NCBI GenBank assembly: GCA_947455725.1
Contig: CANGPL010000009.1
Coordinates: forward strand, 1 to 64,000
Length of the DNA stretch: 64,000 nt
Source: Hyphomicrobiales bacterium
GTDB lineage: Bacteria > Pseudomonadota > Alphaproteobacteria > Rhizobiales > Beijerinckiaceae
Reading direction: 5' to 3'
Under the pieces are notes generated by a model. It made no database searches. It was not told the DNA's origin and worked only from the letters and a program-made list of their open reading frames with translations. Of this stretch, positions 1 to 64,000 are shown piece after piece. The number at the start of each line of letters is the position of its first letter. Position 1 is the stretch's first letter. Position numbers and translations under genes: made by a program.

Positions 1-293
1 CCCATCGAGTACCAACGCACCAAATCCGGGAACCTTTCCAATGCCTTACGCTCGCCCGTCTCCCATGCACCCTTGATAAATTGCACGATTCCCACCGGCC
101 ATTCATAGCCCAAAGCCCGCATAATCAGGCCAAAAGCAGCGGTAGATTTGCCTTTGCCAGGACCGGTATTGACGATCAAAAGACCCTTCTCGGTGATGGT
201 TTTTGAGGCCACTTCGGCGTCCTGCACGGCCTTGCGCTTGGCCATTTTTTCCTTGTGCCGTCGGGCTAATTCTTCTTCGCTCAATTCGGCCAT
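1..293 (-). CDS. cobO: Cob(I)yrinic acid a,c-diamide adenosyltransferase, partial
   Basis: The enzyme transfers the adenosyl group of ATP to cob(I)yrinic acid a,c-diamide in the cytosol, making the upper axial ligand of cobalamin. The first 97 codons are present and the 3' part lies off the left edge. After a charged helix (MAELSEEELARRHKEKMAKR) comes the P-loop NTGPGKGKSTAAFG near residues 43-56, which with the following GLIMRALGYEWPVGIVQFIKG segment is typical of CobO/CobA/BtuR enzymes. The ATG at 291-293 is the natural start. It is divergent from the riboswitch-led cob genes, so it must have its own promoter in 294-425. Recognition is firm, but length and downstream partners cannot be judged here. 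Confidence 0.93.
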   Translation of the reverse strand, partial: MAELSEEELARRHKEKMAKRKAVQDAEVASKTITEKGLLIVNTGPGKGKSTAAFGLIMRALGYEWPVGIVQFIKGAWETGERKALERFPDLVRWYSM

Positions 294-425
294 AATGCGG
301 TCTCTCTCACAGGATGAGGGGTGCTCATACGAAGTTTTGGTGGCAAATGCCATAAGAACCATCATCTCTTAAATTGACATGCGACACGCCATAGCCCAGA
401 GTCCGTCCTTAAGAAGGCCCCCTCG

Positions 426-600
426 CAAGAGGGGTTAAAAGGGAACATGGTGACACCGCTTTTTCGGTTATTCCATGGCTGCCCCCGCAACTGTAAGCGG
501 TTAGCCTTGTGCCAGTTAAACCACTGGAAAGCCTTGCAAAAGGTCGACTGGGAAGGTGGTACAAAGCATTGATCCGTGAGCCAGGAGACCTGCCCTCTTG
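426..600 (+). promoter_or_regulatory. Cobalamin (B12) riboswitch
   Basis: The 435-base gap between cobO and the DUF1636 gene holds a cobalamin aptamer. Visible hallmarks are the 5' segment GGTTAAAAGGGAA (433-445), the conserved GCCCCCGCAACTGTAAGCGG core (481-500) and the B12 box GAGCCAGGAGACCTGCC (578-594). The closing P1 stem can be drawn directly: CAAGAGGG (426-433) pairs with CCCTCTTG (593-600). The family shuts off downstream genes when adenosylcobalamin binds. Downstream are two hairpins, 664-679 and 694-712, the second just ahead of the ribosome binding region of the 729 ATG. That suggests control of translation start, but no U-tract terminator is seen. Confidence 0.95.
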
Positions 601-663
601 AACAAGAACGCATGTGCCGGGCGGGGTGCCTCGGGACGGTTTTAGGCCCTATTGGCCCTTGAC

Positions 664-712
664 GCGGCATTCCTGCCGCTGCGCGCGCCCGAAGCTTTGT
701 AGCAAGCAAAGC
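664..712 (+). promoter_or_regulatory. Candidate riboswitch expression platform (two hairpins)
   Basis: GCGGCA-TTCC-TGCCGC (664-679) is a perfect 6-bp hairpin. GCTTTG-N7-CAAAGC (694-712) is a second one ending 16 bases before the ATG at 729, so folding could limit access to the GGTGATGG region used by ribosomes. No run of U follows either hairpin. I infer translational rather than transcriptional control. Confidence 0.45.
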
Positions 713-728
713 AGGTGATGGTGAGCGA

Positions 729-1118
729 ATGGCCGAAACTGTAATCTATGTCTGCACAACATGCCGCGTTGCGGATGATCCATCAGAGATCCGCGCGGGT
801 GCCAAGCTATTGGCATCGCTAGAAAATTTGCTTGCGGATAACGAAAGCTCATTCCGCCTCGAAGGTGTTGAATGTTTGAGCGTTTGCAAACGCCCCTGCA
901 CCGTCGCCTTCTCGTCGCCGGGCAAATGGACCTATGTCTATGGTGATTTTACCGCCGAGACCGCTCCAGAAACGATCTTGGCCGGCGCTGAACTCTATTC
1001 TGCGACCGATGATGGCCTCATTCCATGGAAACAGCGGCCTGATGCGCTTAAAAAAGGTGTCATCGCGCGTCTCCCCCCCTCCCTTAACGCCCCTTCCCTC
1101 CCGGAGAAAACCGCATGA
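729..1118 (+). CDS. DUF1636 family metal-binding protein
   Basis: A 129-residue protein of unknown exact role. It matches the DUF1636 pattern of a short alpha/beta fold with a thioredoxin-like 2Fe-2S flavour: an N-terminal C-x2-C (VCTTC, about residues 9-12) and a central C-x3-C-x3-C (CLSVCKRPC, about 54-62). It is the first gene after the cobalamin riboswitch and its TGA overlaps the cobW start (ATGA), so the two are probably translated together. DUF1636 genes commonly sit beside cobW and cobN, which suggests a part in cobalt handling or insertion. That role is inferred from context, not shown by any catalytic motif. Confidence 0.85.
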   Translation: MAETVIYVCTTCRVADDPSEIRAGAKLLASLENLLADNESSFRLEGVECLSVCKRPCTVAFSSPGKWTYVYGDFTAETAPETILAGAELYSATDDGLIPWKQRPDALKKGVIARLPPSLNAPSLPEKTA

Positions 1119-2164
1119 GCACGCTCGCCCCCCTTTCAAAAGTTCCGGTTACGATTATTACCGGCTTTCTGGGCGCTGGAAAAACCACGCTGATCCGCCA
1201 TGTGCTTGAAAATGCTAAAGGAAAGCGGCTTGCGCTAATCGTCAATGAATTCGGCGATATTGGCGTCGATGGCGAAATTTTGCGTTCCTGCGGTATTGAA
1301 AATTGCCCGGATGAAAACATCGTCGAACTCGCCAATGGCTGCATTTGCTGCACCGTTGCAGATGATTTCATCCCCGCGATCGAAAAGCTCCTGAGTCTAC
1401 CTAATCCTCCCGAGCATATTATCGTCGAAACCTCCGGCCTCGCTCTGCCCAAGCCTTTGGTCAAGGCCTTTGACTGGCCGCCAATCCGCGCAAAACTCAC
1501 GGTCGATGGCGTGGTAACCGTGGTAGATGGTGCGGCAGTCGCCGCTGGTCGTTTCGCGGATGATCCAGAGGCCCTCCTAGCCCAAAGGGCCGAAGATGGT
1601 GCGATTGATCACGATAACCCGCTTGAAGAAGTCTACGAAGACCAGCTCCTCTGCGCGGATCTTGTGATCCTCAACAAGGTCGATCTGATTGATAATGCGA
1701 GTGTTTCGGACATATCGAAACATATCAGCTCGACCGTTCCCCGCGCCGTCCGCATCATCGAAGCGCGCGAAGGCAAAGTAGCCCCCGAAATCCTTTTGGG
1801 CCTATCGGCAGCCGCAGAAGATGATCTCATCAACCGCCCCTCGCATCACGATGCCGAGGAAGGTCACGACCACGACGATTTTGACAGCTTCGCCCTGCCA
1901 GTCCCAACCATTGCCGACATCCCAGCCTTCCTAACTCGCCTCGAAGCGATGGCTGCGGAGCATGATGTGCTTCGTATAAAAGGCTTCTTGGATGTCGCCA
2001 ACAAGCCCATGCGGCTATTGGTACAGGGTGTTGGTACACGCTTTCGGCACCATTTCGATACGGTCTGGCCAAAAGACGCGATCCGCCACGGCCATCTCGT
2101 CTTTATCGGTGAAAAGGGCCTCAATCGCGCGGCACTAGAAGCCGATCTCGTCCGTCCACATTAA
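1115..2164 (+). CDS. cobW: CobW GTPase, cobalt metallochaperone for cobalamin synthesis
   Basis: A G3E-family GTPase thought to deliver Co(II) to the CobNST chelatase. The N-terminal G domain has Walker A GFLGAGKT (residues 17-24), the metal-binding CxCC motif GCICC (75-79) and the NKVD specificity motif (LNKVDLID). A His/Asp-rich stretch follows near 244-255 (HHDAEEGHDHDD), then the CobW C-terminal domain. Its 349 residues are normal for CobW. A GGAG site precedes the ATG, which overlaps the stop of the DUF1636 gene. cobN starts 6 bases after its stop, tying chaperone and chelatase together under the upstream riboswitch. Confidence 0.95.
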   Translation: MSTLAPLSKVPVTIITGFLGAGKTTLIRHVLENAKGKRLALIVNEFGDIGVDGEILRSCGIENCPDENIVELANGCICCTVADDFIPAIEKLLSLPNPPEHIIVETSGLALPKPLVKAFDWPPIRAKLTVDGVVTVVDGAAVAAGRFADDPEALLAQRAEDGAIDHDNPLEEVYEDQLLCADLVILNKVDLIDNASVSDISKHISSTVPRAVRIIEAREGKVAPEILLGLSAAAEDDLINRPSHHDAEEGHDHDDFDSFALPVPTIADIPAFLTRLEAMAAEHDVLRIKGFLDVANKPMRLLVQGVGTRFRHHFDTVWPKDAIRHGHLVFIGEKGLNRAALEADLVRPH

Positions 2165-2170
2165 CCCGCC

Positions 2171-5100
2171 ATGCATCTCATTCGCGCTGAGACAGTTACC
2201 CTTGATGAGACGGCGGAAGCCGTCGATCTTGGCCTGTCTCCAGCCGATGTGCTTTTCCTTTCTTTCACAGACAGCGACCTCGCCGGTTTGGTCGCCGCGT
2301 GGGAGGCAGGCAAAGGCGTTTATCCAAACTTACGCGTTGCCAACCTCAATCAGCTAAAGCATCCCTACTCCGTTGATTTAATTGTCGAAAAGCTGCTGCC
2401 TCATGCTAAATTTGTTCTCGTCCGACTGTTAGGTGGCAAGGATTACTGGTCCTATGGCGTTGAAGAATTAAGCCGCGCTTCGCGCAGCATGGGCTTCCAT
2501 CTGGCCATCGTCCCAGGCGACTATCAAGCCGATCCACGCCTTGACACCGCATCGAGTTTTTCAACGGACGAATTAAAGACCCTATGGCGCTTTTTTCACG
2601 AGGGTGGTCGTGAAAACCTGACCCATTGCCTAGATTGGATCGCTTCCCAATTAGGGCATGACAGACCCGTCGTGGAACCACAGGCGATCAAGGCGTTAAT
2701 GCCTTATCCCGATGCGTCCAGAACGGCACCTAGCTCCGCTCCACGCGCGCTTTTGGTCGCCTATCGCTCCGTTATGATTGCGGAAGACACGGCCCCCCTC
2801 ATCACGCTTGCCGACGCCCTATCGGCCCGCGGTTTTGCGGTAGATTGTGTTTGTGTTTCAAGCCTTAAGGATCCCGATGCGGTAGCGGCAATGTCGGCCT
2901 TCATCGCGCAATCAAAGCCCAATATCATCCTCAATACGACCGCGTTCTCCGCAAAGCTTGATGACGGCAAAACAGTGCTTGACCAAGCCAATGTGCCCGT
3001 TCTGCAAGCCATGCTGGCAACGACACGGCAAGAGCCTTGGTCCGCATCAACACGAGGCCTCTCAGCAACCGATCTTGCGATGAATGTGGTGCTGCCTGAA
3101 CTCGACGGGCGCATTGTCACGCGGGCTATCTCGTTTAAAGCGGAAGCCGAACGCCGGACGGATACTGAATTTACCCGGGTTATTCATCAACCGATGCCCG
3201 ACAGAGTCGATTTTGTCGCCGATCTTGCACTCAATTGGGTCCGCCTACAGAAAAAAGCAGCCAAAGACCGCAAGATTGCCTGCATTCTGTCAGACTACCC
3301 CCACAAAGGCGGGCGCGCCGGCTATGCGGTGGGTCTTGATACGCCCGAAAGCGTGATCGCGATATCGGACGACCTTCGTGCAGCGGGCTATATGATTTCA
3401 AAATTGCCCGACGGCGCGACGCTGATGGCAGAACTGACCTCAGGAGACGCTAAGGCCACATTATCGCTTAAGGACTATGCCTCGCTTTTTTCCAAGCTCC
3501 CACAATCCTTCCGCGAAAGCGTTATCGCCGTTTGGGGTGATCCGGAAAATGATACCGCCGCTAAAGACGGCACTTTTGGCTTTCGGGTGATCGAGGCGGG
3601 TCAACTAACAATCGCTTTGCAGCCAGCCCGTGGCAACACCATGGACATCAAGTCGGAATATCACGACGCAACCCGTCCACCGTCCCACGCCTATATTGCG
3701 TTTTATCTCTGGCTAACCCGCCACAAAAACCTCGACGCGATGATCCATTGCGGTACGCATGGAACGCTCGAATGGTTACCCGGCAAATCAGTCGCCCTCG
3801 CTTCGGATTGCGCACCAGAAGTGCTGATTGGCGCGCTACCGGTAATCTACCCGTTTATCGTCAATAATCCGGGTGAAGCTGCCCAGGCCAAGCGCCGCCT
3901 TGCAGCTGTCACCATCGGCCACCTGACACCTCCTTTGACGGAGGCCGGTTCGCATGGTGTGGCGGTCGAAATTGAAGGCCTATTGGACGAATATTCAAGC
4001 GCGCAAACGCTAGACCCGCGTCGCGCGGCAATGCTCGCCGAACTCATCGTCAACCGCGCGCATGAAACAGGCTTAATGAAGGATGCTGGCCTGAAAGAGG
4101 GGCAAGACACATCAACCCTACTTTCCGATCTCGATGCATGGCTTTGTGATTTAAAGGAAATGCGCATTGCCGATGGCCTTCACGTCTTTGGTCGCGCTGA
4201 TCCAATCGAAGCCACGAGCGATATGCTCCGGGTCATGGATGAACTCTCTGATCCAGAGGATGCACAGAAGCGCCTTCTCGCAAGCCCAAATGCCGAGCGC
4301 GATGGTCTATTAGCCGCGCTTAACGGCCGCTTTGTCCCGGCGGGACCAGCGGGCGCACCATCGCGTGGGCGCGTCGACGTGCTCCCCACGGGCCGAAATC
4401 TTTACACGATTGATCCGCGCAGCGTCCCCACCCGCACCGCTTGGGAAATAGGCAAACGCACGGCAGAGGAAGTCGTCTCCCGCTACGCGCAAGACCATGG
4501 CGACTGGCCACAATCGATCGTCATCGATTTATGGTGCTCCGCCACCATGCGCACCGGTGGTGATGATCTCGCGCAGGCACTCGCTCTCTTAGGCGTCAGG
4601 CCCGTGTGGGAAGCATCAAGCTCGAGGGTGACAGGCTTTGAAATTCTACCCCCCGCAAGCTTCGGAAGGCCACGGATCGACGTTACTTTACGAATTTCTG
4701 GTCTGTTTCGCGACGTATTCCCGTCCCAGATCGCGCTATTTGACGAAGCCGTTCAAGCCATCTCGCGACTTGGTGAAACAGAGACCGAAAATCCACTTGC
4801 CGCAAAACGGCAGACCACCAGCGCGGATCCATTACGCATCTTTGGCTCGGCACCAGGCACCTATGGTTTAGGGATTGGTGAGCAAATCGCGCGCGGCAAC
4901 TGGCAAGACCAAAGTGAATTGGGGGAGGCCTACCTCACCTCCTCGTCCTTCGCCTATCGTGCGTCCAGTGAAGGCATTGAGGCGCCCTCCGAATTCCGTG
5001 CGCAAATCGCGTCCGCCGATGCCTTTGTCCATGTGCAAGACATGGCCGAACAGGATATTCTCGACTCCGACGCGTTTTCCGAACACGAAGGCGGATTTGC

Positions 5101-5536
5101 AGCGGCAGCCAAAATCCTAGGCGCAACGCCTGCGCTCTATCATGTCGATGCAACAAAGGGCGGCAAACCGGCAAAAGTGCGGACGGTTAGCGAAGAAGTC
5201 GCCCGTGTTCTGAATGGCCGCGCCACAAATCCGCGTTGGATCAAGGGCCAAATGCGCCATGGCTGGCGTGGCGCCACCGAAATCGCCGAGACGGTACAAA
5301 ATCTCTATGCCTACGCGGCCTTAGCCGATGCCGTCGAAAGCCGCCATTTCGACCAGATGTTTGATGCAACGCTTGGTGATGAAGCAGTCAGTGCGTTTCT
5401 AAAAGAAGCCAATCCTGCAGCGGCCCAATCTATAGTTGAGACCTTCCTCGAAGCAGAAAAACGTGGATTTTGGACATCGCGCCGCAATTCGACACGAAGC
5501 GTGCTTGAAAGTTTCTTGAACGAGGCCGCCGAATGA
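2171..5536 (+). CDS. cobN: Cobaltochelatase subunit CobN
   Basis: The large substrate-binding subunit of the aerobic, ATP-dependent CobNST cobaltochelatase, which inserts cobalt into hydrogenobyrinic acid a,c-diamide. The sequence has the CobN/BchH (magnesium-chelatase H) signature throughout, including the conserved IHCGTHGTLEWLPGK segment near residue 525. The C-terminal half carries KGQMRHGWRGATEI. At 1121 residues it is somewhat shorter than many CobN proteins of about 1250, with no sign of a frameshift. cobS and cobT, the AAA+ partners, are not in the window. The stop overlaps the cobG start by 4 bases. Confidence 0.95.
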   Translation: MHLIRAETVTLDETAEAVDLGLSPADVLFLSFTDSDLAGLVAAWEAGKGVYPNLRVANLNQLKHPYSVDLIVEKLLPHAKFVLVRLLGGKDYWSYGVEELSRASRSMGFHLAIVPGDYQADPRLDTASSFSTDELKTLWRFFHEGGRENLTHCLDWIASQLGHDRPVVEPQAIKALMPYPDASRTAPSSAPRALLVAYRSVMIAEDTAPLITLADALSARGFAVDCVCVSSLKDPDAVAAMSAFIAQSKPNIILNTTAFSAKLDDGKTVLDQANVPVLQAMLATTRQEPWSASTRGLSATDLAMNVVLPELDGRIVTRAISFKAEAERRTDTEFTRVIHQPMPDRVDFVADLALNWVRLQKKAAKDRKIACILSDYPHKGGRAGYAVGLDTPESVIAISDDLRAAGYMISKLPDGATLMAELTSGDAKATLSLKDYASLFSKLPQSFRESVIAVWGDPENDTAAKDGTFGFRVIEAGQLTIALQPARGNTMDIKSEYHDATRPPSHAYIAFYLWLTRHKNLDAMIHCGTHGTLEWLPGKSVALASDCAPEVLIGALPVIYPFIVNNPGEAAQAKRRLAAVTIGHLTPPLTEAGSHGVAVEIEGLLDEYSSAQTLDPRRAAMLAELIVNRAHETGLMKDAGLKEGQDTSTLLSDLDAWLCDLKEMRIADGLHVFGRADPIEATSDMLRVMDELSDPEDAQKRLLASPNAERDGLLAALNGRFVPAGPAGAPSRGRVDVLPTGRNLYTIDPRSVPTRTAWEIGKRTAEEVVSRYAQDHGDWPQSIVIDLWCSATMRTGGDDLAQALALLGVRPVWEASSSRVTGFEILPPASFGRPRIDVTLRISGLFRDVFPSQIALFDEAVQAISRLGETETENPLAAKRQTTSADPLRIFGSAPGTYGLGIGEQIARGNWQDQSELGEAYLTSSSFAYRASSEGIEAPSEFRAQIASADAFVHVQDMAEQDILDSDAFSEHEGGFAAAAKILGATPALYHVDATKGGKPAKVRTVSEEVARVLNGRATNPRWIKGQMRHGWRGATEIAETVQNLYAYAALADAVESRHFDQMFDATLGDEAVSAFLKEANPAAAQSIVETFLEAEKRGFWTSRRNSTRSVLESFLNEAAE

Positions 5537-6810
5537 CCGCTGAAACGCTCGTCAAAGGATGGTGCCCCGGCGCGTTGCGCCCGATGGAAAGCGGCGATGG
5601 TTTATTGGTCCGCCTTCGCCTAACAGGTGGCATTTTGAGTGCCAATCACGCCCAGATCATCGCAAAAGCCGCGATGCAATATGGCAATGGGCTTATCGAT
5701 CTATCCGGCCGGGCCAATTTACAAATTCGCGGGGTTAGCGGCAGCCAATGGCCGCATCTCATCGCTGACTTATCACGGCACGGGCTCTTGGACGACGATG
5801 CCGAAGCCGAAGCCGTGCGCAACGTCATCGCCTCGCCGTTAGCAGGACTAGATCCATCGGCCTTTCTCGATATTCGCCCGATTGTGAAAGCCTTGGAACA
5901 CCGGCTTGTTTCCGAACGTGCTCTGCATCAATTACCCGGTAAATTCGGATTTTCGATCGATGATGGCGGCCAATTTTCACTTCGCGACCAAACCGCTGAT
6001 ATTGCTTTTGAGGCAATCAAAAATAGCCGCGAAACCGCCTTTATCGTTAGGATTGGTGGCGACAAACAGGTCGGCTTAATTAAACCTGAAAATCTGTGCG
6101 ATGTGGCATCCACCCTCGCGCTGAACTTTATTAAAGCCTCAAAAATACCAGATAATCCGCTTAAGCGCATGGCGAATTGGGTTTCGTCAGTAGGTGCCGA
6201 AGTGATTCTGAAGCAAGCGGGCATTCATGACCGGTCGGTTCGACCAAAGCGCGAAACAAAGCTGGCACCTTTTGGCTATCATGAACTGGGCAAAGAAGGC
6301 GTTTTGGGTCTTGGTGCGCCCTTTGGACGTTTGAGCGCAAATGGTCTGTCAGCATTAGCCAATATCGCTCTAAAAAATGGCTCGGGTGAATTACGGCTCA
6401 CGCCATGGCGAGCGATCTTGCTACCGGGACTTAATCGCCAAGTAGCCGAAGCCCTTATAGTAAAAATTGGCGAAAACTTTATCACGCAGCCAAATGATCC
6501 CAGATTACAGATTGCTGCCTGCACGGGCATGCCCTCTTGCCGCAATGCAAATGTCAATACGCATGAAGATGCGCTGAGCTTTGCGACGTTAGAAAGCCTA
6601 ACGAAAACGTCTGGAACGAGGCTGCATGTGTCGGGTTGCGAGAAGGGCTGCGCGCGCCCAATGGCTACAGAGGCCGTTCTGGTGGGACGAGGTAGACTAT
6701 ACGATCTTGTTTTAAACGGTAAAGCATCGGACAAACCTCTGCGAACGGGGCTCAATAACGCGGCGGCCCGTCGTGCGCTCGAGGAATTATGGTCAGGAGA
6801 AGCGAAGTGA
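5533..6810 (+). CDS. cobG: Precorrin-3B synthase
   Basis: A monooxygenase of the nitrite/sulfite reductase-like family. It hydroxylates C20 of precorrin-3A and forms the gamma-lactone, the oxygen-dependent step that defines the aerobic pathway. The C-terminal half has the [4Fe-4S] cysteines as C330-x5-C336 (CTGMPSC) and C369-x3-C373 (SGCEKGC). The N-terminal part has a ferredoxin-like NIR/SIR half domain (LIDLSGRANLQIRG). Length 425 residues, a little longer than the type. It lies in the riboswitch-led operon with 4-base overlaps on both sides. Its presence shows oxygen-dependent cobalamin synthesis. Confidence 0.92.
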   Translation: MTAETLVKGWCPGALRPMESGDGLLVRLRLTGGILSANHAQIIAKAAMQYGNGLIDLSGRANLQIRGVSGSQWPHLIADLSRHGLLDDDAEAEAVRNVIASPLAGLDPSAFLDIRPIVKALEHRLVSERALHQLPGKFGFSIDDGGQFSLRDQTADIAFEAIKNSRETAFIVRIGGDKQVGLIKPENLCDVASTLALNFIKASKIPDNPLKRMANWVSSVGAEVILKQAGIHDRSVRPKRETKLAPFGYHELGKEGVLGLGAPFGRLSANGLSALANIALKNGSGELRLTPWRAILLPGLNRQVAEALIVKIGENFITQPNDPRLQIAACTGMPSCRNANVNTHEDALSFATLESLTKTSGTRLHVSGCEKGCARPMATEAVLVGRGRLYDLVLNGKASDKPLRTGLNNAAARRALEELWSGEAK

Positions 6811-7439
6811 CGTCGCGCTACGATTATATCCGGGATGGCGCAGCCATTTACGATAAAAGCTTCGCGATGATCCGCGCCGAGAGCGATCTCGCTCGCTTTA
6901 CGCCCGAGGAAGAAAAAGTAGCGGTACGGGTTATCCATTCCTGTGGGATTGTCGAGGCCGCAGCCGATATCCTCTTCTCGCCAGGTGCTGCGAAAAGTGG
7001 ACGGGAAGCCCTTTTGGCTGGCGCGCCAATCCTGTGTGATGCCAAAATGGTCGCCAATGGCATTACGAAAGCTCGCTTGCCCGCTAATAATGAGATCATC
7101 TGCACGCTGGATGATCCACGCGTTCCCGATCTCGCCAAACAGCTAGGCACCACCCGCACGGCAGCGGCTATGGAGCTTTGGCGACCCTATTTAGCAGGCT
7201 CCGTGATCGCGATTGGCAATGCGCCAACAGCATTGTTCAGACTATTGGAAATGCTCGACGAAGGCGCGCCCCTCCCTGCTTGCGTGGTTGGCATGCCCGT
7301 CGGATTTGTAGGCGCTGCGGAGTCGAAAGAGGCGTTAATGGAAGATAATCGTGCGCCTTGGATCGTCGTTAGAGGCAGAAAAGGCGGCAGCGCCATGACG
7401 GTAGGTGCCGTTAACGCGCTGGCGAGTGACAAGGAATGA
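6807..7439 (+). CDS. cobH: Precorrin-8X methylmutase
   Basis: Moves the C11 methyl group of precorrin-8X to C12, giving hydrogenobyrinic acid. The product is recognisable from YIRDGAAIYDKSFAMIRAE, the catalytic-histidine segment RVIHSCG and the closing GMPVGFVGAAESKEAL. I choose the GTG at 6807, which overlaps the cobG stop as GTGA and has AGGAGA (6795-6800) at good spacing. An in-frame ATG at 6789 would add six residues without a better site. The product is about 210 residues, as usual. Confidence 0.94.
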   Translation: MTSRYDYIRDGAAIYDKSFAMIRAESDLARFTPEEEKVAVRVIHSCGIVEAAADILFSPGAAKSGREALLAGAPILCDAKMVANGITKARLPANNEIICTLDDPRVPDLAKQLGTTRTAAAMELWRPYLAGSVIAIGNAPTALFRLLEMLDEGAPLPACVVGMPVGFVGAAESKEALMEDNRAPWIVVRGRKGGSAMTVGAVNALASDKE

Positions 7440-8179
7440 GTGAAACTTCAACCAAAGGCAGGCTTTATGGCGTAGGCCTCGGCCCCGGCGACCCGGATCT
7501 TGTCACGCTCAAATCCGTCAAAGCACTGCAATCAGCCCCTGTCGTAGCTTGGTTCGCCAAGCGCGGTAAAAAAGGCCATGCCCGCACGATAGCTGACGGA
7601 CTAATCCCAAACGGCGCGATCGAATTACCGCTGGTCTATCCGATCACCACCGAAATCCACCATTCCGACCCGGATTATAACCGGCAGCTCGCAGCCTTCT
7701 ATGACGAAGCTTCGGGCTTGCTCGCCGATCATATGAATGCCGGTCGAGATGTGGCACTGCTCTGCGAGGGAGACCCGCTATTCTACGGCTCCTTCATGCA
7801 CCCCTATGTTAGGCTTAAGGAGCGTTTCGAGGTAACGATCTGCCCCGGCGTTACCGGTATGTCCGGTTGCTGGACGGCAACGGGCGTTCCCGTGACATGG
7901 GGTGATGATGTGCTTAGTGTTGTCCCAGGCACCTTGCCCCGCGAAGAACTCGAAAAGCGGCTAACCATGGCGGATGCGGTCGTGGTGATGAAGCTTGGAA
8001 AAAACTTTCAAAAAGTTCGGGAAATAATTGAAAGTAAAGGATTATTAAACCGTTCATTTTATGTTGAGCGGGGTACAATGACCGGTGAAATCGTAACCCC
8101 GCTGGCCGACAAAACAGATGGCATCGCACCCTATTTTTCAATGATCATTGTGCCAGGCGAAGGGCGTCGACCACTATGA
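7436..8179 (+). CDS. cobI: Precorrin-2 C20-methyltransferase
   Basis: An S-adenosylmethionine-dependent methylase of the corrin/porphyrin (TP_methylase) family that converts precorrin-2 to precorrin-3A. The N-terminal GVGLGPGDPDLVTLKS (about residues 13-28) is the family glycine-rich loop. CEGDPLFYGSF and the later CPGVTGMSGCWTATG are the other family landmarks. 247 residues. It starts inside the cobH stop (ATGA) and its own stop overlaps cobJ, so three steps are translated in close order. Confidence 0.95.
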   Translation: MSETSTKGRLYGVGLGPGDPDLVTLKSVKALQSAPVVAWFAKRGKKGHARTIADGLIPNGAIELPLVYPITTEIHHSDPDYNRQLAAFYDEASGLLADHMNAGRDVALLCEGDPLFYGSFMHPYVRLKERFEVTICPGVTGMSGCWTATGVPVTWGDDVLSVVPGTLPREELEKRLTMADAVVVMKLGKNFQKVREIIESKGLLNRSFYVERGTMTGEIVTPLADKTDGIAPYFSMIIVPGEGRRPL

Positions 8180-8940
8180 ACAAAGGCAAGATCCTCATAG
8201 TGGGACTCGGCCCCGGGCCTGAAAAATGGCTGACACCGGAAGCCTCGGCAGCGCTTGCAATTGCGACCGACATCATCGGCTACATCCCCTATGTGGAGCG
8301 ACTTTCCGATCGCCAAGGGCAAACCAAACACGCCACCGACAACCGCGTAGAAATTGACCGCGCTCGCCATGCGCTCGACTTGGCCCAACAAGGCCATGTG
8401 GTCGCCGTTGTCTCAGGCGGCGATCCAGGCGTATTTGCCATGGCAGCAGCCGTTTTTGAGGCAGTGGATGCGGGCAGTGATGCCGATAAGGCAATTGATA
8501 TTCAGGTTTTACCTGGCATCAGCGCGATGCAGGCGGCCGCCGCGCGGCTTGGTGCGCCATTAGGGCACGATTTTTGCGCGATTTCCCTCTCCGATAATCT
8601 CAAGCCATGGGACGTGATCGTCAGGCGACTGAAAGCGGCAGCAGAAGGTGATTTTGTCATCGCGCTCTATAATCCCGCTTCAAAAACACGCCCCCAACCC
8701 ATCTACGATGCTTTTGCCCTACTCTGTTCGTTGAAAACGCCGTCAACGCCCGTGGCCTTTGCCCGCGCCATCGGTCGCCCCGACGAGCGTATTGTTTTGA
8801 CCACTTTGGGGGAAGCCGATCCCTCAACCGCAGACATGTCAACATTAGTGATGATCGGCTCCAGCGAAACGCGCTTCATTGAACGCCCCGGCCAAGAGCC
8901 TTGGCTGTATACACCACGCCATTACAGGGTTCAGCGATGA
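8176..8940 (+). CDS. cobJ: Precorrin-3B C17-methyltransferase
   Basis: Methylates C17 and drives ring contraction of precorrin-3B to precorrin-4. It has the TP_methylase loop VGLGPGPEKWLTPEA near residues 9-23, VVSGGDPGVFAMA and LPGISAMQAAAARLGAP, then ALYNPASKTRPQ, which are characteristic of CobJ/CbiH. 254 residues. This is the last gene of the first uninterrupted rightward run. Its 3' end overlaps by 10 bases the 3' end of cobK on the other strand. Confidence 0.95.
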   Translation: MNKGKILIVGLGPGPEKWLTPEASAALAIATDIIGYIPYVERLSDRQGQTKHATDNRVEIDRARHALDLAQQGHVVAVVSGGDPGVFAMAAAVFEAVDAGSDADKAIDIQVLPGISAMQAAAARLGAPLGHDFCAISLSDNLKPWDVIVRRLKAAAEGDFVIALYNPASKTRPQPIYDAFALLCSLKTPSTPVAFARAIGRPDERIVLTTLGEADPSTADMSTLVMIGSSETRFIERPGQEPWLYTPRHYRVQR

Positions 8941-9677
8941 GCCTCGATAAAGCCCATAACCTCTTCGAGCGTCTCGACAACCCGGCTTTCGGGCATAGCG
9001 GGCCGCTCGATCATGACAACCGGCAAGCGGAGCTCGCGGGCGGCGGCAAGCTTGGCATCGGTTGCGCTTCCCCCGCTATTCTTGGTGACAACAATGTCAA
9101 TCTGATGCTCGACCATCAGCTTTTTTTCAGCGCTAACATCGAACGGCCCGCGCGCCAGAATAAGCGCCATATGCGGGGGACGATCCGCCGCATCGGGTGC
9201 GTCGATACTCCGCATCAGATAACGGTGCTGCGGCGCTCGTTTGAACGCCGGCAAAGACAGGCGACCCACCGTCAAAAATACCTTGCGTGGCATTTCACCC
9301 AAAACCTCAACAGCAGCTTCGGTATTGGGAACGCTTATCCAATGATCGCCCTCGCCCGGCCGCCAAGCCGGACGGGTAAATACAACACGCGGTACACCAA
9401 GCTTGTCACACACCAAAGCAGCGTTGCGCGTCATTTGCGCCGCGAAGGGATGGGTGGCGTCGATAACCGCACTGATGCAGTGGTCTTCAAGATAGTCTGC
9501 GAGCCCGTCAACACCACCAAAGCCGCCTACACGATGCGGAACAGGTGGCAAGACCGGGTGGCCAGTTCGCCCCGCCAGCGACATCACCACATCAAATTCG
9601 GCGCGATCGGCCAAAGCGCGGGCCAATGCCATGGCCTCGCTGGTGCCGCCCAAAATCAGAATACGATAAGCCGCCAC
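8931..9677 (-). CDS. cobK: Precorrin-6A reductase
   Basis: An NADPH-dependent enzyme that reduces precorrin-6A to precorrin-6B. The N-terminal Rossmann motif ILILGGTSEAMALARAL is typical of CobK/CbiJ, as are DATHPFAAQMTRNA and TKNSGGSATDAKLAAARELRLPVVMIERP. I place the start at the GTG at 9677 because GAGGG (9686-9690) lies 8 bases before it. The TTG at 9692 would sit on the binding site itself. It is a lone leftward gene between cobJ and cobL, and its start lies about 30 bases from that of cobL, so a shared divergent promoter region is needed. Confidence 0.93.
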   Translation of the reverse strand: MAAYRILILGGTSEAMALARALADRAEFDVVMSLAGRTGHPVLPPVPHRVGGFGGVDGLADYLEDHCISAVIDATHPFAAQMTRNAALVCDKLGVPRVVFTRPAWRPGEGDHWISVPNTEAAVEVLGEMPRKVFLTVGRLSLPAFKRAPQHRYLMRSIDAPDAADRPPHMALILARGPFDVSAEKKLMVEHQIDIVVTKNSGGSATDAKLAAARELRLPVVMIERPAMPESRVVETLEEVMGFIEAHR

Positions 9678-9706
9678 GCACTTTACCCTCAAAGGGAGAT
9701 GGCTAA

Positions 9707-10936
9707 ATGAGCACTCCCTGGCTCACCCTTATCGGCATCGGCGAAAATGGTCGAGACGGATTATCCGCGCAAGCGAACCGGTTGATCGATCAAGCACCGT
9801 TCGTCATTGGCGGCGAGCGGCATCTTGCCCTGATCGGAAAAACCGACTCCGAAACAATGGCTTGGCCCCAACCTTTCGAGCAAGGCATTGAGAAAGTGCT
9901 TGCCCGTCGGGGACAACCTACACTGGTTTTAGCCTCTGGCGATCCATTCTTTTATGGCGTCGGCGCGACATTAGCCAAGCTAGTGCCTGCAGAAGAAATC
10001 CAAACCCTCCCAGCGCCCTCGGCTTTCAGCCTTACGGCGGCTAAGCTTGGCTGGTCATTGCAGGATTGCACGCTCATTTCTCTGCATGGACGCTCCTTCG
10101 AGCGCATCGCACCGCATTTACAGCCTCACGCGAAACTGATTGCGCTTACATGGGACGGTACAACGGCAAACAAACTCGCGAGCCATCTCGTTGCCAATGG
10201 CATGGGCGAGAGCATCATTACCATCTGTGAGGCACTCGGCGGCAAGCGCGAGCGTTTGTTAAGGAAAACGGCGCAAGCGATTCAAGAGACTCATGAAAAC
10301 TTCGATCCGCTCAACACGCTTGGTATCGAAATCGTGGCGTCCCGCGGCGCAACCGTCATCCCGCTCGCCTCAGGCTTGGAGGATGATCTCTTTGAGCACG
10401 ACAACCAAATCACTAAACGCGAGATTAGGGCCATCACGCTCTCCTCACTCGCACCGCTTCAAGGCCAACTATTATGGGATATAGGCGCCGGTTCCGGCTC
10501 CATCTCGATTGAGTGGATGCTACGCCATCCATCAAACCGGGCCATTGCAATTGAACCACGCGCCGATCGTGCGGCCAGAATTTCACGGAATGCTCTATCG
10601 CTCGGCGTTCCCGAGCTAAACCTGGTCGAAGGCTCAGCGCCTGACGCATTGCAAGGTCTGCCAATACCCGATGCGATTTTTATCGGCGGCGGCGGCACCG
10701 ATCCTGACGTGATCGAGGCGGCATGGCAGGCGCTGCCGGAAGGCGGACGCTTGGTCGCCAATGCCGTGACGATTGAAACCCAAGCCGATCTGATGCGCCG
10801 CCACATCGCGATGGGCGGAACATTATCCAAAATCGAAGTTTCGCGCGCCGACCCTGTCGGGCCGTTTCACGGCTGGCGCACTTCCATGCCTGTCATTCAA
10901 TGGGTCATCGTCAAAGGCGCGGAGAAGCACCCGTGA
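9707..10936 (+). CDS. cobL: Precorrin-6Y C5,15-methyltransferase (decarboxylating)
   Basis: A two-domain enzyme that methylates C5 and C15 of precorrin-6B and removes the acetate carboxyl on ring C. The first half (about residues 1-210) is a TP_methylase domain like CbiE (LIGIGENGRDGLSAQA). The second half is a class I SAM methyltransferase like CbiT, with the nucleotide loop LWDIGAGSGSISIEW and AIFIGGGGTDPDVI. 409 residues is the expected fused size. AGGGAGAT precedes the ATG. cobE follows with a GTGA overlap. Confidence 0.95.
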   Translation: MSTPWLTLIGIGENGRDGLSAQANRLIDQAPFVIGGERHLALIGKTDSETMAWPQPFEQGIEKVLARRGQPTLVLASGDPFFYGVGATLAKLVPAEEIQTLPAPSAFSLTAAKLGWSLQDCTLISLHGRSFERIAPHLQPHAKLIALTWDGTTANKLASHLVANGMGESIITICEALGGKRERLLRKTAQAIQETHENFDPLNTLGIEIVASRGATVIPLASGLEDDLFEHDNQITKREIRAITLSSLAPLQGQLLWDIGAGSGSISIEWMLRHPSNRAIAIEPRADRAARISRNALSLGVPELNLVEGSAPDALQGLPIPDAIFIGGGGTDPDVIEAAWQALPEGGRLVANAVTIETQADLMRRHIAMGGTLSKIEVSRADPVGPFHGWRTSMPVIQWVIVKGAEKHP

Positions 10937-11316
10937 TAGCAATTGGCATCGGCTGCAAATCGGGCGTCAAAGCCGATGAGGTCGTAGCCCTTATCGAAGA
11001 CGGCCTGTCGCGCGTCGCGAACGAGACGATTGTGGGCCTCTTCACGGTCGCGTCGAAATCGCATGAATCAGGACTTGCAGAAGCAGCCGCAAGCCTTTCA
11101 CTTCCTTTGCTTTTCTTGCCCGAAATTGCATTGAAAAATGTCGTCTGTCGAACCGAGACCAGCTCAGAGCGGGTAGTTGCATTGTTTGGCGTCCCCTCGA
11201 TTGCCGAGACCGCTGCGCTTGTCGGTGCGGGTGAAGGCTCGACGCTGATTTTATCCCGCATCAGCCGCGGCAATGTCACCTGCGCGATCGCGAAAAGTAT
11301 TGGAGACACACCATGA
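10933..11316 (+). CDS. cobE: CobE / CbiG C-terminal-like cobalamin biosynthesis protein
   Basis: A small protein of about 127 residues. It matches the CbiG C-terminal/CobE fold, with [21 protein letters not shown] at its N-terminus and [16 protein letters not shown] at its C-terminus. CobE is required for aerobic cobalamin synthesis in Pseudomonas, but its exact reaction is unsettled. I use the GTG at 10933, which overlaps the cobL stop. The upstream in-frame start at 10900 lies inside cobL and has no better support. Its stop overlaps the cobM start. Confidence 0.88.
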
Positions 11317-12086
11317 CAGTGCATTTCATCGGTGCTGGACCAGGCGCACCTGACCTAATCACGCTACGTGGACGGGATTTAATCTCCGCCTCACCCGTTT
11401 GTCTCTACGCAGGCTCTTTGGTACCGAAAGAGCTTTTGGCCTATTGCCCTACCAATGCGCGGATTATCAACACAGCGGCGATGTCGCTTGAGGAATTAGG
11501 CGAAGAATTTTCCCGCGCTCATCAAGCAAATGAGGATATCGCTAGGCTTCACTCCGGTGATCTCTCCGTCTGGAGTGCGATGGGCGAACAAATCCGCCTT
11601 CTTAAATCGCTCGGTATCCCCTACACGGTGACGCCGGGCGTACCGAGCTTTGCCGCCGCAGCCGCAGCATTAAGCGCGGAACTCACTTTGCCGGAAATCG
11701 CCCAATCGGTTGTGCTCACGCGCACTTCAGGTCGCGCCTCGTCAATGCCCGAGAGCGAAAGCCTTGCCAATTTTGCCAAAACGGGCGCAGTCCTCGCTAT
11801 TCATCTCTCAATCCACACACTTGACAGCGTAATAGACGAATTAATCCCGCATTATGGTACCGATTGTCCGGTGGCCATTGTCTACCGCGCGAGCTGGCCC
11901 GATCAGCATATCATTCGTGGCACGCTCGCCACAATCACCGAGCAATTTTCTGAAAGTCCCGTTGAGCGAACAGCCCTGATTCTAGTAGGAAAAACGCTAA
12001 GCGCGGAAGGATTTCGGAATAGCGCGCTCTATGATGCCGACTATCAACGCCGGTTCCGGACGCCCGACTGGCGGGGCACCGAATGA
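11313..12086 (+). CDS. cobM: Precorrin-4 C11-methyltransferase
   Basis: A TP_methylase family enzyme that methylates C11 of precorrin-4, giving precorrin-5. Visible landmarks are [16 protein letters not shown] at the N-terminus, [33 protein letters not shown] and [22 protein letters not shown], all typical of CobM/CbiF. 257 residues. It begins within the cobE stop. Its 3' end lies 8 bases from the 3' end of the convergent cbiD. Confidence 0.96.
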
Positions 12087-12094
12087 GCCCCTTA

Positions 12095-13219
12095 TCAAAC
12101 CTTGCGCGGCAGCGTGCGGGCAATCACTTGGCCCTGCCGATCAACAATGACAATATCGAGCAGAGAGCCAGAACCAGCGAGCGCCTTAGCCGCCGTTGCC
12201 CAAGCCTCGTCGGCTACGCGCTGCCCGATATCAAGCCCGCGCAACCGGCAATTTTCCATCACTTCATTGGCCGTGTTGGCGTTCAGAACCGATTGTACAA
12301 ACTCAGGGTCAGCCCCTGTCTCGCTCACCCGCTCAGACAGCCACCCCAAATCTACCTCACCGCTACGCGAGTGAAGATCGAGCAGTCCTTGGCCGAGTTT
12401 AGTCATTTTGGCAAAGCCGCCGCCAACTGTCACAACCGGAACGGGATGTTTTTTGAGATATTTAAGCATACCACCGGCAAAATCGCCCATATCGATCAAG
12501 GCGACATCGGGCAGAGCATGAAAGCCCTGAATGGCTTTTTCCGACGTATGACCCGTCGCTCCAGCGACATGGGTAATACCGGTCGCCCGCGCAACGTCGA
12601 TGCCACGATGGATCGAAGATATCCAAGCCGCGCACGAAAACGGGATAACAACGCCTGTCGTGCCCAATACCGACAAGCCACCGACGATACCAAGCCGTCC
12701 ATTGAGCGTGCCGAGCGCAAGCTCCTCTCCACCGGGGATCGCAATTTCAATAATGACATCGCGCGGCCCGCCCGTTTCCTTGGCGGCCTCTTCAATCGCA
12801 ATGCGCATCATATCGCGCGGCACAGGATTGATGGCGGGCTCACCTGGTGCCAACACGAGACCCGGACGAGTAACAGTACCAACCCCCTCACCCGCTTTAA
12901 ACTGAACACCCGAACCGATTGCGCCGAAGCGCACCGTCGACACAATCCGCGCGCCATGGGTCACATCGGGGTCATCGCCCGCGTCCTTGATGACGCTGGC
13001 GCTTGCATTGCCTTCACCCAATTCCGTCGTTGCAATGGTGAATGCGGGCCGCGAACCATTGGGCAGCAAAACCTCAACCGGATCAGGAAACTCACCTGTG
13101 ACAAGCGCAGTATAGGCCGCGCGCGTCGCCGCGGTTGCGCATGTTCCGGTGGTCCAGCCGCGTTTCAGATGCGTCGTGGCGCTCAGATCATCACTTTCAC
13201 CGGATTCGGGCTCGCTCAT
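12095..13219 (-). CDS. cbiD: Precorrin-5B C1-methyltransferase, CbiD type
   Basis: CbiD methylates C1 with loss of the deacylated fragment. In this otherwise aerobic set it takes the place of CobF, which is absent from the window. The N-terminus has KRGWTTGTCATAATRAAY, the strongest CbiD signature. RDVIIEIAIPGGEELA and GVVIPFSCAAWISSIHRGID follow. I choose the ATG at 13219 (MSEPESGES); a TTG at 13252 is possible but extends beyond the usual family N-terminus. The gene is leftward, between cobM and cobB, and divergent from cobB. A 397-codon antisense open frame across it is a composition shadow. Confidence 0.93.
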   Translation of the reverse strand: MSEPESGESDDLSATTHLKRGWTTGTCATAATRAAYTALVTGEFPDPVEVLLPNGSRPAFTIATTELGEGNASASVIKDAGDDPDVTHGARIVSTVRFGAIGSGVQFKAGEGVGTVTRPGLVLAPGEPAINPVPRDMMRIAIEEAAKETGGPRDVIIEIAIPGGEELALGTLNGRLGIVGGLSVLGTTGVVIPFSCAAWISSIHRGIDVARATGITHVAGATGHTSEKAIQGFHALPDVALIDMGDFAGGMLKYLKKHPVPVVTVGGGFAKMTKLGQGLLDLHSRSGEVDLGWLSERVSETGADPEFVQSVLNANTANEVMENCRLRGLDIGQRVADEAWATAAKALAGSGSLLDIVIVDRQGQVIARTLPRKV

Positions 13220-13272
13220 GGGTGTAGTGCATACTGCGTTCGACACGATCAAAGCAACCGGAGGGACTTACC

Positions 13273-14619
13273 ATGACCGCGATAGCCCCCGGTCTCGTCA
13301 TTGCCGCGCCCCGCTCAGCGTCCGGCAAGACCACGATTACCCTTGGCCTGCTGCGCGCGTTTAAGCGACGTGGCATTGCAGTCCGTGGTCTCAAATGCGG
13401 TCCCGATTATATCGATCCAGCCTTTCATCAAGCAGCTTCAGGTCTCCCCAGCCTCAATCTTGATGCGTGGGCCATGTCACCGGACCTTGTAGCTCGCCTT
13501 GCCGCTGATACCGCCACCGGAGCTGATCTGACGCTCTGCGAAGGCTTGATGGGCTTGTTTGATGGCGTTCCCGCGCCCGAAGGCCGCTCTGGATCATCCG
13601 CTGATATCGCTGCAGCAGCAGGGTGGCCGGTGCTTTTGGTGATCGATGTTAGCGGGCAATCGCAATCTGCGGGTGCAATTGTCAAAGGCTGCGCGACGTT
13701 CGACCCACGCATCACGATTGCCGGCGTCATTTTGAACAAAGTAGGCAGTGAACGCCATCGCCGCCTTGTGACAGAAGCAATTAATCGCACGGGTATTCCG
13801 GTCTTGGGTAGCGTTCCTAGAGATGCCGAGGCCAGCCTGCCAGAACGTCACTTGGGCCTTGTTCAGGCAGAGGAAACGGCGGGACTTGAAGCTATTCTCG
13901 ATAAAATGGCGGATCTCGTCGAGGCCCATATCGATTTGGATGGCATCCGGCGGGCTGCAAGTGTTCCAAATCTCACCGGCTCTCATTCGGGCCTAGCGCT
14001 AAAGCCGCCTGGCCAACGGATTGCCTTAGCGCGCGATGCTGCTTTTTCCTTCATGTATCCTCATCACCTTGCAGGATGGCGAAAAGCGGGGGCTGAAATT
14101 GTACCCTTTTCGCCACTGGCAAATGAAGCTCCGCCCGCAGATTGCGATATCTGCTGGCTGCCCGGCGGCTATCCTGAACTCCACGCCCAGACTTTATCCA
14201 AAGCCTCGCATTTCATGGCCGGATTGCGGCAGTTTGCAGAAAATAAACCGGTACATGGCGAATGTGGTGGCTATATGGCCTTGGGCCAAAGCCTTATCGA
14301 CGCATCCGGTGCGGAATGGCCGATGGCAGGTTTACTAGGCGTCAAAACAAGCTTCGCCAAAAGAAATATGATGCTTGGCTATCGTGACGTAACGCTCGAA
14401 GCCGCTGGGCCTTTGGGGGCCAAAAATACAAGGCTTCGCGGTCATGAATTCCATTATGCCACGGTGACCGATTTAGGCGGCGATGAGCCTCTGGTAATTG
14501 CGCGCGATGCCTACGGATCGCCGCCCTCGCCCGCCGGCAGTCGACGCGGTAACGTAACGGGCTCGTTTTTCCACGTGATTGCAGAGGCCCAAAGCGGAGA
14601 CGACGATCTTGGTCATTAA
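13273..14619 (+). CDS. cobB: Cobyrinic / hydrogenobyrinic acid a,c-diamide synthase
   Basis: Uses glutamine and ATP to amidate the a and c side chains of hydrogenobyrinic acid, the step before cobalt insertion by CobNST. The N-terminal dethiobiotin-synthetase-like ATPase domain has the P-loop APRSASGKTTITLGLLRA (about residues 12-29). KCGPDYIDPAFH follows. The C-terminal type 1 glutamine amidotransferase domain has the nucleophile in PVHGECGGYMALG. 448 residues is typical. The 3' end overlaps the N-terminal region of the LysR gene, so read-through into the formate dehydrogenase regulator is possible. Confidence 0.95.
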   Translation: MTAIAPGLVIAAPRSASGKTTITLGLLRAFKRRGIAVRGLKCGPDYIDPAFHQAASGLPSLNLDAWAMSPDLVARLAADTATGADLTLCEGLMGLFDGVPAPEGRSGSSADIAAAAGWPVLLVIDVSGQSQSAGAIVKGCATFDPRITIAGVILNKVGSERHRRLVTEAINRTGIPVLGSVPRDAEASLPERHLGLVQAEETAGLEAILDKMADLVEAHIDLDGIRRAASVPNLTGSHSGLALKPPGQRIALARDAAFSFMYPHHLAGWRKAGAEIVPFSPLANEAPPADCDICWLPGGYPELHAQTLSKASHFMAGLRQFAENKPVHGECGGYMALGQSLIDASGAEWPMAGLLGVKTSFAKRNMMLGYRDVTLEAAGPLGAKNTRLRGHEFHYATVTDLGGDEPLVIARDAYGSPPSPAGSRRGNVTGSFFHVIAEAQSGDDDLGH

Positions 14620-15514
14620 GCAACTCGCTTATCTTGTGGCGCTTGCCCGCGAAAAGCATTTTGCCCGAGCGGCGAAGGCCTGCAACATCTCGCAGCCAAC
14701 CCTCTCGGGAGCCATCCGCGCACTAGAAGAGGAGTTAGGTGTACCGCTCGTTGAACGTGGCCATCGCTTTTCGGGCTTCACCGCAGAAGGCGCTATGATC
14801 TTAGAACATGCCAAACGCATCCTCGCTGAAATCGATACGATGCAGCACACGATCAGCGATGTGCGGCAGGGACTATCAGGACGCTTAAGAATTGGCGTTA
14901 TCCCGACGGCCTTACCCTTGGTGGTGCAAATCACGGGCCCTTTTTCCGAGCGTTACCCGGCAGTGAAACTCACTGTCCTGTCGATGACATCGACATCGAT
15001 CCAAGAAGCCATCGATAATTTTGATATTGATGTCGGCTTGACTTATCTCGACAATGAACCGCTGGCCCATGTCATAGCCAAGCCGCTTTACGCCGAAAAT
15101 TATGTTTTACTGACCCGGGCCGACAGTGAACTGGCGCGGCACGATACAATTGCGTGGCAAGAAGCGGCCGGGCTCAATCTCTGCCTCTTAACCCCCGATA
15201 TGCAAAACCGCCGGATTATTGACGGCATCTTCCGCTCGGTCGGCAAAGCGCCGGCACCGGTGATGGAGACAAACTCGATTTTCAACCTGTTAAGCCATGC
15301 ATCGGTATTAGGGTGGGTCAGTATTGTTCCCTCACAATTGCCCCACTTTTTCGGCATGCCGGAGGGACTTAAAGCGTTGAAACTTGTCGAGCCAAGCGCG
15401 TCACGTTCCGTTGGGCTGATTACTGCTGACCGGCAACCCCAACCACCTTTGGCGCGGCGTCTAATGGCTCTTTCTGAACCATTAACCAGCGAGACGCGCG
15501 AAAAAGATGATTAG
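14609..15514 (+). CDS. LysR-family transcriptional regulator, likely of formate dehydrogenase
   Basis: A LysR-type regulator of about 301 residues. The winged-helix DNA-binding domain (about residues 1-60) has the signature FARAAKACNISQPTLSGAIRALEEEL. The C-terminal periplasmic-binding-like domain begins at RLRIGVIPTALPLVVQITGP. I prefer the TTG at 14609, preceded by GCGGAGA; an earlier TTG at 14579 lies inside cobB. It lies directly ahead of, and in the same direction as, fdsGBA-fdhD-fdsD. LysR genes occupy this position in other fds clusters, so control of that operon is the best inference. The inducer cannot be read from the sequence. Confidence 0.9.
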   Translation: MVIKQLAYLVALAREKHFARAAKACNISQPTLSGAIRALEEELGVPLVERGHRFSGFTAEGAMILEHAKRILAEIDTMQHTISDVRQGLSGRLRIGVIPTALPLVVQITGPFSERYPAVKLTVLSMTSTSIQEAIDNFDIDVGLTYLDNEPLAHVIAKPLYAENYVLLTRADSELARHDTIAWQEAAGLNLCLLTPDMQNRRIIDGIFRSVGKAPAPVMETNSIFNLLSHASVLGWVSIVPSQLPHFFGMPEGLKALKLVEPSASRSVGLITADRQPQPPLARRLMALSEPLTSETREKDD

Positions 15515-15566
15515 TCATCGGATAATTCGATCAATTCTTTGATAAATTCGATTTGATTGCCGATGA
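15515..15566. promoter_or_regulatory. Candidate LysR operator upstream of fdsG
   Basis: An AT-rich 52-base element with nested symmetry. Outer inverted repeats TCATCGG (15515-15521) and CCGATGA (15560-15566) enclose two direct repeats, GATAATTCGAT (15521-15531) and GATAAATTCGAT (15541-15552), 20 bases apart or about two helical turns. At the centre is ATCAA-N4-TTGAT (15530-15543). LysR-type proteins bind as tetramers across two adjacent sites, which suits this layout. Use by the neighbouring regulator is inferred. Confidence 0.5.
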
Positions 15567-15635
15567 AGAAAGGCGCATGAAACGTTCTAATAAGTTGAAT
15601 GACGCTGGGTCACGCGCATTAGAGGGATGGGATCG

Positions 15636-16112
15636 ATGGGCTGGGACGATGCTGTAGCTTCATCTATTGTCAATGAATACAAGCACTTGTCTGGTGCAAC
15701 GCTACCTATTTTGCATGCTTTGCAGGAAAATTTCGGCTATGTCGATAAGCGCGCCGTGCCCCTCATCGCCGACGCGCTCAATATGTCAAAATCCGAAATT
15801 TACGGCGCCATCACCTTTTATCACGATTTCCGGCATGAACCTGCGGGCGAAACTGTCGTAAAGCTCTGCCGCGCTGAAGCCTGCCAATCCATGGGATGCG
15901 AGAGACTTGTCGCCCATTTGAAGGACGTGCACGGCGTCGAGATGAACGCGACAACGAAAGATGGTCGCCTCACCGTTGAAACCGTTTATTGCCTCGGCAA
16001 TTGCGCCCTTGGCCCTGCCGCCCTCATCAATGGCGAACTCGTAGGCCGCGTGGATGAAGACTTACTGGATGCGGTCTGTAAGGGCCAGTCACATGAACGC
16101 ATGGCCGGTTGA
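15636..16112 (+). CDS. fdsG: NAD-dependent formate dehydrogenase, gamma subunit
   Basis: The NuoE-like subunit carrying one [2Fe-2S] cluster and passing electrons toward the NAD site of FdsB. Cluster cysteines appear as LCRAEACQSMGC and VYCLGNCALGP. The N-terminal helical segment HLSGATLPILHALQENFGY is typical of NuoE/HoxE. I choose the ATG at 15636 because AGAGGG (15621-15626) is then 9 bases away; the ATG at 15627 would touch that site. 158 residues. First gene of the fds operon. Confidence 0.95.
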   Translation: MGWDDAVASSIVNEYKHLSGATLPILHALQENFGYVDKRAVPLIADALNMSKSEIYGAITFYHDFRHEPAGETVVKLCRAEACQSMGCERLVAHLKDVHGVEMNATTKDGRLTVETVYCLGNCALGPAALINGELVGRVDEDLLDAVCKGQSHERMAG

Positions 16113-16124
16113 GGAGAGAATATC

Positions 16125-17681
16125 ATGAGCACCTCAATCAAAATTTACGTTCCACGCGATGCCGCCGCCCTCTCCGTCGGCGCGAACCGTGTGGCGTCTG
16201 CCATAGCTAATGAGGCCAAAAATCGCGGCCAAGCCGTTGAAATTATCCGTAACGGCTCGCGCGGCATGCTTTGGCTCGAGCCGCTGGTCGAAGTCGAAAC
16301 TGACAAAGGCCGCATTGCCTTTGGACCCGTGACGCCGAAAGATGTTTCCTCACTATTTGATGCGAATTTCCTCGCGGGTGGTGCCCATCCACTTAATTTG
16401 GGCCTGACCGAAGAAATTCCGTTCTTCAAAAACCAAGAGCGCCTCACCTTCGCCCGCGTTGGTGTGATCGATCCGCTTTCGCTGGACGATTACATCGCCC
16501 ATGGTGGTTTCGCAGGTCTCAAAAAGGCTATCGAGATGACCGGCGCGGCCATTGTGCAGGAAGTTGCCGATTCAGGTCTACGCGGCCGGGGTGGTGCTGG
16601 CTTTCCAACGGGTATCAAATGGAAGACCGTTTTGGGCGCCGAAGCCGACCAGAAATACATTGTTTGCAACGCGGACGAAGGCGATAGCGGCACCTTCGCG
16701 GATCGAATGTTAATGGAAGGCGACCCCTTCACCCTTATCGAAGGCATGGCCATTGCCGGTGTTGCCGTTGGCGCGACGAAAGGCTTTATCTATCTGCGGT
16801 CTGAATATCCGCATGCCTACCAGACCTTATTAGAAGCCATCCGCACAGCACGTACTGCCAAATGGCTCGGCCCAGCGATTGGCGGCTCTTCTTACGCATT
16901 TGATTTGGAAGTGCGTTTAGGCGCTGGCGCTTATATTTGTGGCGAAGAAACCTCGCTCTTAGAGAGCTTGGAAGGCAAGCGCGCGATTGTTCGCGCCAAA
17001 CCACCTTTGCCGGCTCTAAAAGGACTTTTTGGCAAACCAACCATCGTCAACAATGTGATGTCACTGGCAACCATTCCTTGGATCTTAGCGAATGGTGCAA
17101 AAGCCTATGCCGATTTCGGCATGGGTCGCTCACGCGGCACGCTGCCCATCCAATTAGCGGGCAATATCAAGCAGGGTGGGCTGATCGAAAAGGCGTTTGG
17201 CATCACCTTGCGCGAAATCATCGAGACTTATGGCGGCGGCACCCATTCCGGTCGCCCCTTCCGTGCGTTGCAAGTCGGCGGTCCCTTGGGTGCCTATTTC
17301 CCCGATACGCTGCTCGATACGCCGATGGATTACGAAGCTATGGCGTCCAAGAAAGGCCTATTGGGCCATGGTGGCATGGTTGTGTTCGACGACACCGTCG
17401 ATCTCGCCCAGCAGGCGCGGTTCGCCTTTGAGTTCTGCGCCAAAGAAAGTTGCGGCAAATGCACACCTTGCCGCATTGGTGCAACGCGTGGCGTTGAAAC
17501 GATGGACAAGGTAATCGCAGGCGACACGGCGAAACTCGCTTTGATCGATGACCTTTGCCATCTGATGACGGATGCCTCGCTCTGCGCCATGGGTGGATTA
17601 ACGCCCGTGCCCGTCATGAGCGCGATAACCCACTTCCCTGATGATTTTAACCGTGCGCCGAAGCGCATGGCCGCTGAATAA
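16125..17681 (+). CDS. fdsB: NAD-dependent formate dehydrogenase, beta subunit
   Basis: The FMN- and NAD-binding diaphorase subunit, related to NuoF. An N-terminal thioredoxin-like domain (about residues 1-110) precedes the NuoF core. GRGGAGFPTGIKWK and CNADEGDSGTFADR mark the NADH/FMN site, GAGAYICGEETSLLESLEGK the flavin loop, and ESCGKCTPCRIGATRG with a later Cys (DASLCAMGG) the [4Fe-4S] cluster. 518 residues. A GGAGAG site lies before the ATG. It sits 12 bases after fdsG and 12 before fdsA. Confidence 0.96.
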   Translation: MSTSIKIYVPRDAAALSVGANRVASAIANEAKNRGQAVEIIRNGSRGMLWLEPLVEVETDKGRIAFGPVTPKDVSSLFDANFLAGGAHPLNLGLTEEIPFFKNQERLTFARVGVIDPLSLDDYIAHGGFAGLKKAIEMTGAAIVQEVADSGLRGRGGAGFPTGIKWKTVLGAEADQKYIVCNADEGDSGTFADRMLMEGDPFTLIEGMAIAGVAVGATKGFIYLRSEYPHAYQTLLEAIRTARTAKWLGPAIGGSSYAFDLEVRLGAGAYICGEETSLLESLEGKRAIVRAKPPLPALKGLFGKPTIVNNVMSLATIPWILANGAKAYADFGMGRSRGTLPIQLAGNIKQGGLIEKAFGITLREIIETYGGGTHSGRPFRALQVGGPLGAYFPDTLLDTPMDYEAMASKKGLLGHGGMVVFDDTVDLAQQARFAFEFCAKESCGKCTPCRIGATRGVETMDKVIAGDTAKLALIDDLCHLMTDASLCAMGGLTPVPVMSAITHFPDDFNRAPKRMAAE

Positions 17682-17693
17682 CGGAGAGCACCG

Positions 17694-20552
17694 ATGACCT
17701 TGATCAAAGAGCTCGATTACGGCACCCCGATCCGCGTATCCGAACAGATGGTAACGCTCACCATCGATGGCGCGTCGATCACCGTTCCTGCCGGTACGTC
17801 TGTGATGGCTGCTGCGATGAAGGCCGGAACCGCCATCCCTAAACTCTGCGCTACCGATAGTCTCGAACCTTTCGGCTCCTGCCGCATGTGCCTGGTCGAA
17901 ATTGAAGGACGACGCGGTACGCCCGCCTCCTGCACCACGCTTGTCGAGCCGGGCATGGTGGTTAAAACCCAGTCGGACAATCTCCACAAGCTCCGCAAGG
18001 GCGTGATGGAACTCTACATCTCCGACCATCCACTCGATTGCCTCACTTGCTCAGCAAATGGCGATTGCGAATTACAAGATATGGCAGGCGTCGTCGGCTT
18101 GCGCGAAGTGCGTTATGGCAAGGATGTAGCCAATCACTTCGAGACAACATCGCCGCTTTCGCTCCTAAAAGACGAGTCAAACCCTTATTTTACCTATGAC
18201 CCGGCGAAATGCATCGTCTGCAACCGCTGCGTCCGCGCCTGTGAGGAAGTGCAAGGCACATTTGCACTCACCATTGAAGGCCGTGGCTTTGATAGCCGCG
18301 TCTCAGCGGGTGGCGTGAGCTTCCTTGAATCGGACTGCGTCTCTTGCGGAGCCTGCGTGCAAGCCTGCCCGACGGCGACCCTGATGGAAAACACCGTCAT
18401 AGCCAAAGGTCAGCCCGAACATTCCGCCGTCACCACCTGCGCTTATTGTGGCGTCGGCTGCTCATTCAAAGCCGAAATGCAGGGCGACGAAGTCATCCGC
18501 ATGGTGCCTTACAAAGAAGGCAAAGCGAATGAAGGCCATTCTTGCGTTAAGGGTCGTTTTGCATGGGGCTATGCCACGCACACGGATCGCATTACCAAGC
18601 CGATGATCCGCAAGAAGATCACCGACGAATGGCGTGAAGTCTCGTGGGACGAAGCGATTGGCTATGCGGCAAGCGAGTTCAAGCGCATTCAGAAAACCTA
18701 TGGCAAGGATGCGGTCGGTGCTATCACCTCTTCGCGCTGCACCAATGAAGAAGTCTTTTTGGTCCAAAAACTCGTGCGTGCGGCCTTCGGGAACAACAAT
18801 GTCGACACCTGCGCCCGTGTTTGCCATTCACCAACGGGATATGGTCTTTCAAAAACCTTCGGTACGTCTGCTGGAACCCAAGACTTTAAATCCGTCGCTA
18901 AAGCCGATGTCGTGCTTGTGATTGGTGCCAACCCTACGGACGGACACCCAGTCTTTGCCTCACGCCTCAAAAAGCGTCTGCGCGCGGGTGCAAAATTGAT
19001 CGTGGCCGATCCACGCCGGATCGATCTTGTTAAGTCACCGCATATCAAAGCCGAACATCACCTTGCCCTTCTACCGGGCACGAATGTCGCGCTTCTGGAT
19101 AGTCTTGCGCATGTTGTCGTCACCGAAGGTCTCGTCAACGAAACCTTTGTGCGCGAACGCTGCGAATGGCAGGATTTTGAAGTGTGGGCGCGGTTTGTTG
19201 CTGAAGAGCGCAACTCGCCAGAAGCAATGGAAGCTTTTACGGGCGTTCCCGCCGATGAAGTACGCAAGGCGGCACGCCTTTACGCCAAAGGCGGCAATGC
19301 CGCGATTTACTATGGCTTAGGTGTTACCGAGCATAGCCAAGGCTCTACAACCGTTATGGCCATGGCGAACCTCGCAATGGCAACGGGTAATATTGGACGT
19401 GACGGCGTGGGCGTTAACCCGCTGCGTGGTCAGAACAATGTGCAAGGCTCGTGCGACATGGGATCCTTCCCGCACGAATTCTCGGGCTATCGCCACGTGA
19501 GCGATGACTCGACGCGGGAAATGTTCCAATCGCTCTGGGGTGTTGAGCTTTCCAATGAACAAGGCTTGCGCATTCCGAATATGCTTGATGAAGCCGTCGA
19601 TGGCGGCTTCAAAGGCATCTATATTCAAGGCGAGGATATTGCCCAATCGGACCCTAACACGCATCATGTGACCTCCGGTCTTGAAGCAATGGAATGCGTT
19701 GTCATTCAGGATCTCTTCCTCTGCGAAACAGCAAAATACGCGCATGTGTTTTTGCCGGGTTCGTCATTCCTCGAAAAAGACGGCACCTTCACCAATGCCG
19801 AGCGCCGCATCAGCCGCGTGCGCAAGGTTATGGAGCCGAAATCCGGCAAGGCCGAATGGCAGATCACGATGGATCTCGCCAAAGCACTCGGCTACGAGAT
19901 GCATTATAAACACCCGTCGGAAATCATGGACGAGATTGCGGCCCTCACTCCGACATTCCAAAATGTCAGCTATGCTAAGCTCAACGAAATGGGCTCAATC
20001 CAATGGCCTTGCAACGACAAAGCTCCTGAAGGCACGCCGATCATGCATGTCGACCGCTTTGTCCGCGGCAAAGGCAAATTTATGATCACCGATTACGTGC
20101 CAACCGAAGAACGGACCGGACCACGATTCCCGCTATTGCTCACCACCGGACGTATTCTCTCGCAATACAATGTCGGCGCGCAAACCCGACGCACGGAAAA
20201 CAATGTATGGCACAATGAAGACGTACTCGAAATTCACCCGTTTGACGCCGAGCAACGCGGCATTACATCCGGTGATCTCGTAATGCTGGCGAGCCGAGCC
20301 GGCGATATCGCCCTACGTGCCGAGATTTCGGAGCGCATGCAACCGGGTGTGGTATACACCACCTTCCACCATGCCAAGACCGGCGCGAATGTGATTACGA
20401 CAGACAATTCCGACTGGGCCACCAATTGCCCGGAATATAAAGTTACGGCCGTCGAAGTACGTCGCACCAACCATTATTCGGATTGGCAGGAAAAGAATAA
20501 CCGCGAAGAGATCGAGTTGAAGCGCATCGCCACTTCGATCGCGGCAGAATAA
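17694..20552 (+). CDS. fdsA: NAD-dependent formate dehydrogenase, alpha (molybdenum) subunit
   Basis: The catalytic subunit, oxidising formate to CO2 at a bis-MGD molybdenum (or tungsten) centre in the cytosol. In order: an N-terminal [2Fe-2S] domain (FGSCRMCLVEIEG); a NuoG-type His/Cys cluster (DHPLDCLTCSANGDCELQ); two [4Fe-4S] clusters (CIVCNRCVRACEE, CVSCGACVQACP); the proximal cluster CAYCGVGC from Cys249; and the active-site Cys377-His378 in RVCHSPT, a cysteine enzyme rather than a selenoenzyme. The C-terminal molydopterin dinucleotide domain starts near LLTTGRILSQYN. 952 residues, typical of FdsA. Confidence 0.97.
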   Translation: MTLIKELDYGTPIRVSEQMVTLTIDGASITVPAGTSVMAAAMKAGTAIPKLCATDSLEPFGSCRMCLVEIEGRRGTPASCTTLVEPGMVVKTQSDNLHKLRKGVMELYISDHPLDCLTCSANGDCELQDMAGVVGLREVRYGKDVANHFETTSPLSLLKDESNPYFTYDPAKCIVCNRCVRACEEVQGTFALTIEGRGFDSRVSAGGVSFLESDCVSCGACVQACPTATLMENTVIAKGQPEHSAVTTCAYCGVGCSFKAEMQGDEVIRMVPYKEGKANEGHSCVKGRFAWGYATHTDRITKPMIRKKITDEWREVSWDEAIGYAASEFKRIQKTYGKDAVGAITSSRCTNEEVFLVQKLVRAAFGNNNVDTCARVCHSPTGYGLSKTFGTSAGTQDFKSVAKADVVLVIGANPTDGHPVFASRLKKRLRAGAKLIVADPRRIDLVKSPHIKAEHHLALLPGTNVALLDSLAHVVVTEGLVNETFVRERCEWQDFEVWARFVAEERNSPEAMEAFTGVPADEVRKAARLYAKGGNAAIYYGLGVTEHSQGSTTVMAMANLAMATGNIGRDGVGVNPLRGQNNVQGSCDMGSFPHEFSGYRHVSDDSTREMFQSLWGVELSNEQGLRIPNMLDEAVDGGFKGIYIQGEDIAQSDPNTHHVTSGLEAMECVVIQDLFLCETAKYAHVFLPGSSFLEKDGTFTNAERRISRVRKVMEPKSGKAEWQITMDLAKALGYEMHYKHPSEIMDEIAALTPTFQNVSYAKLNEMGSIQWPCNDKAPEGTPIMHVDRFVRGKGKFMITDYVPTEERTGPRFPLLLTTGRILSQYNVGAQTRRTENNVWHNEDVLEIHPFDAEQRGITSGDLVMLASRAGDIALRAEISERMQPGVVYTTFHHAKTGANVITTDNSDWATNCPEYKVTAVEVRRTNHYSDWQEKNNREEIELKRIATSIAAE

Positions 20553-20559
20553 GCGAGGC

Positions 20560-21381
20560 GTGGTGACAACGGGATCGCGCGAGCTGCGTGCCGACACCGT
20601 TACCTTTGGCACATCCAAGGTGACGCAAGGCACGCGTGCGGTTCCCGTCGAAATGCCAATTGAGATCGTCTACGGCACCATCCCCTATGCCGTGATGATG
20701 GTGACACCCGACAATGTCGAAGATTTTGTTTATGGCTTTAGCCTAACCGAAGGTGTGATCGCGTCAAGAAGTGACATTCGCGACTTAAAAGTAGAGCCGC
20801 ACCCTAAAGGACTGCGCGCCCTAATTGATCTCGTGCCCGAGCGGCTCTCAACGCATCTCTCCCGACAACGTGCAATGACCGGACGCACTGGCTGCGGCGT
20901 ATGCGGGATCGATGATATCAACGCCCTCCCCGAAGCCTCAGCAAAGGTTACCAAAGGCCCCGAGATCGATCACTCGGCAATCAATCATGCCATTCAAGAT
21001 CTCAGCACACATCAGCCACTCAATAATATCACTCGAGCGGTCCACGCTGCGGCCTGGTGTGACCTCAATGGTAATGTTTTAATCACACGCGAGGACGTCG
21101 GCCGCCATAATGCGCTCGATAAGTTGATCGGCGTCATGCTACAGCAAGCCATTAATCCACTTTCTGGCTTTATACTGATTACCAGCCGCTGTTCTTATGA
21201 AATGATTGAGAAGACGGCGGCCTTCGGCGCATCAACGGTTGTCGCCATATCAGCGCCAACCAGCCTTGCTATTGAGCGGGCGGAAGCGCTCGGCATTACC
21301 CTTTACGCCATCGCCCGCGCTGACAGCGCGACACAATTCTCAGGCTTTCAGCCTGACTACCTTTTGGAGAAATGCGCATGA
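20560..21381 (+). CDS. fdhD: Formate dehydrogenase sulfurtransferase
   Basis: FdhD (FdsC) takes sulfur from a cysteine desulfurase and places it on the Mo-bis-MGD cofactor, which formate dehydrogenase needs for activity. The C-x2-C of the flexible loop is seen in GRTGCGVCGIDD, with EDVGRHNALDKLIG and ILITSRCSYEMIEK from the conserved core. 273 residues from a GTG at 20560; a second GTG at 20563 is equally possible, with GCGAGG upstream. It lies between fdsA and fdsD, as is usual in fdsGBACD operons. Confidence 0.94.
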   Translation: MVTTGSRELRADTVTFGTSKVTQGTRAVPVEMPIEIVYGTIPYAVMMVTPDNVEDFVYGFSLTEGVIASRSDIRDLKVEPHPKGLRALIDLVPERLSTHLSRQRAMTGRTGCGVCGIDDINALPEASAKVTKGPEIDHSAINHAIQDLSTHQPLNNITRAVHAAAWCDLNGNVLITREDVGRHNALDKLIGVMLQQAINPLSGFILITSRCSYEMIEKTAAFGASTVVAISAPTSLAIERAEALGITLYAIARADSATQFSGFQPDYLLEKCA

Positions 21382-21614
21382 ATGATGTCGCCCATGAAAC
21401 GATCACAGGCCCGCGAAAACTCGTAAAAATGGCCAATCAAATCGGTGACTTTTTTAAAAGTTACCCAGAAGAAACGGCGATAGAAGGCATCCGAGACCAC
21501 ATCGCAAAATTCTGGAACAAGAAAATGCAGCATGAACTGTTTGGATTCATGGATAGCGAAAAAGAGACCGGCCTCTCAGCGCTGGTTGAAAAGGCGGTCA
21601 CCAAGCTTCGCTAA
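21378..21614 (+). CDS. fdsD: NAD-dependent formate dehydrogenase, delta subunit
   Basis: A small helical subunit (about 78 residues) of the Fds complex. LVKMANQIGDFF and VRDHI-like segment GIRDHIAKFWNKKM are typical of FdsD. The homologue in Rhodobacter and Cupriavidus fds operons has no cofactor and is thought to help assembly or stability. I use the ATG at 21378, which overlaps the fdhD stop (ATGA) with TTGGAGA upstream; the ATG at 21372 is the alternative. Last gene of the operon. Its stop overlaps the end of the convergent HPP pseudogene. Confidence 0.93.
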   Translation: MNDVAHETITGPRKLVKMANQIGDFFKSYPEETAIEGIRDHIAKFWNKKMQHELFGFMDSEKETGLSALVEKAVTKLR

Positions 21615-22153
21615 GTGTTCACCTTCGCCTCCACAAAACGACGCGTAACGCGATGATAAACGACCGCAAATACAACGAGCGTAAGTGACGAAACGAGTAC
21701 TGGACTAAAGATATAACTAAACCCTAATTACTTGATGGGTGGACCAGATAAAATTGCCGGTAATACAACGGCACCGCCCGGCGGATGAAGAGATCGGGTT
21801 AACACCATCCCAATAACCGCCCCAAACATACCGATTGCCGCTGCTGCCTCCGGCAGGGCAATCCATTTGGCACAGACGACGCCAACGCATGCGCTGATGA
21901 GGTTACCAATTACCACGTTCCAAGGTTGCCCAAGCGGGCTTTGCGGCAAACAAAACACAATAACGGCAGATGCACCCATCGGTGCGCTCAATAGAACGGC
22001 TGCCTCAAAACTATGCGCCGCCAACACATCAATCGGCACGATGAGCGCAATACCCATCAATGCTCCGCCTGCCGCGACATATTGCACTTTATGGTCCGTC
22101 TTAGACCGCGAAAAACCTAATTTATGAAGCAACGGACCCATGAACGTTCCCAA
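21611..22153 (-). pseudogene. HPP-family membrane protein interrupted by an in-frame stop
   Basis: From the N-terminal side the frame encodes a multi-helix HPP protein: a glycine-rich first helix, LLSAPMGASAVIVFCLPQSP, and the name motif TRSLHPPGGAVVLPAIL. It then meets TAA at 21728-21730. The same frame continues after that codon as LGFSYIFSPVLVSSLTLVV and ends at TAG (21611-21613), which is just how HPP proteins finish their last helix. A single nonsense codon therefore splits an otherwise intact gene. HPP proteins of this type have been linked to nitrite transport, and the role here is unknown. A sequencing error is the main alternative. Confidence 0.75.
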
Positions 22154-22362
22154 CCGGGCTTATTAGCAAAAGTCGAAGTCAAAAAAGCGACGGAATATCT
22201 TTAATTCCCGTTAAGTATACCTAAGATTGTATATTTTCCAACGAGTACCATTTAAAATTGCATCATTTTTCAAAAGCCGTTGTTTAACGTCTGCTCATAC
22301 ATCTGGTCCGGCTCAACTCAGAAGAGTTTTGCTAATTTTATTCAACCAGAAGGTATATAGTT

Positions 22363-23562
22363 ATGACAATTACGCTCTCAGCCGGCATGCGCGGCGCTCT
22401 TTCAACCCTCCAAAGCAACCAGCAATTGGTTCAGCAAGCCCAGCTCCGCCTCGCGACCGGTAAACGCGTCAGTTCCGCGCTTGACAATCCGAGCAGCTAT
22501 TTCCGTGCTCAAAACCTGACAAGCCGTGCAAATGACTTGCAAAATCTCATGGATGACATGACGCAAGCCTCATCTGTGATGCAGGCAACGAGTAAAGGGC
22601 TAGATTCCGTTAAGTCGCTGATCGATGCCGCTAAGGGTCTTGTTGGTAAAGCGAGCCAGTCCGGTCAGAACAACACGTTGACCGGGACGTTAACCACCGC
22701 GCTCAAATCAACCGACTTAGTTGCAGGTACTGCCGGTGCAGGCATTGTCGGTATGACCAGCGGCAAAAAACTCAGCCTTGCAGTTGATGGAGGTACGGCG
22801 GTTGACGTGATTACCCTTTCGGCAACGTCTACCGTTCAGGACGTTATCGACGGTATTAATACCAACACAACCCTAAATCCAAAGGGTAACGGAACGGCGA
22901 TTAAAGCTTCTCTTGTTGGCGGTAACCTGCAGATTACATCCACATCTGGTAAAACCGTGAGCCTCAGTTCCGATGATTCCGATGCCAGTCTTCAGCTCCT
23001 TTTGGGAGCCAAGACGAATGAAGGGAATGCGGTTGCAGCTGCAGGAACAAATTTCATCGATACGACCCGTAAATCAATTTCGTCACAATTCGACGATATT
23101 TTGAAACAGATCGACCAAACCATCCAAGACTCCAGCTATGGTGGTATTAACTTGCTGCAAGGTCAGGATCTGAAGGTGACCTTTAACGAAACCGGAACCA
23201 GCTCGATTACGGTATCCAGCGTTAACTACACTGCAAATGGTGAACTAGGTATTGCCAATTCAACACACAGCTTCATCAGCAATGATGACGTGGATGTCGC
23301 ATCGGCCAATCTGAAACGCGCTTCGGATAAAATTGCAGCGCAGTCGGCTGTCTTTGCCGCGAACCAAACGGTTATTCAAAACCGCTCGACCTTCACAAAA
23401 AGCTTAGTCGACACCCTCAATGCAGGTTCAGACAGCCTGACCGCTGCCGATCAGAACCAAGAATCCGCCAACTTGCTAGCACTCAACACGCAACAGCAAT
23501 TGGCGCAGTCCACGCTTTCGCTTGCCTCGCAGGCAAACGCAGCGATCACGCGTCTCTTCTAA
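22363..23562 (+). CDS. fliC: Flagellin
   Basis: The filament subunit, exported through the flagellar type III system. The N-terminal D0/D1 coiled coil runs from about residue 5 to 110 (LSAGMRGALSTLQSNQQLVQ, RLATGKRVSSALDNP). A variable middle follows, and the C-terminal D0/D1 helices end in LSLASQANAAITRLF. The 399-residue length is moderate for alphaproteobacterial flagellin. AGAAGG (22348-22353) lies 9 bases before the ATG. The roughly 200-base leader is AT-rich, and FlbT is known to act on flagellin mRNA leaders in related bacteria. A terminator hairpin follows the gene. Confidence 0.9.
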   Translation: MTITLSAGMRGALSTLQSNQQLVQQAQLRLATGKRVSSALDNPSSYFRAQNLTSRANDLQNLMDDMTQASSVMQATSKGLDSVKSLIDAAKGLVGKASQSGQNNTLTGTLTTALKSTDLVAGTAGAGIVGMTSGKKLSLAVDGGTAVDVITLSATSTVQDVIDGINTNTTLNPKGNGTAIKASLVGGNLQITSTSGKTVSLSSDDSDASLQLLLGAKTNEGNAVAAAGTNFIDTTRKSISSQFDDILKQIDQTIQDSSYGGINLLQGQDLKVTFNETGTSSITVSSVNYTANGELGIANSTHSFISNDDVDVASANLKRASDKIAAQSAVFAANQTVIQNRSTFTKSLVDTLNAGSDSLTAADQNQESANLLALNTQQQLAQSTLSLASQANAAITRLF

Positions 23563-23634
23563 TTCGTAAGATATCGCTTTTATATATTACGCAACGGAAG
23601 ATTCATTATTCTTTAAATCGTTTCTTCCACACTG

Positions 23635-23667
23635 AAGGGGTCCAGAGAAATCAGGACCCCTTTATTG
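23635..23667 (+). terminator. Intrinsic terminator after flagellin
   Basis: AAGGGGTCC (23635-23643) pairs perfectly with GGACCCCTT (23654-23662) around a 10-base loop, followed by the T-rich TTATTGTT. It should end the flagellin transcript. It also shows that the upstream TTG at 23665 is not a sensible flbT start. Confidence 0.85.
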
Positions 23668-23688
23668 TTAACCTCAAAGGATCTGGCT

Positions 23689-24129
23689 TTGGCACTCAAA
23701 GTTGAATTAAAGCCCAACGAAAAGATCGTTGTCGGATCCGTCGTTATCCGCAATGGCGACACCCGAGCACGCCTCGTCATCGAAGGTGATGCAGCTATTT
23801 TACGTGAACGCGATATTATCGGCGCATCAGAGGCTGAGAGCCCAGCAAAACGGATCTATTTCGTATTGCAATTGATGTATCTCGATAAAGACGTCGTTGC
23901 CCATAAAAATGCATTCATTGAATTGATCGACGCATTCATGCAGGCCGTCCCAAGCGCTTGGCCCATCATATCAAAAATTACAGATCACGTTATTTCCGGT
24001 GATATTTATCGTGCCATCAAAACAACTCGCACTTTGATCGAATATGAAGAGGAACTTTTGAAACATGAATTACGCGATGAATGCATATCAAAAGACGGCA
24101 CAAACGGGACGGAGCCAAAGGCAGCTTGA
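23689..24129 (+). CDS. flbT: Flagellar biosynthesis regulator FlbT
   Basis: FlbT is an alphaproteobacterial regulator that binds flagellin mRNA and couples its stability to hook completion. The start LALKVELKPNEKIVVGSVVI and middle RIYFVLQLMYLDKD with a closing helical region match the family. I choose the TTG at 23689 because AAAGGA (23676-23681) lies 7 bases before it and because the flagellin terminator occupies the region just upstream. About 146 residues. It overlaps flaF by 65 bases. Confidence 0.88.
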   Translation: MALKVELKPNEKIVVGSVVIRNGDTRARLVIEGDAAILRERDIIGASEAESPAKRIYFVLQLMYLDKDVVAHKNAFIELIDAFMQAVPSAWPIISKITDHVISGDIYRAIKTTRTLIEYEEELLKHELRDECISKDGTNGTEPKAA

Positions 24130-24442
24130 AGCTACCCTTTTGATGAAGGCAGCAACACGTCTTAAACGGGTACAGGACAATTGGGATAAAGATCAAAGTG
24201 ATCTTGAGGCTGCTCTAGCCTATAATCGGACGCTATGGACTGTCCTATCCACTGCGGCAACTGAACCCGACTCCCAATTACCTGCCGAGTTGAAAAGAAA
24301 TATCGCTCTAATCACAATCTTTATCTTTAATCGTTCACTCGATATCCAAATTGATCCAAAAGCTACCGACCTAGACGCCCTAATCGATATCAACCGATCA
24401 ATTGCACAAGGACTTTCGGTTGAGCCTGCCGAGGCGGCTTAA
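24065..24442 (+). CDS. flaF: Flagellar biosynthesis regulator FlaF
   Basis: FlaF works with FlbT and, in Caulobacter and Brucella, promotes flagellin translation or export. The N-terminal motif AYQKTAQTGRSQRQLEATLLMKA is diagnostic, followed by LWTVLSTAATEPDSQLP and the ISLFIF-like helix LITIFIFNRSLDI. 125 residues. The start at 24065 gives the complete family N-terminus, so the 65-base overlap with flbT is probably real. Its 3' end overlaps the 3' end of flgL by 4 bases on the other strand. Confidence 0.88.
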   Translation: MNYAMNAYQKTAQTGRSQRQLEATLLMKAATRLKRVQDNWDKDQSDLEAALAYNRTLWTVLSTAATEPDSQLPAELKRNIALITIFIFNRSLDIQIDPKATDLDALIDINRSIAQGLSVEPAEAA

Positions 24443-25971
24443 AGATAATCGGCAAGCGACATCTTCATCAATTTTGATGTAACTTGATAGGCTACCTGCA
24501 ATTGTGTTTGCAGGGCAGACAATTCCGCTGCAGCCTGTTCTGGAGTTACACTCGTTTTTGAATCAAAAGCCTGTTGTAAAACAGCTTTATAAGCAGCCTG
24601 ATTACTACTTTCTAATTTCACGGTACTTTGAACCGAACTCAGTGACGCACTAATTGATTGTAAGTCCGTGCTACAAGCAGTAACCTGAGCACCTGATCGC
24701 GATACCAAATCCGTAAACTGCAAATTAGCTAATGTTTCATCCGTAGTGGATGGTGTAATTACCGTTGCTGCAGCCAATGCTGCTAGGGTCTCTACGAATC
24801 CTTTTTCATTGCCCCTAACGCCAGTACCAATCCTCATACCGTCCGCGATAAACACCGAAATATCTTGCCGCGGATCACCGCCAGAATTAGCATCCGTTCC
24901 ACTATACCAACTAATCGTTCTAGCCGCATTGGCCGTTGCATCCGTTGAAAATCCAGTTGCCGAGCTTAACGTGCCATCAGAGCCAGGAATAATTCGCTGC
25001 GGGGGGCTACCAGACGACGCAGTGAAAAAATCCGTCGCCTGTCGCTGTGCCGACGCGTTAAATAGCTGAACATTGGCAACTTGCTTGAGCGACGTTGTCA
25101 GTGCTGATTGAAAATTCGTCGCCGTATCTGCAGCCGTAGCGCCCAGCGCAAATGTACCCATCCCATTCGCGGTACCAGCCGTCATAACCAGCGGCGTTAT
25201 CGTTCCGTCCGGTAGGGCCAAAGTAATCGTAACACTTTCACCTGAATTTGGTATGCCTGACGAAAAATCAGCCGTCATAGTTGCAGGCGAAGACGTTGAT
25301 AAAGTAGCCGAGCCCTTTGAAAATGTCGATGATGTGCTCTTAATCGACATCCCAAACGGAAATTCCGCTGCGGGCGATGTGAGTGTCACTTGTGGCCCAT
25401 TGCCCACAATACCCATTCTTCCCAGACCATCAGAACCGAGATCCGCGGATTGGCGCTCGGTGATAAGCTTGCCTAATCCATCCTGACCGGTCGATGCATC
25501 ACCATTTAAAATTGACGTGAGGTCTAAAGCGGGAGCAGATGATGTATTGGCACCACCAAAAATGTAACCATTAATACCGCGCGTATTCACATAATCAAGG
25601 GCGGACGTTAAAACAGATTTAAGTTGAGATTGCCGAGAGGCACGCCCCGCCGGATCGCTCACATTAATAGCTGCAAGAGGACCGTTTCTGGTAGCCTTAG
25701 CTGCATCCGAAAGCGAAGTAATGGCATTAATGGATGTCGTTAAATCGGCATTAACAGAAATATTTGAGTTTGCGAATATATCGGATGAGCTAAGCTGAGA
25801 CTGAAGATCAAGCACCTCGAAAACAGAATTACCTAAACCTGAATTTGTTGTTGAAATTTTGCCTGTCGCAAGCTGTGCTGACTTTGAATTCAGGTCATCA
25901 TGTATTTTCGTCAAAGTTTGCGAGATCCAGCCCGACCATGCGTTTCCAATCCCTGCGCCCGAAATGCTCAT
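24439..25971 (-). CDS. flgL: Flagellar hook-filament junction protein FlgL
   Basis: A flagellin-related junction protein. The N-terminal helix has ISQTLTKIHDDLNSKSAQLATGK, the flagellin-like motif, and the gene follows flgE-flgK in the order usual for the hook-associated set. The C-terminal region ends in a D0-type helix (LQTQLQVAYQVTSKLMKMSLADYL). The 510-residue length is longer than enterobacterial FlgL, with a Ser/Thr/Gly-rich centre, as in other alphaproteobacteria. It starts 12 bases after flgK. Naming rests on order and N-terminal motif; a second flagellin is less likely. Confidence 0.85.
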   Translation of the reverse strand: MSISGAGIGNAWSGWISQTLTKIHDDLNSKSAQLATGKISTTNSGLGNSVFEVLDLQSQLSSSDIFANSNISVNADLTTSINAITSLSDAAKATRNGPLAAINVSDPAGRASRQSQLKSVLTSALDYVNTRGINGYIFGGANTSSAPALDLTSILNGDASTGQDGLGKLITERQSADLGSDGLGRMGIVGNGPQVTLTSPAAEFPFGMSIKSTSSTFSKGSATLSTSSPATMTADFSSGIPNSGESVTITLALPDGTITPLVMTAGTANGMGTFALGATAADTATNFQSALTTSLKQVANVQLFNASAQRQATDFFTASSGSPPQRIIPGSDGTLSSATGFSTDATANAARTISWYSGTDANSGGDPRQDISVFIADGMRIGTGVRGNEKGFVETLAALAAATVITPSTTDETLANLQFTDLVSRSGAQVTACSTDLQSISASLSSVQSTVKLESSNQAAYKAVLQQAFDSKTSVTPEQAAAELSALQTQLQVAYQVTSKLMKMSLADYL

Positions 25972-25983
25972 ATACTTACTCCG

Positions 25984-27810
25984 TCACAACTGCATCAAGA
26001 CTGTGAACATTTCTCTGACGGTCGTCATAACTTTTGCGTTAGCAGCATATACATTTTGAAGCGCCGTAAGATTTGTTAATTCTTCATCCATATTAACGGC
26101 CGAGGCTTGACTGAATCGGCCTTGAACCGACGACAAAACCACTGATTGGCTACTGTCCACAGACGCCAGTCGATTAGTAAGATTTGCTTGCGATTGAAGA
26201 ACTTGCTTAACGAAATTACCAACCGTAGACACTGTTCCGGCCAAATCGCCAGATTGTAGATTTATCTCAATTGGTTTGGTCGTAAGCTGCGTAATCAACG
26301 TATTAACACGCACTGAATCGCCTGAAGGAGACGCACCAGTCGAATCAACTAATGCCGACGGCATCGAAATCAATGCAGGATTTAATTGCAACCGAGCTGA
26401 AATTCCAATTCGTTGATCAACACTGTCGAATGAACCCGTAAACGGCGTACCCGTGGTTGAATCGATAAACACCGGAAGCGCACTTCCCTGCCCCTGAATA
26501 TTCGTATTTGTAATTGACGCTGATAATCCGTTCACTACGGCCGGCAAGGCGGCTGTAAAAGATAAGAAATTTGATGGCGGTGTAGTCGATGGATTAACCA
26601 CCGTAACGCCTGCTCCTATTGAATTTAAATCTGCCTGTATAGCTGATGCAGCAGCCGTTAATCCCCCGGAAAAATCCACTCCAAGAACTTTATCAGTTGG
26701 ATCTGATGTTATAGTATCGGCAAGAGGTAATTTCGAAGCATTATCGGCGCGTATGATAGTTACTTTTTGCGCCGTGCCAGAGCTATCAATATAAGAAAGC
26801 GATAGGCGATTTCCCGACTGAATACCCGTCGTATCGATAGATAAACCACCATTAATTACAGTTGACGAAACAGACCGATTGGACAAAGCCTGTGAAAGCC
26901 CTGCTGCGACGTCATCCAATTGAGACTGGGCGCTCGGTAGTATCGTATCACGGAGATCGACTAATCCACCAAGTTGCCCTCCGATCGTGCCTCCGCCGGA
27001 CAAAAGATCAATAGAGCTACCATTTCCCGAAAGCGTTAGGGTCCCTACACTACGTTGCGCGGCAACACTTGAATATTGGCTACTCGCAGACAAAGGCGCA
27101 TGTGAATCAAAACTCAAATTCGAGGCCTGGGAGCCAATCACTAACGAAGCGCCACTTCGAGTCGTCAAATTCACGCTGCCATTAGGTTGCTCGTTGACCG
27201 AAATGGATATCAACTTTGATATTTGCGATAGTGCAGCATCGCGATTATCCAACAGGTCCAAATTATTCTGAATACCTAACGTGTTGATTTGAGCGTTTAA
27301 AGACGCCAATTGTTTTAGGAGTGTATTAACCTGCGTCGTTGATTGACTGATCGCATCTTCGGTATTGTTTCGTAAATTCTGTATACCGCCTGACATTGAC
27401 GATAATTTTTGAGCAAGGTTTTTTGCGCTCGAAAGCGTCGACATTTGCTCCGCGCTGTCGGATTGATTGTTTTGCAACGTTGCTAACGCATTTTTAAAGG
27501 CATCGACGCTTGAGGATAAATTCAAAGTGCCAGTAGGATCGCCACAGATCCCATCCAGCTGCTTGGTGTAATCCGCCTGCGTACTTGTATATCCAGACGA
27601 GCTTGTTTCATTCCATAGCTGTTTCTGCACATAGCCATCAAGGACACGCTGGACGGATGGATTTAAACCGTTAGAGTTTTTTCCAACATATTCGCGCCTT
27701 ACATAACCGGGCTGATTAGCACCGGCAACATTTTGGGAAACGACAGACAAAGCATCTTGAGTCTGATTAAGACCATTAAATGCATTAGAAAGTGCCCCAA
27801 AAAGATCCAT
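25984..27810 (-). CDS. flgK: Flagellar hook-associated protein FlgK
   Basis: The first hook-filament junction protein. The N-terminus (ALSNAFNGLNQTQDALSVVSQNVAGANQPGYVRRE, in parts) is the flagellar rod/hook D0 motif with the ANxxTPGY-like signature. A C-terminal LTNLTALQNVYAANAKVMTTV helix closes the protein. 608 residues, with a low-complexity Ser/Thr/Asn-rich middle. Lies between flgE and flgL on the minus strand with short gaps, probably one transcript. Confidence 0.93.
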   Translation of the reverse strand: MDLFGALSNAFNGLNQTQDALSVVSQNVAGANQPGYVRREYVGKNSNGLNPSVQRVLDGYVQKQLWNETSSSGYTSTQADYTKQLDGICGDPTGTLNLSSSVDAFKNALATLQNNQSDSAEQMSTLSSAKNLAQKLSSMSGGIQNLRNNTEDAISQSTTQVNTLLKQLASLNAQINTLGIQNNLDLLDNRDAALSQISKLISISVNEQPNGSVNLTTRSGASLVIGSQASNLSFDSHAPLSASSQYSSVAAQRSVGTLTLSGNGSSIDLLSGGGTIGGQLGGLVDLRDTILPSAQSQLDDVAAGLSQALSNRSVSSTVINGGLSIDTTGIQSGNRLSLSYIDSSGTAQKVTIIRADNASKLPLADTITSDPTDKVLGVDFSGGLTAAASAIQADLNSIGAGVTVVNPSTTPPSNFLSFTAALPAVVNGLSASITNTNIQGQGSALPVFIDSTTGTPFTGSFDSVDQRIGISARLQLNPALISMPSALVDSTGASPSGDSVRVNTLITQLTTKPIEINLQSGDLAGTVSTVGNFVKQVLQSQANLTNRLASVDSSQSVVLSSVQGRFSQASAVNMDEELTNLTALQNVYAANAKVMTTVREMFTVLMQL

Positions 27811-27839
27811 TATCGATTACCTCTTAAACGCTATACACT

Positions 27840-29183
27840 TTAGCGGATCACGTTAACCGCCTCAGTCATCATCTGTTGGGCTGCCGTGATAACTTTTGCG
27901 TTGGCGGAATAAGCTTGCTGCGTTGCAATCATAAGGCTGAATTCTTGCGAAATATCAGCATTGGATGCCTCAAGACCCCCAACGAGAATATTTGAATCGC
28001 CAGCGCCATATATAGGATCACCCGACTGATCGGATTGCTGATAGACGCCACCATCCAAGCGCTTAAGAGCTTGCCCGCCGTTAAATTTAGCGACCGCAAT
28101 ATCGGCTACCGGCTGTTGTAAACCATTTGAATATTGAGCATATACACGGCCTTTATCGCCAAAATAAACACCCGTTAATGATGCAGATGAATAACCATCT
28201 TGCGCAACATTGGTCGTTCTAAACTGACCAGAGGTATCACCATATTGCGACATACCGGTAAAATCGATCGTGATGGATCCTAAAGAGGTGCCATCAATCG
28301 ATAGTCCTGAAACTCCTACCTTCGGTGTCGCTGGCACAGTCATATTGCCGCTACCATCGAATTGAAAGTTTTGTAATAATGTCCACTTGGGGCTGGTGCC
28401 GGTAGCCTTACTATCATTCTCATAATAAAGGTCATACGTACCCGACGCGTTCTTCGCCCAACGTGTTTGTAACGTTGCCGGAGAGCCTTTAGCATCGTAA
28501 ACGGTAACCGATCCGCCTGCGATAGACGCGTTTAATAAAGTACTTTCGTTATTAGCGGAATAGGTCGTCGCAACTACGGGTGGCGTGGCCGTCGGATTAG
28601 CTGCAATACCTGCAGGTAAAGCATTGGCTACGCTGGCCGGATTAGATGGCGTTGTTGGTAAATTTCCCTGATAGGTAATTGTTGCTGTTGCCTTCGGAGG
28701 CATATCACCCGTAGGCAACTGGATCGTTGTCGGCACACCCGAATTGGCCATGCCAGACGTTGGATCAACCGTGTATCCCATCAAATAATAGCCTGCGCCA
28801 TTGACGAGGGTCTTATTCTTATCCAGCGTAAAATCACCACGCCGCGTAAAAAAGGGTGATGTTGAGAACGACGACGCACCTGATGTCGTGGTTGTTTTTT
28901 GGCTCGTTGCAAAATAGCCGTCGCCGGACAGAGCAATATTTGAATTAATACCCGTCGACTTAAAAGCGCCAGCAACTGCATTGGTTGCCAAGGATGTCGC
29001 TGTGACGCCGCCAGTGATACGAGCAGTTAATCCCAGATCAGGGATCATATCCTGAAAATTGGTATCGATCCGTTTATAACCAATCGTCTGTGAATTTGCG
29101 ATATTACCGGAAATATTATCGAGCGCATAAGCCTGCGCCGCCATGCCGGATACCGCTGTCTGCATTGCCCCGAAAATTCCCAT
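27840..29183 (-). CDS. flgE: Flagellar hook protein FlgE
   Basis: The subunit of the flexible hook. The N-terminal MGIFGAMQTAVSGMAAQAYALDN and IANSQTIGYKR are the canonical hook D0 motif. GLEASNADISQEFSLMIATQQAYSANAKVI is the matching C-terminal helix. 447 residues, typical of alphaproteobacteria. First gene of the leftward flgE-flgK-flgL group. A sigma-54-like promoter at 29255-29270 is well placed to drive it. Confidence 0.95.
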   Translation of the reverse strand: MGIFGAMQTAVSGMAAQAYALDNISGNIANSQTIGYKRIDTNFQDMIPDLGLTARITGGVTATSLATNAVAGAFKSTGINSNIALSGDGYFATSQKTTTTSGASSFSTSPFFTRRGDFTLDKNKTLVNGAGYYLMGYTVDPTSGMANSGVPTTIQLPTGDMPPKATATITYQGNLPTTPSNPASVANALPAGIAANPTATPPVVATTYSANNESTLLNASIAGGSVTVYDAKGSPATLQTRWAKNASGTYDLYYENDSKATGTSPKWTLLQNFQFDGSGNMTVPATPKVGVSGLSIDGTSLGSITIDFTGMSQYGDTSGQFRTTNVAQDGYSSASLTGVYFGDKGRVYAQYSNGLQQPVADIAVAKFNGGQALKRLDGGVYQQSDQSGDPIYGAGDSNILVGGLEASNADISQEFSLMIATQQAYSANAKVITAAQQMMTEAVNVIR

Positions 29184-29254
29184 TTAATGCTCCCATGCGC
29201 ATGCCATCTGTGCCGCTCAATTATGATAAGCGGAAACATCGTCAGAGGACCCAG

Positions 29255-29270
29255 CGCAAACAGCATGCCA
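29255..29270 (-). promoter_or_regulatory. Candidate sigma-54 promoter of flgE
   Basis: On the minus strand the 16-mer TGGCATGCTGTTTGCG matches the sigma-54 consensus (TGGCACG-N4-TTGCW) at all but two defined positions, with GG and GC at the correct -24/-12 spacing. The expected start near 29244 leaves a leader of about 60 bases before the flgE ATG. Hook genes are sigma-54 dependent in Caulobacter; use here is inferred. Confidence 0.5.
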
Positions 29271-29361
29271 TCACAAGGATATTGTTTTTACGTAATAAAT
29301 TTTGTCAGCAATTTAGCGACCCGGCAATTTGCGCCATCTATTAGGCAAAAAATGCCTACTA

Positions 29362-29877
29362 CTACAGGTCGTCGTCGCGCTCTGGCGCCCTAAACCGTTC
29401 AAGCCTTGCAGAGCGAACCGCAAGATCAGACCAATGATCAATGTCACAATCAAACACGGCAAGTCCAGCCGTGGGCATATGCTCGCGAAGTCGCGCTAGA
29501 GCATAGCGATCACCATATCCCGTTAGCTCTTGGGCAAGATCGTGCAACGAAGGATTATGGCCAACAAGAATAAGCGTCATAACTCGATCGGGCACGGATT
29601 GTAGAAGTCGCAACACCTGATCGGATGAGGCAAGATACAGCCCGTTTTCATAGCGGGCTTCAATCTCACCGAGTGCGGCCTTAGCCTGCTCCCACGTCAT
29701 TTTTGTTCGGTTTGCGGGTGAAACAAGCGCCATATCAGGGAAAATATGTTCCTGAACGAGATATTTTCCCACGGCTGCGCTATCCCGCATACCGCGCGCA
29801 GTCAGCCCCCGATCAAAATCGGGTGCCGCATCATGCGGTACAGCTTTTCCATGCCGGAATAAAATCAAACGACGCAT
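29362..29877 (-). CDS. SixA-type histidine phosphatase
   Basis: A cytosolic phosphatase of the histidine phosphatase (phosphoglycerate-mutase-like) superfamily. The catalytic RHGKA motif lies at residues 8-12 (LILFRHGKAVP), with the second conserved histidine in LILVGHNPSLHDLAQEL. The 171-residue length and lack of a signal peptide fit SixA rather than phytase. SixA dephosphorylates a phosphohistidine in E. coli; the substrate here is not evident. A small palindrome TAGGCA-N5-TGCCTA (29342-29358) sits just after its stop. Confidence 0.88.
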   Translation of the reverse strand: MRRLILFRHGKAVPHDAAPDFDRGLTARGMRDSAAVGKYLVQEHIFPDMALVSPANRTKMTWEQAKAALGEIEARYENGLYLASSDQVLRLLQSVPDRVMTLILVGHNPSLHDLAQELTGYGDRYALARLREHMPTAGLAVFDCDIDHWSDLAVRSARLERFRAPERDDDL

Positions 29878-30008
29878 ATACTAACGTTATGCCAAGGCCG
29901 AATAGCGGACAAGCCGCGTTATATTCGCTCCACAGCGTGTTGAAATATGCGGATGGAAGAGCCATTTATCTAGGAGGAACGCAGCTCCCGCTTAGATTGG
30001 CTCACCTT

Positions 30009-30287
30009 ATGACCGACCCTTATCATTCCAGGACGATTAATTCTTTCCGGGTAACAAAAATTCCCAGCTGGGCGCTCCTCCTCGTGGCGATTATGGCGGG
30101 TGCCTTAGGTATTGGCGTGTTTCTTCTAAGCGCCAGCATCCTCTTAGTGGTCACGCCGTTTATCGTTGTCAGCGCCCTTATCCTACAATGGCGGATCCGC
30201 AGGGCGCTGCGACAGGCCGAGCGCGAGGCCGGCGAAACGTCGATTGAGGCGGAATATCGCATCATCGAAACGCGAAAAGATCTCTAA
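30009..30287 (+). CDS. Small hydrophobic membrane protein, function unknown
   Basis: A 92-residue protein with two adjacent membrane segments (about residues 22-42, LLLVAIMAGALGIGVFLLSA, and 45-63, ILLVVTPFIVVSALIL), then a basic region RIRRALRQAEREAG and a charged tail ending IIETRKDL. I do not recognise a functional family beyond conserved alphaproteobacterial hypothetical proteins. The ATG at 30009 is preferred; the frame is open back to 29703 and an ATG near 29890 would add about 40 unlikely residues. Its 3' end overlaps that of the stress protein gene by 4 bases. Confidence 0.6.
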   Translation: MTDPYHSRTINSFRVTKIPSWALLLVAIMAGALGIGVFLLSASILLVVTPFIVVSALILQWRIRRALRQAEREAGETSIEAEYRIIETRKDL

Positions 30288-30727
30288 TTCTTCTTTTCCG
30301 GCATACGCACGACCATGACCGAGCACGGCGCATGCCGGACGATCGTCGTAGCATTGGAGCCAAGGAGGTAGGTCGACATTGCTGGGCGATGCGATCCGAC
30401 CACAATCAGGTCCGCCTTGGCCTTTTCTGCCTCCGCCAGCACCTCATTATAGACTGAACCCATACGAACCGCCGTCGTTACCTTTGATTTATCAGTCAGA
30501 GGCAGCTTGGCTACGAGTTCCTTCATCCGCTTTTCGCAGTCCTCCTGTTGTTCTTCATCAAAAGAAGGCGGCACATATTCCATAAAGGTGACCGGCAGGA
30601 TCGACCGGACATAAACGAGGTGAAGCGATGCATCGGTCATCGCGGCGAGTGCGACTGCACGATCGAGTGCGGGTTGCGCAATATCGATTTCTGACAGATC
30701 GACGGGAACAACAATCGAAGAAAACAT
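30284..30727 (-). CDS. Universal stress protein (UspA family)
   Basis: A single-domain UspA protein of 147 residues. It opens with FSSIVVPVDLSEIDIAQ and closes with the ATP-binding signature G-x2-x-G-x9-G-S/T seen in GSHRPAMSTYLLGSNATT, followed by HAPCSVMVVRMP. The ATG at 30727 gives the normal N-terminus; an upstream start would add ten residues. Such proteins bind ATP and are induced by stress, and no partner is indicated here. Confidence 0.9.
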   Translation of the reverse strand: MFSSIVVPVDLSEIDIAQPALDRAVALAAMTDASLHLVYVRSILPVTFMEYVPPSFDEEQQEDCEKRMKELVAKLPLTDKSKVTTAVRMGSVYNEVLAEAEKAKADLIVVGSHRPAMSTYLLGSNATTIVRHAPCSVMVVRMPEKKN

Positions 30728-30831
30728 GTCGAATCCTTCCATAAGCCATGAGGTCACTTAAAGCGACAGCCTCAAAATGGCGGGAGTAACCCTACCCCGC
30801 CTTGATCTGGATCATAAAAGCCTGCAATCGA

Positions 30832-32222
<1,391 letters not shown>

Positions 32223-32489
32223 TGTCCCCTCATAATAAAACGGAACTATCACTGTCCCAAACTCGATATTGGATACTGGAACAGCTGCGCTTTGACGAGG
32301 GGTAAACGTAATAACGCCCCAAAGATCGGCGAAAAGGTCGCAGGGTCGCGAATTGTACGATAGGGTAACTTTCCCGTTAACGTTGTTTTCATTCTTCTCA
32401 ACCCGCGGGTATTCTTTTGGGTCAGCGATTGTTAAAATGCGCGATGATCGGTTCCTGTCCGGGGCAAACCGGAAACACTGAGGCATAAA

Positions 32490-35400
32490 ATGGCGACGCA
32501 GAAAAAAGTTTCGGATTCGGCTGAAGCGGCACTCTCGGCAATTGAAGAGGCTCTGAATCTCTCAATTAACGGATCAGCCCCGGATGCGACGGAGGATACG
32601 TTGCCCGAAAGCTCGGCAACGGCAAAATCGCGTATGCCTCGAACCGAAGCCAATGCCTCAGACATAAGCTCGCCATCACGTAGTTCTGAAACAGGCGCTC
32701 GGCGGGACCGCCAGCCCGTTGATCGGTCGCGTTCAGACGACGGCACGAGATCTCTGCCCGGTCAGCCTGCCAATGATGACCGGCGTGCTGTCGGCGAAAT
32801 TCTTCAAGCCCTTCAAGCGCAGTCGTCGCGCCGCGCCTATGTCGTTGCTGCCATTGCATCGGTCGCATGGCTTGCATTCACGGGATATGCGTTCTGGGCA
32901 ACGGTCGATTTAGCCACCGGCACGGACGCTGGTATTTTCAGCCAGGGTTTTAAAGCGGTTCTCCCCTATTTAGCCTTTGCCAGTGCGCTTCCGATTATCG
33001 TTTTCTTTGCGCTCGCTTTCGCATCGGTTCGCGCCCGAGAGATGCAGGTCGTAGCCCAATCCATGGCCCAAGTCGCCATGCGGCTCGCCGAACCCGAAAA
33101 TTCGAGTGCCGAAGCCGTCGTAAGCCTTTCGCAAGTTGTGCGCCGCGAAGTAGCCGCGATGGGCGATGGCATGGAACGAGCTGTTGCTCGCGCCAGCGAA
33201 CTCGAAACCATGGTGCACAATGAAATTGCGACGCTGGAACGCGCCTATGGCCAGAACGAGATCCGTATCCGTGCTCTGATCGACGAATTGGCATTGCAAC
33301 GGGATGCCATTTCGACGAATGCCGACCAAATTCGTTCGTCTATCCTGACAACCCATGAACATCTTGGCCGCGAAATCGATACGGCAATGAACCGCATCAC
33401 CTCGCTAGTTGAAGATGCTGGTCAAAAAGTTGCGTTCGCGATTGATTCCAAAACGGGCAGCATTGCCGCAACCCTCGGCCGCACTGGCGAGTCATTAATC
33501 TCGACCTTGACCGATAAAGGTGACGATCTCCTGCGTAATTTGGGTCAAGCCAATGAGTCAATCACCGGCCGCCTGACCCAAGTAGGTGAAAATATCGTAA
33601 CAACCCTGTCGAGCAAAGCCGATGCCGTTTCCGAAAAATTGGCGACCACTGGAACACATCTAACGACCGAACTTGTTTCGCGTGCGGAAGATATGGTGCA
33701 AGCCATTGAAATTTCAGCTGAAAAAGCAGGTTCGAAAATTGCTGATGGCTCATCGACTTTTGCCGCCAATATTTTGAGCTCAGGCGAAGAAATTCGTACC
33801 GCCCTCGCCCGTCAATCTGAGGCGATTGAACGGACCTTTGATGATACCGCCACCCGGCTCTCTATCATCATGGACGAGAAACTGTCGGAATCGCGCGCAG
33901 TATTTACCGAGGGCTTAGGCGATATCGCCAGCACCGTTACCTCGCAAGCTGAGCGTTTAAGAGACGATTTCGGCCGCGAGGCGGAAACCATCCGATTGCG
34001 CATGACCGAAGCGGCTGGCGGTCTCATCGATGAGTTGTCGACGGAAACCAATCGTCTGAGCAATGTTCTCTCGGAACGCGCAACGGCAATTGAATCAACG
34101 GTCGAAAATGCCTCGCAAAAGCTTGATATAAGCCTTTCAACGCACCTGTCGCGGATTGACAGCAGTCTTTCGGAGGCTGGCGGTTCGATCGATAGTAAGC
34201 TCAATGGCCACATCAATCGGATCGAGACAAACCTTCATACAATCAGCGAACGCCTTGATAATAAAATCGGTGTGCATGCGGATCGTATAGAGTCCAATCT
34301 TGGTCGTGCCACGAGTGATCTCGACAGCCGCCTGGGCGGTCATATTACCCGCATTGAAAATGGCTTGACCGAGACAAGCAAAACCATTGATGCGACGCTT
34401 CATCGTCGGGTTGAAACACTCTCCAAGACCCTTGAACTCGGCGCGCAAGCGGTCGATGAAACGATGGGCCGTCGGTCAGACGCGATCGAGCGTACACTAT
34501 CCGATCACGTCGTCGCACTCGAAACGAAGATCGCAAATGTCAGTGAAAACTTTACGGGCATTATTGGTGAACGTGTCGCAGCCGTATCTGCTTCCTTCAT
34601 GACCGGCGCTAACCTCATTGAAACGAGCCTGTCTCGGAATGTCGAACACATCGAGTCCAATCTCGCCGGTTATGCAACACGCATCGACCAATCGATCGGT
34701 AGCCGTGTCGCCTCGCTTGAGGCAACCATTCGCGATGGCGCTACAGCCCTTGATCGCAATCTTTCGAGCTATCTTGGCGAGATTACCGCAACGCTTGATC
34801 AAGGCGGCGCACGGATTAATTCGACCCTATCGGGCCAAATTGAGGCCTTCGAAAAGACCGTTATTGTTAAGGGTGGCGCATTAAGCGAAACACTCTATCG
34901 CCGCCTGTCGGACTTCCAGACGAATATCTTGGACCGCAGCAGCGATATTAATGTTGCCATCACCGACAACCTTACAAAACTGGAACATGTTCTCGAAACC
35001 AATGGCAGCGTCTTGGCTGACCGGATCGAAAAAAATACGACCCAGTTTACAACAACCATTGAAGCTCGCCTCGGTGAAGTCGCGCACCTATTCTCGACCG
35101 AAGGTAAGGCGCTGTCTGACCGCCTCTCAGAACAGGCCAAGAATGCAGCAGGCATTATTGAACATCAACTCAGTGCGATTGAAGAAAACTCGCGTCTGAA
35201 GAGCATCGCGGTCGCCGAAGGTATTGATGCGATGTTCGCTCGCGTCGATCAGGGCATAGCACAGCGTACGACAGCTTTGGTCGATGCCATGTCTGAACGC
35301 GCCGCCGGCATCGAAAATACGCTATCCATCAGCAACTCAGCGATTGGCGCAACCATTGAAGCCAAGACCGAGGATCTTGGTCGCGTCATGACGGAACGTG

Positions 35401-37394
35401 CCGAGCGCGTAACACAAACGCTCGCCGTTCGTGCGACCGAAATTAACGAGATCCTTGGCGAACGCGCTCTCGAAATTGCTGGCACGCTTGACGGGCAAGT
35501 TCGGCACTTTGAAGACAATATCGTTTCACGACTTGAGACGATCGGAAGCGTCATCAATACACAAAGCGAGCGGTTTGGCGAAACGCTTCAAGGACAGACG
35601 GAAGCGATCTCCGGTGCGCTTGATACGGCTATTGATAAGCTTTCAACGGCGCTTGATACGCATGGCAACGGCTTGATCAATAATTTGCGCTCTCATGCTA
35701 CCGATGTGTCGCAGACGATTACGGAAGTTGGTCAAACCGCTGCGCGTAATCTTACCGATGCAACTTCGACGATCCAATCCGAAACGCTCGTCACGCTACA
35801 AAAATTGGCAGATGCCAGCCAGATCGTACAAACTGTCATTGGCTCGGCCAACGACGCGATTGTGAAACTGGAAGGCACGCTGGCGGATCGTATCGTAGGC
35901 CTCTCCCATGCCGGATCGATCATCCGCGACGATGCAATGGAATCAACCAAGCTTCTTATGGAGCAAATCGAAGCGATGCGTTACGTTACAGGTGCAGGCG
36001 TCGGTGAAACGCGTGCCCTCATCGAAATGTTGGATGAACGTACCCGCGCGGTATCGTCGGTCACCCGCGAACATGTCGACATGCTTGAAGCAGCTACCGG
36101 CATGCTCACGCAAGTCGAACAGCGCCTCGGTATTGATTTGGCCACACGCCGTGAAAATATTGAAGCCCTCACTGCAGGTCTCAATTCGCGGATCAGCGAC
36201 GTGCAAAATGTTGCCGACAGCTTCGCTTCCAAAATGGCGGAAGCTCTCGAAGTTGTTGAGAACAGAACAACGGCAATCAATTCTCTGATGAACGACACGT
36301 CGGCCAAGGCCGGTGAAGCACTGCGCCAGCAATTTGCTGCCGTTCGCAGCGAAGCGGACAACGAAAAAGATCGTACGCTTGAAGCCGTGCGCAGCTTAAC
36401 AACCGCGACCATTGCAGAAATGGGCGAGGTTCTTTCGAAACTGGTCGAACGCTTTGACGAAACCGCCAAAGAAGTTAAAGCGACGACGTTTCAAATCGCA
36501 CGTGAAATTGAAAACACGCGTACCGAGATTGCGGGCAGCCTCGTCAATCTGCCGCGTGAAACGCAAGAGCAAGGCGCCAATCTGCGTCGGGCCATTAGCG
36601 ACCAATCGCGCGCGCTAAGCGAGTTGTCTAACATCTTGGCATCGACAGGAAGAGTAACCGACGTGGCAAAGCCAATGTCGGCTGCGCCTGCTCCGATTCC
36701 AGCCCCCACTCCTGCTCCTGTCGCGCCTCGTCAAGAGCAAGCATACGTTGCCCCGGTTCAGCCCGCTCCTGTAGCACCTGTCGAGCCAGTGCGCACAGAG
36801 ATCAAAGCGCCATCCTTTGTGGCCCGGGACGTTCAGCAACCGACCCCTCCAACGCCAGAAATCGGCATTCGTCAAGATGCCAAGCCAGCACAGGCGCAAG
36901 CGACCGATAAAGGCCAACGGACTGGTTGGCTGTCGGATTTGTTAGATCGTGCGTCACGCGATGACGGCAAAACAGGTCAGCCATCAGAACCCGCTGCAAT
37001 CGTGGCCGCACCGAAAGTACAAGTCCCAGTTGAGGAGCCAAAGGTTGAAGCGCCGAAAGAGCCTATCTCGGCTCTCTTGACAGATATCTCAAAGCTTGTG
37101 GACGAAGCCTCCGTCGCCCGCCTTTGGAACAGCTATCTCAAGGGCGAGCCTGCCGCATTCTCAAGACCGATGTATACCCTGGAAGGCCAACGTCGTTTTG
37201 AAGAGCTTACCGCACTTCACACAAAAGATGACCGCTTCCGTTCGAGCCTCGATGCGTATGCAGCAAAGTTCGAAGCGGTTCTCCGTGACCTGACAACGAC
37301 AGACCAAGATGGCGCGATTACGCGTTCGATCTTAGCCTCACCGGAGGGTCGCGTTTATACGGTCTTAGCGCATGTCAGCCGCAGGCTTGGCTAA
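32490..37394 (+). CDS. Giant repeat coiled-coil membrane protein, GPR-like (growth pole ring)
   Basis: A 1634-residue protein. Residues 1-115 are polar and probably disordered. Two membrane helices follow at about 117-142 (VVAAIASVAWLAFTGYAFWA) and 156-180 (AVLPYLAFASALPIIVFFAL). Residues 288-1101 are 37 exact-length repeats of 22 residues with hydrophobic positions 5, 9, 16 and 20, an 11-residue (hendecad) helix pattern like apolipoproteins. More coiled coil runs to about 1390, then a Pro/Ala linker (about 1397-1436) and a C-terminal helical domain (about 1515-1634). The plan resembles the Agrobacterium Growth Pole Ring protein GPR, which organises polar growth. That homology is inferred from architecture, not alignment. 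Confidence 0.7.
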   Translation: MATQKKVSDSAEAALSAIEEALNLSINGSAPDATEDTLPESSATAKSRMPRTEANASDISSPSRSSETGARRDRQPVDRSRSDDGTRSLPGQPANDDRRAVGEILQALQAQSSRRAYVVAAIASVAWLAFTGYAFWATVDLATGTDAGIFSQGFKAVLPYLAFASALPIIVFFALAFASVRAREMQVVAQSMAQVAMRLAEPENSSAEAVVSLSQVVRREVAAMGDGMERAVARASELETMVHNEIATLERAYGQNEIRIRALIDELALQRDAISTNADQIRSSILTTHEHLGREIDTAMNRITSLVEDAGQKVAFAIDSKTGSIAATLGRTGESLISTLTDKGDDLLRNLGQANESITGRLTQVGENIVTTLSSKADAVSEKLATTGTHLTTELVSRAEDMVQAIEISAEKAGSKIADGSSTFAANILSSGEEIRTALARQSEAIERTFDDTATRLSIIMDEKLSESRAVFTEGLGDIASTVTSQAERLRDDFGREAETIRLRMTEAAGGLIDELSTETNRLSNVLSERATAIESTVENASQKLDISLSTHLSRIDSSLSEAGGSIDSKLNGHINRIETNLHTISERLDNKIGVHADRIESNLGRATSDLDSRLGGHITRIENGLTETSKTIDATLHRRVETLSKTLELGAQAVDETMGRRSDAIERTLSDHVVALETKIANVSENFTGIIGERVAAVSASFMTGANLIETSLSRNVEHIESNLAGYATRIDQSIGSRVASLEATIRDGATALDRNLSSYLGEITATLDQGGARINSTLSGQIEAFEKTVIVKGGALSETLYRRLSDFQTNILDRSSDINVAITDNLTKLEHVLETNGSVLADRIEKNTTQFTTTIEARLGEVAHLFSTEGKALSDRLSEQAKNAAGIIEHQLSAIEENSRLKSIAVAEGIDAMFARVDQGIAQRTTALVDAMSERAAGIENTLSISNSAIGATIEAKTEDLGRVMTERAERVTQTLAVRATEINEILGERALEIAGTLDGQVRHFEDNIVSRLETIGSVINTQSERFGETLQGQTEAISGALDTAIDKLSTALDTHGNGLINNLRSHATDVSQTITEVGQTAARNLTDATSTIQSETLVTLQKLADASQIVQTVIGSANDAIVKLEGTLADRIVGLSHAGSIIRDDAMESTKLLMEQIEAMRYVTGAGVGETRALIEMLDERTRAVSSVTREHVDMLEAATGMLTQVEQRLGIDLATRRENIEALTAGLNSRISDVQNVADSFASKMAEALEVVENRTTAINSLMNDTSAKAGEALRQQFAAVRSEADNEKDRTLEAVRSLTTATIAEMGEVLSKLVERFDETAKEVKATTFQIAREIENTRTEIAGSLVNLPRETQEQGANLRRAISDQSRALSELSNILASTGRVTDVAKPMSAAPAPIPAPTPAPVAPRQEQAYVAPVQPAPVAPVEPVRTEIKAPSFVARDVQQPTPPTPEIGIRQDAKPAQAQATDKGQRTGWLSDLLDRASRDDGKTGQPSEPAAIVAAPKVQVPVEEPKVEAPKEPISALLTDISKLVDEASVARLWNSYLKGEPAAFSRPMYTLEGQRRFEELTALHTKDDRFRSSLDAYAAKFEAVLRDLTTTDQDGAITRSILASPEGRVYTVLAHVSRRLG
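33351..35792 (+). repeat. 37 tandem 22-residue (66-base) coding repeats
   Basis: Translated in the GPR-like frame, every 66 bases encode one unit, from THEHLGREID (residue 288) to the unit starting VGQTAARNL (residue 1080). I checked the register at residues 288, 552, 640 and 1080 and it never slips. Units at 552, 574, 596 and 618 are the most alike (H-x2-RI-D/E-x2-L-x6-I/L-D). The DNA copies have diverged, so this is an old repeat kept by protein selection. Confidence 0.9.
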
Positions 37395-37413
37395 GGAGCT
37401 AGGCATTATTGAA

Positions 37414-37439
37414 GAACCTAGACCTTCGGGTCTGGGTTC
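37414..37439. terminator. Shared terminator hairpin with UUCG loop
   Basis: GAACCTAGACC (37414-37424) and GGTCTGGGTTC (37429-37439) pair over 11 positions, one of them a G-U wobble, around a TTCG loop. It lies 20 bases after the GPR-like stop and contains the stop codon of the convergent SDR gene, so it probably serves both directions. There is no long T tract. Confidence 0.6.
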
Positions 37440-38191
37440 TCCGTATGACCATCGACCGCAATAGCCTGCCCCGATACGTAGCGCCCACCTTCGCTCGCAA
37501 GAAAACGCGCCATGGCAGCCACATCGCTTGCTTCCACAAAGGTGCGCATGGACGTACCGGACGCATAGCCCTCGTAAATCGCATCACGCGTCGTGCCTTT
37601 TAATGCCGCTTCTTTGGCCAGCACACGCTCCATGCGCGGACCTTCAACGGAGCCCGGACAAATTGCGTTGGCGCGAATGCCAAACGGACCTAGCTCCATC
37701 GCGACCGTCTTCATAAGGCCGATAATGCCCCATTTGGCGGCTGAATAAGGCGAGCGGTTCGGATAGCCATAAAGCCCGGCTGTCGATGACGTAAAAATCA
37801 TACAGCCGCTGCGTTGCGCCTTCATGAGCGGGGCCGCAAATTTCGCGGCCAAAAAGGCACCCTCTAAATTTACGGCAACGCATTGGCGCCATCCATCGAG
37901 CGGCATATCTTCGATCAGTGCCGTTGGCCCAGCAATGCCGGCATTGGCGCACAATACATCAATCCCGTCCCACTCCCGTTCCAACTCTTCGAAGAGCGCG
38001 GCCATATCGGATTCGGAGGAAGCATCCGTCTTGCTTGAGCGCCACAGCGGATCAACCTTTTCGAGAGCCTCTTGATCAACATCCGTTATCCAAACGGAAG
38101 CTCCTTCATCAGCAAAAGATTTAGCCATCGCTAAACCAATGCCAGAAGCGCCAGCCGTTATAAGGACACGCTTTTTAACGGTTTCGATCAT
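37418..38191 (-). CDS. SDR-family NAD(P)-dependent oxidoreductase
   Basis: A classical short-chain dehydrogenase of 257 residues. The cofactor loop TAGASGIGLAMAKSFADEG lies near residues 12-30, NAG in LCANAGIAGP, the active-site Tyr/Lys in YSAAKWG with a preceding Ser (FTSSTAG), and the C-terminal FLASEGGRYVSGQAIAVDG. The substrate cannot be read from sequence. It is convergent with the GPR-like gene and divergent from the BTLCP gene. Its stop codon is inside the shared hairpin. Confidence 0.9.
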   Translation of the reverse strand: MIETVKKRVLITAGASGIGLAMAKSFADEGASVWITDVDQEALEKVDPLWRSSKTDASSESDMAALFEELEREWDGIDVLCANAGIAGPTALIEDMPLDGWRQCVAVNLEGAFLAAKFAAPLMKAQRSGCMIFTSSTAGLYGYPNRSPYSAAKWGIIGLMKTVAMELGPFGIRANAICPGSVEGPRMERVLAKEAALKGTTRDAIYEGYASGTSMRTFVEASDVAAMARFLASEGGRYVSGQAIAVDGHTENPDPKV

Positions 38192-38328
38192 TCGAATCCT
38201 CCCCTTTGATGACGATCTTTCCTTCGATCTTATCGAAGCACCCTAGCGCATTAACCTTTTTGAAAGGAATTCCTTGTTTTGGCCGCCGTAAATGTTTAAC
38301 AGTTTATTAACAATTGAAGGGAACCATT

Positions 38329-38964
38329 TTGCATTTTCTCGCAAAGCTTGTTCTGTGCAGCACCTTGATCGCCGGCCCCGCTCTTGCGAGTTCGCCAGCG
38401 AACACCGCGCGCATCTCCCTACCAAAGCCGACGACAATGGCGCTCGCAACATCGGATGCGAAGGCGCCGTGGGGTTGGACGGATTTTTGTACCCGTCATG
38501 CGGACGAATGCACACTGCCTGATTTACCAATCGTTTCGATCGCGCTGACGACTGAACGTTGGAAACTCATTCAAGAAATTAATTCCAGCGTAAACGCATC
38601 AGTGCATGAAGCAACCGATCAGGAAATATACGGCGTTCCAGAACGCTGGGAATTTCCGACATCAGGCTCTGGCGACTGCGAAGATTTTGCGCTTGAAAAG
38701 CGCAAGCAGCTGATCAATGCCGGCTTGCCCCGCCAATCGCTCTTAATGACGGTCGTGACCGATGAAAATGGATTTGGACACGCCATTTTAACGGTGCGCA
38801 CGACGAATGGCGATTTTGAGCTCGATAACCGTACGGACCGGATCTTGGCGTGGGAAGCAACCGGCTATGGCTTTGTAAAGCAGCAAGCGCAGGATAACCC
38901 AAATCATTGGGTAAGGCTCGGCGGGCCAACGGCCCCCCTCATGACGGCTACAGCCCAAAAATAA
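38329..38964 (+). CDS. BTLCP-type transglutaminase-like cysteine peptidase
   Basis: A secreted or periplasmic protein of about 211 residues with a signal peptide (FLAKLVLCSTLIAGPALA, cleavage after ALA near residue 20). The catalytic triad of the bacterial transglutaminase-like cysteine proteinase family is visible: Cys in GDCEDFALEKR, His in GFGHAILTV and Asp in FELDNRTDRIL. I choose the TTG at 38329, preceded by GAAGGGAA (38316-38323); the TTG at 38314 would overlap that site. LapG, a member of the wider family, cleaves adhesins. No LapD-like partner is nearby, so the target is unknown. Confidence 0.85.
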   Translation: MHFLAKLVLCSTLIAGPALASSPANTARISLPKPTTMALATSDAKAPWGWTDFCTRHADECTLPDLPIVSIALTTERWKLIQEINSSVNASVHEATDQEIYGVPERWEFPTSGSGDCEDFALEKRKQLINAGLPRQSLLMTVVTDENGFGHAILTVRTTNGDFELDNRTDRILAWEATGYGFVKQQAQDNPNHWVRLGGPTAPLMTATAQK

Positions 38965-38990
38965 GCAAAGCCGAGCTTTGCCAATTCTCG

Positions 38991-39521
38991 TTAGCCAATT
39001 TTTTGCAACCCCTTGGCAAACCGACGCCAATTCGCAACATAATTTTGGGCTGACTCAATGAGACGAGCAGCAGAGGCTTCATCCAAGGTGCGAATAGCCT
39101 TTGCTGGCGATCCGACAATCAAAGAATGATCCGGAAACTCTTTGCCTTCGGTCACCAACGCGTTTGCACCGACGAGACAGAACCGACCAATCTTAGTGCC
39201 GTTTAATATCGTTGCACCCATGCCAATGAGAGACCCATCACCGATGGTGCAACCATGTAAGATAGCGTGATGGCCAATCGTACAATCCGCACCGACGGAT
39301 AGAGGAAATCCCATATCCGTATGAAGCATCGATCCTTCTTGGATATTGCTTCGATCACCAATCGAAATGGTCTCGTTATCGCCGCGCAACACGGCGCCGA
39401 ACCAAATGCCTACTTCGTCACCGAGCTTGCATTTCCCGATGACATGCGCATCGGGCGCTATGAAATAGCGGTCCGGTTCAGGTAGTTCAGGGCCGATACC
39501 ATCAAGCTGATAAATCGCCAT
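38991..39521 (-). CDS. Gamma-class carbonic anhydrase family protein
   Basis: A left-handed beta-helix protein of 176 residues built of hexapeptide repeats. Zinc-ligand histidines are seen in GHHAILHGCTIGDG. The LRGDNETISIGDRSNIQEGSMLH turn is typical of the gamma carbonic anhydrase / YrdA group. Enzymatic activity in this subfamily varies. Separated from the DUF3126 gene by about 24 bases on the same strand. Confidence 0.88.
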   Translation of the reverse strand: MAIYQLDGIGPELPEPDRYFIAPDAHVIGKCKLGDEVGIWFGAVLRGDNETISIGDRSNIQEGSMLHTDMGFPLSVGADCTIGHHAILHGCTIGDGSLIGMGATILNGTKIGRFCLVGANALVTEGKEFPDHSLIVGSPAKAIRTLDEASAARLIESAQNYVANWRRFAKGLQKIG

Positions 39522-39545
39522 ATGCGTGCAGCCCCGGATATAGAA

Positions 39546-39764
39546 TTAATCGATGTCTTCGAGATCAATATCAAGGATCGACATTGTGAAGGCAAAGGAA
39601 CGATCGCCATCTTCAATGTCGAGCGAAATGATACCGATAAATTCATCACCAATCATCACTTCAGCCGAATCCGTCTTCTTAGGACGCGCGACGACTTTGA
39701 TATTGGCATTGCCGAAAAGACGGCGAAAATAGGTTTGTAGTTTTAGGAGTTCGGCCTTGTCCAT
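39546..39764 (-). CDS. DUF3126 family protein
   Basis: A 72-residue protein of unknown function found in alphaproteobacteria. It has an N-terminal helix (DKAELLKLQTYFRRLFGN), then VVARPKKTDSAEVMIGDEFIGI and an acidic end ILDIDLEDID. The ATG at 39764 gives the usual N-terminus. It follows cysE and precedes the carbonic anhydrase gene on the same strand. No catalytic motif is visible. Confidence 0.85.
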   Translation of the reverse strand: MDKAELLKLQTYFRRLFGNANIKVVARPKKTDSAEVMIGDEFIGIISLDIEDGDRSFAFTMSILDIDLEDID

Positions 39765-39783
39765 CGAGATCCTGCCATGGTTG

Positions 39784-39807
39784 TTGCACCCCACTCATTG
39801 GGTGCAA
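39784..39807 (-). promoter_or_regulatory. Hairpin between cysE and the DUF3126 gene
   Basis: TTGCACCC (39784-39791) and GGGTGCAA (39800-39807) form a perfect 8-bp stem with an 8-base loop, 20 bases ahead of the DUF3126 start. On the minus strand it is not followed by a T tract. It may be a weak terminator for cysE or a leader element. Confidence 0.45.
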
Positions 39808-39855
39808 ACCCGATGACACGGCATCGGTCGAACTGCAACCTTTTTGAGCCGTAAT

Positions 39856-40692
39856 TTACAGGTTAGCTTTATCGGCCAAGATCTGATCCATCGTGCGCGC
39901 TGGCTCGGCGCAGCCTGATTCACCCACTATTTTGGCGGGAACCCCGGCCACCGTCACATTGCGTGGCACATCCTTCAAGACAACCGATCCCGCAGCAACG
40001 CGGGCACATTGACCGATTTCAATATTACCGAGAATTTTGGCGCCCGCTCCAATCAAGACGCCCTGCCTAATTTTCGGGTGTCGGTCGCCAACGGCTTTGC
40101 CGGTTCCACCTAAGGTAACACCTTGAAGAATAGATACATTGTCTTCCACAACAGCCGTCTGACCCACCACAAGCCCCGTCGCGTGATCAAGAAAGACGCC
40201 GAGACCGATGCGCGCCTCGGGGTTGATATCCGTCTGGAAAATTTCCGACGAACGGCTCTGAAGATAAAGCGCAATATCGCGGCGCCCCATCCGATTCAGC
40301 GCGTAGGCCATGCGATGCGTTTGTAAGGCGTGAAAGCCTTTAAAATATAACAAAGGTTCGATCATGCGTGAGCAGGCCGGATCACGGTCTGCCACTGCAA
40401 TCAAATCGGCCCGAAAGCCCTGCCCTATTGCCGGGTCAGACGCGGCAAGCGATGAAAAGATCTCAAAAATCCGATCACGCGGAAGATCCGCATGATCAAG
40501 ACGCGAAGCCAGACGCGCGATGACCGCGGAATCGAAAGAGGGCTGATCGATCACGTTTTGCCGAACAAAGGATCCCAAATCACCATCAGACGCCAAAATA
40601 TCGGCGGCTTCACTGCGAATTTGTATCCATAACGGATCAATTGACGCGTCAATTTCAACGCCCGCCAGAGGCAATTTTGCGGTCATTCCCAT
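39856..40692 (-). CDS. cysE: Serine O-acetyltransferase
   Basis: Transfers acetyl from acetyl-CoA to L-serine, the first step of cysteine synthesis. The N-terminal helical domain (about residues 10-150) contains FLAADPA-like segment FSSLAASDPAIGQGF. The C-terminal hexapeptide-repeat domain has DINPEARIGLGVFLDHATGLVVG with the catalytic histidine pair region, and GVTLGGTGKAVGDRHPKI. 278 residues, typical. The final residues carry the cysteine-regulated tail region. No transporter or cysK is adjacent. Confidence 0.94.
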   Translation of the reverse strand: MGMTAKLPLAGVEIDASIDPLWIQIRSEAADILASDGDLGSFVRQNVIDQPSFDSAVIARLASRLDHADLPRDRIFEIFSSLAASDPAIGQGFRADLIAVADRDPACSRMIEPLLYFKGFHALQTHRMAYALNRMGRRDIALYLQSRSSEIFQTDINPEARIGLGVFLDHATGLVVGQTAVVEDNVSILQGVTLGGTGKAVGDRHPKIRQGVLIGAGAKILGNIEIGQCARVAAGSVVLKDVPRNVTVAGVPAKIVGESGCAEPARTMDQILADKANL

Positions 40693-40816
40693 GTGTCGTC
40701 CTCCAAGCTGAAATATCAGCTGATCAACACCGTATAGCTATGCAGCCATAGGCAGTTTGGCAACCTTCTATGGCATTAATTTGGAACTTTCCTTGCATCC
40801 CTGCAAATAGAAAAGT

Positions 40817-41581
40817 TCAGGCTCGACCGTTGAGAAAAGAAATCACGGCATCTTTATGCGTGCGATCACCGACGGCGAGATTGTGATCCCGTCCAACAAT
40901 GTCGAACGCTACGCCCCCGGGAATAATCGCGGCCAAAGCGCGCGGATCGCCCGCAATATCGTCTTTCGTGCCAACGGCAATATGCACAGGCACCTTGATT
41001 GCTTCGACCTCGGCACGCGTCACACCTTGCCGTGACCCACGCATACAAGCCGCGAGCGCAAGGCGATCACTCCCCGTCCGCTCCGCAAAGGCGCGAAACA
41101 TACGAGGTACAGCGCCTGTTACATCGTCTAACGAAGGAGCTTCCAGTGCCTCGGCAATGCCGGGCGGAAGTCCATTGCCCTCGACAAGATGGATCCCAAG
41201 CCCACCAAGAAGGGCTGATCGAACCCGATCAGGATGCTGGTACGCCACAACAGCGGTAATCCGTGCGCCCATCGAGTACCCCATAATATCAGCACGCTTG
41301 ATGCCTAAATGGTCCATCAACGCAATGACATCATCCGCCATAATGGCTGGCGTATAGGCAGCGGGATCATAGAGCTTTTCACTTTTCCCATGCCCGCGAT
41401 TATCCAATGCGACAACCCGAAACCCCTCGTCCAAAAACCGCTTCGTCCAGGATGTGTCGACCCAATTGATCCGATGGGTGGACGCGAAGCCATGGACCAG
41501 AATGATGGTCTTTTCCGTCCCATTTTCAGGCATAAGATCTATAAAGGCCAATTCAACGCCGTTTGACTGGAAAAATTGCAT
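40817..41581 (-). CDS. Alpha/beta-fold hydrolase
   Basis: A 254-residue alpha/beta hydrolase. The oxyanion region is ILVHGFASTHRINW, the nucleophile elbow is GYSMGARITAVV with serine, and VDNRGHGKS-like ALDNRGHGKSEKL is the second family landmark. The catalytic histidine is in GRDHNLAVGDRTHK. I choose the ATG at 41581, which gives QFFQSNGVELAF as N-terminus; 42 further upstream codons are open but not family-like. The substrate is unknown. Confidence 0.88.
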   Translation of the reverse strand: MQFFQSNGVELAFIDLMPENGTEKTIILVHGFASTHRINWVDTSWTKRFLDEGFRVVALDNRGHGKSEKLYDPAAYTPAIMADDVIALMDHLGIKRADIMGYSMGARITAVVAYQHPDRVRSALLGGLGIHLVEGNGLPPGIAEALEAPSLDDVTGAVPRMFRAFAERTGSDRLALAACMRGSRQGVTRAEVEAIKVPVHIAVGTKDDIAGDPRALAAIIPGGVAFDIVGRDHNLAVGDRTHKDAVISFLNGRA

Positions 41582-41733
41582 AAATAGGCTTTCGATAAGA
41601 TCGGACCGGCATAAGCTTAAAAGCCTACATAATGACATACAAGATGAACCTAATAGCTTCATCGAGTGCTGGCATAGCGCACCGCGAAAGTTTATGCTAA
41701 TCGCCAATCATCTGACGATTTGAGAGCGATTCA

Positions 41734-41979
41734 ATGGCCGACCACGCAATTCCCTATTTCAAAAATGATTCAGGCGTCCCTTCGATCCGGATTGGCGCAC
41801 ACGAATTCATGTGCGTCGGGGCCAGCCCGCCCTTCGATCATCCCCATATTTTCCTCGATATGGGTTCCGATTCGGAGGTGGTCTGCCCTTATTGCTCGAC
41901 ACTTTATAAGTTCGATACCTCCCTGCATGGCGCAGCCGATCCAGCCGATTGCGTCTTCGAGGCTAACAAAGCTGCCTGA
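41734..41979 (+). CDS. CHCC-type zinc-finger protein (NDUFS6-like)
   Basis: An 81-residue protein with the zf-CHCC pattern: Cys in FMCVGASPP, His in DHPHIFLDM and the pair CPYCSTLYKFD. Homologous to the zinc-binding C-terminal part of mitochondrial complex I subunit NDUFS6, which is conserved in alphaproteobacteria. A role in complex I assembly is therefore possible. It lies 13 bases before the FAD monooxygenase gene in the same direction. Confidence 0.88.
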   Translation: MADHAIPYFKNDSGVPSIRIGAHEFMCVGASPPFDHPHIFLDMGSDSEVVCPYCSTLYKFDTSLHGAADPADCVFEANKAA

Positions 41980-41992
41980 TCGGATAGGGTAA

Positions 41993-43171
41993 ATGCCCGA
42001 CAATCCATTTTTGATTGCGGGAGGCGGGATCGGCGGGCTGACGACGGCGCTTGCGCTCGCCCGTATCGGGCAACCGTCCATTATTATCGAACAAAGAACG
42101 CGGATCGATGAGATTGGTGCGGGAATTCAGCTATCGCCAAACGCGTCGCGGATCCTGATTGAAATGGGCTTTGGACCTGCCTTGGCAAAAACAGCAGCAG
42201 AGCCGCATCGCCTTGTTATTCGGTCCGGCAAATCAGGAAAAATGATAGGTGGCATGCCACTCGGACAAGCGATGCGAAGTCGATTTGGCGCTCCCTATTT
42301 AACAATCCACCGCGCCGATCTTCAAACGATCCTATTGGACGCGGTCCGCGGAAGCGACACGATACGCCTAGCCTTTGGCCGCAACGTCGCCGAAATTGAG
42401 AACAACGGACCATCCTCCGTCCGGATTCGTTGCGATTCACAATCCGCAAGCGAGAGTGTGACAGGAGCAGCATTAATTGGCGCCGACGGCCTTTGGTCGA
42501 ATGTTGCACGCCTCATCGGCGACACCTCCAAGCCGGAATTTCGACGGCACATTGCATGGCGCGGCCTGGTCGCCAGAAAAGATTGGCCCGCCGATCTGCC
42601 AGTTGACCAAACAAACTTGTGGCTTGGGCCGGGCGCGCATCTCGTGCATTACCCAATTCGTCGCGGCGAGTTTATCAATCTTGTTGCTGTCACATCCGAC
42701 CGTGACAATGAGCCCGGCTGGTCACGTACGGGTGATCCTTCCATTCTTCAGAAGCGTTTCTCGCGATGGCATACCGATGCTTTTCGTGCTATTCAATCGG
42801 TGGGTGATTGGACCATTTGGTCCTTGTTTGATCGAGCGCCTCGCCAAACATGGTTTGATAATCGCGTCGCGCTTTTGGGCGATGCCGCGCACCCTGTCTT
42901 ACCCTTTCTCGCACAAGGTGCAGCTTTGGCAATTGAAGATGCTCATGTGCTAAGCACAGAAATCAAAAATAAAAACGGTAACCTCATCGAGGCATTTACA
43001 AATTATACCCGCATACGAAAATCGCGCAGTTCAAAAATTCAGTCTACTGCACGACGTAATGGCGATATTTATCATATGCCCTGGCCGCTCTCGATCGGTC
43101 GAGACCTTACAATGGCACGAATAAATTTCTCTGATCACACATCTTGGATTTATGATTGGCAATATCCTTGA
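41993..43171 (+). CDS. FAD-dependent monooxygenase, salicylate hydroxylase-like
   Basis: A 392-residue group A flavoprotein monooxygenase. The FAD-binding loop FLIAGGGIGGLTTALALARIG starts at residue 6. The DG motif is ALIGADGLWSNVARL. The GD motif is VALLGDAAHPVLPFLAQGA. These three are the class signature (UbiH, salicylate and 3-hydroxybenzoate hydroxylases). The substrate cannot be assigned. Nothing nearby suggests an aromatic degradation pathway. Confidence 0.87.
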   Translation: MPDNPFLIAGGGIGGLTTALALARIGQPSIIIEQRTRIDEIGAGIQLSPNASRILIEMGFGPALAKTAAEPHRLVIRSGKSGKMIGGMPLGQAMRSRFGAPYLTIHRADLQTILLDAVRGSDTIRLAFGRNVAEIENNGPSSVRIRCDSQSASESVTGAALIGADGLWSNVARLIGDTSKPEFRRHIAWRGLVARKDWPADLPVDQTNLWLGPGAHLVHYPIRRGEFINLVAVTSDRDNEPGWSRTGDPSILQKRFSRWHTDAFRAIQSVGDWTIWSLFDRAPRQTWFDNRVALLGDAAHPVLPFLAQGAALAIEDAHVLSTEIKNKNGNLIEAFTNYTRIRKSRSSKIQSTARRNGDIYHMPWPLSIGRDLTMARINFSDHTSWIYDWQYP

Positions 43172-43210
43172 AGGTATCCATCTTCAAACACCACTTCAAA
43201 GGCACAATCA

Positions 43211-44032
43211 ATGACGGCCGAACATGATAAAGCCCATGCTTATCGCATAAAGCCAAACGAAAAGGTCGATCTGAGTACCATCGATCCAAAAGATACGAGC
43301 GGTATTGGCGATGCCGACAAAGCCCATTCGATACTTGCCAGCACGATTGAAGAAATCAACATCCTTCAAGACCGACTATATGCCGAAGGCAAACATAGCC
43401 TACTCGTCATTCTGCAAGGCATGGATACAAGCGGAAAAGATGGAACCGTACGGGGAGTCTTCAACGCCACGGGGCCGATGGGCGTTACCGTTCAACCGTT
43501 TCGCAAGCCCTGCGGCGAAGAGTTAATGCATGACTATCTCTGGCGAGCGCATCTTGCCGCCCCTCGGAAGGGCACCATCGGAATTTTCAACCGCTCCCAT
43601 TATGAAGACGTACTGATCGCCAAAGTAAGAAAACTTGCACCTCATAGTGAACTTGAAAACCGATACGAACAAATAAATGCTTTTGAAAAAATGCTCGTTG
43701 AGAATGGCACTGTCATTGTTAAGTTCATGTTGCACATTTCAAAAGCAGAACAAGGAAAACGCTTACAAGAGCGTCTCGATGATCCGGATAAAAGGTGGAA
43801 ATTCCAAGCCGCCGATCTTGATGATCACAAGGATTGGAAAGAGTATATGCACGCCTATGAAACAATGCTCGAGCGATGCTCTACGCCCCATGCACCTTGG
43901 CATGTCATTCCGTCAGATCACAAATGGGCGCGTAATGTTGCTGTTGCCAACATTGTCCGTGACGCCTTGCAGCAATTAGATCCGCAATATCCTCAGCCAG
44001 ATTGGAAGCCAAGCGACTTTGTGATCGATTGA
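43211..44032 (+). CDS. ppk2: Polyphosphate kinase 2 family protein
   Basis: PPK2 enzymes transfer phosphate between polyphosphate and nucleotides in the cytosol. The P-loop is ILQGMDTSGKDGTVRGV (about residues 77-93), with the lid and Walker B FNRSHYEDVLIAKV. LHISKAEQGKRLQERLDDPDKRWKF is highly typical. At 273 residues it is a single-domain enzyme. Subclass (AMP, ADP or both as acceptor) is not certain from inspection. Confidence 0.93.
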   Translation: MTAEHDKAHAYRIKPNEKVDLSTIDPKDTSGIGDADKAHSILASTIEEINILQDRLYAEGKHSLLVILQGMDTSGKDGTVRGVFNATGPMGVTVQPFRKPCGEELMHDYLWRAHLAAPRKGTIGIFNRSHYEDVLIAKVRKLAPHSELENRYEQINAFEKMLVENGTVIVKFMLHISKAEQGKRLQERLDDPDKRWKFQAADLDDHKDWKEYMHAYETMLERCSTPHAPWHVIPSDHKWARNVAVANIVRDALQQLDPQYPQPDWKPSDFVID

Positions 44033-44131
44033 CATCGTATTTTCATACAATTGCCGGATAATTTTACTTTAAGCTTGCGCTTTCCACCAAATCCGACACG
44101 ATGACATAAATTTCAATCAGGGGTCGATTTT

Positions 44132-45721
44132 ATGGTTCGGTACACGACGTTTGCGTTGGTAACATTAGCGGCTATTGCGTGTTTATTCGCCTATACATTC
44201 CACCCTGTCTTCGCCGGCGGCTTTTGGCTTTTTGGAACCTTATCCGCCATAGGCGTCTATAACGTCACCCAGACCAAACATAGTATTTTACGTAACTATC
44301 CAGTGATCGGGCTTGTCCGCTTTTTCCTTGAAAGCACCCGCAAGGAGATGCGCCAATATTTCATCGAAAGCGATACAGACGGAACGCCCTTTAGCCGCAA
44401 TAAGCGATCCATCGTGTATCAGCGTGCGAAAATCCAATTGGATAAGCGCCCCTTTGGTACGATACTTGACGTCTATCAACCGGGCTTTGAATGGCTTGCC
44501 CATTCTCTATCGCCTAAGCATCCCGACCCGTCATCCTTTCGCGTAACGATTGGTGGCCCTGCCTGCACTCAGCCTTATGAGGCGTCGGTCTTTAACATAT
44601 CAGCAATGAGCTTTGGTGCGCTCAGCGCGAATGCAATTAAAGCCCTTAATAAGGGCGCAAAACTTGGCGGCTTCGCGCATGATACCGGCGAAGGTAGCAT
44701 CTCTATCCATCACCGTGAATTCGGCGGTGACCTCATTTGGGAATTAGGATCAGGCTATTTCGGCTGCCGCAATCCGGATGGAAGTTTTTCCGCCGAAAAA
44801 TTTGCGTCCCAAGCCAAAGATCCGCAGATCAAAATGATCGAAATTAAATTGAGCCAAGGCGCTAAGCCGGGTCATGGCGGTGTGCTACCGGGCGCGAAAG
44901 TCACGGCCGAAATTGCTGAGGCGCGTGGCGTTCAAATCGGTGAAGATTGCGTTTCGCCCGCCTCCCATCCGGCCTTCTCGGATCCCCGTGGACTGATGAA
45001 GTTTATCGTTCAGCTGCGTGAACTTTCAAATGGTAAGCCTGTTGGATTTAAATTGTGCATCGGCGATAAAAATGAATTTTTAGCCATCGCAAAGGCGATG
45101 ATCGAAACCGGTGTCGCGCCCGACTTTATTGTGGTCGACGGTGCGGAAGGTGGCACGGGAGCAGCCCCCCTCGAATTTACCGATCATATTGGTATGCCAC
45201 TGCGCGATGGCTTAAATTTCGTTCACTCAACGCTTACCGGATTAGGCCTGCGCGACACTATTAAAATCGGTGCCGCTGGCAAGATCACATCGGCGTTTGA
45301 TATGGCGCGCGTGATGGCACTTGGTGCCGATTGGTGCAATGCGGCGCGCGGCTTTATGTTCGCGATTGGCTGCATTCAATCGCAAAGCTGCCACACCGAT
45401 CAATGCCCCGTAGGCGTTGCCACGCAAGACAAGTTAAGGCAGCGCGCCCTCATCGTACCTGATAAAGCGCAACGTGTCGCAAACTTCCATGCCAACACGT
45501 TACAAGCACTGGCCGAAGTCATTGGTGCTGCGGGTCTTATGCACCCATCGGACATCAGGGCAACCCAACTTCACCGCCGGATTAGCCCAACCCAAACCAA
45601 GAATTTTGCTGAGCTTTATCCTGTTATGAAAAAGGGTGAGTTGTTATCAGGCGGCGGAGATCACGAGATGCAAAAAAATTGGCAACTTGTATCAGCTGAT
45701 CGGTTCACTCTCGCCGATTAA
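44132..45721 (+). CDS. FMN-binding glutamate synthase-like protein, membrane-anchored
   Basis: A 529-residue protein. Two N-terminal membrane helices (about residues 4-22 and 26-45) precede a GltB-type TIM-barrel synthase domain. FGALSANAIKALNKGAKLGG and SQGAKPGHGGVLPG are the FMN/2-oxoglutarate region. The [3Fe-4S] motif C-x5-C-x4-C is in GCIQSQSCHTDQCPVG. There is no N-terminal amidotransferase domain and no GltD partner nearby, so it cannot be ordinary glutamate synthase. The physiological reaction of this family is unclear. Its stop overlaps that of the convergent glycosyltransferase gene. Confidence 0.88.
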   Translation: MVRYTTFALVTLAAIACLFAYTFHPVFAGGFWLFGTLSAIGVYNVTQTKHSILRNYPVIGLVRFFLESTRKEMRQYFIESDTDGTPFSRNKRSIVYQRAKIQLDKRPFGTILDVYQPGFEWLAHSLSPKHPDPSSFRVTIGGPACTQPYEASVFNISAMSFGALSANAIKALNKGAKLGGFAHDTGEGSISIHHREFGGDLIWELGSGYFGCRNPDGSFSAEKFASQAKDPQIKMIEIKLSQGAKPGHGGVLPGAKVTAEIAEARGVQIGEDCVSPASHPAFSDPRGLMKFIVQLRELSNGKPVGFKLCIGDKNEFLAIAKAMIETGVAPDFIVVDGAEGGTGAAPLEFTDHIGMPLRDGLNFVHSTLTGLGLRDTIKIGAAGKITSAFDMARVMALGADWCNAARGFMFAIGCIQSQSCHTDQCPVGVATQDKLRQRALIVPDKAQRVANFHANTLQALAEVIGAAGLMHPSDIRATQLHRRISPTQTKNFAELYPVMKKGELLSGGGDHEMQKNWQLVSADRFTLAD

Positions 45722-46842
45722 GATTTCTTGCGCCACACCAATATGCTGCTGGTGACATAATTAAACACCGCGCCTGTTAGCGCACCAGCAAGTCCCGCAA
45801 CCCACCATTGCTGCCCTTCCGAGAATATCAAACGCGCCAATCCAACATTGGCAACAACGCCAATACTGCAACTGGCTGCAAAGAGGAGAAAGCCCGGTAC
45901 CAACGCCCAGCCCGTAATGCGCCGATCCCGATAGGTTAACCCATTATTGAGCAAGAAATTGCTCAGCATGGCGACATAGGTAGCCGTTGTTTGCGAAACA
46001 TCGAAACCGAAATCCGGAAAACTGGAGAGCATCAATTTTAAGAAAAGAAGGTGCACGACAACACCGGATGCACCAACAAGTCCGAATAAGAAAAAGCGCA
46101 CGGGAACAAGGCGCCCCGTAAGATGGTGCAATAGAAAGCCAAGATAATCGAAAGCAACGCGAGCATCGAGCTTGCTCTCGCCACGTTGCCTTTCTCTAAA
46201 CACGTACGGCGTTTCACGAATACTCAGCGGCTTATCTGCCGTCGCTAAAAGATCAGCCAAAATCTTAAAGCCTTCCGTCGCAAGTTTCGGCGCGGCACGC
46301 TCAACAATCTCCCGCCTGATCATAAAGAACCCGCTCATTGGATCTTTAACATCAGCCTTAATCACAAGGCGCGAAAGAAAGCGTCCAAAATCACTCACGA
46401 GACTGCGTTGCCCACTAAGCCCCGTAATCGCTGTACCTTCGCGCTCACGTGTTGCGATAACGAGATCAACGCCTTGCGCGCGAATAAGCGCCAACATGCG
46501 CACAAGCACGCGTTCGTCATGTTGAAGATCACCATCCATCACCGCGACATACTGCGCGCTTGATGAGAGCATCCCCTCAATCGAAGCGCCCGAAAGACCA
46601 CGACGACCAACGCGCCGAATGCATCGCACACGCGGATTTTTGGCAGCAATTGATTTTACTTGCTCAGCTGTTCCATCAGGCGAATTATCGTCAACAAAAA
46701 TCAACTCCCAAGCGTCATCTTCTAAAGCTGCTTCGACAAGGCTAACGAGCGGGCCTATATTCGCTGCTTCATTAAAAACCGGAACGATGATCGAAAGCTC
46801 AGGCGCTTTACCTCTATGGTCGTTACTCTGTTGCACAGCCAT
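45718..46842 (-). CDS. GT2 glycosyltransferase fused to GtrA membrane domain
   Basis: A 374-residue fusion. The N-terminal GT2 domain (about residues 14-240) resembles dolichol-phosphate mannosyltransferase: IIVPVFNEAANIGPLV, DDNSPDGTAEQV and VMDGDLQHDERVL with the DxD-like site. The C-terminal GtrA domain (about 245-370) has four membrane helices (FFLFGLVGASGVVVHLLFLKL and others). Such proteins make or flip polyprenyl-phosphate sugars at the inner membrane for envelope glycosylation. No polysaccharide cluster is adjacent. Confidence 0.88.
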   Translation of the reverse strand: MAVQQSNDHRGKAPELSIIVPVFNEAANIGPLVSLVEAALEDDAWELIFVDDNSPDGTAEQVKSIAAKNPRVRCIRRVGRRGLSGASIEGMLSSSAQYVAVMDGDLQHDERVLVRMLALIRAQGVDLVIATREREGTAITGLSGQRSLVSDFGRFLSRLVIKADVKDPMSGFFMIRREIVERAAPKLATEGFKILADLLATADKPLSIRETPYVFRERQRGESKLDARVAFDYLGFLLHHLTGRLVPVRFFLFGLVGASGVVVHLLFLKLMLSSFPDFGFDVSQTTATYVAMLSNFLLNNGLTYRDRRITGWALVPGFLLFAASCSIGVVANVGLARLIFSEGQQWWVAGLAGALTGAVFNYVTSSILVWRKKS

Positions 46843-46857
46843 CGCTTTGCCACCCTA

Positions 46858-47934
46858 TCAAACTTCGCCCGCTCTTGGCGGGTAATAATGCGTATAGCCT
46901 TGCCAATCGGTGATGCGCCAGCCCTCGCCCTCAATTTCGCAGGAAAGCGGCGCGATTGGAACTTTACCATGGCCACCCGGCAAATCGATCACATAAGTAG
47001 GCTGCGCAAGGCCCGACAGCCTACCGCGCAATTGATCGATGAGCGCTTTTCCCTCCGTCAAAGATGTCCGCCAATGGGAGGTGCCAGGCGCTAGATCACC
47101 ATGATGCAAATAGTAGGGCTTCACGCCAGCCTCAACAAAAGCACGCATCAAATCAGTAAGCGTGTCCGCTTCGTCATTGACACCCTTCAACAAGACCGTC
47201 TGGCTGATGAGATGAATACCCGCCTGCGAGAGCTTTGTAAGCGCATCACGCGCGTCCGTCGTTAATTCTCGCGGATGATTGCAATGAACAGCAAGCCAAG
47301 CGGTCTTGCCCTCGGGCTTCAGCGAACTGGCCAATTCATCCGTTACCGCTTCCGGCATCACGACAGGCACACGGGTATGCCACCGAATGATCTTCACATG
47401 AGGAATGGCAGACAATCTCTGGCCAATGGCTCTCAAGCGGCGGGGCGAAAGAATGAGTGGATCGCCACCCGTAATCACCAATTCCCAGATCTTAGGATGT
47501 GCCGCGAGATAGGCAAAGGCACGGTCAAGCGCTGCCTCCGATAGCATTTCACCCTTATCGGGCCCCACTTTTTCGCGTCGGAAGCAAAAACGGCAATAGA
47601 CCGGGCAAATATGAACAAGCTTAAGTAAAGCCCGGTCCGGATAACGATGCACAATCCCTTCAACCGGGCTATGCACGTCATCGCCAATCGGATCGATCAG
47701 CTCGCTCGGCAAATTCTCTAATTCGCGGGCATCGGGTAAAAATTGCAGCGCAATCGGATCGCTCGGGTCCCTAGGATCAATGAGCTTCGCCATCGCGTCC
47801 GTGACAGCAATCGCGTATCGCGCGGCCACGGGCGCGAGCGGCGTGCGATTGGACGCTGGCAATAGCCCAGAGCCAACGAGATCATCTAAGGAACGGAGAG
47901 GTTTGGACAAAGCTTTGCTTAAGACCTCGATCAA
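46858..47934 (-). CDS. Radical SAM lysine 2,3-aminomutase family protein (KamA/EpmB)
   Basis: A 358-residue radical SAM enzyme. The cluster motif CPVYCRFC gives Cys110, Cys114 and Cys117. HRYPDRALLKLVHI and TGGDPLILSPRRL are typical of the aminomutase family, and HCNHPRELT and GVNDEADTLTDL follow. The family isomerises lysine to beta-lysine, free or for EF-P modification (EpmB). No epmA or efp is in the window, so the choice stays open. The open frame starts at a TTG (47934) only 4 bases after the tRNA-Leu 3' end. A TTG at 47910 is the next option. No ribosome binding site is seen before either. Confidence 0.88.
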   Translation of the reverse strand: MIEVLSKALSKPLRSLDDLVGSGLLPASNRTPLAPVAARYAIAVTDAMAKLIDPRDPSDPIALQFLPDARELENLPSELIDPIGDDVHSPVEGIVHRYPDRALLKLVHICPVYCRFCFRREKVGPDKGEMLSEAALDRAFAYLAAHPKIWELVITGGDPLILSPRRLRAIGQRLSAIPHVKIIRWHTRVPVVMPEAVTDELASSLKPEGKTAWLAVHCNHPRELTTDARDALTKLSQAGIHLISQTVLLKGVNDEADTLTDLMRAFVEAGVKPYYLHHGDLAPGTSHWRTSLTEGKALIDQLRGRLSGLAQPTYVIDLPGGHGKVPIAPLSCEIEGEGWRITDWQGYTHYYPPRAGEV

Positions 47935-47938
47935 GAGA

Positions 47939-48025
47939 TGGTGCGGACAGCGGGAGTCGAACCCGCACAGTATTACTACCGAGGGATTTTAAGTCCCTTG
48001 CGTCTACCAGTTTCGCCATGTCCGC
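47939..48025 (-). tRNA. tRNA-Leu (anticodon UAA)
   Basis: The minus strand folds as a class II tRNA. The acceptor is GCGGACA pairing with TGTCCGC, discriminator A, and a genomically encoded CCA (47939-47941). The D-arm is GCGAAACTGGTAGACGC, the anticodon arm GGGACTTAAAATCCC with UAA, then a short variable arm CGGTAGTAATACTG and T-arm GCGGGTTCGACTCCCGC. It lies between gpt and the lysine aminomutase gene on the same strand. Confidence 0.96.
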
Positions 48026-48122
48026 ATGTCATGGTCAGCTTCTGTCGATTCCGACAGCGTCAGAGGGTTACAGAAGCACTGGCAGCCGTGCAACCCCCTA
48101 CCCGTCTGCTTTGGACTAAATC

Positions 48123-48626
48123 TTAGCCTTTATGGCCCTCAGCGATCGGGGCTTGATAGGCGAGGCCCATATCCCAAGGGAAATAAATCCAAGTATCTTG
48201 GGAAACTTCCGTAATAAACGTATCAACCAATGGCCTTCCAAGCGGCTTGGCATAAATTGTTGCAAAATGAGCATCGGGCAAAATATCCCGCACAATACGG
48301 GCCGTTTTGCCGGTATCGACCAAATCATCGATCACCAAAATGCCTTTGCCGCCCTTTTCGCCCTTGGCAATCACATCATCGGCAATGCGCTTCAAAACCA
48401 TCAACTCGCCTTGATTGGTGTAGTCGTGATAGCTCGCGATGCAGATTGTTTCGATCACCCGAACGCCTAATTCGCGAGAAACGACCGCCGCTGGCACCAA
48501 ACCGCCGCGTGTGATGCAAATAATCGACGAAAAAGGCCCAGAGGACGCAAGCCGCCACGCCAGCGCGCGTGCATCACGATGAAATTGGTCCCACGAAACC
48601 GGAAAAGCTTTCTGTGCCTGGCTCAT
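48123..48626 (-). CDS. gpt: Xanthine phosphoribosyltransferase
   Basis: A purine-salvage enzyme that joins xanthine or guanine to PRPP. The PRPP-binding loop is [39 protein letters not shown] and the C-terminal [14 protein letters not shown] fit the XGPRT/Gpt family. 167 residues, typical. Upstream the CinA-like gene ends 7 bases before its start; downstream is the tRNA-Leu gene on the same strand. Confidence 0.93.
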
Positions 48627-48633
48627 TAATCAC

Positions 48634-49389
48634 TCACATTGCGTTAGATTTAAGTTGGGAAATGAGGTCTGAAACCGCCGCTTTTGCGGTCTCCAATAGG
48701 GTTTCGTCGCGCGATCGCAGGACAATTTGATTGATAAAGCGCTGACCATCAAAATGCGGGTACGAGCCGATAATAACGCCCGCGTGAGCCTTTTGAACCT
48801 CGCCAAGTCCCGTCGCATAAGCGCCTTCGGGCAGGCCGCCCGAGTCCACCGAGACCGAAAGCAATTTCTTGCCCACCTTCAGCTTAGGTATAACGCCTTC
48901 AAGCATGGCCTGCATAATGGCCGGCACACCCGCCATCACAATCACATTTTCAACCATAAAGCCCGGCGCCTTCGATATCGGATTTTCGATCAAATCCGCT
49001 CCATGCGGAATTCGCGCCATGCGCAAACGGGCTTCGTTCAGGTCTTCGGGATTAGCATAGCGCTCCTTGAGCATCGCAACTGCCCGCGGATCATGCGAAA
49101 TGGCAACGCCAAGAGCCTTGGCTACACAATCCGCCGTAATATCATCATGGGTCGGGCCGATGCCGCCGGTGGTGAACAGATAGGTATTACGGCTCCGTAG
49201 CGCGTTGACCGCCTCGACAATGGCCGCCTCGTCATCCGAAACGACCCGAACTTCACGAAGATCAATACCAATTGCGGTCAAATATTCCGCAATATAGCCA
49301 ATATTCTTATCTTTTGTCCGCCCCGAGAGGATCTCGTCACCGATCACGAGCAATGCTGCCGTTACTCTCTCCGAATTTGTCGACACCAT
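48634..49389 (-). CDS. CinA-like molybdopterin-binding (MoCF) protein
   Basis: A 251-residue protein with a MoaB/Mog-type domain: LLVIGDEILSGRTKDKNIG at about residues 14-32 and the glycine-rich TTGGIGPTHDDITADCVAKAL. GFMVENVIVMAGVPAIMQAML follows. It is like the N-terminal half of CinA and lacks the PncC deamidase domain. Many alphaproteobacteria have this short form. A role in molybdopterin chemistry or ADP-ribose pyrophosphatase activity is known for relatives; which applies here is uncertain. Confidence 0.88.
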   Translation of the reverse strand: MVSTNSERVTAALLVIGDEILSGRTKDKNIGYIAEYLTAIGIDLREVRVVSDDEAAIVEAVNALRSRNTYLFTTGGIGPTHDDITADCVAKALGVAISHDPRAVAMLKERYANPEDLNEARLRMARIPHGADLIENPISKAPGFMVENVIVMAGVPAIMQAMLEGVIPKLKVGKKLLSVSVDSGGLPEGAYATGLGEVQKAHAGVIIGSYPHFDGQRFINQIVLRSRDETLLETAKAAVSDLISQLKSNAM

Positions 49390-49569
49390 CGGTAACCCCT
49401 ATTCTGAACTCTATCGTTCTATAGCCCACTCAAATTTTGGCTCAAGCGAAACCCTACGGCCATGCACCAAGAAATAATAACTAGGCCGTCTATTGGATGA
49501 AAAGCTTGCAAAGCAGGCAGGTTTAAATCATTTCTGAACAATAACCTTCGCGCCACAGAAACGGATCCG

Positions 49570-50409
49570 ATGACTTTCGTTGAAGCCACCCATGCCACCC
49601 GCCGCAGACCCGGCGAAATCAAGCTTTTTGGGGCTGAGGCGTTCGCTTCGATGCGAAAAGCGGGGCAATTAACGGCTCAAGCGCTCGATCTGATGGTTGA
49701 TCTCGTAAAATCCGGCGTAACGACCGATTATCTCGATCGCGTCGCGTTTGAATTCGCGATGGACCACAAGGCCTATCCGGCGCCACTCAATTATCGCGGC
49801 TTCACCCGCGGCATTTGTACGTCGATCAATCACGTTGTCTGCCACGGCATCCCCAATGACAAGCCGCTACGAGATGGCGATATCGTCAATATCGATATTA
49901 CCCTCGTGGTCGATGGTTGGCATGGCGATTCAAGCCGCATGTATGGCGTAGGCGAAGTCCCGCGCCGGGCCGAGCGCCTCGTCGACATTACCTATGAATG
50001 CCTAATGCGCGGCATTGCGGCGGTGAAGCCCGGCGGCACCACAGGTGATATCGGCTATGCGATCCAATCTTACGCCGAGTCTGAGCGTTGCTCGGTTGTA
50101 AGAGATTTTTGTGGCCATGGCCTCGGACAACTCTTCCATGACGAGCCCAATATTCTTCACTATGGCCGCAAGGGGGATGGCGTGCCGCTAAAGCCCGGAA
50201 TGTTGTTTACGATCGAACCAATGATCAATCTGGGTCGCCCCGAAGTAAAAGTGTTAGGCGATGGCTGGACAGCTGTCACAAGAGACAGATCGCTTTCGGC
50301 TCAATTCGAACATACCATAGGCGTGACGGAAACGGGCTGCGAGATTTTTACGCTTTCACCCAAAGGCCTCGACAAGCCGCCGCTCGGATCAATGACAACA
50401 GGGGACTAA
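49570..50409 (+). CDS. map: Methionine aminopeptidase, type I
   Basis: Removes the initiator methionine from new proteins in the cytosol. The di-metal ligands are visible: Asp in DIVNIDITLVVDGWHGDSSRM (two), His in GHGLGQLFHDEPNI, Glu in FTIEPMINLG and Glu in SAQFEHTIGVTETG. SINHVVCHGIPNDKPL is the type I signature. 279 residues. A 180-base gap separates it from the divergent CinA-like gene. radC follows 3 bases after its stop. Confidence 0.96.
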   Translation: MTFVEATHATRRRPGEIKLFGAEAFASMRKAGQLTAQALDLMVDLVKSGVTTDYLDRVAFEFAMDHKAYPAPLNYRGFTRGICTSINHVVCHGIPNDKPLRDGDIVNIDITLVVDGWHGDSSRMYGVGEVPRRAERLVDITYECLMRGIAAVKPGGTTGDIGYAIQSYAESERCSVVRDFCGHGLGQLFHDEPNILHYGRKGDGVPLKPGMLFTIEPMINLGRPEVKVLGDGWTAVTRDRSLSAQFEHTIGVTETGCEIFTLSPKGLDKPPLGSMTTGD

Positions 50410-50412
50410 ACC

Positions 50413-51126
50413 ATGACGGCATCCCATTCTCCCGACGCCGGAAAAGCGATCGAGGAGGATCATGCCGCAGGCCACCGCCATAGGTTGCGCGAACGATTTT
50501 CTCGCGCGGGAACTGCCGCTGTACAAAACTACGAATTGCTAGAATTGCTTTTGTTTCGCACCATTCCAAGGCGGGATGTCAAACCCTTGGCCAAAAAACT
50601 GATCGCCGAATTTGGCTCGGTCGCCGAAGTGCTTGGTGCACCCTATGCAAGATTATGCGGCGTTGACGGCATCGGTGAGGCAACCGCCATTGATTTAAAA
50701 ATTATTGAAGCCGCAGGGCGTGAACTCGCACGCGGAGAAATCAAAAGGCGCACCATTCTTGGATCATGGAGCTCCGTCATCGACTATTGCCGCGCTTCGA
50801 TGGCGTTTGAATCCCGTGAGATTTTTCGTATTTTATTTCTTGATAAGCGAAACGGCTTAATTGCCGATGAAGTGCAACAAACGGGAACCGTTGATCACAC
50901 GCCAGTCTATCCACGCGAAGTGGTTAAACGAGCACTGGAACTATCAGCAACCGCCGTCATCCTCGTGCATAATCACCCGTCGGGCGATCCAACCCCATCC
51001 AACGCGGATATCGCGATGACCCGCCAAATCGTTGATGCCGGCAAACCGCTTGGCGTACTTGTCCATGACCACATCATCATCGGGCGGAATGGCCACGCAA
51101 GCTTCAAAGGACAAGGGCTTATTTAA
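50413..51126 (+). CDS. radC: RadC family JAB-domain protein
   Basis: A 237-residue protein: a helix-hairpin-helix N-terminal region (about 30-100, [19 protein letters not shown]) and a C-terminal JAB/MPN domain with the metal site [14 protein letters not shown]. Long annotated as DNA repair protein RadC, but its repair role in E. coli has been questioned. Its position directly after map is common in alphaproteobacteria. Confidence 0.93.
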
Positions 51127-51147
51127 TTTAGAAAAATAACCGCCGCC

Positions 51148-51750
51148 TCAAAAAATATGCGACGCACCGGTTAAAACCGCGACAATAAAGCCATAAGAAA
51201 ACGCGACACCCATCAAACCAATCGCGAAGCCGATGAGTGTCAGATAACCATCGCGTTCAACAAGCCCCAACCCCATCAAACAAAGCGCAATTCCGATTGG
51301 AATTTGACCAATCACAGGAAGTGCAAAAACAAGCCCAAGCGACAAAATGAGCAAGCCTAAGCCAAGAATTCGCCAGCTCGCGGCGTGATCAAACAAAGGC
51401 AAACGCGGGCGCGCCAATTTCTCGATCCAACGGACCCAAGGCATCGCCGTATCAACCGCCTTGGCTACGTCTTGCCGAGCGAGCGAATTTTTAAGAACGG
51501 CCGAGGGCAGCCAAGGGGCCGAGCGGCCAAAAATAAGCTGCAAAGAAATCGCGATCATTAAAAAGCCACTGACCAAGGCAATCGGTGGTGGCATGGGCAG
51601 GCTGTTGGGGAGCCCAAGGATAACGATCAGCAACGAGAAGCCCCGCGCACCCAACGCGTCCACAATCTGGCGGACGGTGATGCGATCGCCCTCGCCGTCT
51701 TTGGCGATTTTGGCGAGAAGTGACGAAATACGCAGCGAATGAGCAGACAT
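51148..51750 (-). CDS. ExoD-family membrane protein
   Basis: A 200-residue integral membrane protein with about five hydrophobic helices. It matches the ExoD family by ITVRQIVDALGARGFSLLIVILGLPNSLP and PMPPPIALVSGFLMIAISLQLIFGR. ExoD was found through exopolysaccharide defects in Sinorhizobium; its molecular role is unknown. It ends near the radC end, convergent with it. Confidence 0.85.
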   Translation of the reverse strand: MSAHSLRISSLLAKIAKDGEGDRITVRQIVDALGARGFSLLIVILGLPNSLPMPPPIALVSGFLMIAISLQLIFGRSAPWLPSAVLKNSLARQDVAKAVDTAMPWVRWIEKLARPRLPLFDHAASWRILGLGLLILSLGLVFALPVIGQIPIGIALCLMGLGLVERDGYLTLIGFAIGLMGVAFSYGFIVAVLTGASHIF

Positions 51751-51819
51751 GACCTATCGTTTCCTGTTACCGCGAGGCTTAGCAAAGCAAGCGTGAAAGC
51801 GATAGATGGCAATTCTACT

Positions 51820-53352
51820 TTACAGAGACTCGAGAAAAGCTTTGGCTTCAGCCGCGATCTGCTGGCGTTTTTCAAACGGCATTGCGGCCAAAGTACGGTA
51901 AGGCATCGCCAAACGCGGATTACCTTCCAAAACCGGGCGGTTTCGTGCCAGAAAATCCCAATAGAGGTAATTAAACGGGCATGCTTTCGGCCCAAGCTTT
52001 TCTTTCGGCGAAAAGGCGCAATGACCGCAATAATCGCTCATCCGATCAATATAAGCGCCAGACGCGGCATAAGGCTTGGACGCCATAATGCCGCCATCCG
52101 CAAACAAGGCCATGCCGTGGACATTGGGTAATTCGACCCACTCAAACGCATCGGCATAGACGGCCAAAAACCATTCTTCGACTTCAGCGGGGCTAATACC
52201 TGCCAGAAGCGCAAAATTTCCCAGCACCATCAAGCGCTGAATATGATGGGCATAGGCATGCTGTATCGTATCGCCAACGCATTGCTTCAAGCAATTCATC
52301 GACGTGTCACCCGTCCAATAAAATGCCGGTAGCGGACGATTGGCGTTCAGCGCATTGCTCTTTTCATAGCTTGGCATTTTCAACCAATAGAGCCCGCGCA
52401 CATATTCGCGCCAGCCAAGGATCTGTCGGATAAACCCTTCAACCGCGTTCAAGGGCGCGAGGCCATTATGATAGGCTGCTTCAGCCTTGCGGCAAACTTC
52501 ATCCGGCAACAAAAGGCCGATATTTAGCATCGGGGAAATCAGCGCATGAAAGAGAAAACTTTCATCCTGCTTCATCGCGTCCTGTACGTCGCCGAAAGAT
52601 GGTAAACAAACCTCAATAAAATGATCGAGAGCAAGCAGCGCATCAGCACACGTCACCGGCCATTCAAACAACTTAAGCTCACCCGGATGTCGCGTAAACC
52701 GCTCACCCACTAAAGCCATCACATCGCGCGTAATTGTATCAGGCGCACTTCGCAAACGCTTTGGTAATTTCAATCCTTTTGGAAGCGCTTTTCTATTTTC
52801 ACTATCAAAATTCCATTGCTCACCAACAGGCTCGCCGCCATTCATTAATAGGCCTGTTTTGCGCCGCATCTCGCGATAGAAGAACTCCATACGAAGCTGC
52901 TTCTTACCATCGGCCCATTTTGAAAATTCAGCGGGCGATGAAAAGAAACGCGTGTCCTCTAATATCGCAACCGGCAATCCAAAGGCATCATGCCAATCGT
53001 CCATGAATTGACGAACGCGATATTCGCTTGGTTCTGTAACGATCAAGGATTGAGGCTGATGTCTTCTGATCGCCCGTTCAACTTCACCCGAAAATGAGCC
53101 CGTATTATCGGCATCATCAAGTTTAACATAATCAACGCGAATGCCGCGCTCTTCCAATTCTTGGGCAAAGTGCCGCATCGCGGAAAGCACCACAACAATT
53201 TTTTGTTTATGATGCGGGACGTAAGTTGTTTCAGTCTGAACCTCAACCATCAACACAACATCGTGGTTGATATCGATATCGCTCAGTGAGGAAATATTAT
53301 GACTGAGTTGATCACCAAGGATCAACCGTAGGCGGCCAGTCTTCTTATTCAT
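51820..53352 (-). CDS. Iron-sulfur bacterial photolyase/cryptochrome (FeS-BCP, PhrB-like)
   Basis: A 510-residue member of the prokaryotic (6-4) photolyase class that binds FAD, a lumazine antenna and a [4Fe-4S] cluster. The N-terminal domain opens with RLILGDQLSHNISSLSDID. The cluster ligands are Cys358 (QCVGDTIQHAYAHH), Cys442-x2-Cys445 (YCGHCAFSP) and Cys458 (ACPFNYLYWDF). The C-x2-C-x12-C spacing equals that of Agrobacterium PhrB. GWREYVRGLYW and the histidine-rich QHAYAHHIQRLMVLGNF are the FAD region. It overlaps the following SDR gene (ATGA) and lies near a DUF2256 gene. Confidence 0.93.
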   Translation of the reverse strand: MNKKTGRLRLILGDQLSHNISSLSDIDINHDVVLMVEVQTETTYVPHHKQKIVVVLSAMRHFAQELEERGIRVDYVKLDDADNTGSFSGEVERAIRRHQPQSLIVTEPSEYRVRQFMDDWHDAFGLPVAILEDTRFFSSPAEFSKWADGKKQLRMEFFYREMRRKTGLLMNGGEPVGEQWNFDSENRKALPKGLKLPKRLRSAPDTITRDVMALVGERFTRHPGELKLFEWPVTCADALLALDHFIEVCLPSFGDVQDAMKQDESFLFHALISPMLNIGLLLPDEVCRKAEAAYHNGLAPLNAVEGFIRQILGWREYVRGLYWLKMPSYEKSNALNANRPLPAFYWTGDTSMNCLKQCVGDTIQHAYAHHIQRLMVLGNFALLAGISPAEVEEWFLAVYADAFEWVELPNVHGMALFADGGIMASKPYAASGAYIDRMSDYCGHCAFSPKEKLGPKACPFNYLYWDFLARNRPVLEGNPRLAMPYRTLAAMPFEKRQQIAAEAKAFLESL

Positions 53353-54080
53353 CCTTTGGTACGCAAGGTCGCGCGGCCGCCATCAACGCCAATCGATTGT
53401 CCTGTTATCCAACCCGCTTCATCGGAGAGCAACAAAGCAGCAAGTGGCGCAATATCCTCAGGCTCACCAAGCCGCTGCAAAGCGTGCATCGATGCAATCG
53501 CCGTTACCATCGTTTCATTTCCAAGCAAGGACGATGCGAGTGGCGTACGTGTCAAAGACGGCGCAATACAATTAACGCGAATTTTTGGTGCGAGCTCAGC
53601 GGCGAGTGAAAGCGTTAAACCCTCAACCGCACCCTTGGCCATCGCTACCGATGCATGCGCGGTAAACCCTTGATGAACCGCAATCGTTGAAAACAGCAAA
53701 ACAGAAGCGGTACCCGAATAAGCTTTCAAAGCGGGCAAAGCCGCTTTAACCGCGTAAAAAGCGCCTTGCGCATTAATACGAAAATCCCGCGCAACGTCGT
53801 CCCCCGAAAGGCGGCCAACTGGCTTCAAATTAATCGTTCCAACCGCATAACAAAGTCCTGCGAGCTCTGTCCCCGCTTCGGCTAAAGCACGCCCAACCGA
53901 CGCTTCATCCTCAACATCAGCGACGGAATGACCGGCACCCCCAAGCATATGAGCGGTCTCAGTCAAACGCTCCGCATTTCGTCCAATCAAATGAACATGA
54001 TATCCGCGTGCTTTCACCGCCCGTGCGATTGCGGAACCCATGCCACCCGAACCACCCAAAATTGCTATTGTACCCGACAT
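53349..54080 (-). CDS. SDR-family oxidoreductase linked to the photolyase gene
   Basis: A short-chain dehydrogenase of 243 residues. The cofactor loop IAILGGSGGMGSAIARAVKARG is near the N-terminus, with LCYAVGTINLKPVG, an active-site region where YxxxK is altered (VAMAKGAVEGLTLSLAAEL, no Tyr visible three residues before the Lys) and DEAGWITGQSIGVDGG at the end. Loss of the usual tyrosine may mean altered activity. The ATG at 54080 is preferred. It is upstream of, and overlaps by 4 bases, the photolyase gene, so the two are co-translated. Confidence 0.85.
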   Translation of the reverse strand: MSGTIAILGGSGGMGSAIARAVKARGYHVHLIGRNAERLTETAHMLGGAGHSVADVEDEASVGRALAEAGTELAGLCYAVGTINLKPVGRLSGDDVARDFRINAQGAFYAVKAALPALKAYSGTASVLLFSTIAVHQGFTAHASVAMAKGAVEGLTLSLAAELAPKIRVNCIAPSLTRTPLASSLLGNETMVTAIASMHALQRLGEPEDIAPLAALLLSDEAGWITGQSIGVDGGRATLRTKG

Positions 54081-54172
54081 GCTAAAACCCTGCTGACGCC
54101 AGATGGCGTGACCCAAAAACCAATGACCTTCGTACGCAAAGCAATCGTGATTAGATTATCGAAAGACCAACC

Positions 54173-54325
54173 ATGCCACCCATGCGTCGCAAATCAGACC
54201 TCCCGCAAAAGACCTGCATCGTCTGTGCACGTCCCTTCGCATGGCGAAAGAAATGGGAGAAAGTTTGGGATGAGGTGAAATATTGTTCGGATAAATGCCG
54301 GTCTCAATCCAAAAAGGCTAACTAA
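54173..54325 (+). CDS. DUF2256 small zinc-ribbon-like protein
   Basis: A 50-residue gene running from ATG at 54173 to TAA at 54323-54325. The product has the full DUF2256 pattern: KTCIVCARPFAWRKKWEKVW followed by VKYCSDKCRSQ, so C-x2-C and C-x3-C pairs frame a Trp- and Lys-rich core. The function is unknown, and genes of this family are often found beside photolyase/cryptochrome genes, as here. It diverges from the SDR-photolyase pair and its stop overlaps by 4 bases the end of the convergent nucleotidyltransferase gene. Confidence 0.88.
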   Translation: MPPMRRKSDLPQKTCIVCARPFAWRKKWEKVWDEVKYCSDKCRSQSKKAN

Positions 54326-54915
54326 ACAACCTTCATGCGGGCCTTTGCTAAAGCCTCCGGCGTATCGAGATCGATCAAAACGGCATTATTGGGAACCGGT
54401 ACTTCCAAAACCTCGCTTGTTCGCAAAGCCAATACTTTGCGCGCACCCGCATCGCCTTCTAGCTCTTGTACTGCGTTAAAAAGACCTCTCGAGAGCAAAA
54501 CCGGATTGCCCCATTCACCATCATAAACCGGCACGGCAGCAATCGATTGAGGGGATGCCTCATATGCAACAATAACCGCATTGATCGCCTCAGACGTGAC
54601 CAGTGGCATATCGCCAAGAAGCACCACAACGCCCGTTACCTCGGCTGGTAAAGCCGCGACGCCAGCTTTAAGCGAGGTCGAAAGCCCATCGGCATAATCG
54701 GGATTATGGATAAAGCGCAGGTCCAATCCATCGAGAGCCGCCCGCACCCGCTCGCTCTCGTGACCTGTTATCACGAATACGGGCTGCGCTATTGAGGCAT
54801 GAGCGGCTTCTGCCACATGCCGCACTAAAGGTTTGCCATGCAGCTTTTCCAACAGCTTATTGGAACCCATCCGGGTGGATCGACCCGCTGCGAGAATAAG
54901 CGCTGCGACAGACAT
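54322..54915 (-). CDS. MobA-like molybdenum cofactor nucleotidyltransferase
   Basis: A 197-residue NTP transferase domain protein. The N-terminal LILAAGRSTRMGSNKLLEKLHGKPLVRH is the nucleotide-binding signature of the MobA/MocA group, with GVVVLLGDMPLVTSEAINAV carrying the metal-binding Asp. Its place at the end of the cox accessory operon suggests it makes molybdopterin cytosine dinucleotide, the cofactor form used by CO dehydrogenase-type enzymes. Starts within the stop of the molybdopterin-binding gene (TAATG). Confidence 0.88.
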   Translation of the reverse strand: MSVAALILAAGRSTRMGSNKLLEKLHGKPLVRHVAEAAHASIAQPVFVITGHESERVRAALDGLDLRFIHNPDYADGLSTSLKAGVAALPAEVTGVVVLLGDMPLVTSEAINAVIVAYEASPQSIAAVPVYDGEWGNPVLLSRGLFNAVQELEGDAGARKVLALRTSEVLEVPVPNNAVLIDLDTPEALAKARMKVV

Positions 54916-55934
54916 TAATCCTGCGGCCCTGCATTTGGGTCACGCGGATGTCCGCGCTGTACAATTTCCATGAGCAATCCGCCGACACCTAATCCCGTCA
55001 GATCAGCGCGCTTCACCGGAATACCCGCCATCACCCGTTGCAACACCCAATCAAATCCATTTTCCTTGGGGCTACGCGCGCATCCCGGCGCGCCTAACAC
55101 GGTACGGCCTTCAACCTCACCCACAAGCATTAAATTGCCCGGATCAACCGGCATGCCAAAATGCTCAATGCGACCGCCTGCAAGCTCAATAGCCGCGGGT
55201 ATTACGTCACGGCGGTCGGTAATCGCTGATGCACCATAGACAACCACAAGGTCAGCCCCATCGGTAATTGAGGCCTTAATCGCTTGGGCAACTTCATGAG
55301 CGTCATGTGCCACCCGCACATCGAAATCGACCGTCGAGTCCGCGGGTGCCAGACGCCCTTCGAGTACCGCCAAAGTCTTATTGATCACGCTAGGCTTGAG
55401 ACCTGGCAGCAAAGTCGAAACCGCCGCAACCTTCAGCTTGCGAAAAGGCTTCACCTCAATCAGCGGCAATGTGCCAGCATCGAATAGAGCCTTGTCAATC
55501 ACGGCACCAGAAACAGCGAAGGGGATAATTTTAACAGTAGCGATCATCTCGCCACGTTCCACCGCGCGAAAGTCGGGTAATGTCGCAAAGGTCACCGCTT
55601 CATCAACCGCATTGAGCCGATTAATCGCGTCCGCGTTCACACGCAGCACGCCCGCTGTATCAGCAAAGAGATTATTACGACCCGTTGTCGGTTGATCCCG
55701 CCTAATATGCGGCCCCGAAAGCGCAATCGCGAGACGCTCGGCAGCTTCGTCTTCCCCAATATCGCCAGCATCGCTAATCGCAACAATCACTTCGTCTCGA
55801 CCATCGGCTTTAATAGCGGTCAGATCATCAGCTGAAAGCCGCGCGCCCTTCTTGATAACGCGCTCGCCTAAGCGAAGCGAATGAGCCGAAACCGCATCAA
55901 GCGCCTGATCAAGAGGAACCGGACCAAACCGCAT
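54915..55934 (-). CDS. Molybdopterin-binding protein (MoCF domain)
   Basis: A 339-residue protein. The N-terminal MRFGPVPLDQALDAVSAHSLR and following MoeA-like region precede a MoCF molybdopterin-binding domain with GADLVVVYGASAITDRRDVI and GEVEGRTVLGAPGCARSP. In many Rhizobiales this domain is fused to the NTP-transferase domain that follows here as a separate gene. The ATG at 55934 lies 1 base after the XdhC stop and gives the family N-terminus; the ATG at 55952 would overlap that gene by 17 bases. Likely helps load Moco into the CoxL-type enzyme. Confidence 0.86.
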   Translation of the reverse strand: MRFGPVPLDQALDAVSAHSLRLGERVIKKGARLSADDLTAIKADGRDEVIVAISDAGDIGEDEAAERLAIALSGPHIRRDQPTTGRNNLFADTAGVLRVNADAINRLNAVDEAVTFATLPDFRAVERGEMIATVKIIPFAVSGAVIDKALFDAGTLPLIEVKPFRKLKVAAVSTLLPGLKPSVINKTLAVLEGRLAPADSTVDFDVRVAHDAHEVAQAIKASITDGADLVVVYGASAITDRRDVIPAAIELAGGRIEHFGMPVDPGNLMLVGEVEGRTVLGAPGCARSPKENGFDWVLQRVMAGIPVKRADLTGLGVGGLLMEIVQRGHPRDPNAGPQD

Positions 55935-55935
55935 A

Positions 55936-56631
55936 TTAGGCTCGCGTTCCATCCGGTTTCAGCCGAAGCTGCGCCGTAATTTGAGCAAGAATAGAAAGCG
56001 CGACTTCTGCAGGGCTAATACCACCAATATTCAAGCCTATCGGTGCATGAATCCGCGCGATGTCGTCGTCATTAAAACCCGCGGTCTTTAACCGTTCGAT
56101 ACGCGTGGCATGAGTCTTTCGCGATCCCAAAGCGCCAATATAAAACGATGACGATTTAAGCGCGATAAACAACGCAGGATCATCGATTTTCGGATCATGC
56201 GTCAGCATTACAAAAGCCGTGTAACGGTCAACGCCAAGTTTAGGCAAAGCAACATCCGGCCACTCGGCATGCATCTCGATATTCGGGAATCGTTCCGGCG
56301 ATGCAAATGCCGTACGAGGATCAACGATGACCACATCAAAACCCAATTGCTGCGCCATCGGCACCAGAGCTTGACTAATATGAACAGCACCAATCGCAAC
56401 AATGCGGACGACCGGTGCTTGCACGGTAAGAAACACTTTGCCTTCGCTCGTTTCCACCACACCGCTTTTACCCATCCGCAGCGCATCTGAAAGCTCATTA
56501 GAAAGCGGATCAGAAGAGAGTTCAGACTCAAGCACCAATCTTTGCTTACCGCTTGCCATATCCGTTACGAGCACGGCGGCGCGGCGGGCGGAGCGCTCTT
56601 CGTTCAGTTTTGATAAAAGCGAAAGATCCAT
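55936..56631 (-). CDS. XdhC family protein with Rossmann domain
   Basis: A 231-residue Moco chaperone-like protein. The N-terminal XdhC/CoxI domain (LSLLSKLNEERSARRAAVLVTD) is followed by an XdhC C-terminal Rossmann domain with IVAIGAVHISQALVPMAQQLGFDVVIVD and FYIGALGSRKTHATRIERL. XdhC binds Moco and promotes its sulfuration before insertion into xanthine dehydrogenase-type enzymes. The ATG at 56631 gives the family N-terminus; the upstream extension is not family-like. It lies between the LysE gene and the molybdopterin-binding gene. Confidence 0.88.
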   Translation of the reverse strand: MDLSLLSKLNEERSARRAAVLVTDMASGKQRLVLESELSSDPLSNELSDALRMGKSGVVETSEGKVFLTVQAPVVRIVAIGAVHISQALVPMAQQLGFDVVIVDPRTAFASPERFPNIEMHAEWPDVALPKLGVDRYTAFVMLTHDPKIDDPALFIALKSSSFYIGALGSRKTHATRIERLKTAGFNDDDIARIHAPIGLNIGGISPAEVALSILAQITAQLRLKPDGTRA

Positions 56632-56644
56632 CAGGCTATCCTTA

Positions 56645-57271
56645 TCAGATCTGCTCAAAGGCAAGACGGGCACCAAGCCCGACAAGAATGGTGCCACCGA
56701 ACACCCGCAAAGCATGCGCTAAGCGTCCACCCCGCTTCAACCGTCCCGCAATCGCCGCGGTAAACCAAATCACCACAATATCAGCCGAAGAAAACGCCAG
56801 ATTGACGATAACACCTAGGATCAAAAACTGCGCCCACACCGGATAGGCAGCAGCAGGATCAACAAATTGCGGCACAAAGGCCACGTAAAACAGCGCCGTT
56901 TTCGGGTTTAGAAGCTCAACCGTGATGCTTTCGATCATCGCATGCCGCGCGCTTTTGGGCTCAATCGCCTGCATCGCACCCATCCGGCTTTTGCGGATCA
57001 TATCGATGCCGAGCCAGACGAGGTAAAAGGCACCAGCAATCTTAACGGCTAAAAACAGTTCAGGTATATATCGAAACAAAGCCGAGAGACCAAACGCTGC
57101 TGCCAAAACATGCGCATAGCCGCCAATATGCATGCCGAGGGCCGCCATAAACCCACCCCGCCGCCCAAGCGCCATGGTTTGCGCCATTGCATACATAATG
57201 GCAGGGCCCGGAACATAAGCGAAAATGGCGGTAGCAAGGGTAAAGCTGATGAGAAGCTGATACGATCCCAT
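56645..57271 (-). CDS. LysE-family exporter
   Basis: An inner-membrane exporter of about 208 residues with six hydrophobic helices. The family signature FAYVPGPAIMYAMAQTMALGRRGGFMAALG is at about residues 17-46, and LNPKTALFYVAFVPQFV follows. LysE/RhtB proteins export amino acids or related small molecules. It starts inside the stop of the short XdhC gene (TGATG) and ends 13 bases before the longer XdhC gene, so it is embedded in the cox accessory operon. Its substrate and reason for being here are unknown. Confidence 0.88.
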   Translation of the reverse strand: MGSYQLLISFTLATAIFAYVPGPAIMYAMAQTMALGRRGGFMAALGMHIGGYAHVLAAAFGLSALFRYIPELFLAVKIAGAFYLVWLGIDMIRKSRMGAMQAIEPKSARHAMIESITVELLNPKTALFYVAFVPQFVDPAAAYPVWAQFLILGVIVNLAFSSADIVVIWFTAAIAGRLKRGGRLAHALRVFGGTILVGLGARLAFEQI

Positions 57272-57600
57272 CACACTACCTTTTCAACATAGACGCTGAT
57301 ACGCCCGCCGCAGGATAAGCCGACTTGCCAGGCCGTCTCATTCGCCACACCAAACTCTAAAAGCTTCGGCGCGCCATTCTCAATCACATCGATGGCTTCG
57401 GTCACGACCGCGCCTTCAACACATCCGCCAGATACCGAGCCCATGAAATTGCCATCGGCATCGATAATCAAATGGCTGCCGACGGGCCGAGGGGCTGAAC
57501 CCCATGTCTCAACCACAGTTGCAATAGCCACATCGCGCCCCGCGCGACGCCAATCTTCAGCCTGTTTCAGCAGATCATCATCACTCGCTATCATGGCCAA
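57271..57600 (-). CDS. Short XdhC/CoxI family protein
   Basis: A 109-residue protein that is essentially one XdhC_CoxI domain: AIATVVETWGSAPRPVGSHLIID, then GSVSGGCVEGAVVTEAIDVI and VGLSCGGRISVYVE. The two conserved cysteines (GGCVEG, LSCGG) are present. It lacks the Rossmann half, which a second gene nearby supplies. In carboxydotrophs such proteins help mature the molybdenum-copper cofactor. Co-translated with the LysE gene. Confidence 0.88.
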   Translation of the reverse strand: MAMIASDDDLLKQAEDWRRAGRDVAIATVVETWGSAPRPVGSHLIIDADGNFMGSVSGGCVEGAVVTEAIDVIENGAPKLLEFGVANETAWQVGLSCGGRISVYVEKVV

Positions 57601-57615
57601 ACTCCAATTTTCGTT

Positions 57616-58818
57616 TCACGCCACCCGTCGCAACCAAAGTTTAGGATCGGCAGCGGCCGATCCGGTCGCGGATAGCGCATCAATCAGCACTTCCATCGAT
57701 TTCAAATTATGGATCGGGCGGAACTCGTCAACATGCGGCAGAATAGCACGAATGCCTGAGGCTTTCGCCTCAAATCCGTCAAATCTCAGTAGGGGATTTA
57801 ACCAGACCAGCTTGCGGCAGGAGCGATGCAGCCGGTCGATTTCCTGTTGTAGTTCTTCCGTGCCGTCCCGTTCCAACCCGTCGGTAAACAGGAGCACGAT
57901 AGCACCCTGCCCCAACACCCGGCGCGACCATTGCCGGTTAAACCGATGCAAGCTCGTCCCGATCCGCGTGCCGCCTGACCAATCGGCGACCTGCTCGCTG
58001 CACTTTTGAAGCGCTTCGTCCGGATCGCGACTTTTAAGCGAGCGCGTCACATTTGTAAGGCGGGTGCCAAATAAGAAAGTATGCACGCGCTTACGCTGGT
58101 CTGTCAGCGTGTGGAGAAAGTGTAGAAACAGCCGCGTATAATCGGCCATCGAGCCGGATATGTCGCAAATGGCGACAATCGGCGGGCTTTTCTCGGCTCG
58201 ATCGCGGTATTCAAGTTTGATCACACCGCCGCCCGAGCGCAGCGTGTTGCGAAAAGTCCGGCGTGGATCAATCCGCGAGCCCGAACGCGCAGCAACGAAG
58301 CGACGGGTCGGACGACGATCATCAGGCAATTCAAGCCGATCAATCAGGCGATGCGCATAGGTGATTTCTTCCGCCGTCATTTGCGCAAAATCTTTGGACT
58401 GCAAAATCTCGCGTTCAGAAACCGTGAAGCGCGCATCAAGTTCAATCTTCTCTTCTTGCGGCGGCGCCTCATTGCGTTTGGCCTGTAGCAAGGCTTCCGC
58501 CGCGCGTAACGCCCCAGCTTCAGGCTTTTTGGGCTTTTCTTCTTTGGCCGGCGAGTAAGGCGATAAAGTCGCGATAATCTTTTCGATCAAAGAACGCCTG
58601 CGAAAAAAAATTCGAAAAGCCTGCTCAAACACTTCCGAATGTTCGCGCTTTTTGACGAAGATAGCGTGCAGCGTCCAGAAAAAATCCTGCTTATTGCCGA
58701 TATGCGCCGCTTCTACCGCCTCAACCGCGTCGAGCACGGCACCCGGCCCAACCGGCAGGCCAGCCTCGCGTAAAGCGCGCGCAAAATAAGCAATATTTTC
58801 GGAGAGTTTACCGGACAT
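57616..58818 (-). CDS. CoxE-like VWA-domain protein
   Basis: A 400-residue protein: an N-terminal helical region (about 1-180) and a C-terminal von Willebrand A domain with MIDAS motif D-x-S-x-S in AICDISGSMADYTRLF and the later threonine site in DWSGGTRIGTSLH. It matches CoxE, which with the MoxR-type ATPase CoxD matures the CO dehydrogenase active site in Oligotropha. It begins 10 bases after the MoxR gene. CoxD-CoxE pairs act as a chaperone system; substrate here is presumably CoxL. Confidence 0.9.
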   Translation of the reverse strand: MSGKLSENIAYFARALREAGLPVGPGAVLDAVEAVEAAHIGNKQDFFWTLHAIFVKKREHSEVFEQAFRIFFRRRSLIEKIIATLSPYSPAKEEKPKKPEAGALRAAEALLQAKRNEAPPQEEKIELDARFTVSEREILQSKDFAQMTAEEITYAHRLIDRLELPDDRRPTRRFVAARSGSRIDPRRTFRNTLRSGGGVIKLEYRDRAEKSPPIVAICDISGSMADYTRLFLHFLHTLTDQRKRVHTFLFGTRLTNVTRSLKSRDPDEALQKCSEQVADWSGGTRIGTSLHRFNRQWSRRVLGQGAIVLLFTDGLERDGTEELQQEIDRLHRSCRKLVWLNPLLRFDGFEAKASGIRAILPHVDEFRPIHNLKSMEVLIDALSATGSAAADPKLWLRRVA

Positions 58819-58828
58819 TATCGATCAA

Positions 58829-59758
58829 TCAAACGTCCGGCTTGCCGGGCTTCACACTGACCTTAACGTCATCCAAAATGGCTTTAATTTCAGAGCCTTG
58901 CATCTTTTGGATGTCGTCCTGATATTTTAGCAACACGCCGAGTGTGTCGGAAACCTGCTTCGGATCAAGCGCCACGGCGTCGAGCTCTACAAGCGCGGTT
59001 GCCCAATCAAGCGTCTCGGCAACGCCGGGCACTTTGAACAAATCCTGTTTGCGCAACGCCTGCACAAAGGCGACAATTTCAGCTGATAGCTTTTCGGGCG
59101 ATTGCGGTGCTTTAGTCCGTACAATTTCCAATTCGCGCTCGGCGGTCGGATAATCAACCCAGTGGTAGAGGCAGCGACGTTTCAGCGCGTCGTGAATTTC
59201 GCGCGTCCGGTTAGACGTGACGATGACAATCGGTGGATGAGCCGCTTTTACCGTCCCAAATTCCGGAATTGTCACCTGAAAATCACTAAGCACTTCCAGC
59301 AAATAGGCTTCAAACGCCTCATCCGTTCTGTCTAGCTCGTCAATCAGCAAGACAGGCGGCCCCGCGACATCGGGCGTCAGCGCATCAAGAATAGGACGGC
59401 GCACCAAATAGCGCTCCGAAAAGATATTTTGCTCAAGTTGCGAGCGATCAACGCCACCTTCGGCTTCCGATAGCCGGATCGCCATCATTTGCGCGGCATA
59501 ATTCCATTCATAGACTGCAGAGGCGACATCAAGCCCCTCATAGCATTGCAGGCGAATAAGCTTACGTCCCAAAGTTTTGGCGAGCACTTTGGCAATCTCG
59601 GTTTTGCCAACGCCCGCCTCGCCTTCCAACAAAATCGGACGGCCCATTTTAAGTGCCAAAAACAGCACCGTCGAGAGCGAACGATCAGCAACATAGTCGC
59701 CAGATGCCAAGAGATGTTCCATCGCATCGATCGACTGAGGTAACGAAAGCGCCGTCAT
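58829..59758 (-). CDS. MoxR-family AAA+ ATPase (CoxD-like)
   Basis: A 309-residue MoxR ATPase. Walker A is GEAGVGKTEIAKVLAK, Walker B LLIDELDRTDEAFEAYLL, sensor 1 IVTSNRTREIHDALKRRCLYH. In Oligotropha CoxD unfolds or remodels CoxL for copper and sulfur insertion. I choose the ATG at 59758 (TALSLPQSID); upstream codons are not conserved. It is first in the accessory group, downstream of the coxM terminator, and so probably has its own promoter in 59759-59796. Confidence 0.9.
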   Translation of the reverse strand: MTALSLPQSIDAMEHLLASGDYVADRSLSTVLFLALKMGRPILLEGEAGVGKTEIAKVLAKTLGRKLIRLQCYEGLDVASAVYEWNYAAQMMAIRLSEAEGGVDRSQLEQNIFSERYLVRRPILDALTPDVAGPPVLLIDELDRTDEAFEAYLLEVLSDFQVTIPEFGTVKAAHPPIVIVTSNRTREIHDALKRRCLYHWVDYPTAERELEIVRTKAPQSPEKLSAEIVAFVQALRKQDLFKVPGVAETLDWATALVELDAVALDPKQVSDTLGVLLKYQDDIQKMQGSEIKAILDDVKVSVKPGKPDV

Positions 59759-59796
59759 GATCATAGCTCCGTGGACAAAACCCAAAACGAGACAAG

Positions 59797-59821
59797 AATG
59801 CCCGGCGGTGAGCCGGGCATT
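59797..59821 (-). terminator. Intrinsic terminator after coxM
   Basis: A perfect 10-bp stem, AATGCCCGGC (59797-59806) with GCCGGGCATT (59812-59821), around a 5-base loop, 44 bases after the coxM stop. On the minus strand it is followed by CTTGTCTCGTTTTG, moderately T-rich. It should separate coxSLM from the accessory genes. Confidence 0.75.
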
Positions 59822-59864
59822 CCATGAACCACATCAAAAAGCAAATGCTTCCGATATCGATCGA

Positions 59865-60668
59865 TTACTTAGCCATTGCCTTTGCGACAGCGCGCTTGGC
59901 GATGACAGGTATCAAATGCGCCCGATATTCCGAGCTCGCATGGATGTCGGAGTTAAGACCCGCGGCCTTAACTTTAACGCCATCCAGCGATTTTGGGTTA
60001 AAGCGCGCCTTGAGGGCGGCTTCGCATTCAGCTGAACGGAAGACGCCATCCGAGCCCGCGCCCGTAACCGCCACGCGGGTTTCAGAACCCTTCTTGGCGA
60101 CGAACACACCGACCATCGCATAACGCGAGGCTGGGTTCGGGAATTTCTCGTAAGCCGCTTTCGAAGGAATAGGGAAGGAAACCTTCACGATCACTTCGCC
60201 TTCTTCCAGCGCCGTCGAGAACATGCCTTGGAAGAATTCATCCGCCGGGATCTTCCGCTTATTGGTGATGATCGTCGCGTTCAATGCCAATACAGCGGAA
60301 GGATAATCCGCAGCCGGATCATTATTGGCGAGCGATCCGCCAATTGTACCACGGTTACGGACAGCAGGATCGCCGATGCCACCGGCAAGAGCCGCAAGCG
60401 CGGGAATAGCTTCACCAACAATGGCGGAAGAAGCTACATCTGCATGGCGCGTCATAGCGCCAATCACGACATTGCGACCCTTCACTTCGATGCCGGAAAG
60501 GCCTTCTGCCTTACCGAGGTCAATGAGTGCCGATGGTGAAGCAAGCCGTTGCTTCATCGTTGGTAGCAAGGTCTGGCCACCGGCCAAAACTTTCGCATCT
60601 GGATTTTTGCCAAGAAGCGTCGCCGCCTGACGAACCGTTTTCGGTGAGTGATAAGAAAAGGCGTACAT
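59865..60668 (-). CDS. coxM: CO dehydrogenase-type medium (FAD) subunit
   Basis: The flavoprotein subunit of a molybdenum hydroxylase, passing electrons from the iron-sulfur subunit to FAD. FAD-binding motifs are VLAGGQTLLPTMKQR (about residues 28-42) and TIGGSLANNDPAADYPSAVL. 267 residues, as in CoxM/CutM. AAGGAG lies before the ATG. The last of the coxSLM set. The order S-L-M is that of form II enzymes, in contrast to M-S-L of form I. Confidence 0.93.
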   Translation of the reverse strand: MYAFSYHSPKTVRQAATLLGKNPDAKVLAGGQTLLPTMKQRLASPSALIDLGKAEGLSGIEVKGRNVVIGAMTRHADVASSAIVGEAIPALAALAGGIGDPAVRNRGTIGGSLANNDPAADYPSAVLALNATIITNKRKIPADEFFQGMFSTALEEGEVIVKVSFPIPSKAAYEKFPNPASRYAMVGVFVAKKGSETRVAVTGAGSDGVFRSAECEAALKARFNPKSLDGVKVKAAGLNSDIHASSEYRAHLIPVIAKRAVAKAMAK

Positions 60669-60689
60669 GTTCGTTTATCTCCTTGGAGC

Positions 60690-63053
60690 TTATTCTGCAG
60701 CGAGTTTGCTGGCGGATGACTGAATGGCTGTCCATACCGCGAGCGGAGTCGCTGGCATCGCAATATTTTCATGACCGATAGCATCGGTGATCGCATTGAT
60801 CACAGCCGGTGGCGAGGCAATTGCCCCCGCCTCACCGCAGCCCTTCAACCCAAGCGGGTTGGTGGTGCATGGCGTATTGGTCATGCCGATCTGGAATGAC
60901 GGCAGATTGTCCGCACGCGGCATGGTGTAATCCATATAGCTTGCGGTCACGAGCTGGCCGTCTTTGTCATAATGCGCGCCTTCAAACAGAGCCTGACCTA
61001 CGCCCTGCGCGATGCCGCCATGGACCTGACCTTCGACAATCATCGGATTGATGACATTGCCGAAATCATCAACCGCAGTCCATTTTGCAATCGTCGTGAC
61101 ACCCGTATCCGGATCGATCTCGACTTCGCAAATATGCACGCCGGAAGGGAAGGTGAAGTTCGTCGGATCGTAGAACGCGCCTTCCTTCAAGCCCGGCTCC
61201 AATTCTGCACCGGTGAATTTATGCGCGATATAGGCCTGTAAAGCGACTTCGCCGAAAGCAAGCGACTTGTCGGTGCCCGCTACCGAGAAGCGACCATCCT
61301 TGAACTCGATATCTTTTTCAGATGCTTCGAGCGCGTAGGACGCTACTTTCTTACCCTTGGCGATCACCTTATCGAGCGCTTTCGAAATGGCTGACATACC
61401 GACCGAGCCCGAACGTGAGCCGTAAGTGCCCATGCCGAACTGCACCTTGTCCGTGTCACCATGGACAATCGATACCGAATTGATGTCGATGCCCAAGCGA
61501 TCCGATACAAGCTGGGCAAAGGTCGTTTCATGGCCCTGGCCGTGGCTATGCGAACCCGTCAACACTTCCACCGTACCTACCGGATTGACACGAACTTCAG
61601 CGGATTCCCAAAGGCCAACACCAGCACCGAGCGAACCAACGGCTGCAGAAGGCGCAATGCCGCAAGCTTCGATATAGGCCGAGAAGCCGATACCACGCAG
61701 CTTGCCATTCTTCGCGCTTTCTTTCTTGCGTTTGCCGAAGTTTTTATAATCGGCCATTTCAAGCGCAAGATCGAGCGAAGCCGAATAATTGCCCGTGTCG
61801 TAGCACATGATCACAGGTGTTTGATGCGGGAAGCTCTTGACGAAATTCTTCCGACGGAATGCGGCTGGATCTTGGCCCAATTCGCGCGCGGTCTTTTCCA
61901 TAATGCGCTCGACAACGAAGGTTGCCTCAGGGCGTCCTGCCCCGCGATACGCATCAACCGGTGCGGTCGTCGTATAAATCCCTTCAACCTCAACATAGAT
62001 TGCCGGAATATCATATTGCCCTGACAAAAGCGGCGCATAGAGATAGGTCGGCACGCAGCTTGAGAAGGTCGAAAGATAGGCACCCAGATTGGCCTTTGTC
62101 TTCACACGGAAGCCAAGGATCTTACCCTTCTCATCGGTAGCCAATTCAGCATGCGTGATGTGGTCGCGGCCATGTGCGTCAGACAAGAACGCCTCGGTAC
62201 GATCAGCGGTCCATTTCACCGGACGGCCCACGCGCTTCGAAGCCCAAACGCAGACGGTTTCTTCGGCATAAATAAAGATCTTCGAGCCGAAACCACCACC
62301 AACATCCGGCGCAATCACGCGAAGCTTATGCTCCGGCGCAATGCCAACAAAGGCCGAGAGAACGAGACGTGCGACATGCGGGTTCTGGCTCGTGGTGTAG
62401 AGCGTGAACACTTCCGTGCCCGCATCATAATCACCCACCGCTGCGCGTGGTTCCATCGCATTTGGGATGAGACGGTTATTGACGAGATCAATTTTGGTGA
62501 TGTGTTTGGCGTTTTTAAAGGCAGCTTCCGTCGCAGCCTTATCACCCAAATGCCAGTCATAAACGACGTTATCGGGGGCGACATCATGGATCGCCGGGCC
62601 CTTTGACGCCGTGTTCATATCGACAACTGCTGGCAACACGCCGTAATCGACGACAACCAACTCGGCCGCATCTTTAGCCTGCGCATAGGTCTCGGCGATG
62701 ATCACTGCGACATGGTCACCCACATAACGCACCTTGCCTTGTGCCAGTGCCGGATGAGCACCCGCCTTCATCGGCGAGCCGTCCTTATTGTGGATCATCC
62801 AGCCGCAGATCAGGCCGCCGATTTTATCATGTGCGAGATCATCGCCCGTCAAAACGTCAAGCACACCGGCTGCCTTTTTAGCCGCCGAAACATCAAGCTT
62901 TTTGATGGTCGCGTGCGCATGGGGCGAGCGCAGGAAATAGGCATGAGCCTGTCCCTGCCGGTTCACATCATCCGTATATTGACCCTTGCCGGTGATAAAC
63001 CGAATGTCTTCCTTGCGGAGCACCGAGGCTCCAATGCCTGTCGTTGAACTCAT
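60690..63053 (-). CDS. coxL: CO dehydrogenase-type large (molybdenum) subunit, form II
   Basis: The catalytic subunit of a xanthine-oxidase-family enzyme holding molybdopterin cytosine dinucleotide. The N-terminal region has RKEDIRFITGKGQYTDDV. The active-site loop is AYRGAGR (residues 368-374), which marks form II CoxL; form I true CO dehydrogenase has AYxCSFR with the copper-binding Cys. GGGFGSKIFIYAEE and GSHSHGQGHETTFAQ are further Moco ligands, and the conserved Glu is in LKGCGEAGAIASPP. 787 residues. Form II substrates are not settled, and CO oxidation is only one option. Confidence 0.93.
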   Translation of the reverse strand: MSSTTGIGASVLRKEDIRFITGKGQYTDDVNRQGQAHAYFLRSPHAHATIKKLDVSAAKKAAGVLDVLTGDDLAHDKIGGLICGWMIHNKDGSPMKAGAHPALAQGKVRYVGDHVAVIIAETYAQAKDAAELVVVDYGVLPAVVDMNTASKGPAIHDVAPDNVVYDWHLGDKAATEAAFKNAKHITKIDLVNNRLIPNAMEPRAAVGDYDAGTEVFTLYTTSQNPHVARLVLSAFVGIAPEHKLRVIAPDVGGGFGSKIFIYAEETVCVWASKRVGRPVKWTADRTEAFLSDAHGRDHITHAELATDEKGKILGFRVKTKANLGAYLSTFSSCVPTYLYAPLLSGQYDIPAIYVEVEGIYTTTAPVDAYRGAGRPEATFVVERIMEKTARELGQDPAAFRRKNFVKSFPHQTPVIMCYDTGNYSASLDLALEMADYKNFGKRKKESAKNGKLRGIGFSAYIEACGIAPSAAVGSLGAGVGLWESAEVRVNPVGTVEVLTGSHSHGQGHETTFAQLVSDRLGIDINSVSIVHGDTDKVQFGMGTYGSRSGSVGMSAISKALDKVIAKGKKVASYALEASEKDIEFKDGRFSVAGTDKSLAFGEVALQAYIAHKFTGAELEPGLKEGAFYDPTNFTFPSGVHICEVEIDPDTGVTTIAKWTAVDDFGNVINPMIVEGQVHGGIAQGVGQALFEGAHYDKDGQLVTASYMDYTMPRADNLPSFQIGMTNTPCTTNPLGLKGCGEAGAIASPPAVINAITDAIGHENIAMPATPLAVWTAIQSSASKLAAE

Positions 63054-63128
63054 GGGTTAATCCTCCAATGCCGCCCTTGGGCGATCCTATTTTTGGGTGA
63101 CCTCAAACGGGTCCGTTCAAACCATCTA

Positions 63129-63602
63129 TTATTTGCCCGCCATCGCTTCGGCACCGGCAGCCACGGCCTTCACAATATTGTGATAACCCGTGCAACGGCA
63201 GATATTGCCTTCGAGCTCTTCGCGGATCGTATGCTCGTCAAGCTTGTGACCCTTGCGGTTCACGATATCGATCGCTGACATAATCATGCCCGGCGTGCAG
63301 AAGCCGCATTGAAGGCCATGATTCTCACGGAAAGCAGCCTGCATTGGATGCAGATTGTCTGGCGTACCGATACCCTCGATCGTCGTCACAGAGGCGCCAT
63401 CACAAGCGACAGCCAAGGTCGTGCAGCTCTTAATCGAGCGGCCATCGACATGCACAACGCAAGCGCCGCATTGGCTGGTATCGCAGCCCACATGTGTGCC
63501 GGTGAGGTGAAGATGCTCACGCAGGAATTGCGCAAGAAGGGTCCGCGGGTCGACATTCGCGGTGACTTCTTTGCCGTTAACGATCATCGTGACGCTCGCC
63601 AT
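63129..63602 (-). CDS. coxS: CO dehydrogenase-type small [2Fe-2S] subunit
   Basis: Carries two [2Fe-2S] clusters. The plant-type ferredoxin domain has [15 protein letters not shown] with a fourth Cys in KSCTTLA. The C-terminal four-helix domain has [13 protein letters not shown] and [13 protein letters not shown]. 157 residues, the usual size for CoxS/CutS. GGAGGAAAG precedes the ATG. First gene of coxSLM. Its promoter should lie in the 290-base gap to 63893, which it shares divergently with the aconitase X-like gene. Confidence 0.94.
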
Positions 63603-63821
63603 GAGCTTTCCTCCAGTGGTTATCGGGTCTCATTGCCCGTTGTGCCGAATCTACGGCCGTTTAGATGATTTGGTCGTTTCTCGCCAACCGGCAATCCTTC
63701 CAAATCTCATCCTCATTGACGGACTTTATACGCAAGAAAGGTTCGGTCAAGCCGCTAGACCGAATTGAAATAACTAATTTCTGCACTTTTAGTATCAGAA
63801 CCCTACCGATAAGCCCTAAAT

Positions 63822-63842
63822 TGGGTCATACGGGCTGACCCA
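63822..63842. promoter_or_regulatory. Candidate operator dyad upstream of the aconitase X-like gene
   Basis: TGGGTCA (63822-63828) and TGACCCA (63836-63842) form a perfect 7-bp inverted repeat with a 7-base spacer, 51 bases before the ATG at 63894. It looks like a dimeric regulator site. No regulator gene lies inside the window beside it. The rest of 63603-63893 shows nothing else I can name. Confidence 0.45.
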
Positions 63843-63893
63843 TTGACAAGCCGAGCGGTTTAAGGCCCCGTGCGTGCCGAGGAGCCTATATCC

Positions 63894-64000
63894 ATGTCGT
63901 TGATATTATCAGATCAGGAAATCGCTATCGCCAATGGCGCTGAGGGGCCGGGCGCTGCCATGGCCATGCGGATTGTTGCTGACACAGCCAGATTAATGGG
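63894..64000 (+). CDS. Aconitase X-like protein, N-terminal fragment
   Basis: Only the first 35 codons are present. The fragment, with LILSDQEIAIANGAEGPGAA and AMRIVADTARLMG, fits the start of the aconitase X (former DUF521) family, whose members open with L-T/S-D-x-E and G-x2-G-x-A followed by an AM-x-I helix. Bacterial members include cis-3-hydroxy-L-proline dehydratase and mevalonate-5-phosphate dehydratase-like enzymes. GAGGAG (63879-63884) lies 9 bases before the ATG. The call rests on a short stretch, so it is moderate. Confidence 0.6.
   Translation, partial: MSLILSDQEIAIANGAEGPGAAMAMRIVADTARLM

Follow-up and report, generated by a model that had tools for sequence, protein, structure and literature searches.

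The growth pole ring protein GPR of A. tumefaciens is reported, in the available excerpts of its published description, to assemble into a 200-nm ring at the growing pole, composed of six foci, and to be required for rod shape, and two transmembrane segments are placed at its N-terminus (PMC8262873). According to the same excerpts, the authors favour an apolipoprotein-like folding combined with lipid handling and argue that the protein must fold, since the foci are only 50 nm wide (PMC8262873). RgsE of S. meliloti interacts with RgsA, RgsS and TolQ in the accessible part of the respective report (PMC7327166), where rgsE is described as not strictly essential in the laboratory strain Rm2011, and the Brucella homologue, in the passages available, is also located at the new pole (PMC9938171). 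Both the GPR/RgsE family and its apolipoprotein likeness have already been published, and the protein described here is a probable further member.

The window, by which we mean the whole stretch of 64,000 nucleotides of Hyphomicrobiales DNA that was analysed, carries an open reading frame on the forward strand (32490..37394) that encodes 1634 residues. Judged from its sequence, the product resembles GPR/RgsE and is probably a relative of these proteins, an assignment that rests on architecture, Pfam and the order-wide conservation of an N-terminal anchor, with Atu1348 and SMc00190 likened by description. The preliminary description of this DNA had called the protein GPR-like and this was borne out: a conserved helix and an array resembling PF01442 come after a pair of N-terminal membrane segments, and a Pro-rich linker plus a C-terminal part lie past the helices. 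The two hydrophobic, transmembrane-like stretches (residues ~117-142 and ~156-181; 32838..33032, on the forward strand like all features of this protein) were recognised in the sequence and as helices in a low-confidence model. They precede the N anchor (residues 205-285; 33102..33344), which was delimited by alignment, overlaps the start of the array and is highly conserved, with a mean column identity of 74% in an alignment of 17 sequences. In a draw of 121 genomes across the order, 119 carried the anchor, among them each of the 107 with a completeness of >=90% and a contamination of <=5%. The array itself (residues 271-1095; 33300..35774) comprises 825 residues, or 75 x 11, in one phase and with no slip by Viterbi decoding, spectrum and block phases. 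In Pfam, the protein matched the Apolipoprotein family PF01442 (E 7.7e-49; 166.4 bits compared to a gathering score of 90), and apolipoprotein A-IV chains were the only PDB sequences found at E 0.01 or better. Past the array, AlphaFold2, the phases and the anchors delimit a further predicted helix (residues ~1101-1382; 35790..36635), which bears a conserved LPxET motif from residue 1354. It was modelled as one helix with pLDDT 73-84 at residues 1100-1349 and 64-69 thereafter, and is hendecad-like only at residues 1239-1329, in a phase differing from that of the main array. Next come a Pro-rich linker (36642..37049) with pLDDT mostly <50, which looks largely disordered, contains a short conserved GWLSDLLxRAS helix and varies freely in length among family members, and a C-terminal helical domain (residues ~1525-1634; 37062..37391; pLDDT 76-89 from ~1530). 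No Pfam match was found in the last 164 residues, and a fold search with the C-terminal model gave weak matches, the best of which was 1tm9 (Z 6.5, rmsd 4.3, 101 aligned); 107 of 299 chains had Z >=2 and one had Z >=5.

Divergently to gpr, on the reverse strand, lies a gene for a 2Fe-2S ferredoxin (31902..32486), a neighbour of gpr in 21 of the 22 loci inspected. As listed (31902-32490 region), 3 bp separate the start of the ferredoxin frame, on the opposite strand, from that of gpr; since the Fer2 domain begins only at residue 99, the true ferredoxin start is probably internal, with a divergent promoter region in between. Flagellar genes (FlgE-, FlgK- and flagellin_C-like; window 24439-29183) are found near gpr in an order common to several loci of the genus group. 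Elsewhere in the window, we observed a cobalamin riboswitch (398-611; 121 bits) upstream of cobW-like (1115-2164) and cobN-like (2171-5536) genes, a tRNA (47942-48025) and a gene for a deoxyribodipyrimidine photolyase-related protein (51820-53352). The assembly of the window contains a second gpr locus on the 12-kb contig C70 (L004; G000) with the same gene order and a protein identity of 50-79% to the window locus, gpr being 51% identical in the piece shown. We rejected a paralogue or second copy and consider it most likely, given this combination of order and identity, that the contig of a related species was binned into the assembly. In Cohaesibacter celericrescens H1304, two gpr frames on two contigs (L122 and L129) are identical over 1718 residues, i.e. 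either a recent duplication or a duplicated contig.

The preliminary description had reported 37 repeats of 22 residues at residues 288-1101 (33351-35792) and had proposed 11 as the true period, hydrophobic residues at positions 5, 9, 16 and 20 and an array devoid of Pro, Cys and Trp. The coordinates proved exact, the 814 residues being 37 x 22 with zero slips. The hydrophobicity spectrum of residues 288-1101 was dominated by one peak, at 11/3 = 3.667 residues, whose power was 106 compared to a maximum of 11.1 in 200 shuffles scanned over periods of 3.4-4.0. The autocorrelation of hydrophobicity, which that description had suggested as a check, lay between 0.43 and 0.52 for each multiple of 11 as far as 110. 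An 11-state cyclic Viterbi model with a profile trained on the family assigned one uninterrupted phase to residues 271-1095, and a profile from the window array alone assigned one phase to residues 274-1097; the register was thus confirmed, but the array starts slightly earlier than residue 288, at ~271-274. All 25 consecutive blocks of 33 residues chose the global phase, and the in-register log-odds score was 349 as opposed to a maximum of -447 in 200 permutations, with a profile that includes the window protein. The period of 11 held in the cross-validation as well as in the spectrum: a unit of 11 (log-likelihood -1902.5) outperformed a unit of 22 (-1984.5), and identity at odd multiples of 11 equalled that at even multiples, on which grounds 22 was rejected as the fundamental unit in the window.

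In the 11-fold register, the hydrophobic positions named above hold I/L/V/M/F in 95% and 99% of cases, and the absence of Pro, Cys and Trp from residues 288-1101 was verified; in the protein as a whole, there is no Pro from after residue 202 until residue 1355, no Trp between 136 and 1480 and no Cys at all. The apolar stripe consists of three positions per 11, namely position 5 (95% I/L/V/M/F), position 9 (99%) and position 2, the latter with 68% Ala/Gly/Ser/Thr and 28% large apolar residues, which together span 65 degrees. A spacing of 3-4-4 is the textbook core of a hendecad coiled coil, and the array has this spacing at a period of 3.667. As a whole, it is an unbroken run of hendecads that is compatible with an amphipathic helix. 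In another relative (L041, from genome G028), the family-trained model found a single-phase hendecad register of 1653 residues (461-2113 of the open frame), longer than the window array; the model with a profile from the window array alone left residues 1616-1842 without assignment, with equal phase on both flanks.

Lengths were compared among relatives by means of D, the distance from the N anchor (RREVAAMGDG) to the C anchor (LPxET), which makes an alignment of the repeats unnecessary. The starting set comprised 31 open frames as well as 80 named loci, the latter being the best 80 of at least 518 relatives. Without two incomplete frames, ten open-ended loci and eight duplicates (by protein and contig size), it amounted to 91 proteins; four with weak C anchors (G020, G026, G027 and G029) were removed before building the tree, which left 87. 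The named relatives include Chelatococcus, Microvirga, Bosea, Stappia and Methylobacterium, which we take to be Hyphomicrobiales. In the genus group of the window, D was 1137 in four genomes, 1181 in two, 994 in four and 1049 in contig C70, and the resulting differences of +44, -143 and -88 are each a multiple of 11; in G002, a more distant member, D differed by 41, which is not, and G001, one genome of the genus, gave no match in this comparison. Over the 87 members (a sample drawn in part from the best 80 of at least 518 relatives), the distance between the anchors ranged from 473 to 2225 residues, i.e. more than 4-fold.

These values bear on the earlier proposal that the length of the array is strictly conserved and that its physical length itself is selected. 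An array of 824 residues is constant in the four closest congeners (G000, G006, G007 and G009; 86-88% identity), which speaks for this proposal. A comparison of repeat number between related genomes, as the preliminary description had recommended, revealed that array length differs even within the genus group, and strict conservation is contradicted by the differences of +44, -88, -143 and +41 as well as by the range of the family. We consider selection on physical length highly improbable: the family as a whole contradicts it, and it remains, at most, an idea for the level of the species.

What persists among close relatives is the remainder of D modulo 11. All differences within Chelatococcus, Bosea, Camelimonas, Cohaesibacter, Stappia and Phreatobacter were multiples of 11, as were those among 13 of 16 Microvirga members, and Kaistia and Methylobacterium were each divided between two mod-11 classes. 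On a tree of the anchor segments of the 87 proteins, D changed at least 68 times and D mod 11 only 26 times, compared to a mean of 53 and a minimum of 46 changes for random residues (1000 trials) and to 57 and 56 changes for moduli 10 and 12, respectively. The Pro-rich linker, used as a control on the tree, showed no such dip, with 76 changes in length and 65 changes modulo 11. Among 31 disjoint closest pairs (among the matches listed, with the near-duplicates L108 and L129 excluded), 24 were of unequal length, and in 20 of these the difference was a multiple of 11 (binomial p = 1e-17 for a chance of 1/11). In the alignments of the disjoint pairs, 60 of 69 indels were multiples of 11, 38 of them even and 22 odd, and 13 were of exactly one unit. 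These results suggest that among close relatives phase, and not length, is kept, and the more than 4-fold range in length combined with a phase conserved among close relatives allows selection on register to be told apart from selection on length.

Multiples of 11 could, in principle, also be mainly mutational, if recombination or slippage between repeats of 33 or 66 bp generated them with little selection on register. We analysed the junctions of 42 indels from 19 of the 24 length-differing pairs. Junction identity reached at least 75% in six of these indels, identity at an indel's own lag usually exceeded the in-register background, some members are more identical at 66 bp than at 33 bp and even multiples (38) exceed odd ones (22), all of which is in line with such an origin; 28 of the 42 indels, however, lacked an exact 12-bp repeat at the junction. 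Homologous unequal exchange can thus account for some events, but hardly for most of them. The DNA of the window array is, moreover, strongly diverged, with an identity of 34% at lag 33 and 36% at lag 66, and odd multiples are common. The array is also under strong purifying selection: dN/dS was 0.025-0.042 in five comparisons involving four congeners (synonymous divergence 0.7-1.9) and 0.028-0.042 between the window and three congeners (synonymous divergence 1.6-1.9), the congeners compared having no difference in array length. The stripe positions 2, 5 and 9 differed in 2-5% of comparisons and the other positions in 6-24%; dN/dS was lower at the stripe than elsewhere in four of the five comparisons, the fifth giving 0.026 vs 0.023. 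A mainly mutational origin is, in our view, unlikely, and we infer that selection, rather than homogenisation of repeats, caused the quantisation of length. Collapse of tandem repeats during assembly would also remove whole units, and many of the sources are draft assemblies or MAGs. It requires long identical repeats, however; exact junction repeats of more than 30 bp occurred at two of the 42 indels and were absent from the other 40, and the same lengths recur across different genomes, so that a contribution of this artefact to the variation in length is very improbable.

The rule is not without exceptions. Of the 87 sampled members (drawn in part from the best 80 of at least 518 relatives), 34 had no phase change in the main array, 27 had one, 18 had two and eight had three or more. 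Two tandem duplications that are not multiples of 11 were observed, one of 80 residues (66+14) at residues 616-935 of L081 from Microvirga sp. bin82 and one of 62 residues (55+7) at residues 1254-1564 of L040 from genome G014, with identities of 76% and 65%, respectively, at their own lag compared to 5-9% at neighbouring lags. In an order-wide draw, the C anchor was matched in 112 genomes, of which 100 were used after 12 (G019, G020, G027, G032, G042, G043, G074, G079, G091, G103, G106 and G111) had been removed by hand because matches lay on different contigs, were split or were short and weak, or because of a frame break. Of 20 steps from one length to another within genera, 12 were multiples of 11 (p = 2e-8; two of the 20 steps include a genome of the first set), and between genera of one family this was the case for six of 28 steps, which indicates that the total of the register shifts with evolutionary distance. 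In the 91 related and hence non-independent proteins, slips of +4, +8, +1 and +5 made up 192 of 199 adjacent slips, most being +4, +8 or +1 and some falling in the C-terminal non-hendecad region. It is suggestive to read these slips as one to four heptads and the lengths as 11a + 7b, a reading that does not amount to a test since any length can be written in this form.

A membrane-anchored, nearly straight coiled-coil rod is the best explanation for these results, and we hold it with moderate confidence, its oligomerisation, its function as a rod, the selection acting on it and its link to polar growth being inferred. As the local homologue of GPR/RgsE, the window protein would be a cytoplasmic scaffold of the growing pole that is anchored in the inner membrane. 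Its array would form a single continuous alpha-helix of hendecads with Ala/Gly, Ile and Leu at 3-4-4 spacing, and this helix would associate lengthwise with further helices, its own copies being the most likely partners, to give a long rod that may keep the Pro-rich linker and the C-terminal domain off the membrane and organise proteins of polar growth. An indel that is not a whole number of hendecads would turn the stripe by ~98 degrees per residue and would mostly be purged by selection, because the seam is continuous; a heptad-sized step would more rarely be spared.

The two geometries considered in the preliminary description were a coiled coil and a helix lying flat on a membrane. If the array were an amphipathic helix of 11/3 geometry that rests, like an apolipoprotein, on the inner membrane or on growth-pole lipid, with its apolar face held on the bilayer by the register, this could account for the match to PF01442 and for apoA-IV chains being the sole PDB sequences matched at E <=0.01. 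The 11/3 period and the Thr and Gly content are compatible with such a helix, and a flat helix, too, would need a register and would disfavour indels of one residue. A role of GPR with lipids has, in addition, been put forward in the accessible part of the published work (PMC8262873). Against this stand the narrow stripe of 65 degrees and an acidic, Lys-poor composition, with about one net negative charge per 18 residues in the window array and a net charge of -5.8 per 100 residues between the anchors of the 87 proteins (110,392 residues). The mean lipid-binding factor was 0.03 in the array and its mean was below the threshold of 0.68 in all 198 family segments. Since the stripe is narrow, the sequence acidic and the lipid-binding factor close to zero, the coiled-coil rod is favoured over the helix lying on the membrane, which we regard as possible but doubtful; of the two geometries, a helix on an anionic membrane would be harder to reconcile with the stripe and the negative charge than the coiled coil. 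Pro amounts to 0.06% between the anchors compared to 8.7% outside and is absent there from 60 of the 87 proteins, and Gly, at 7.8% between the anchors of the same proteins, is high for a rigid coiled coil. An AlphaFold2 model of the monomer (residues 100-1240) had a mean pLDDT of 53.6 and placed low-confidence helices with two short breaks in the array.

With the rise of an alpha-helix of 0.15 nm per residue, the 825 residues of the array would measure ~124 nm as one helix and the 1137 residues between the anchors ~170 nm. For GPR of A. tumefaciens, with 1,700 helical residues, the same rise gives 255 nm. The 600 nm given in the accessible excerpts (PMC8262873) fit an extended chain rather than a helix.

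Neither a hendecad register nor a change in length by units of 11 was found for GPR/RgsE in the literature searched, a set to which the first description of GPR does not belong, and the terms 'hendecad' and '11-residue' were absent from the GPR/RgsE texts it comprised. Repeat proteins, apolipoproteins among them, evolve by whole repeats. As this is generally known, our finding is a quantitative rule for one family and not a new kind of system. It concerns a scaffold that is central to polar growth, yet structurally unexplained. Under the rule, the loss of 22 or 33 residues should do less harm than the loss of 20 or 24, and published deletion phenotypes can be read anew in this light. The "coiled coil" deletions of A. 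tumefaciens GPR, as given in the available excerpts, comprise 20 or 21 residues, with ranges of 413 to 434, 413 to 433 and 1,100 to 1,120 (PMC8262873), and due to this discrepancy the phase shift of these deletions cannot be fixed. A bolder and rather improbable idea is that GPR is a rod tuned to each species, whose length varies mostly in hendecad quanta of 1.65 nm with the seam kept continuous and whose count of units sets the spacing of the growth ring, be it the size of the ring or the reach of the C-terminal domain from the membrane. If true, gain or loss of whole units could change cell geometry in the Hyphomicrobiales.

Among the known systems compared, ZorA of Zorya defence shares a helical cytoplasmic tail on an inner-membrane protein, published, in the part of the account available, as a bundle of five C-termini, and ZorA profiles matched the window protein in the array. 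The NCBIfam models scored 50.6, 20.6 and 18.4 against cut-offs of 190, 700 and 250, respectively, with the best stretches inside the array, and the best stretches of the PADLOC profiles covered residues 262-1135. None of the ZorA profiles matched the N-terminal membrane part of the protein, and Pfam gave no ZorB-like match among 20 other open reading frames of the window that were scanned. Membership in ZorA was rejected, since the scores are below the cut-offs and the matches lie in the array and not in a membrane domain (MotA/ExbB/TolQ-like). With the Apolipoprotein A1/A4/E family (PF01442; human apoA-IV), the window protein shares amphipathic helical repeats of 11/22 residues and a match in sequence, but it differs from these proteins in its membrane anchor, in the unbroken register over 825 residues, in the lack of Pro in the array, in its acidity and in the narrow stripe. 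The closest likeness in architecture is to GPR (Atu1348) and RgsE (SMc00190), which, as far as the available descriptions go, likewise have two N-terminal membrane segments, a very long PF01442-like helical region and a Pro-rich stretch, and whose C-terminus matters for function, a C-terminal part being present in the window protein as well; at 1634 residues, the latter is smaller than GPR with 2115 and RgsE with 2089 residues.
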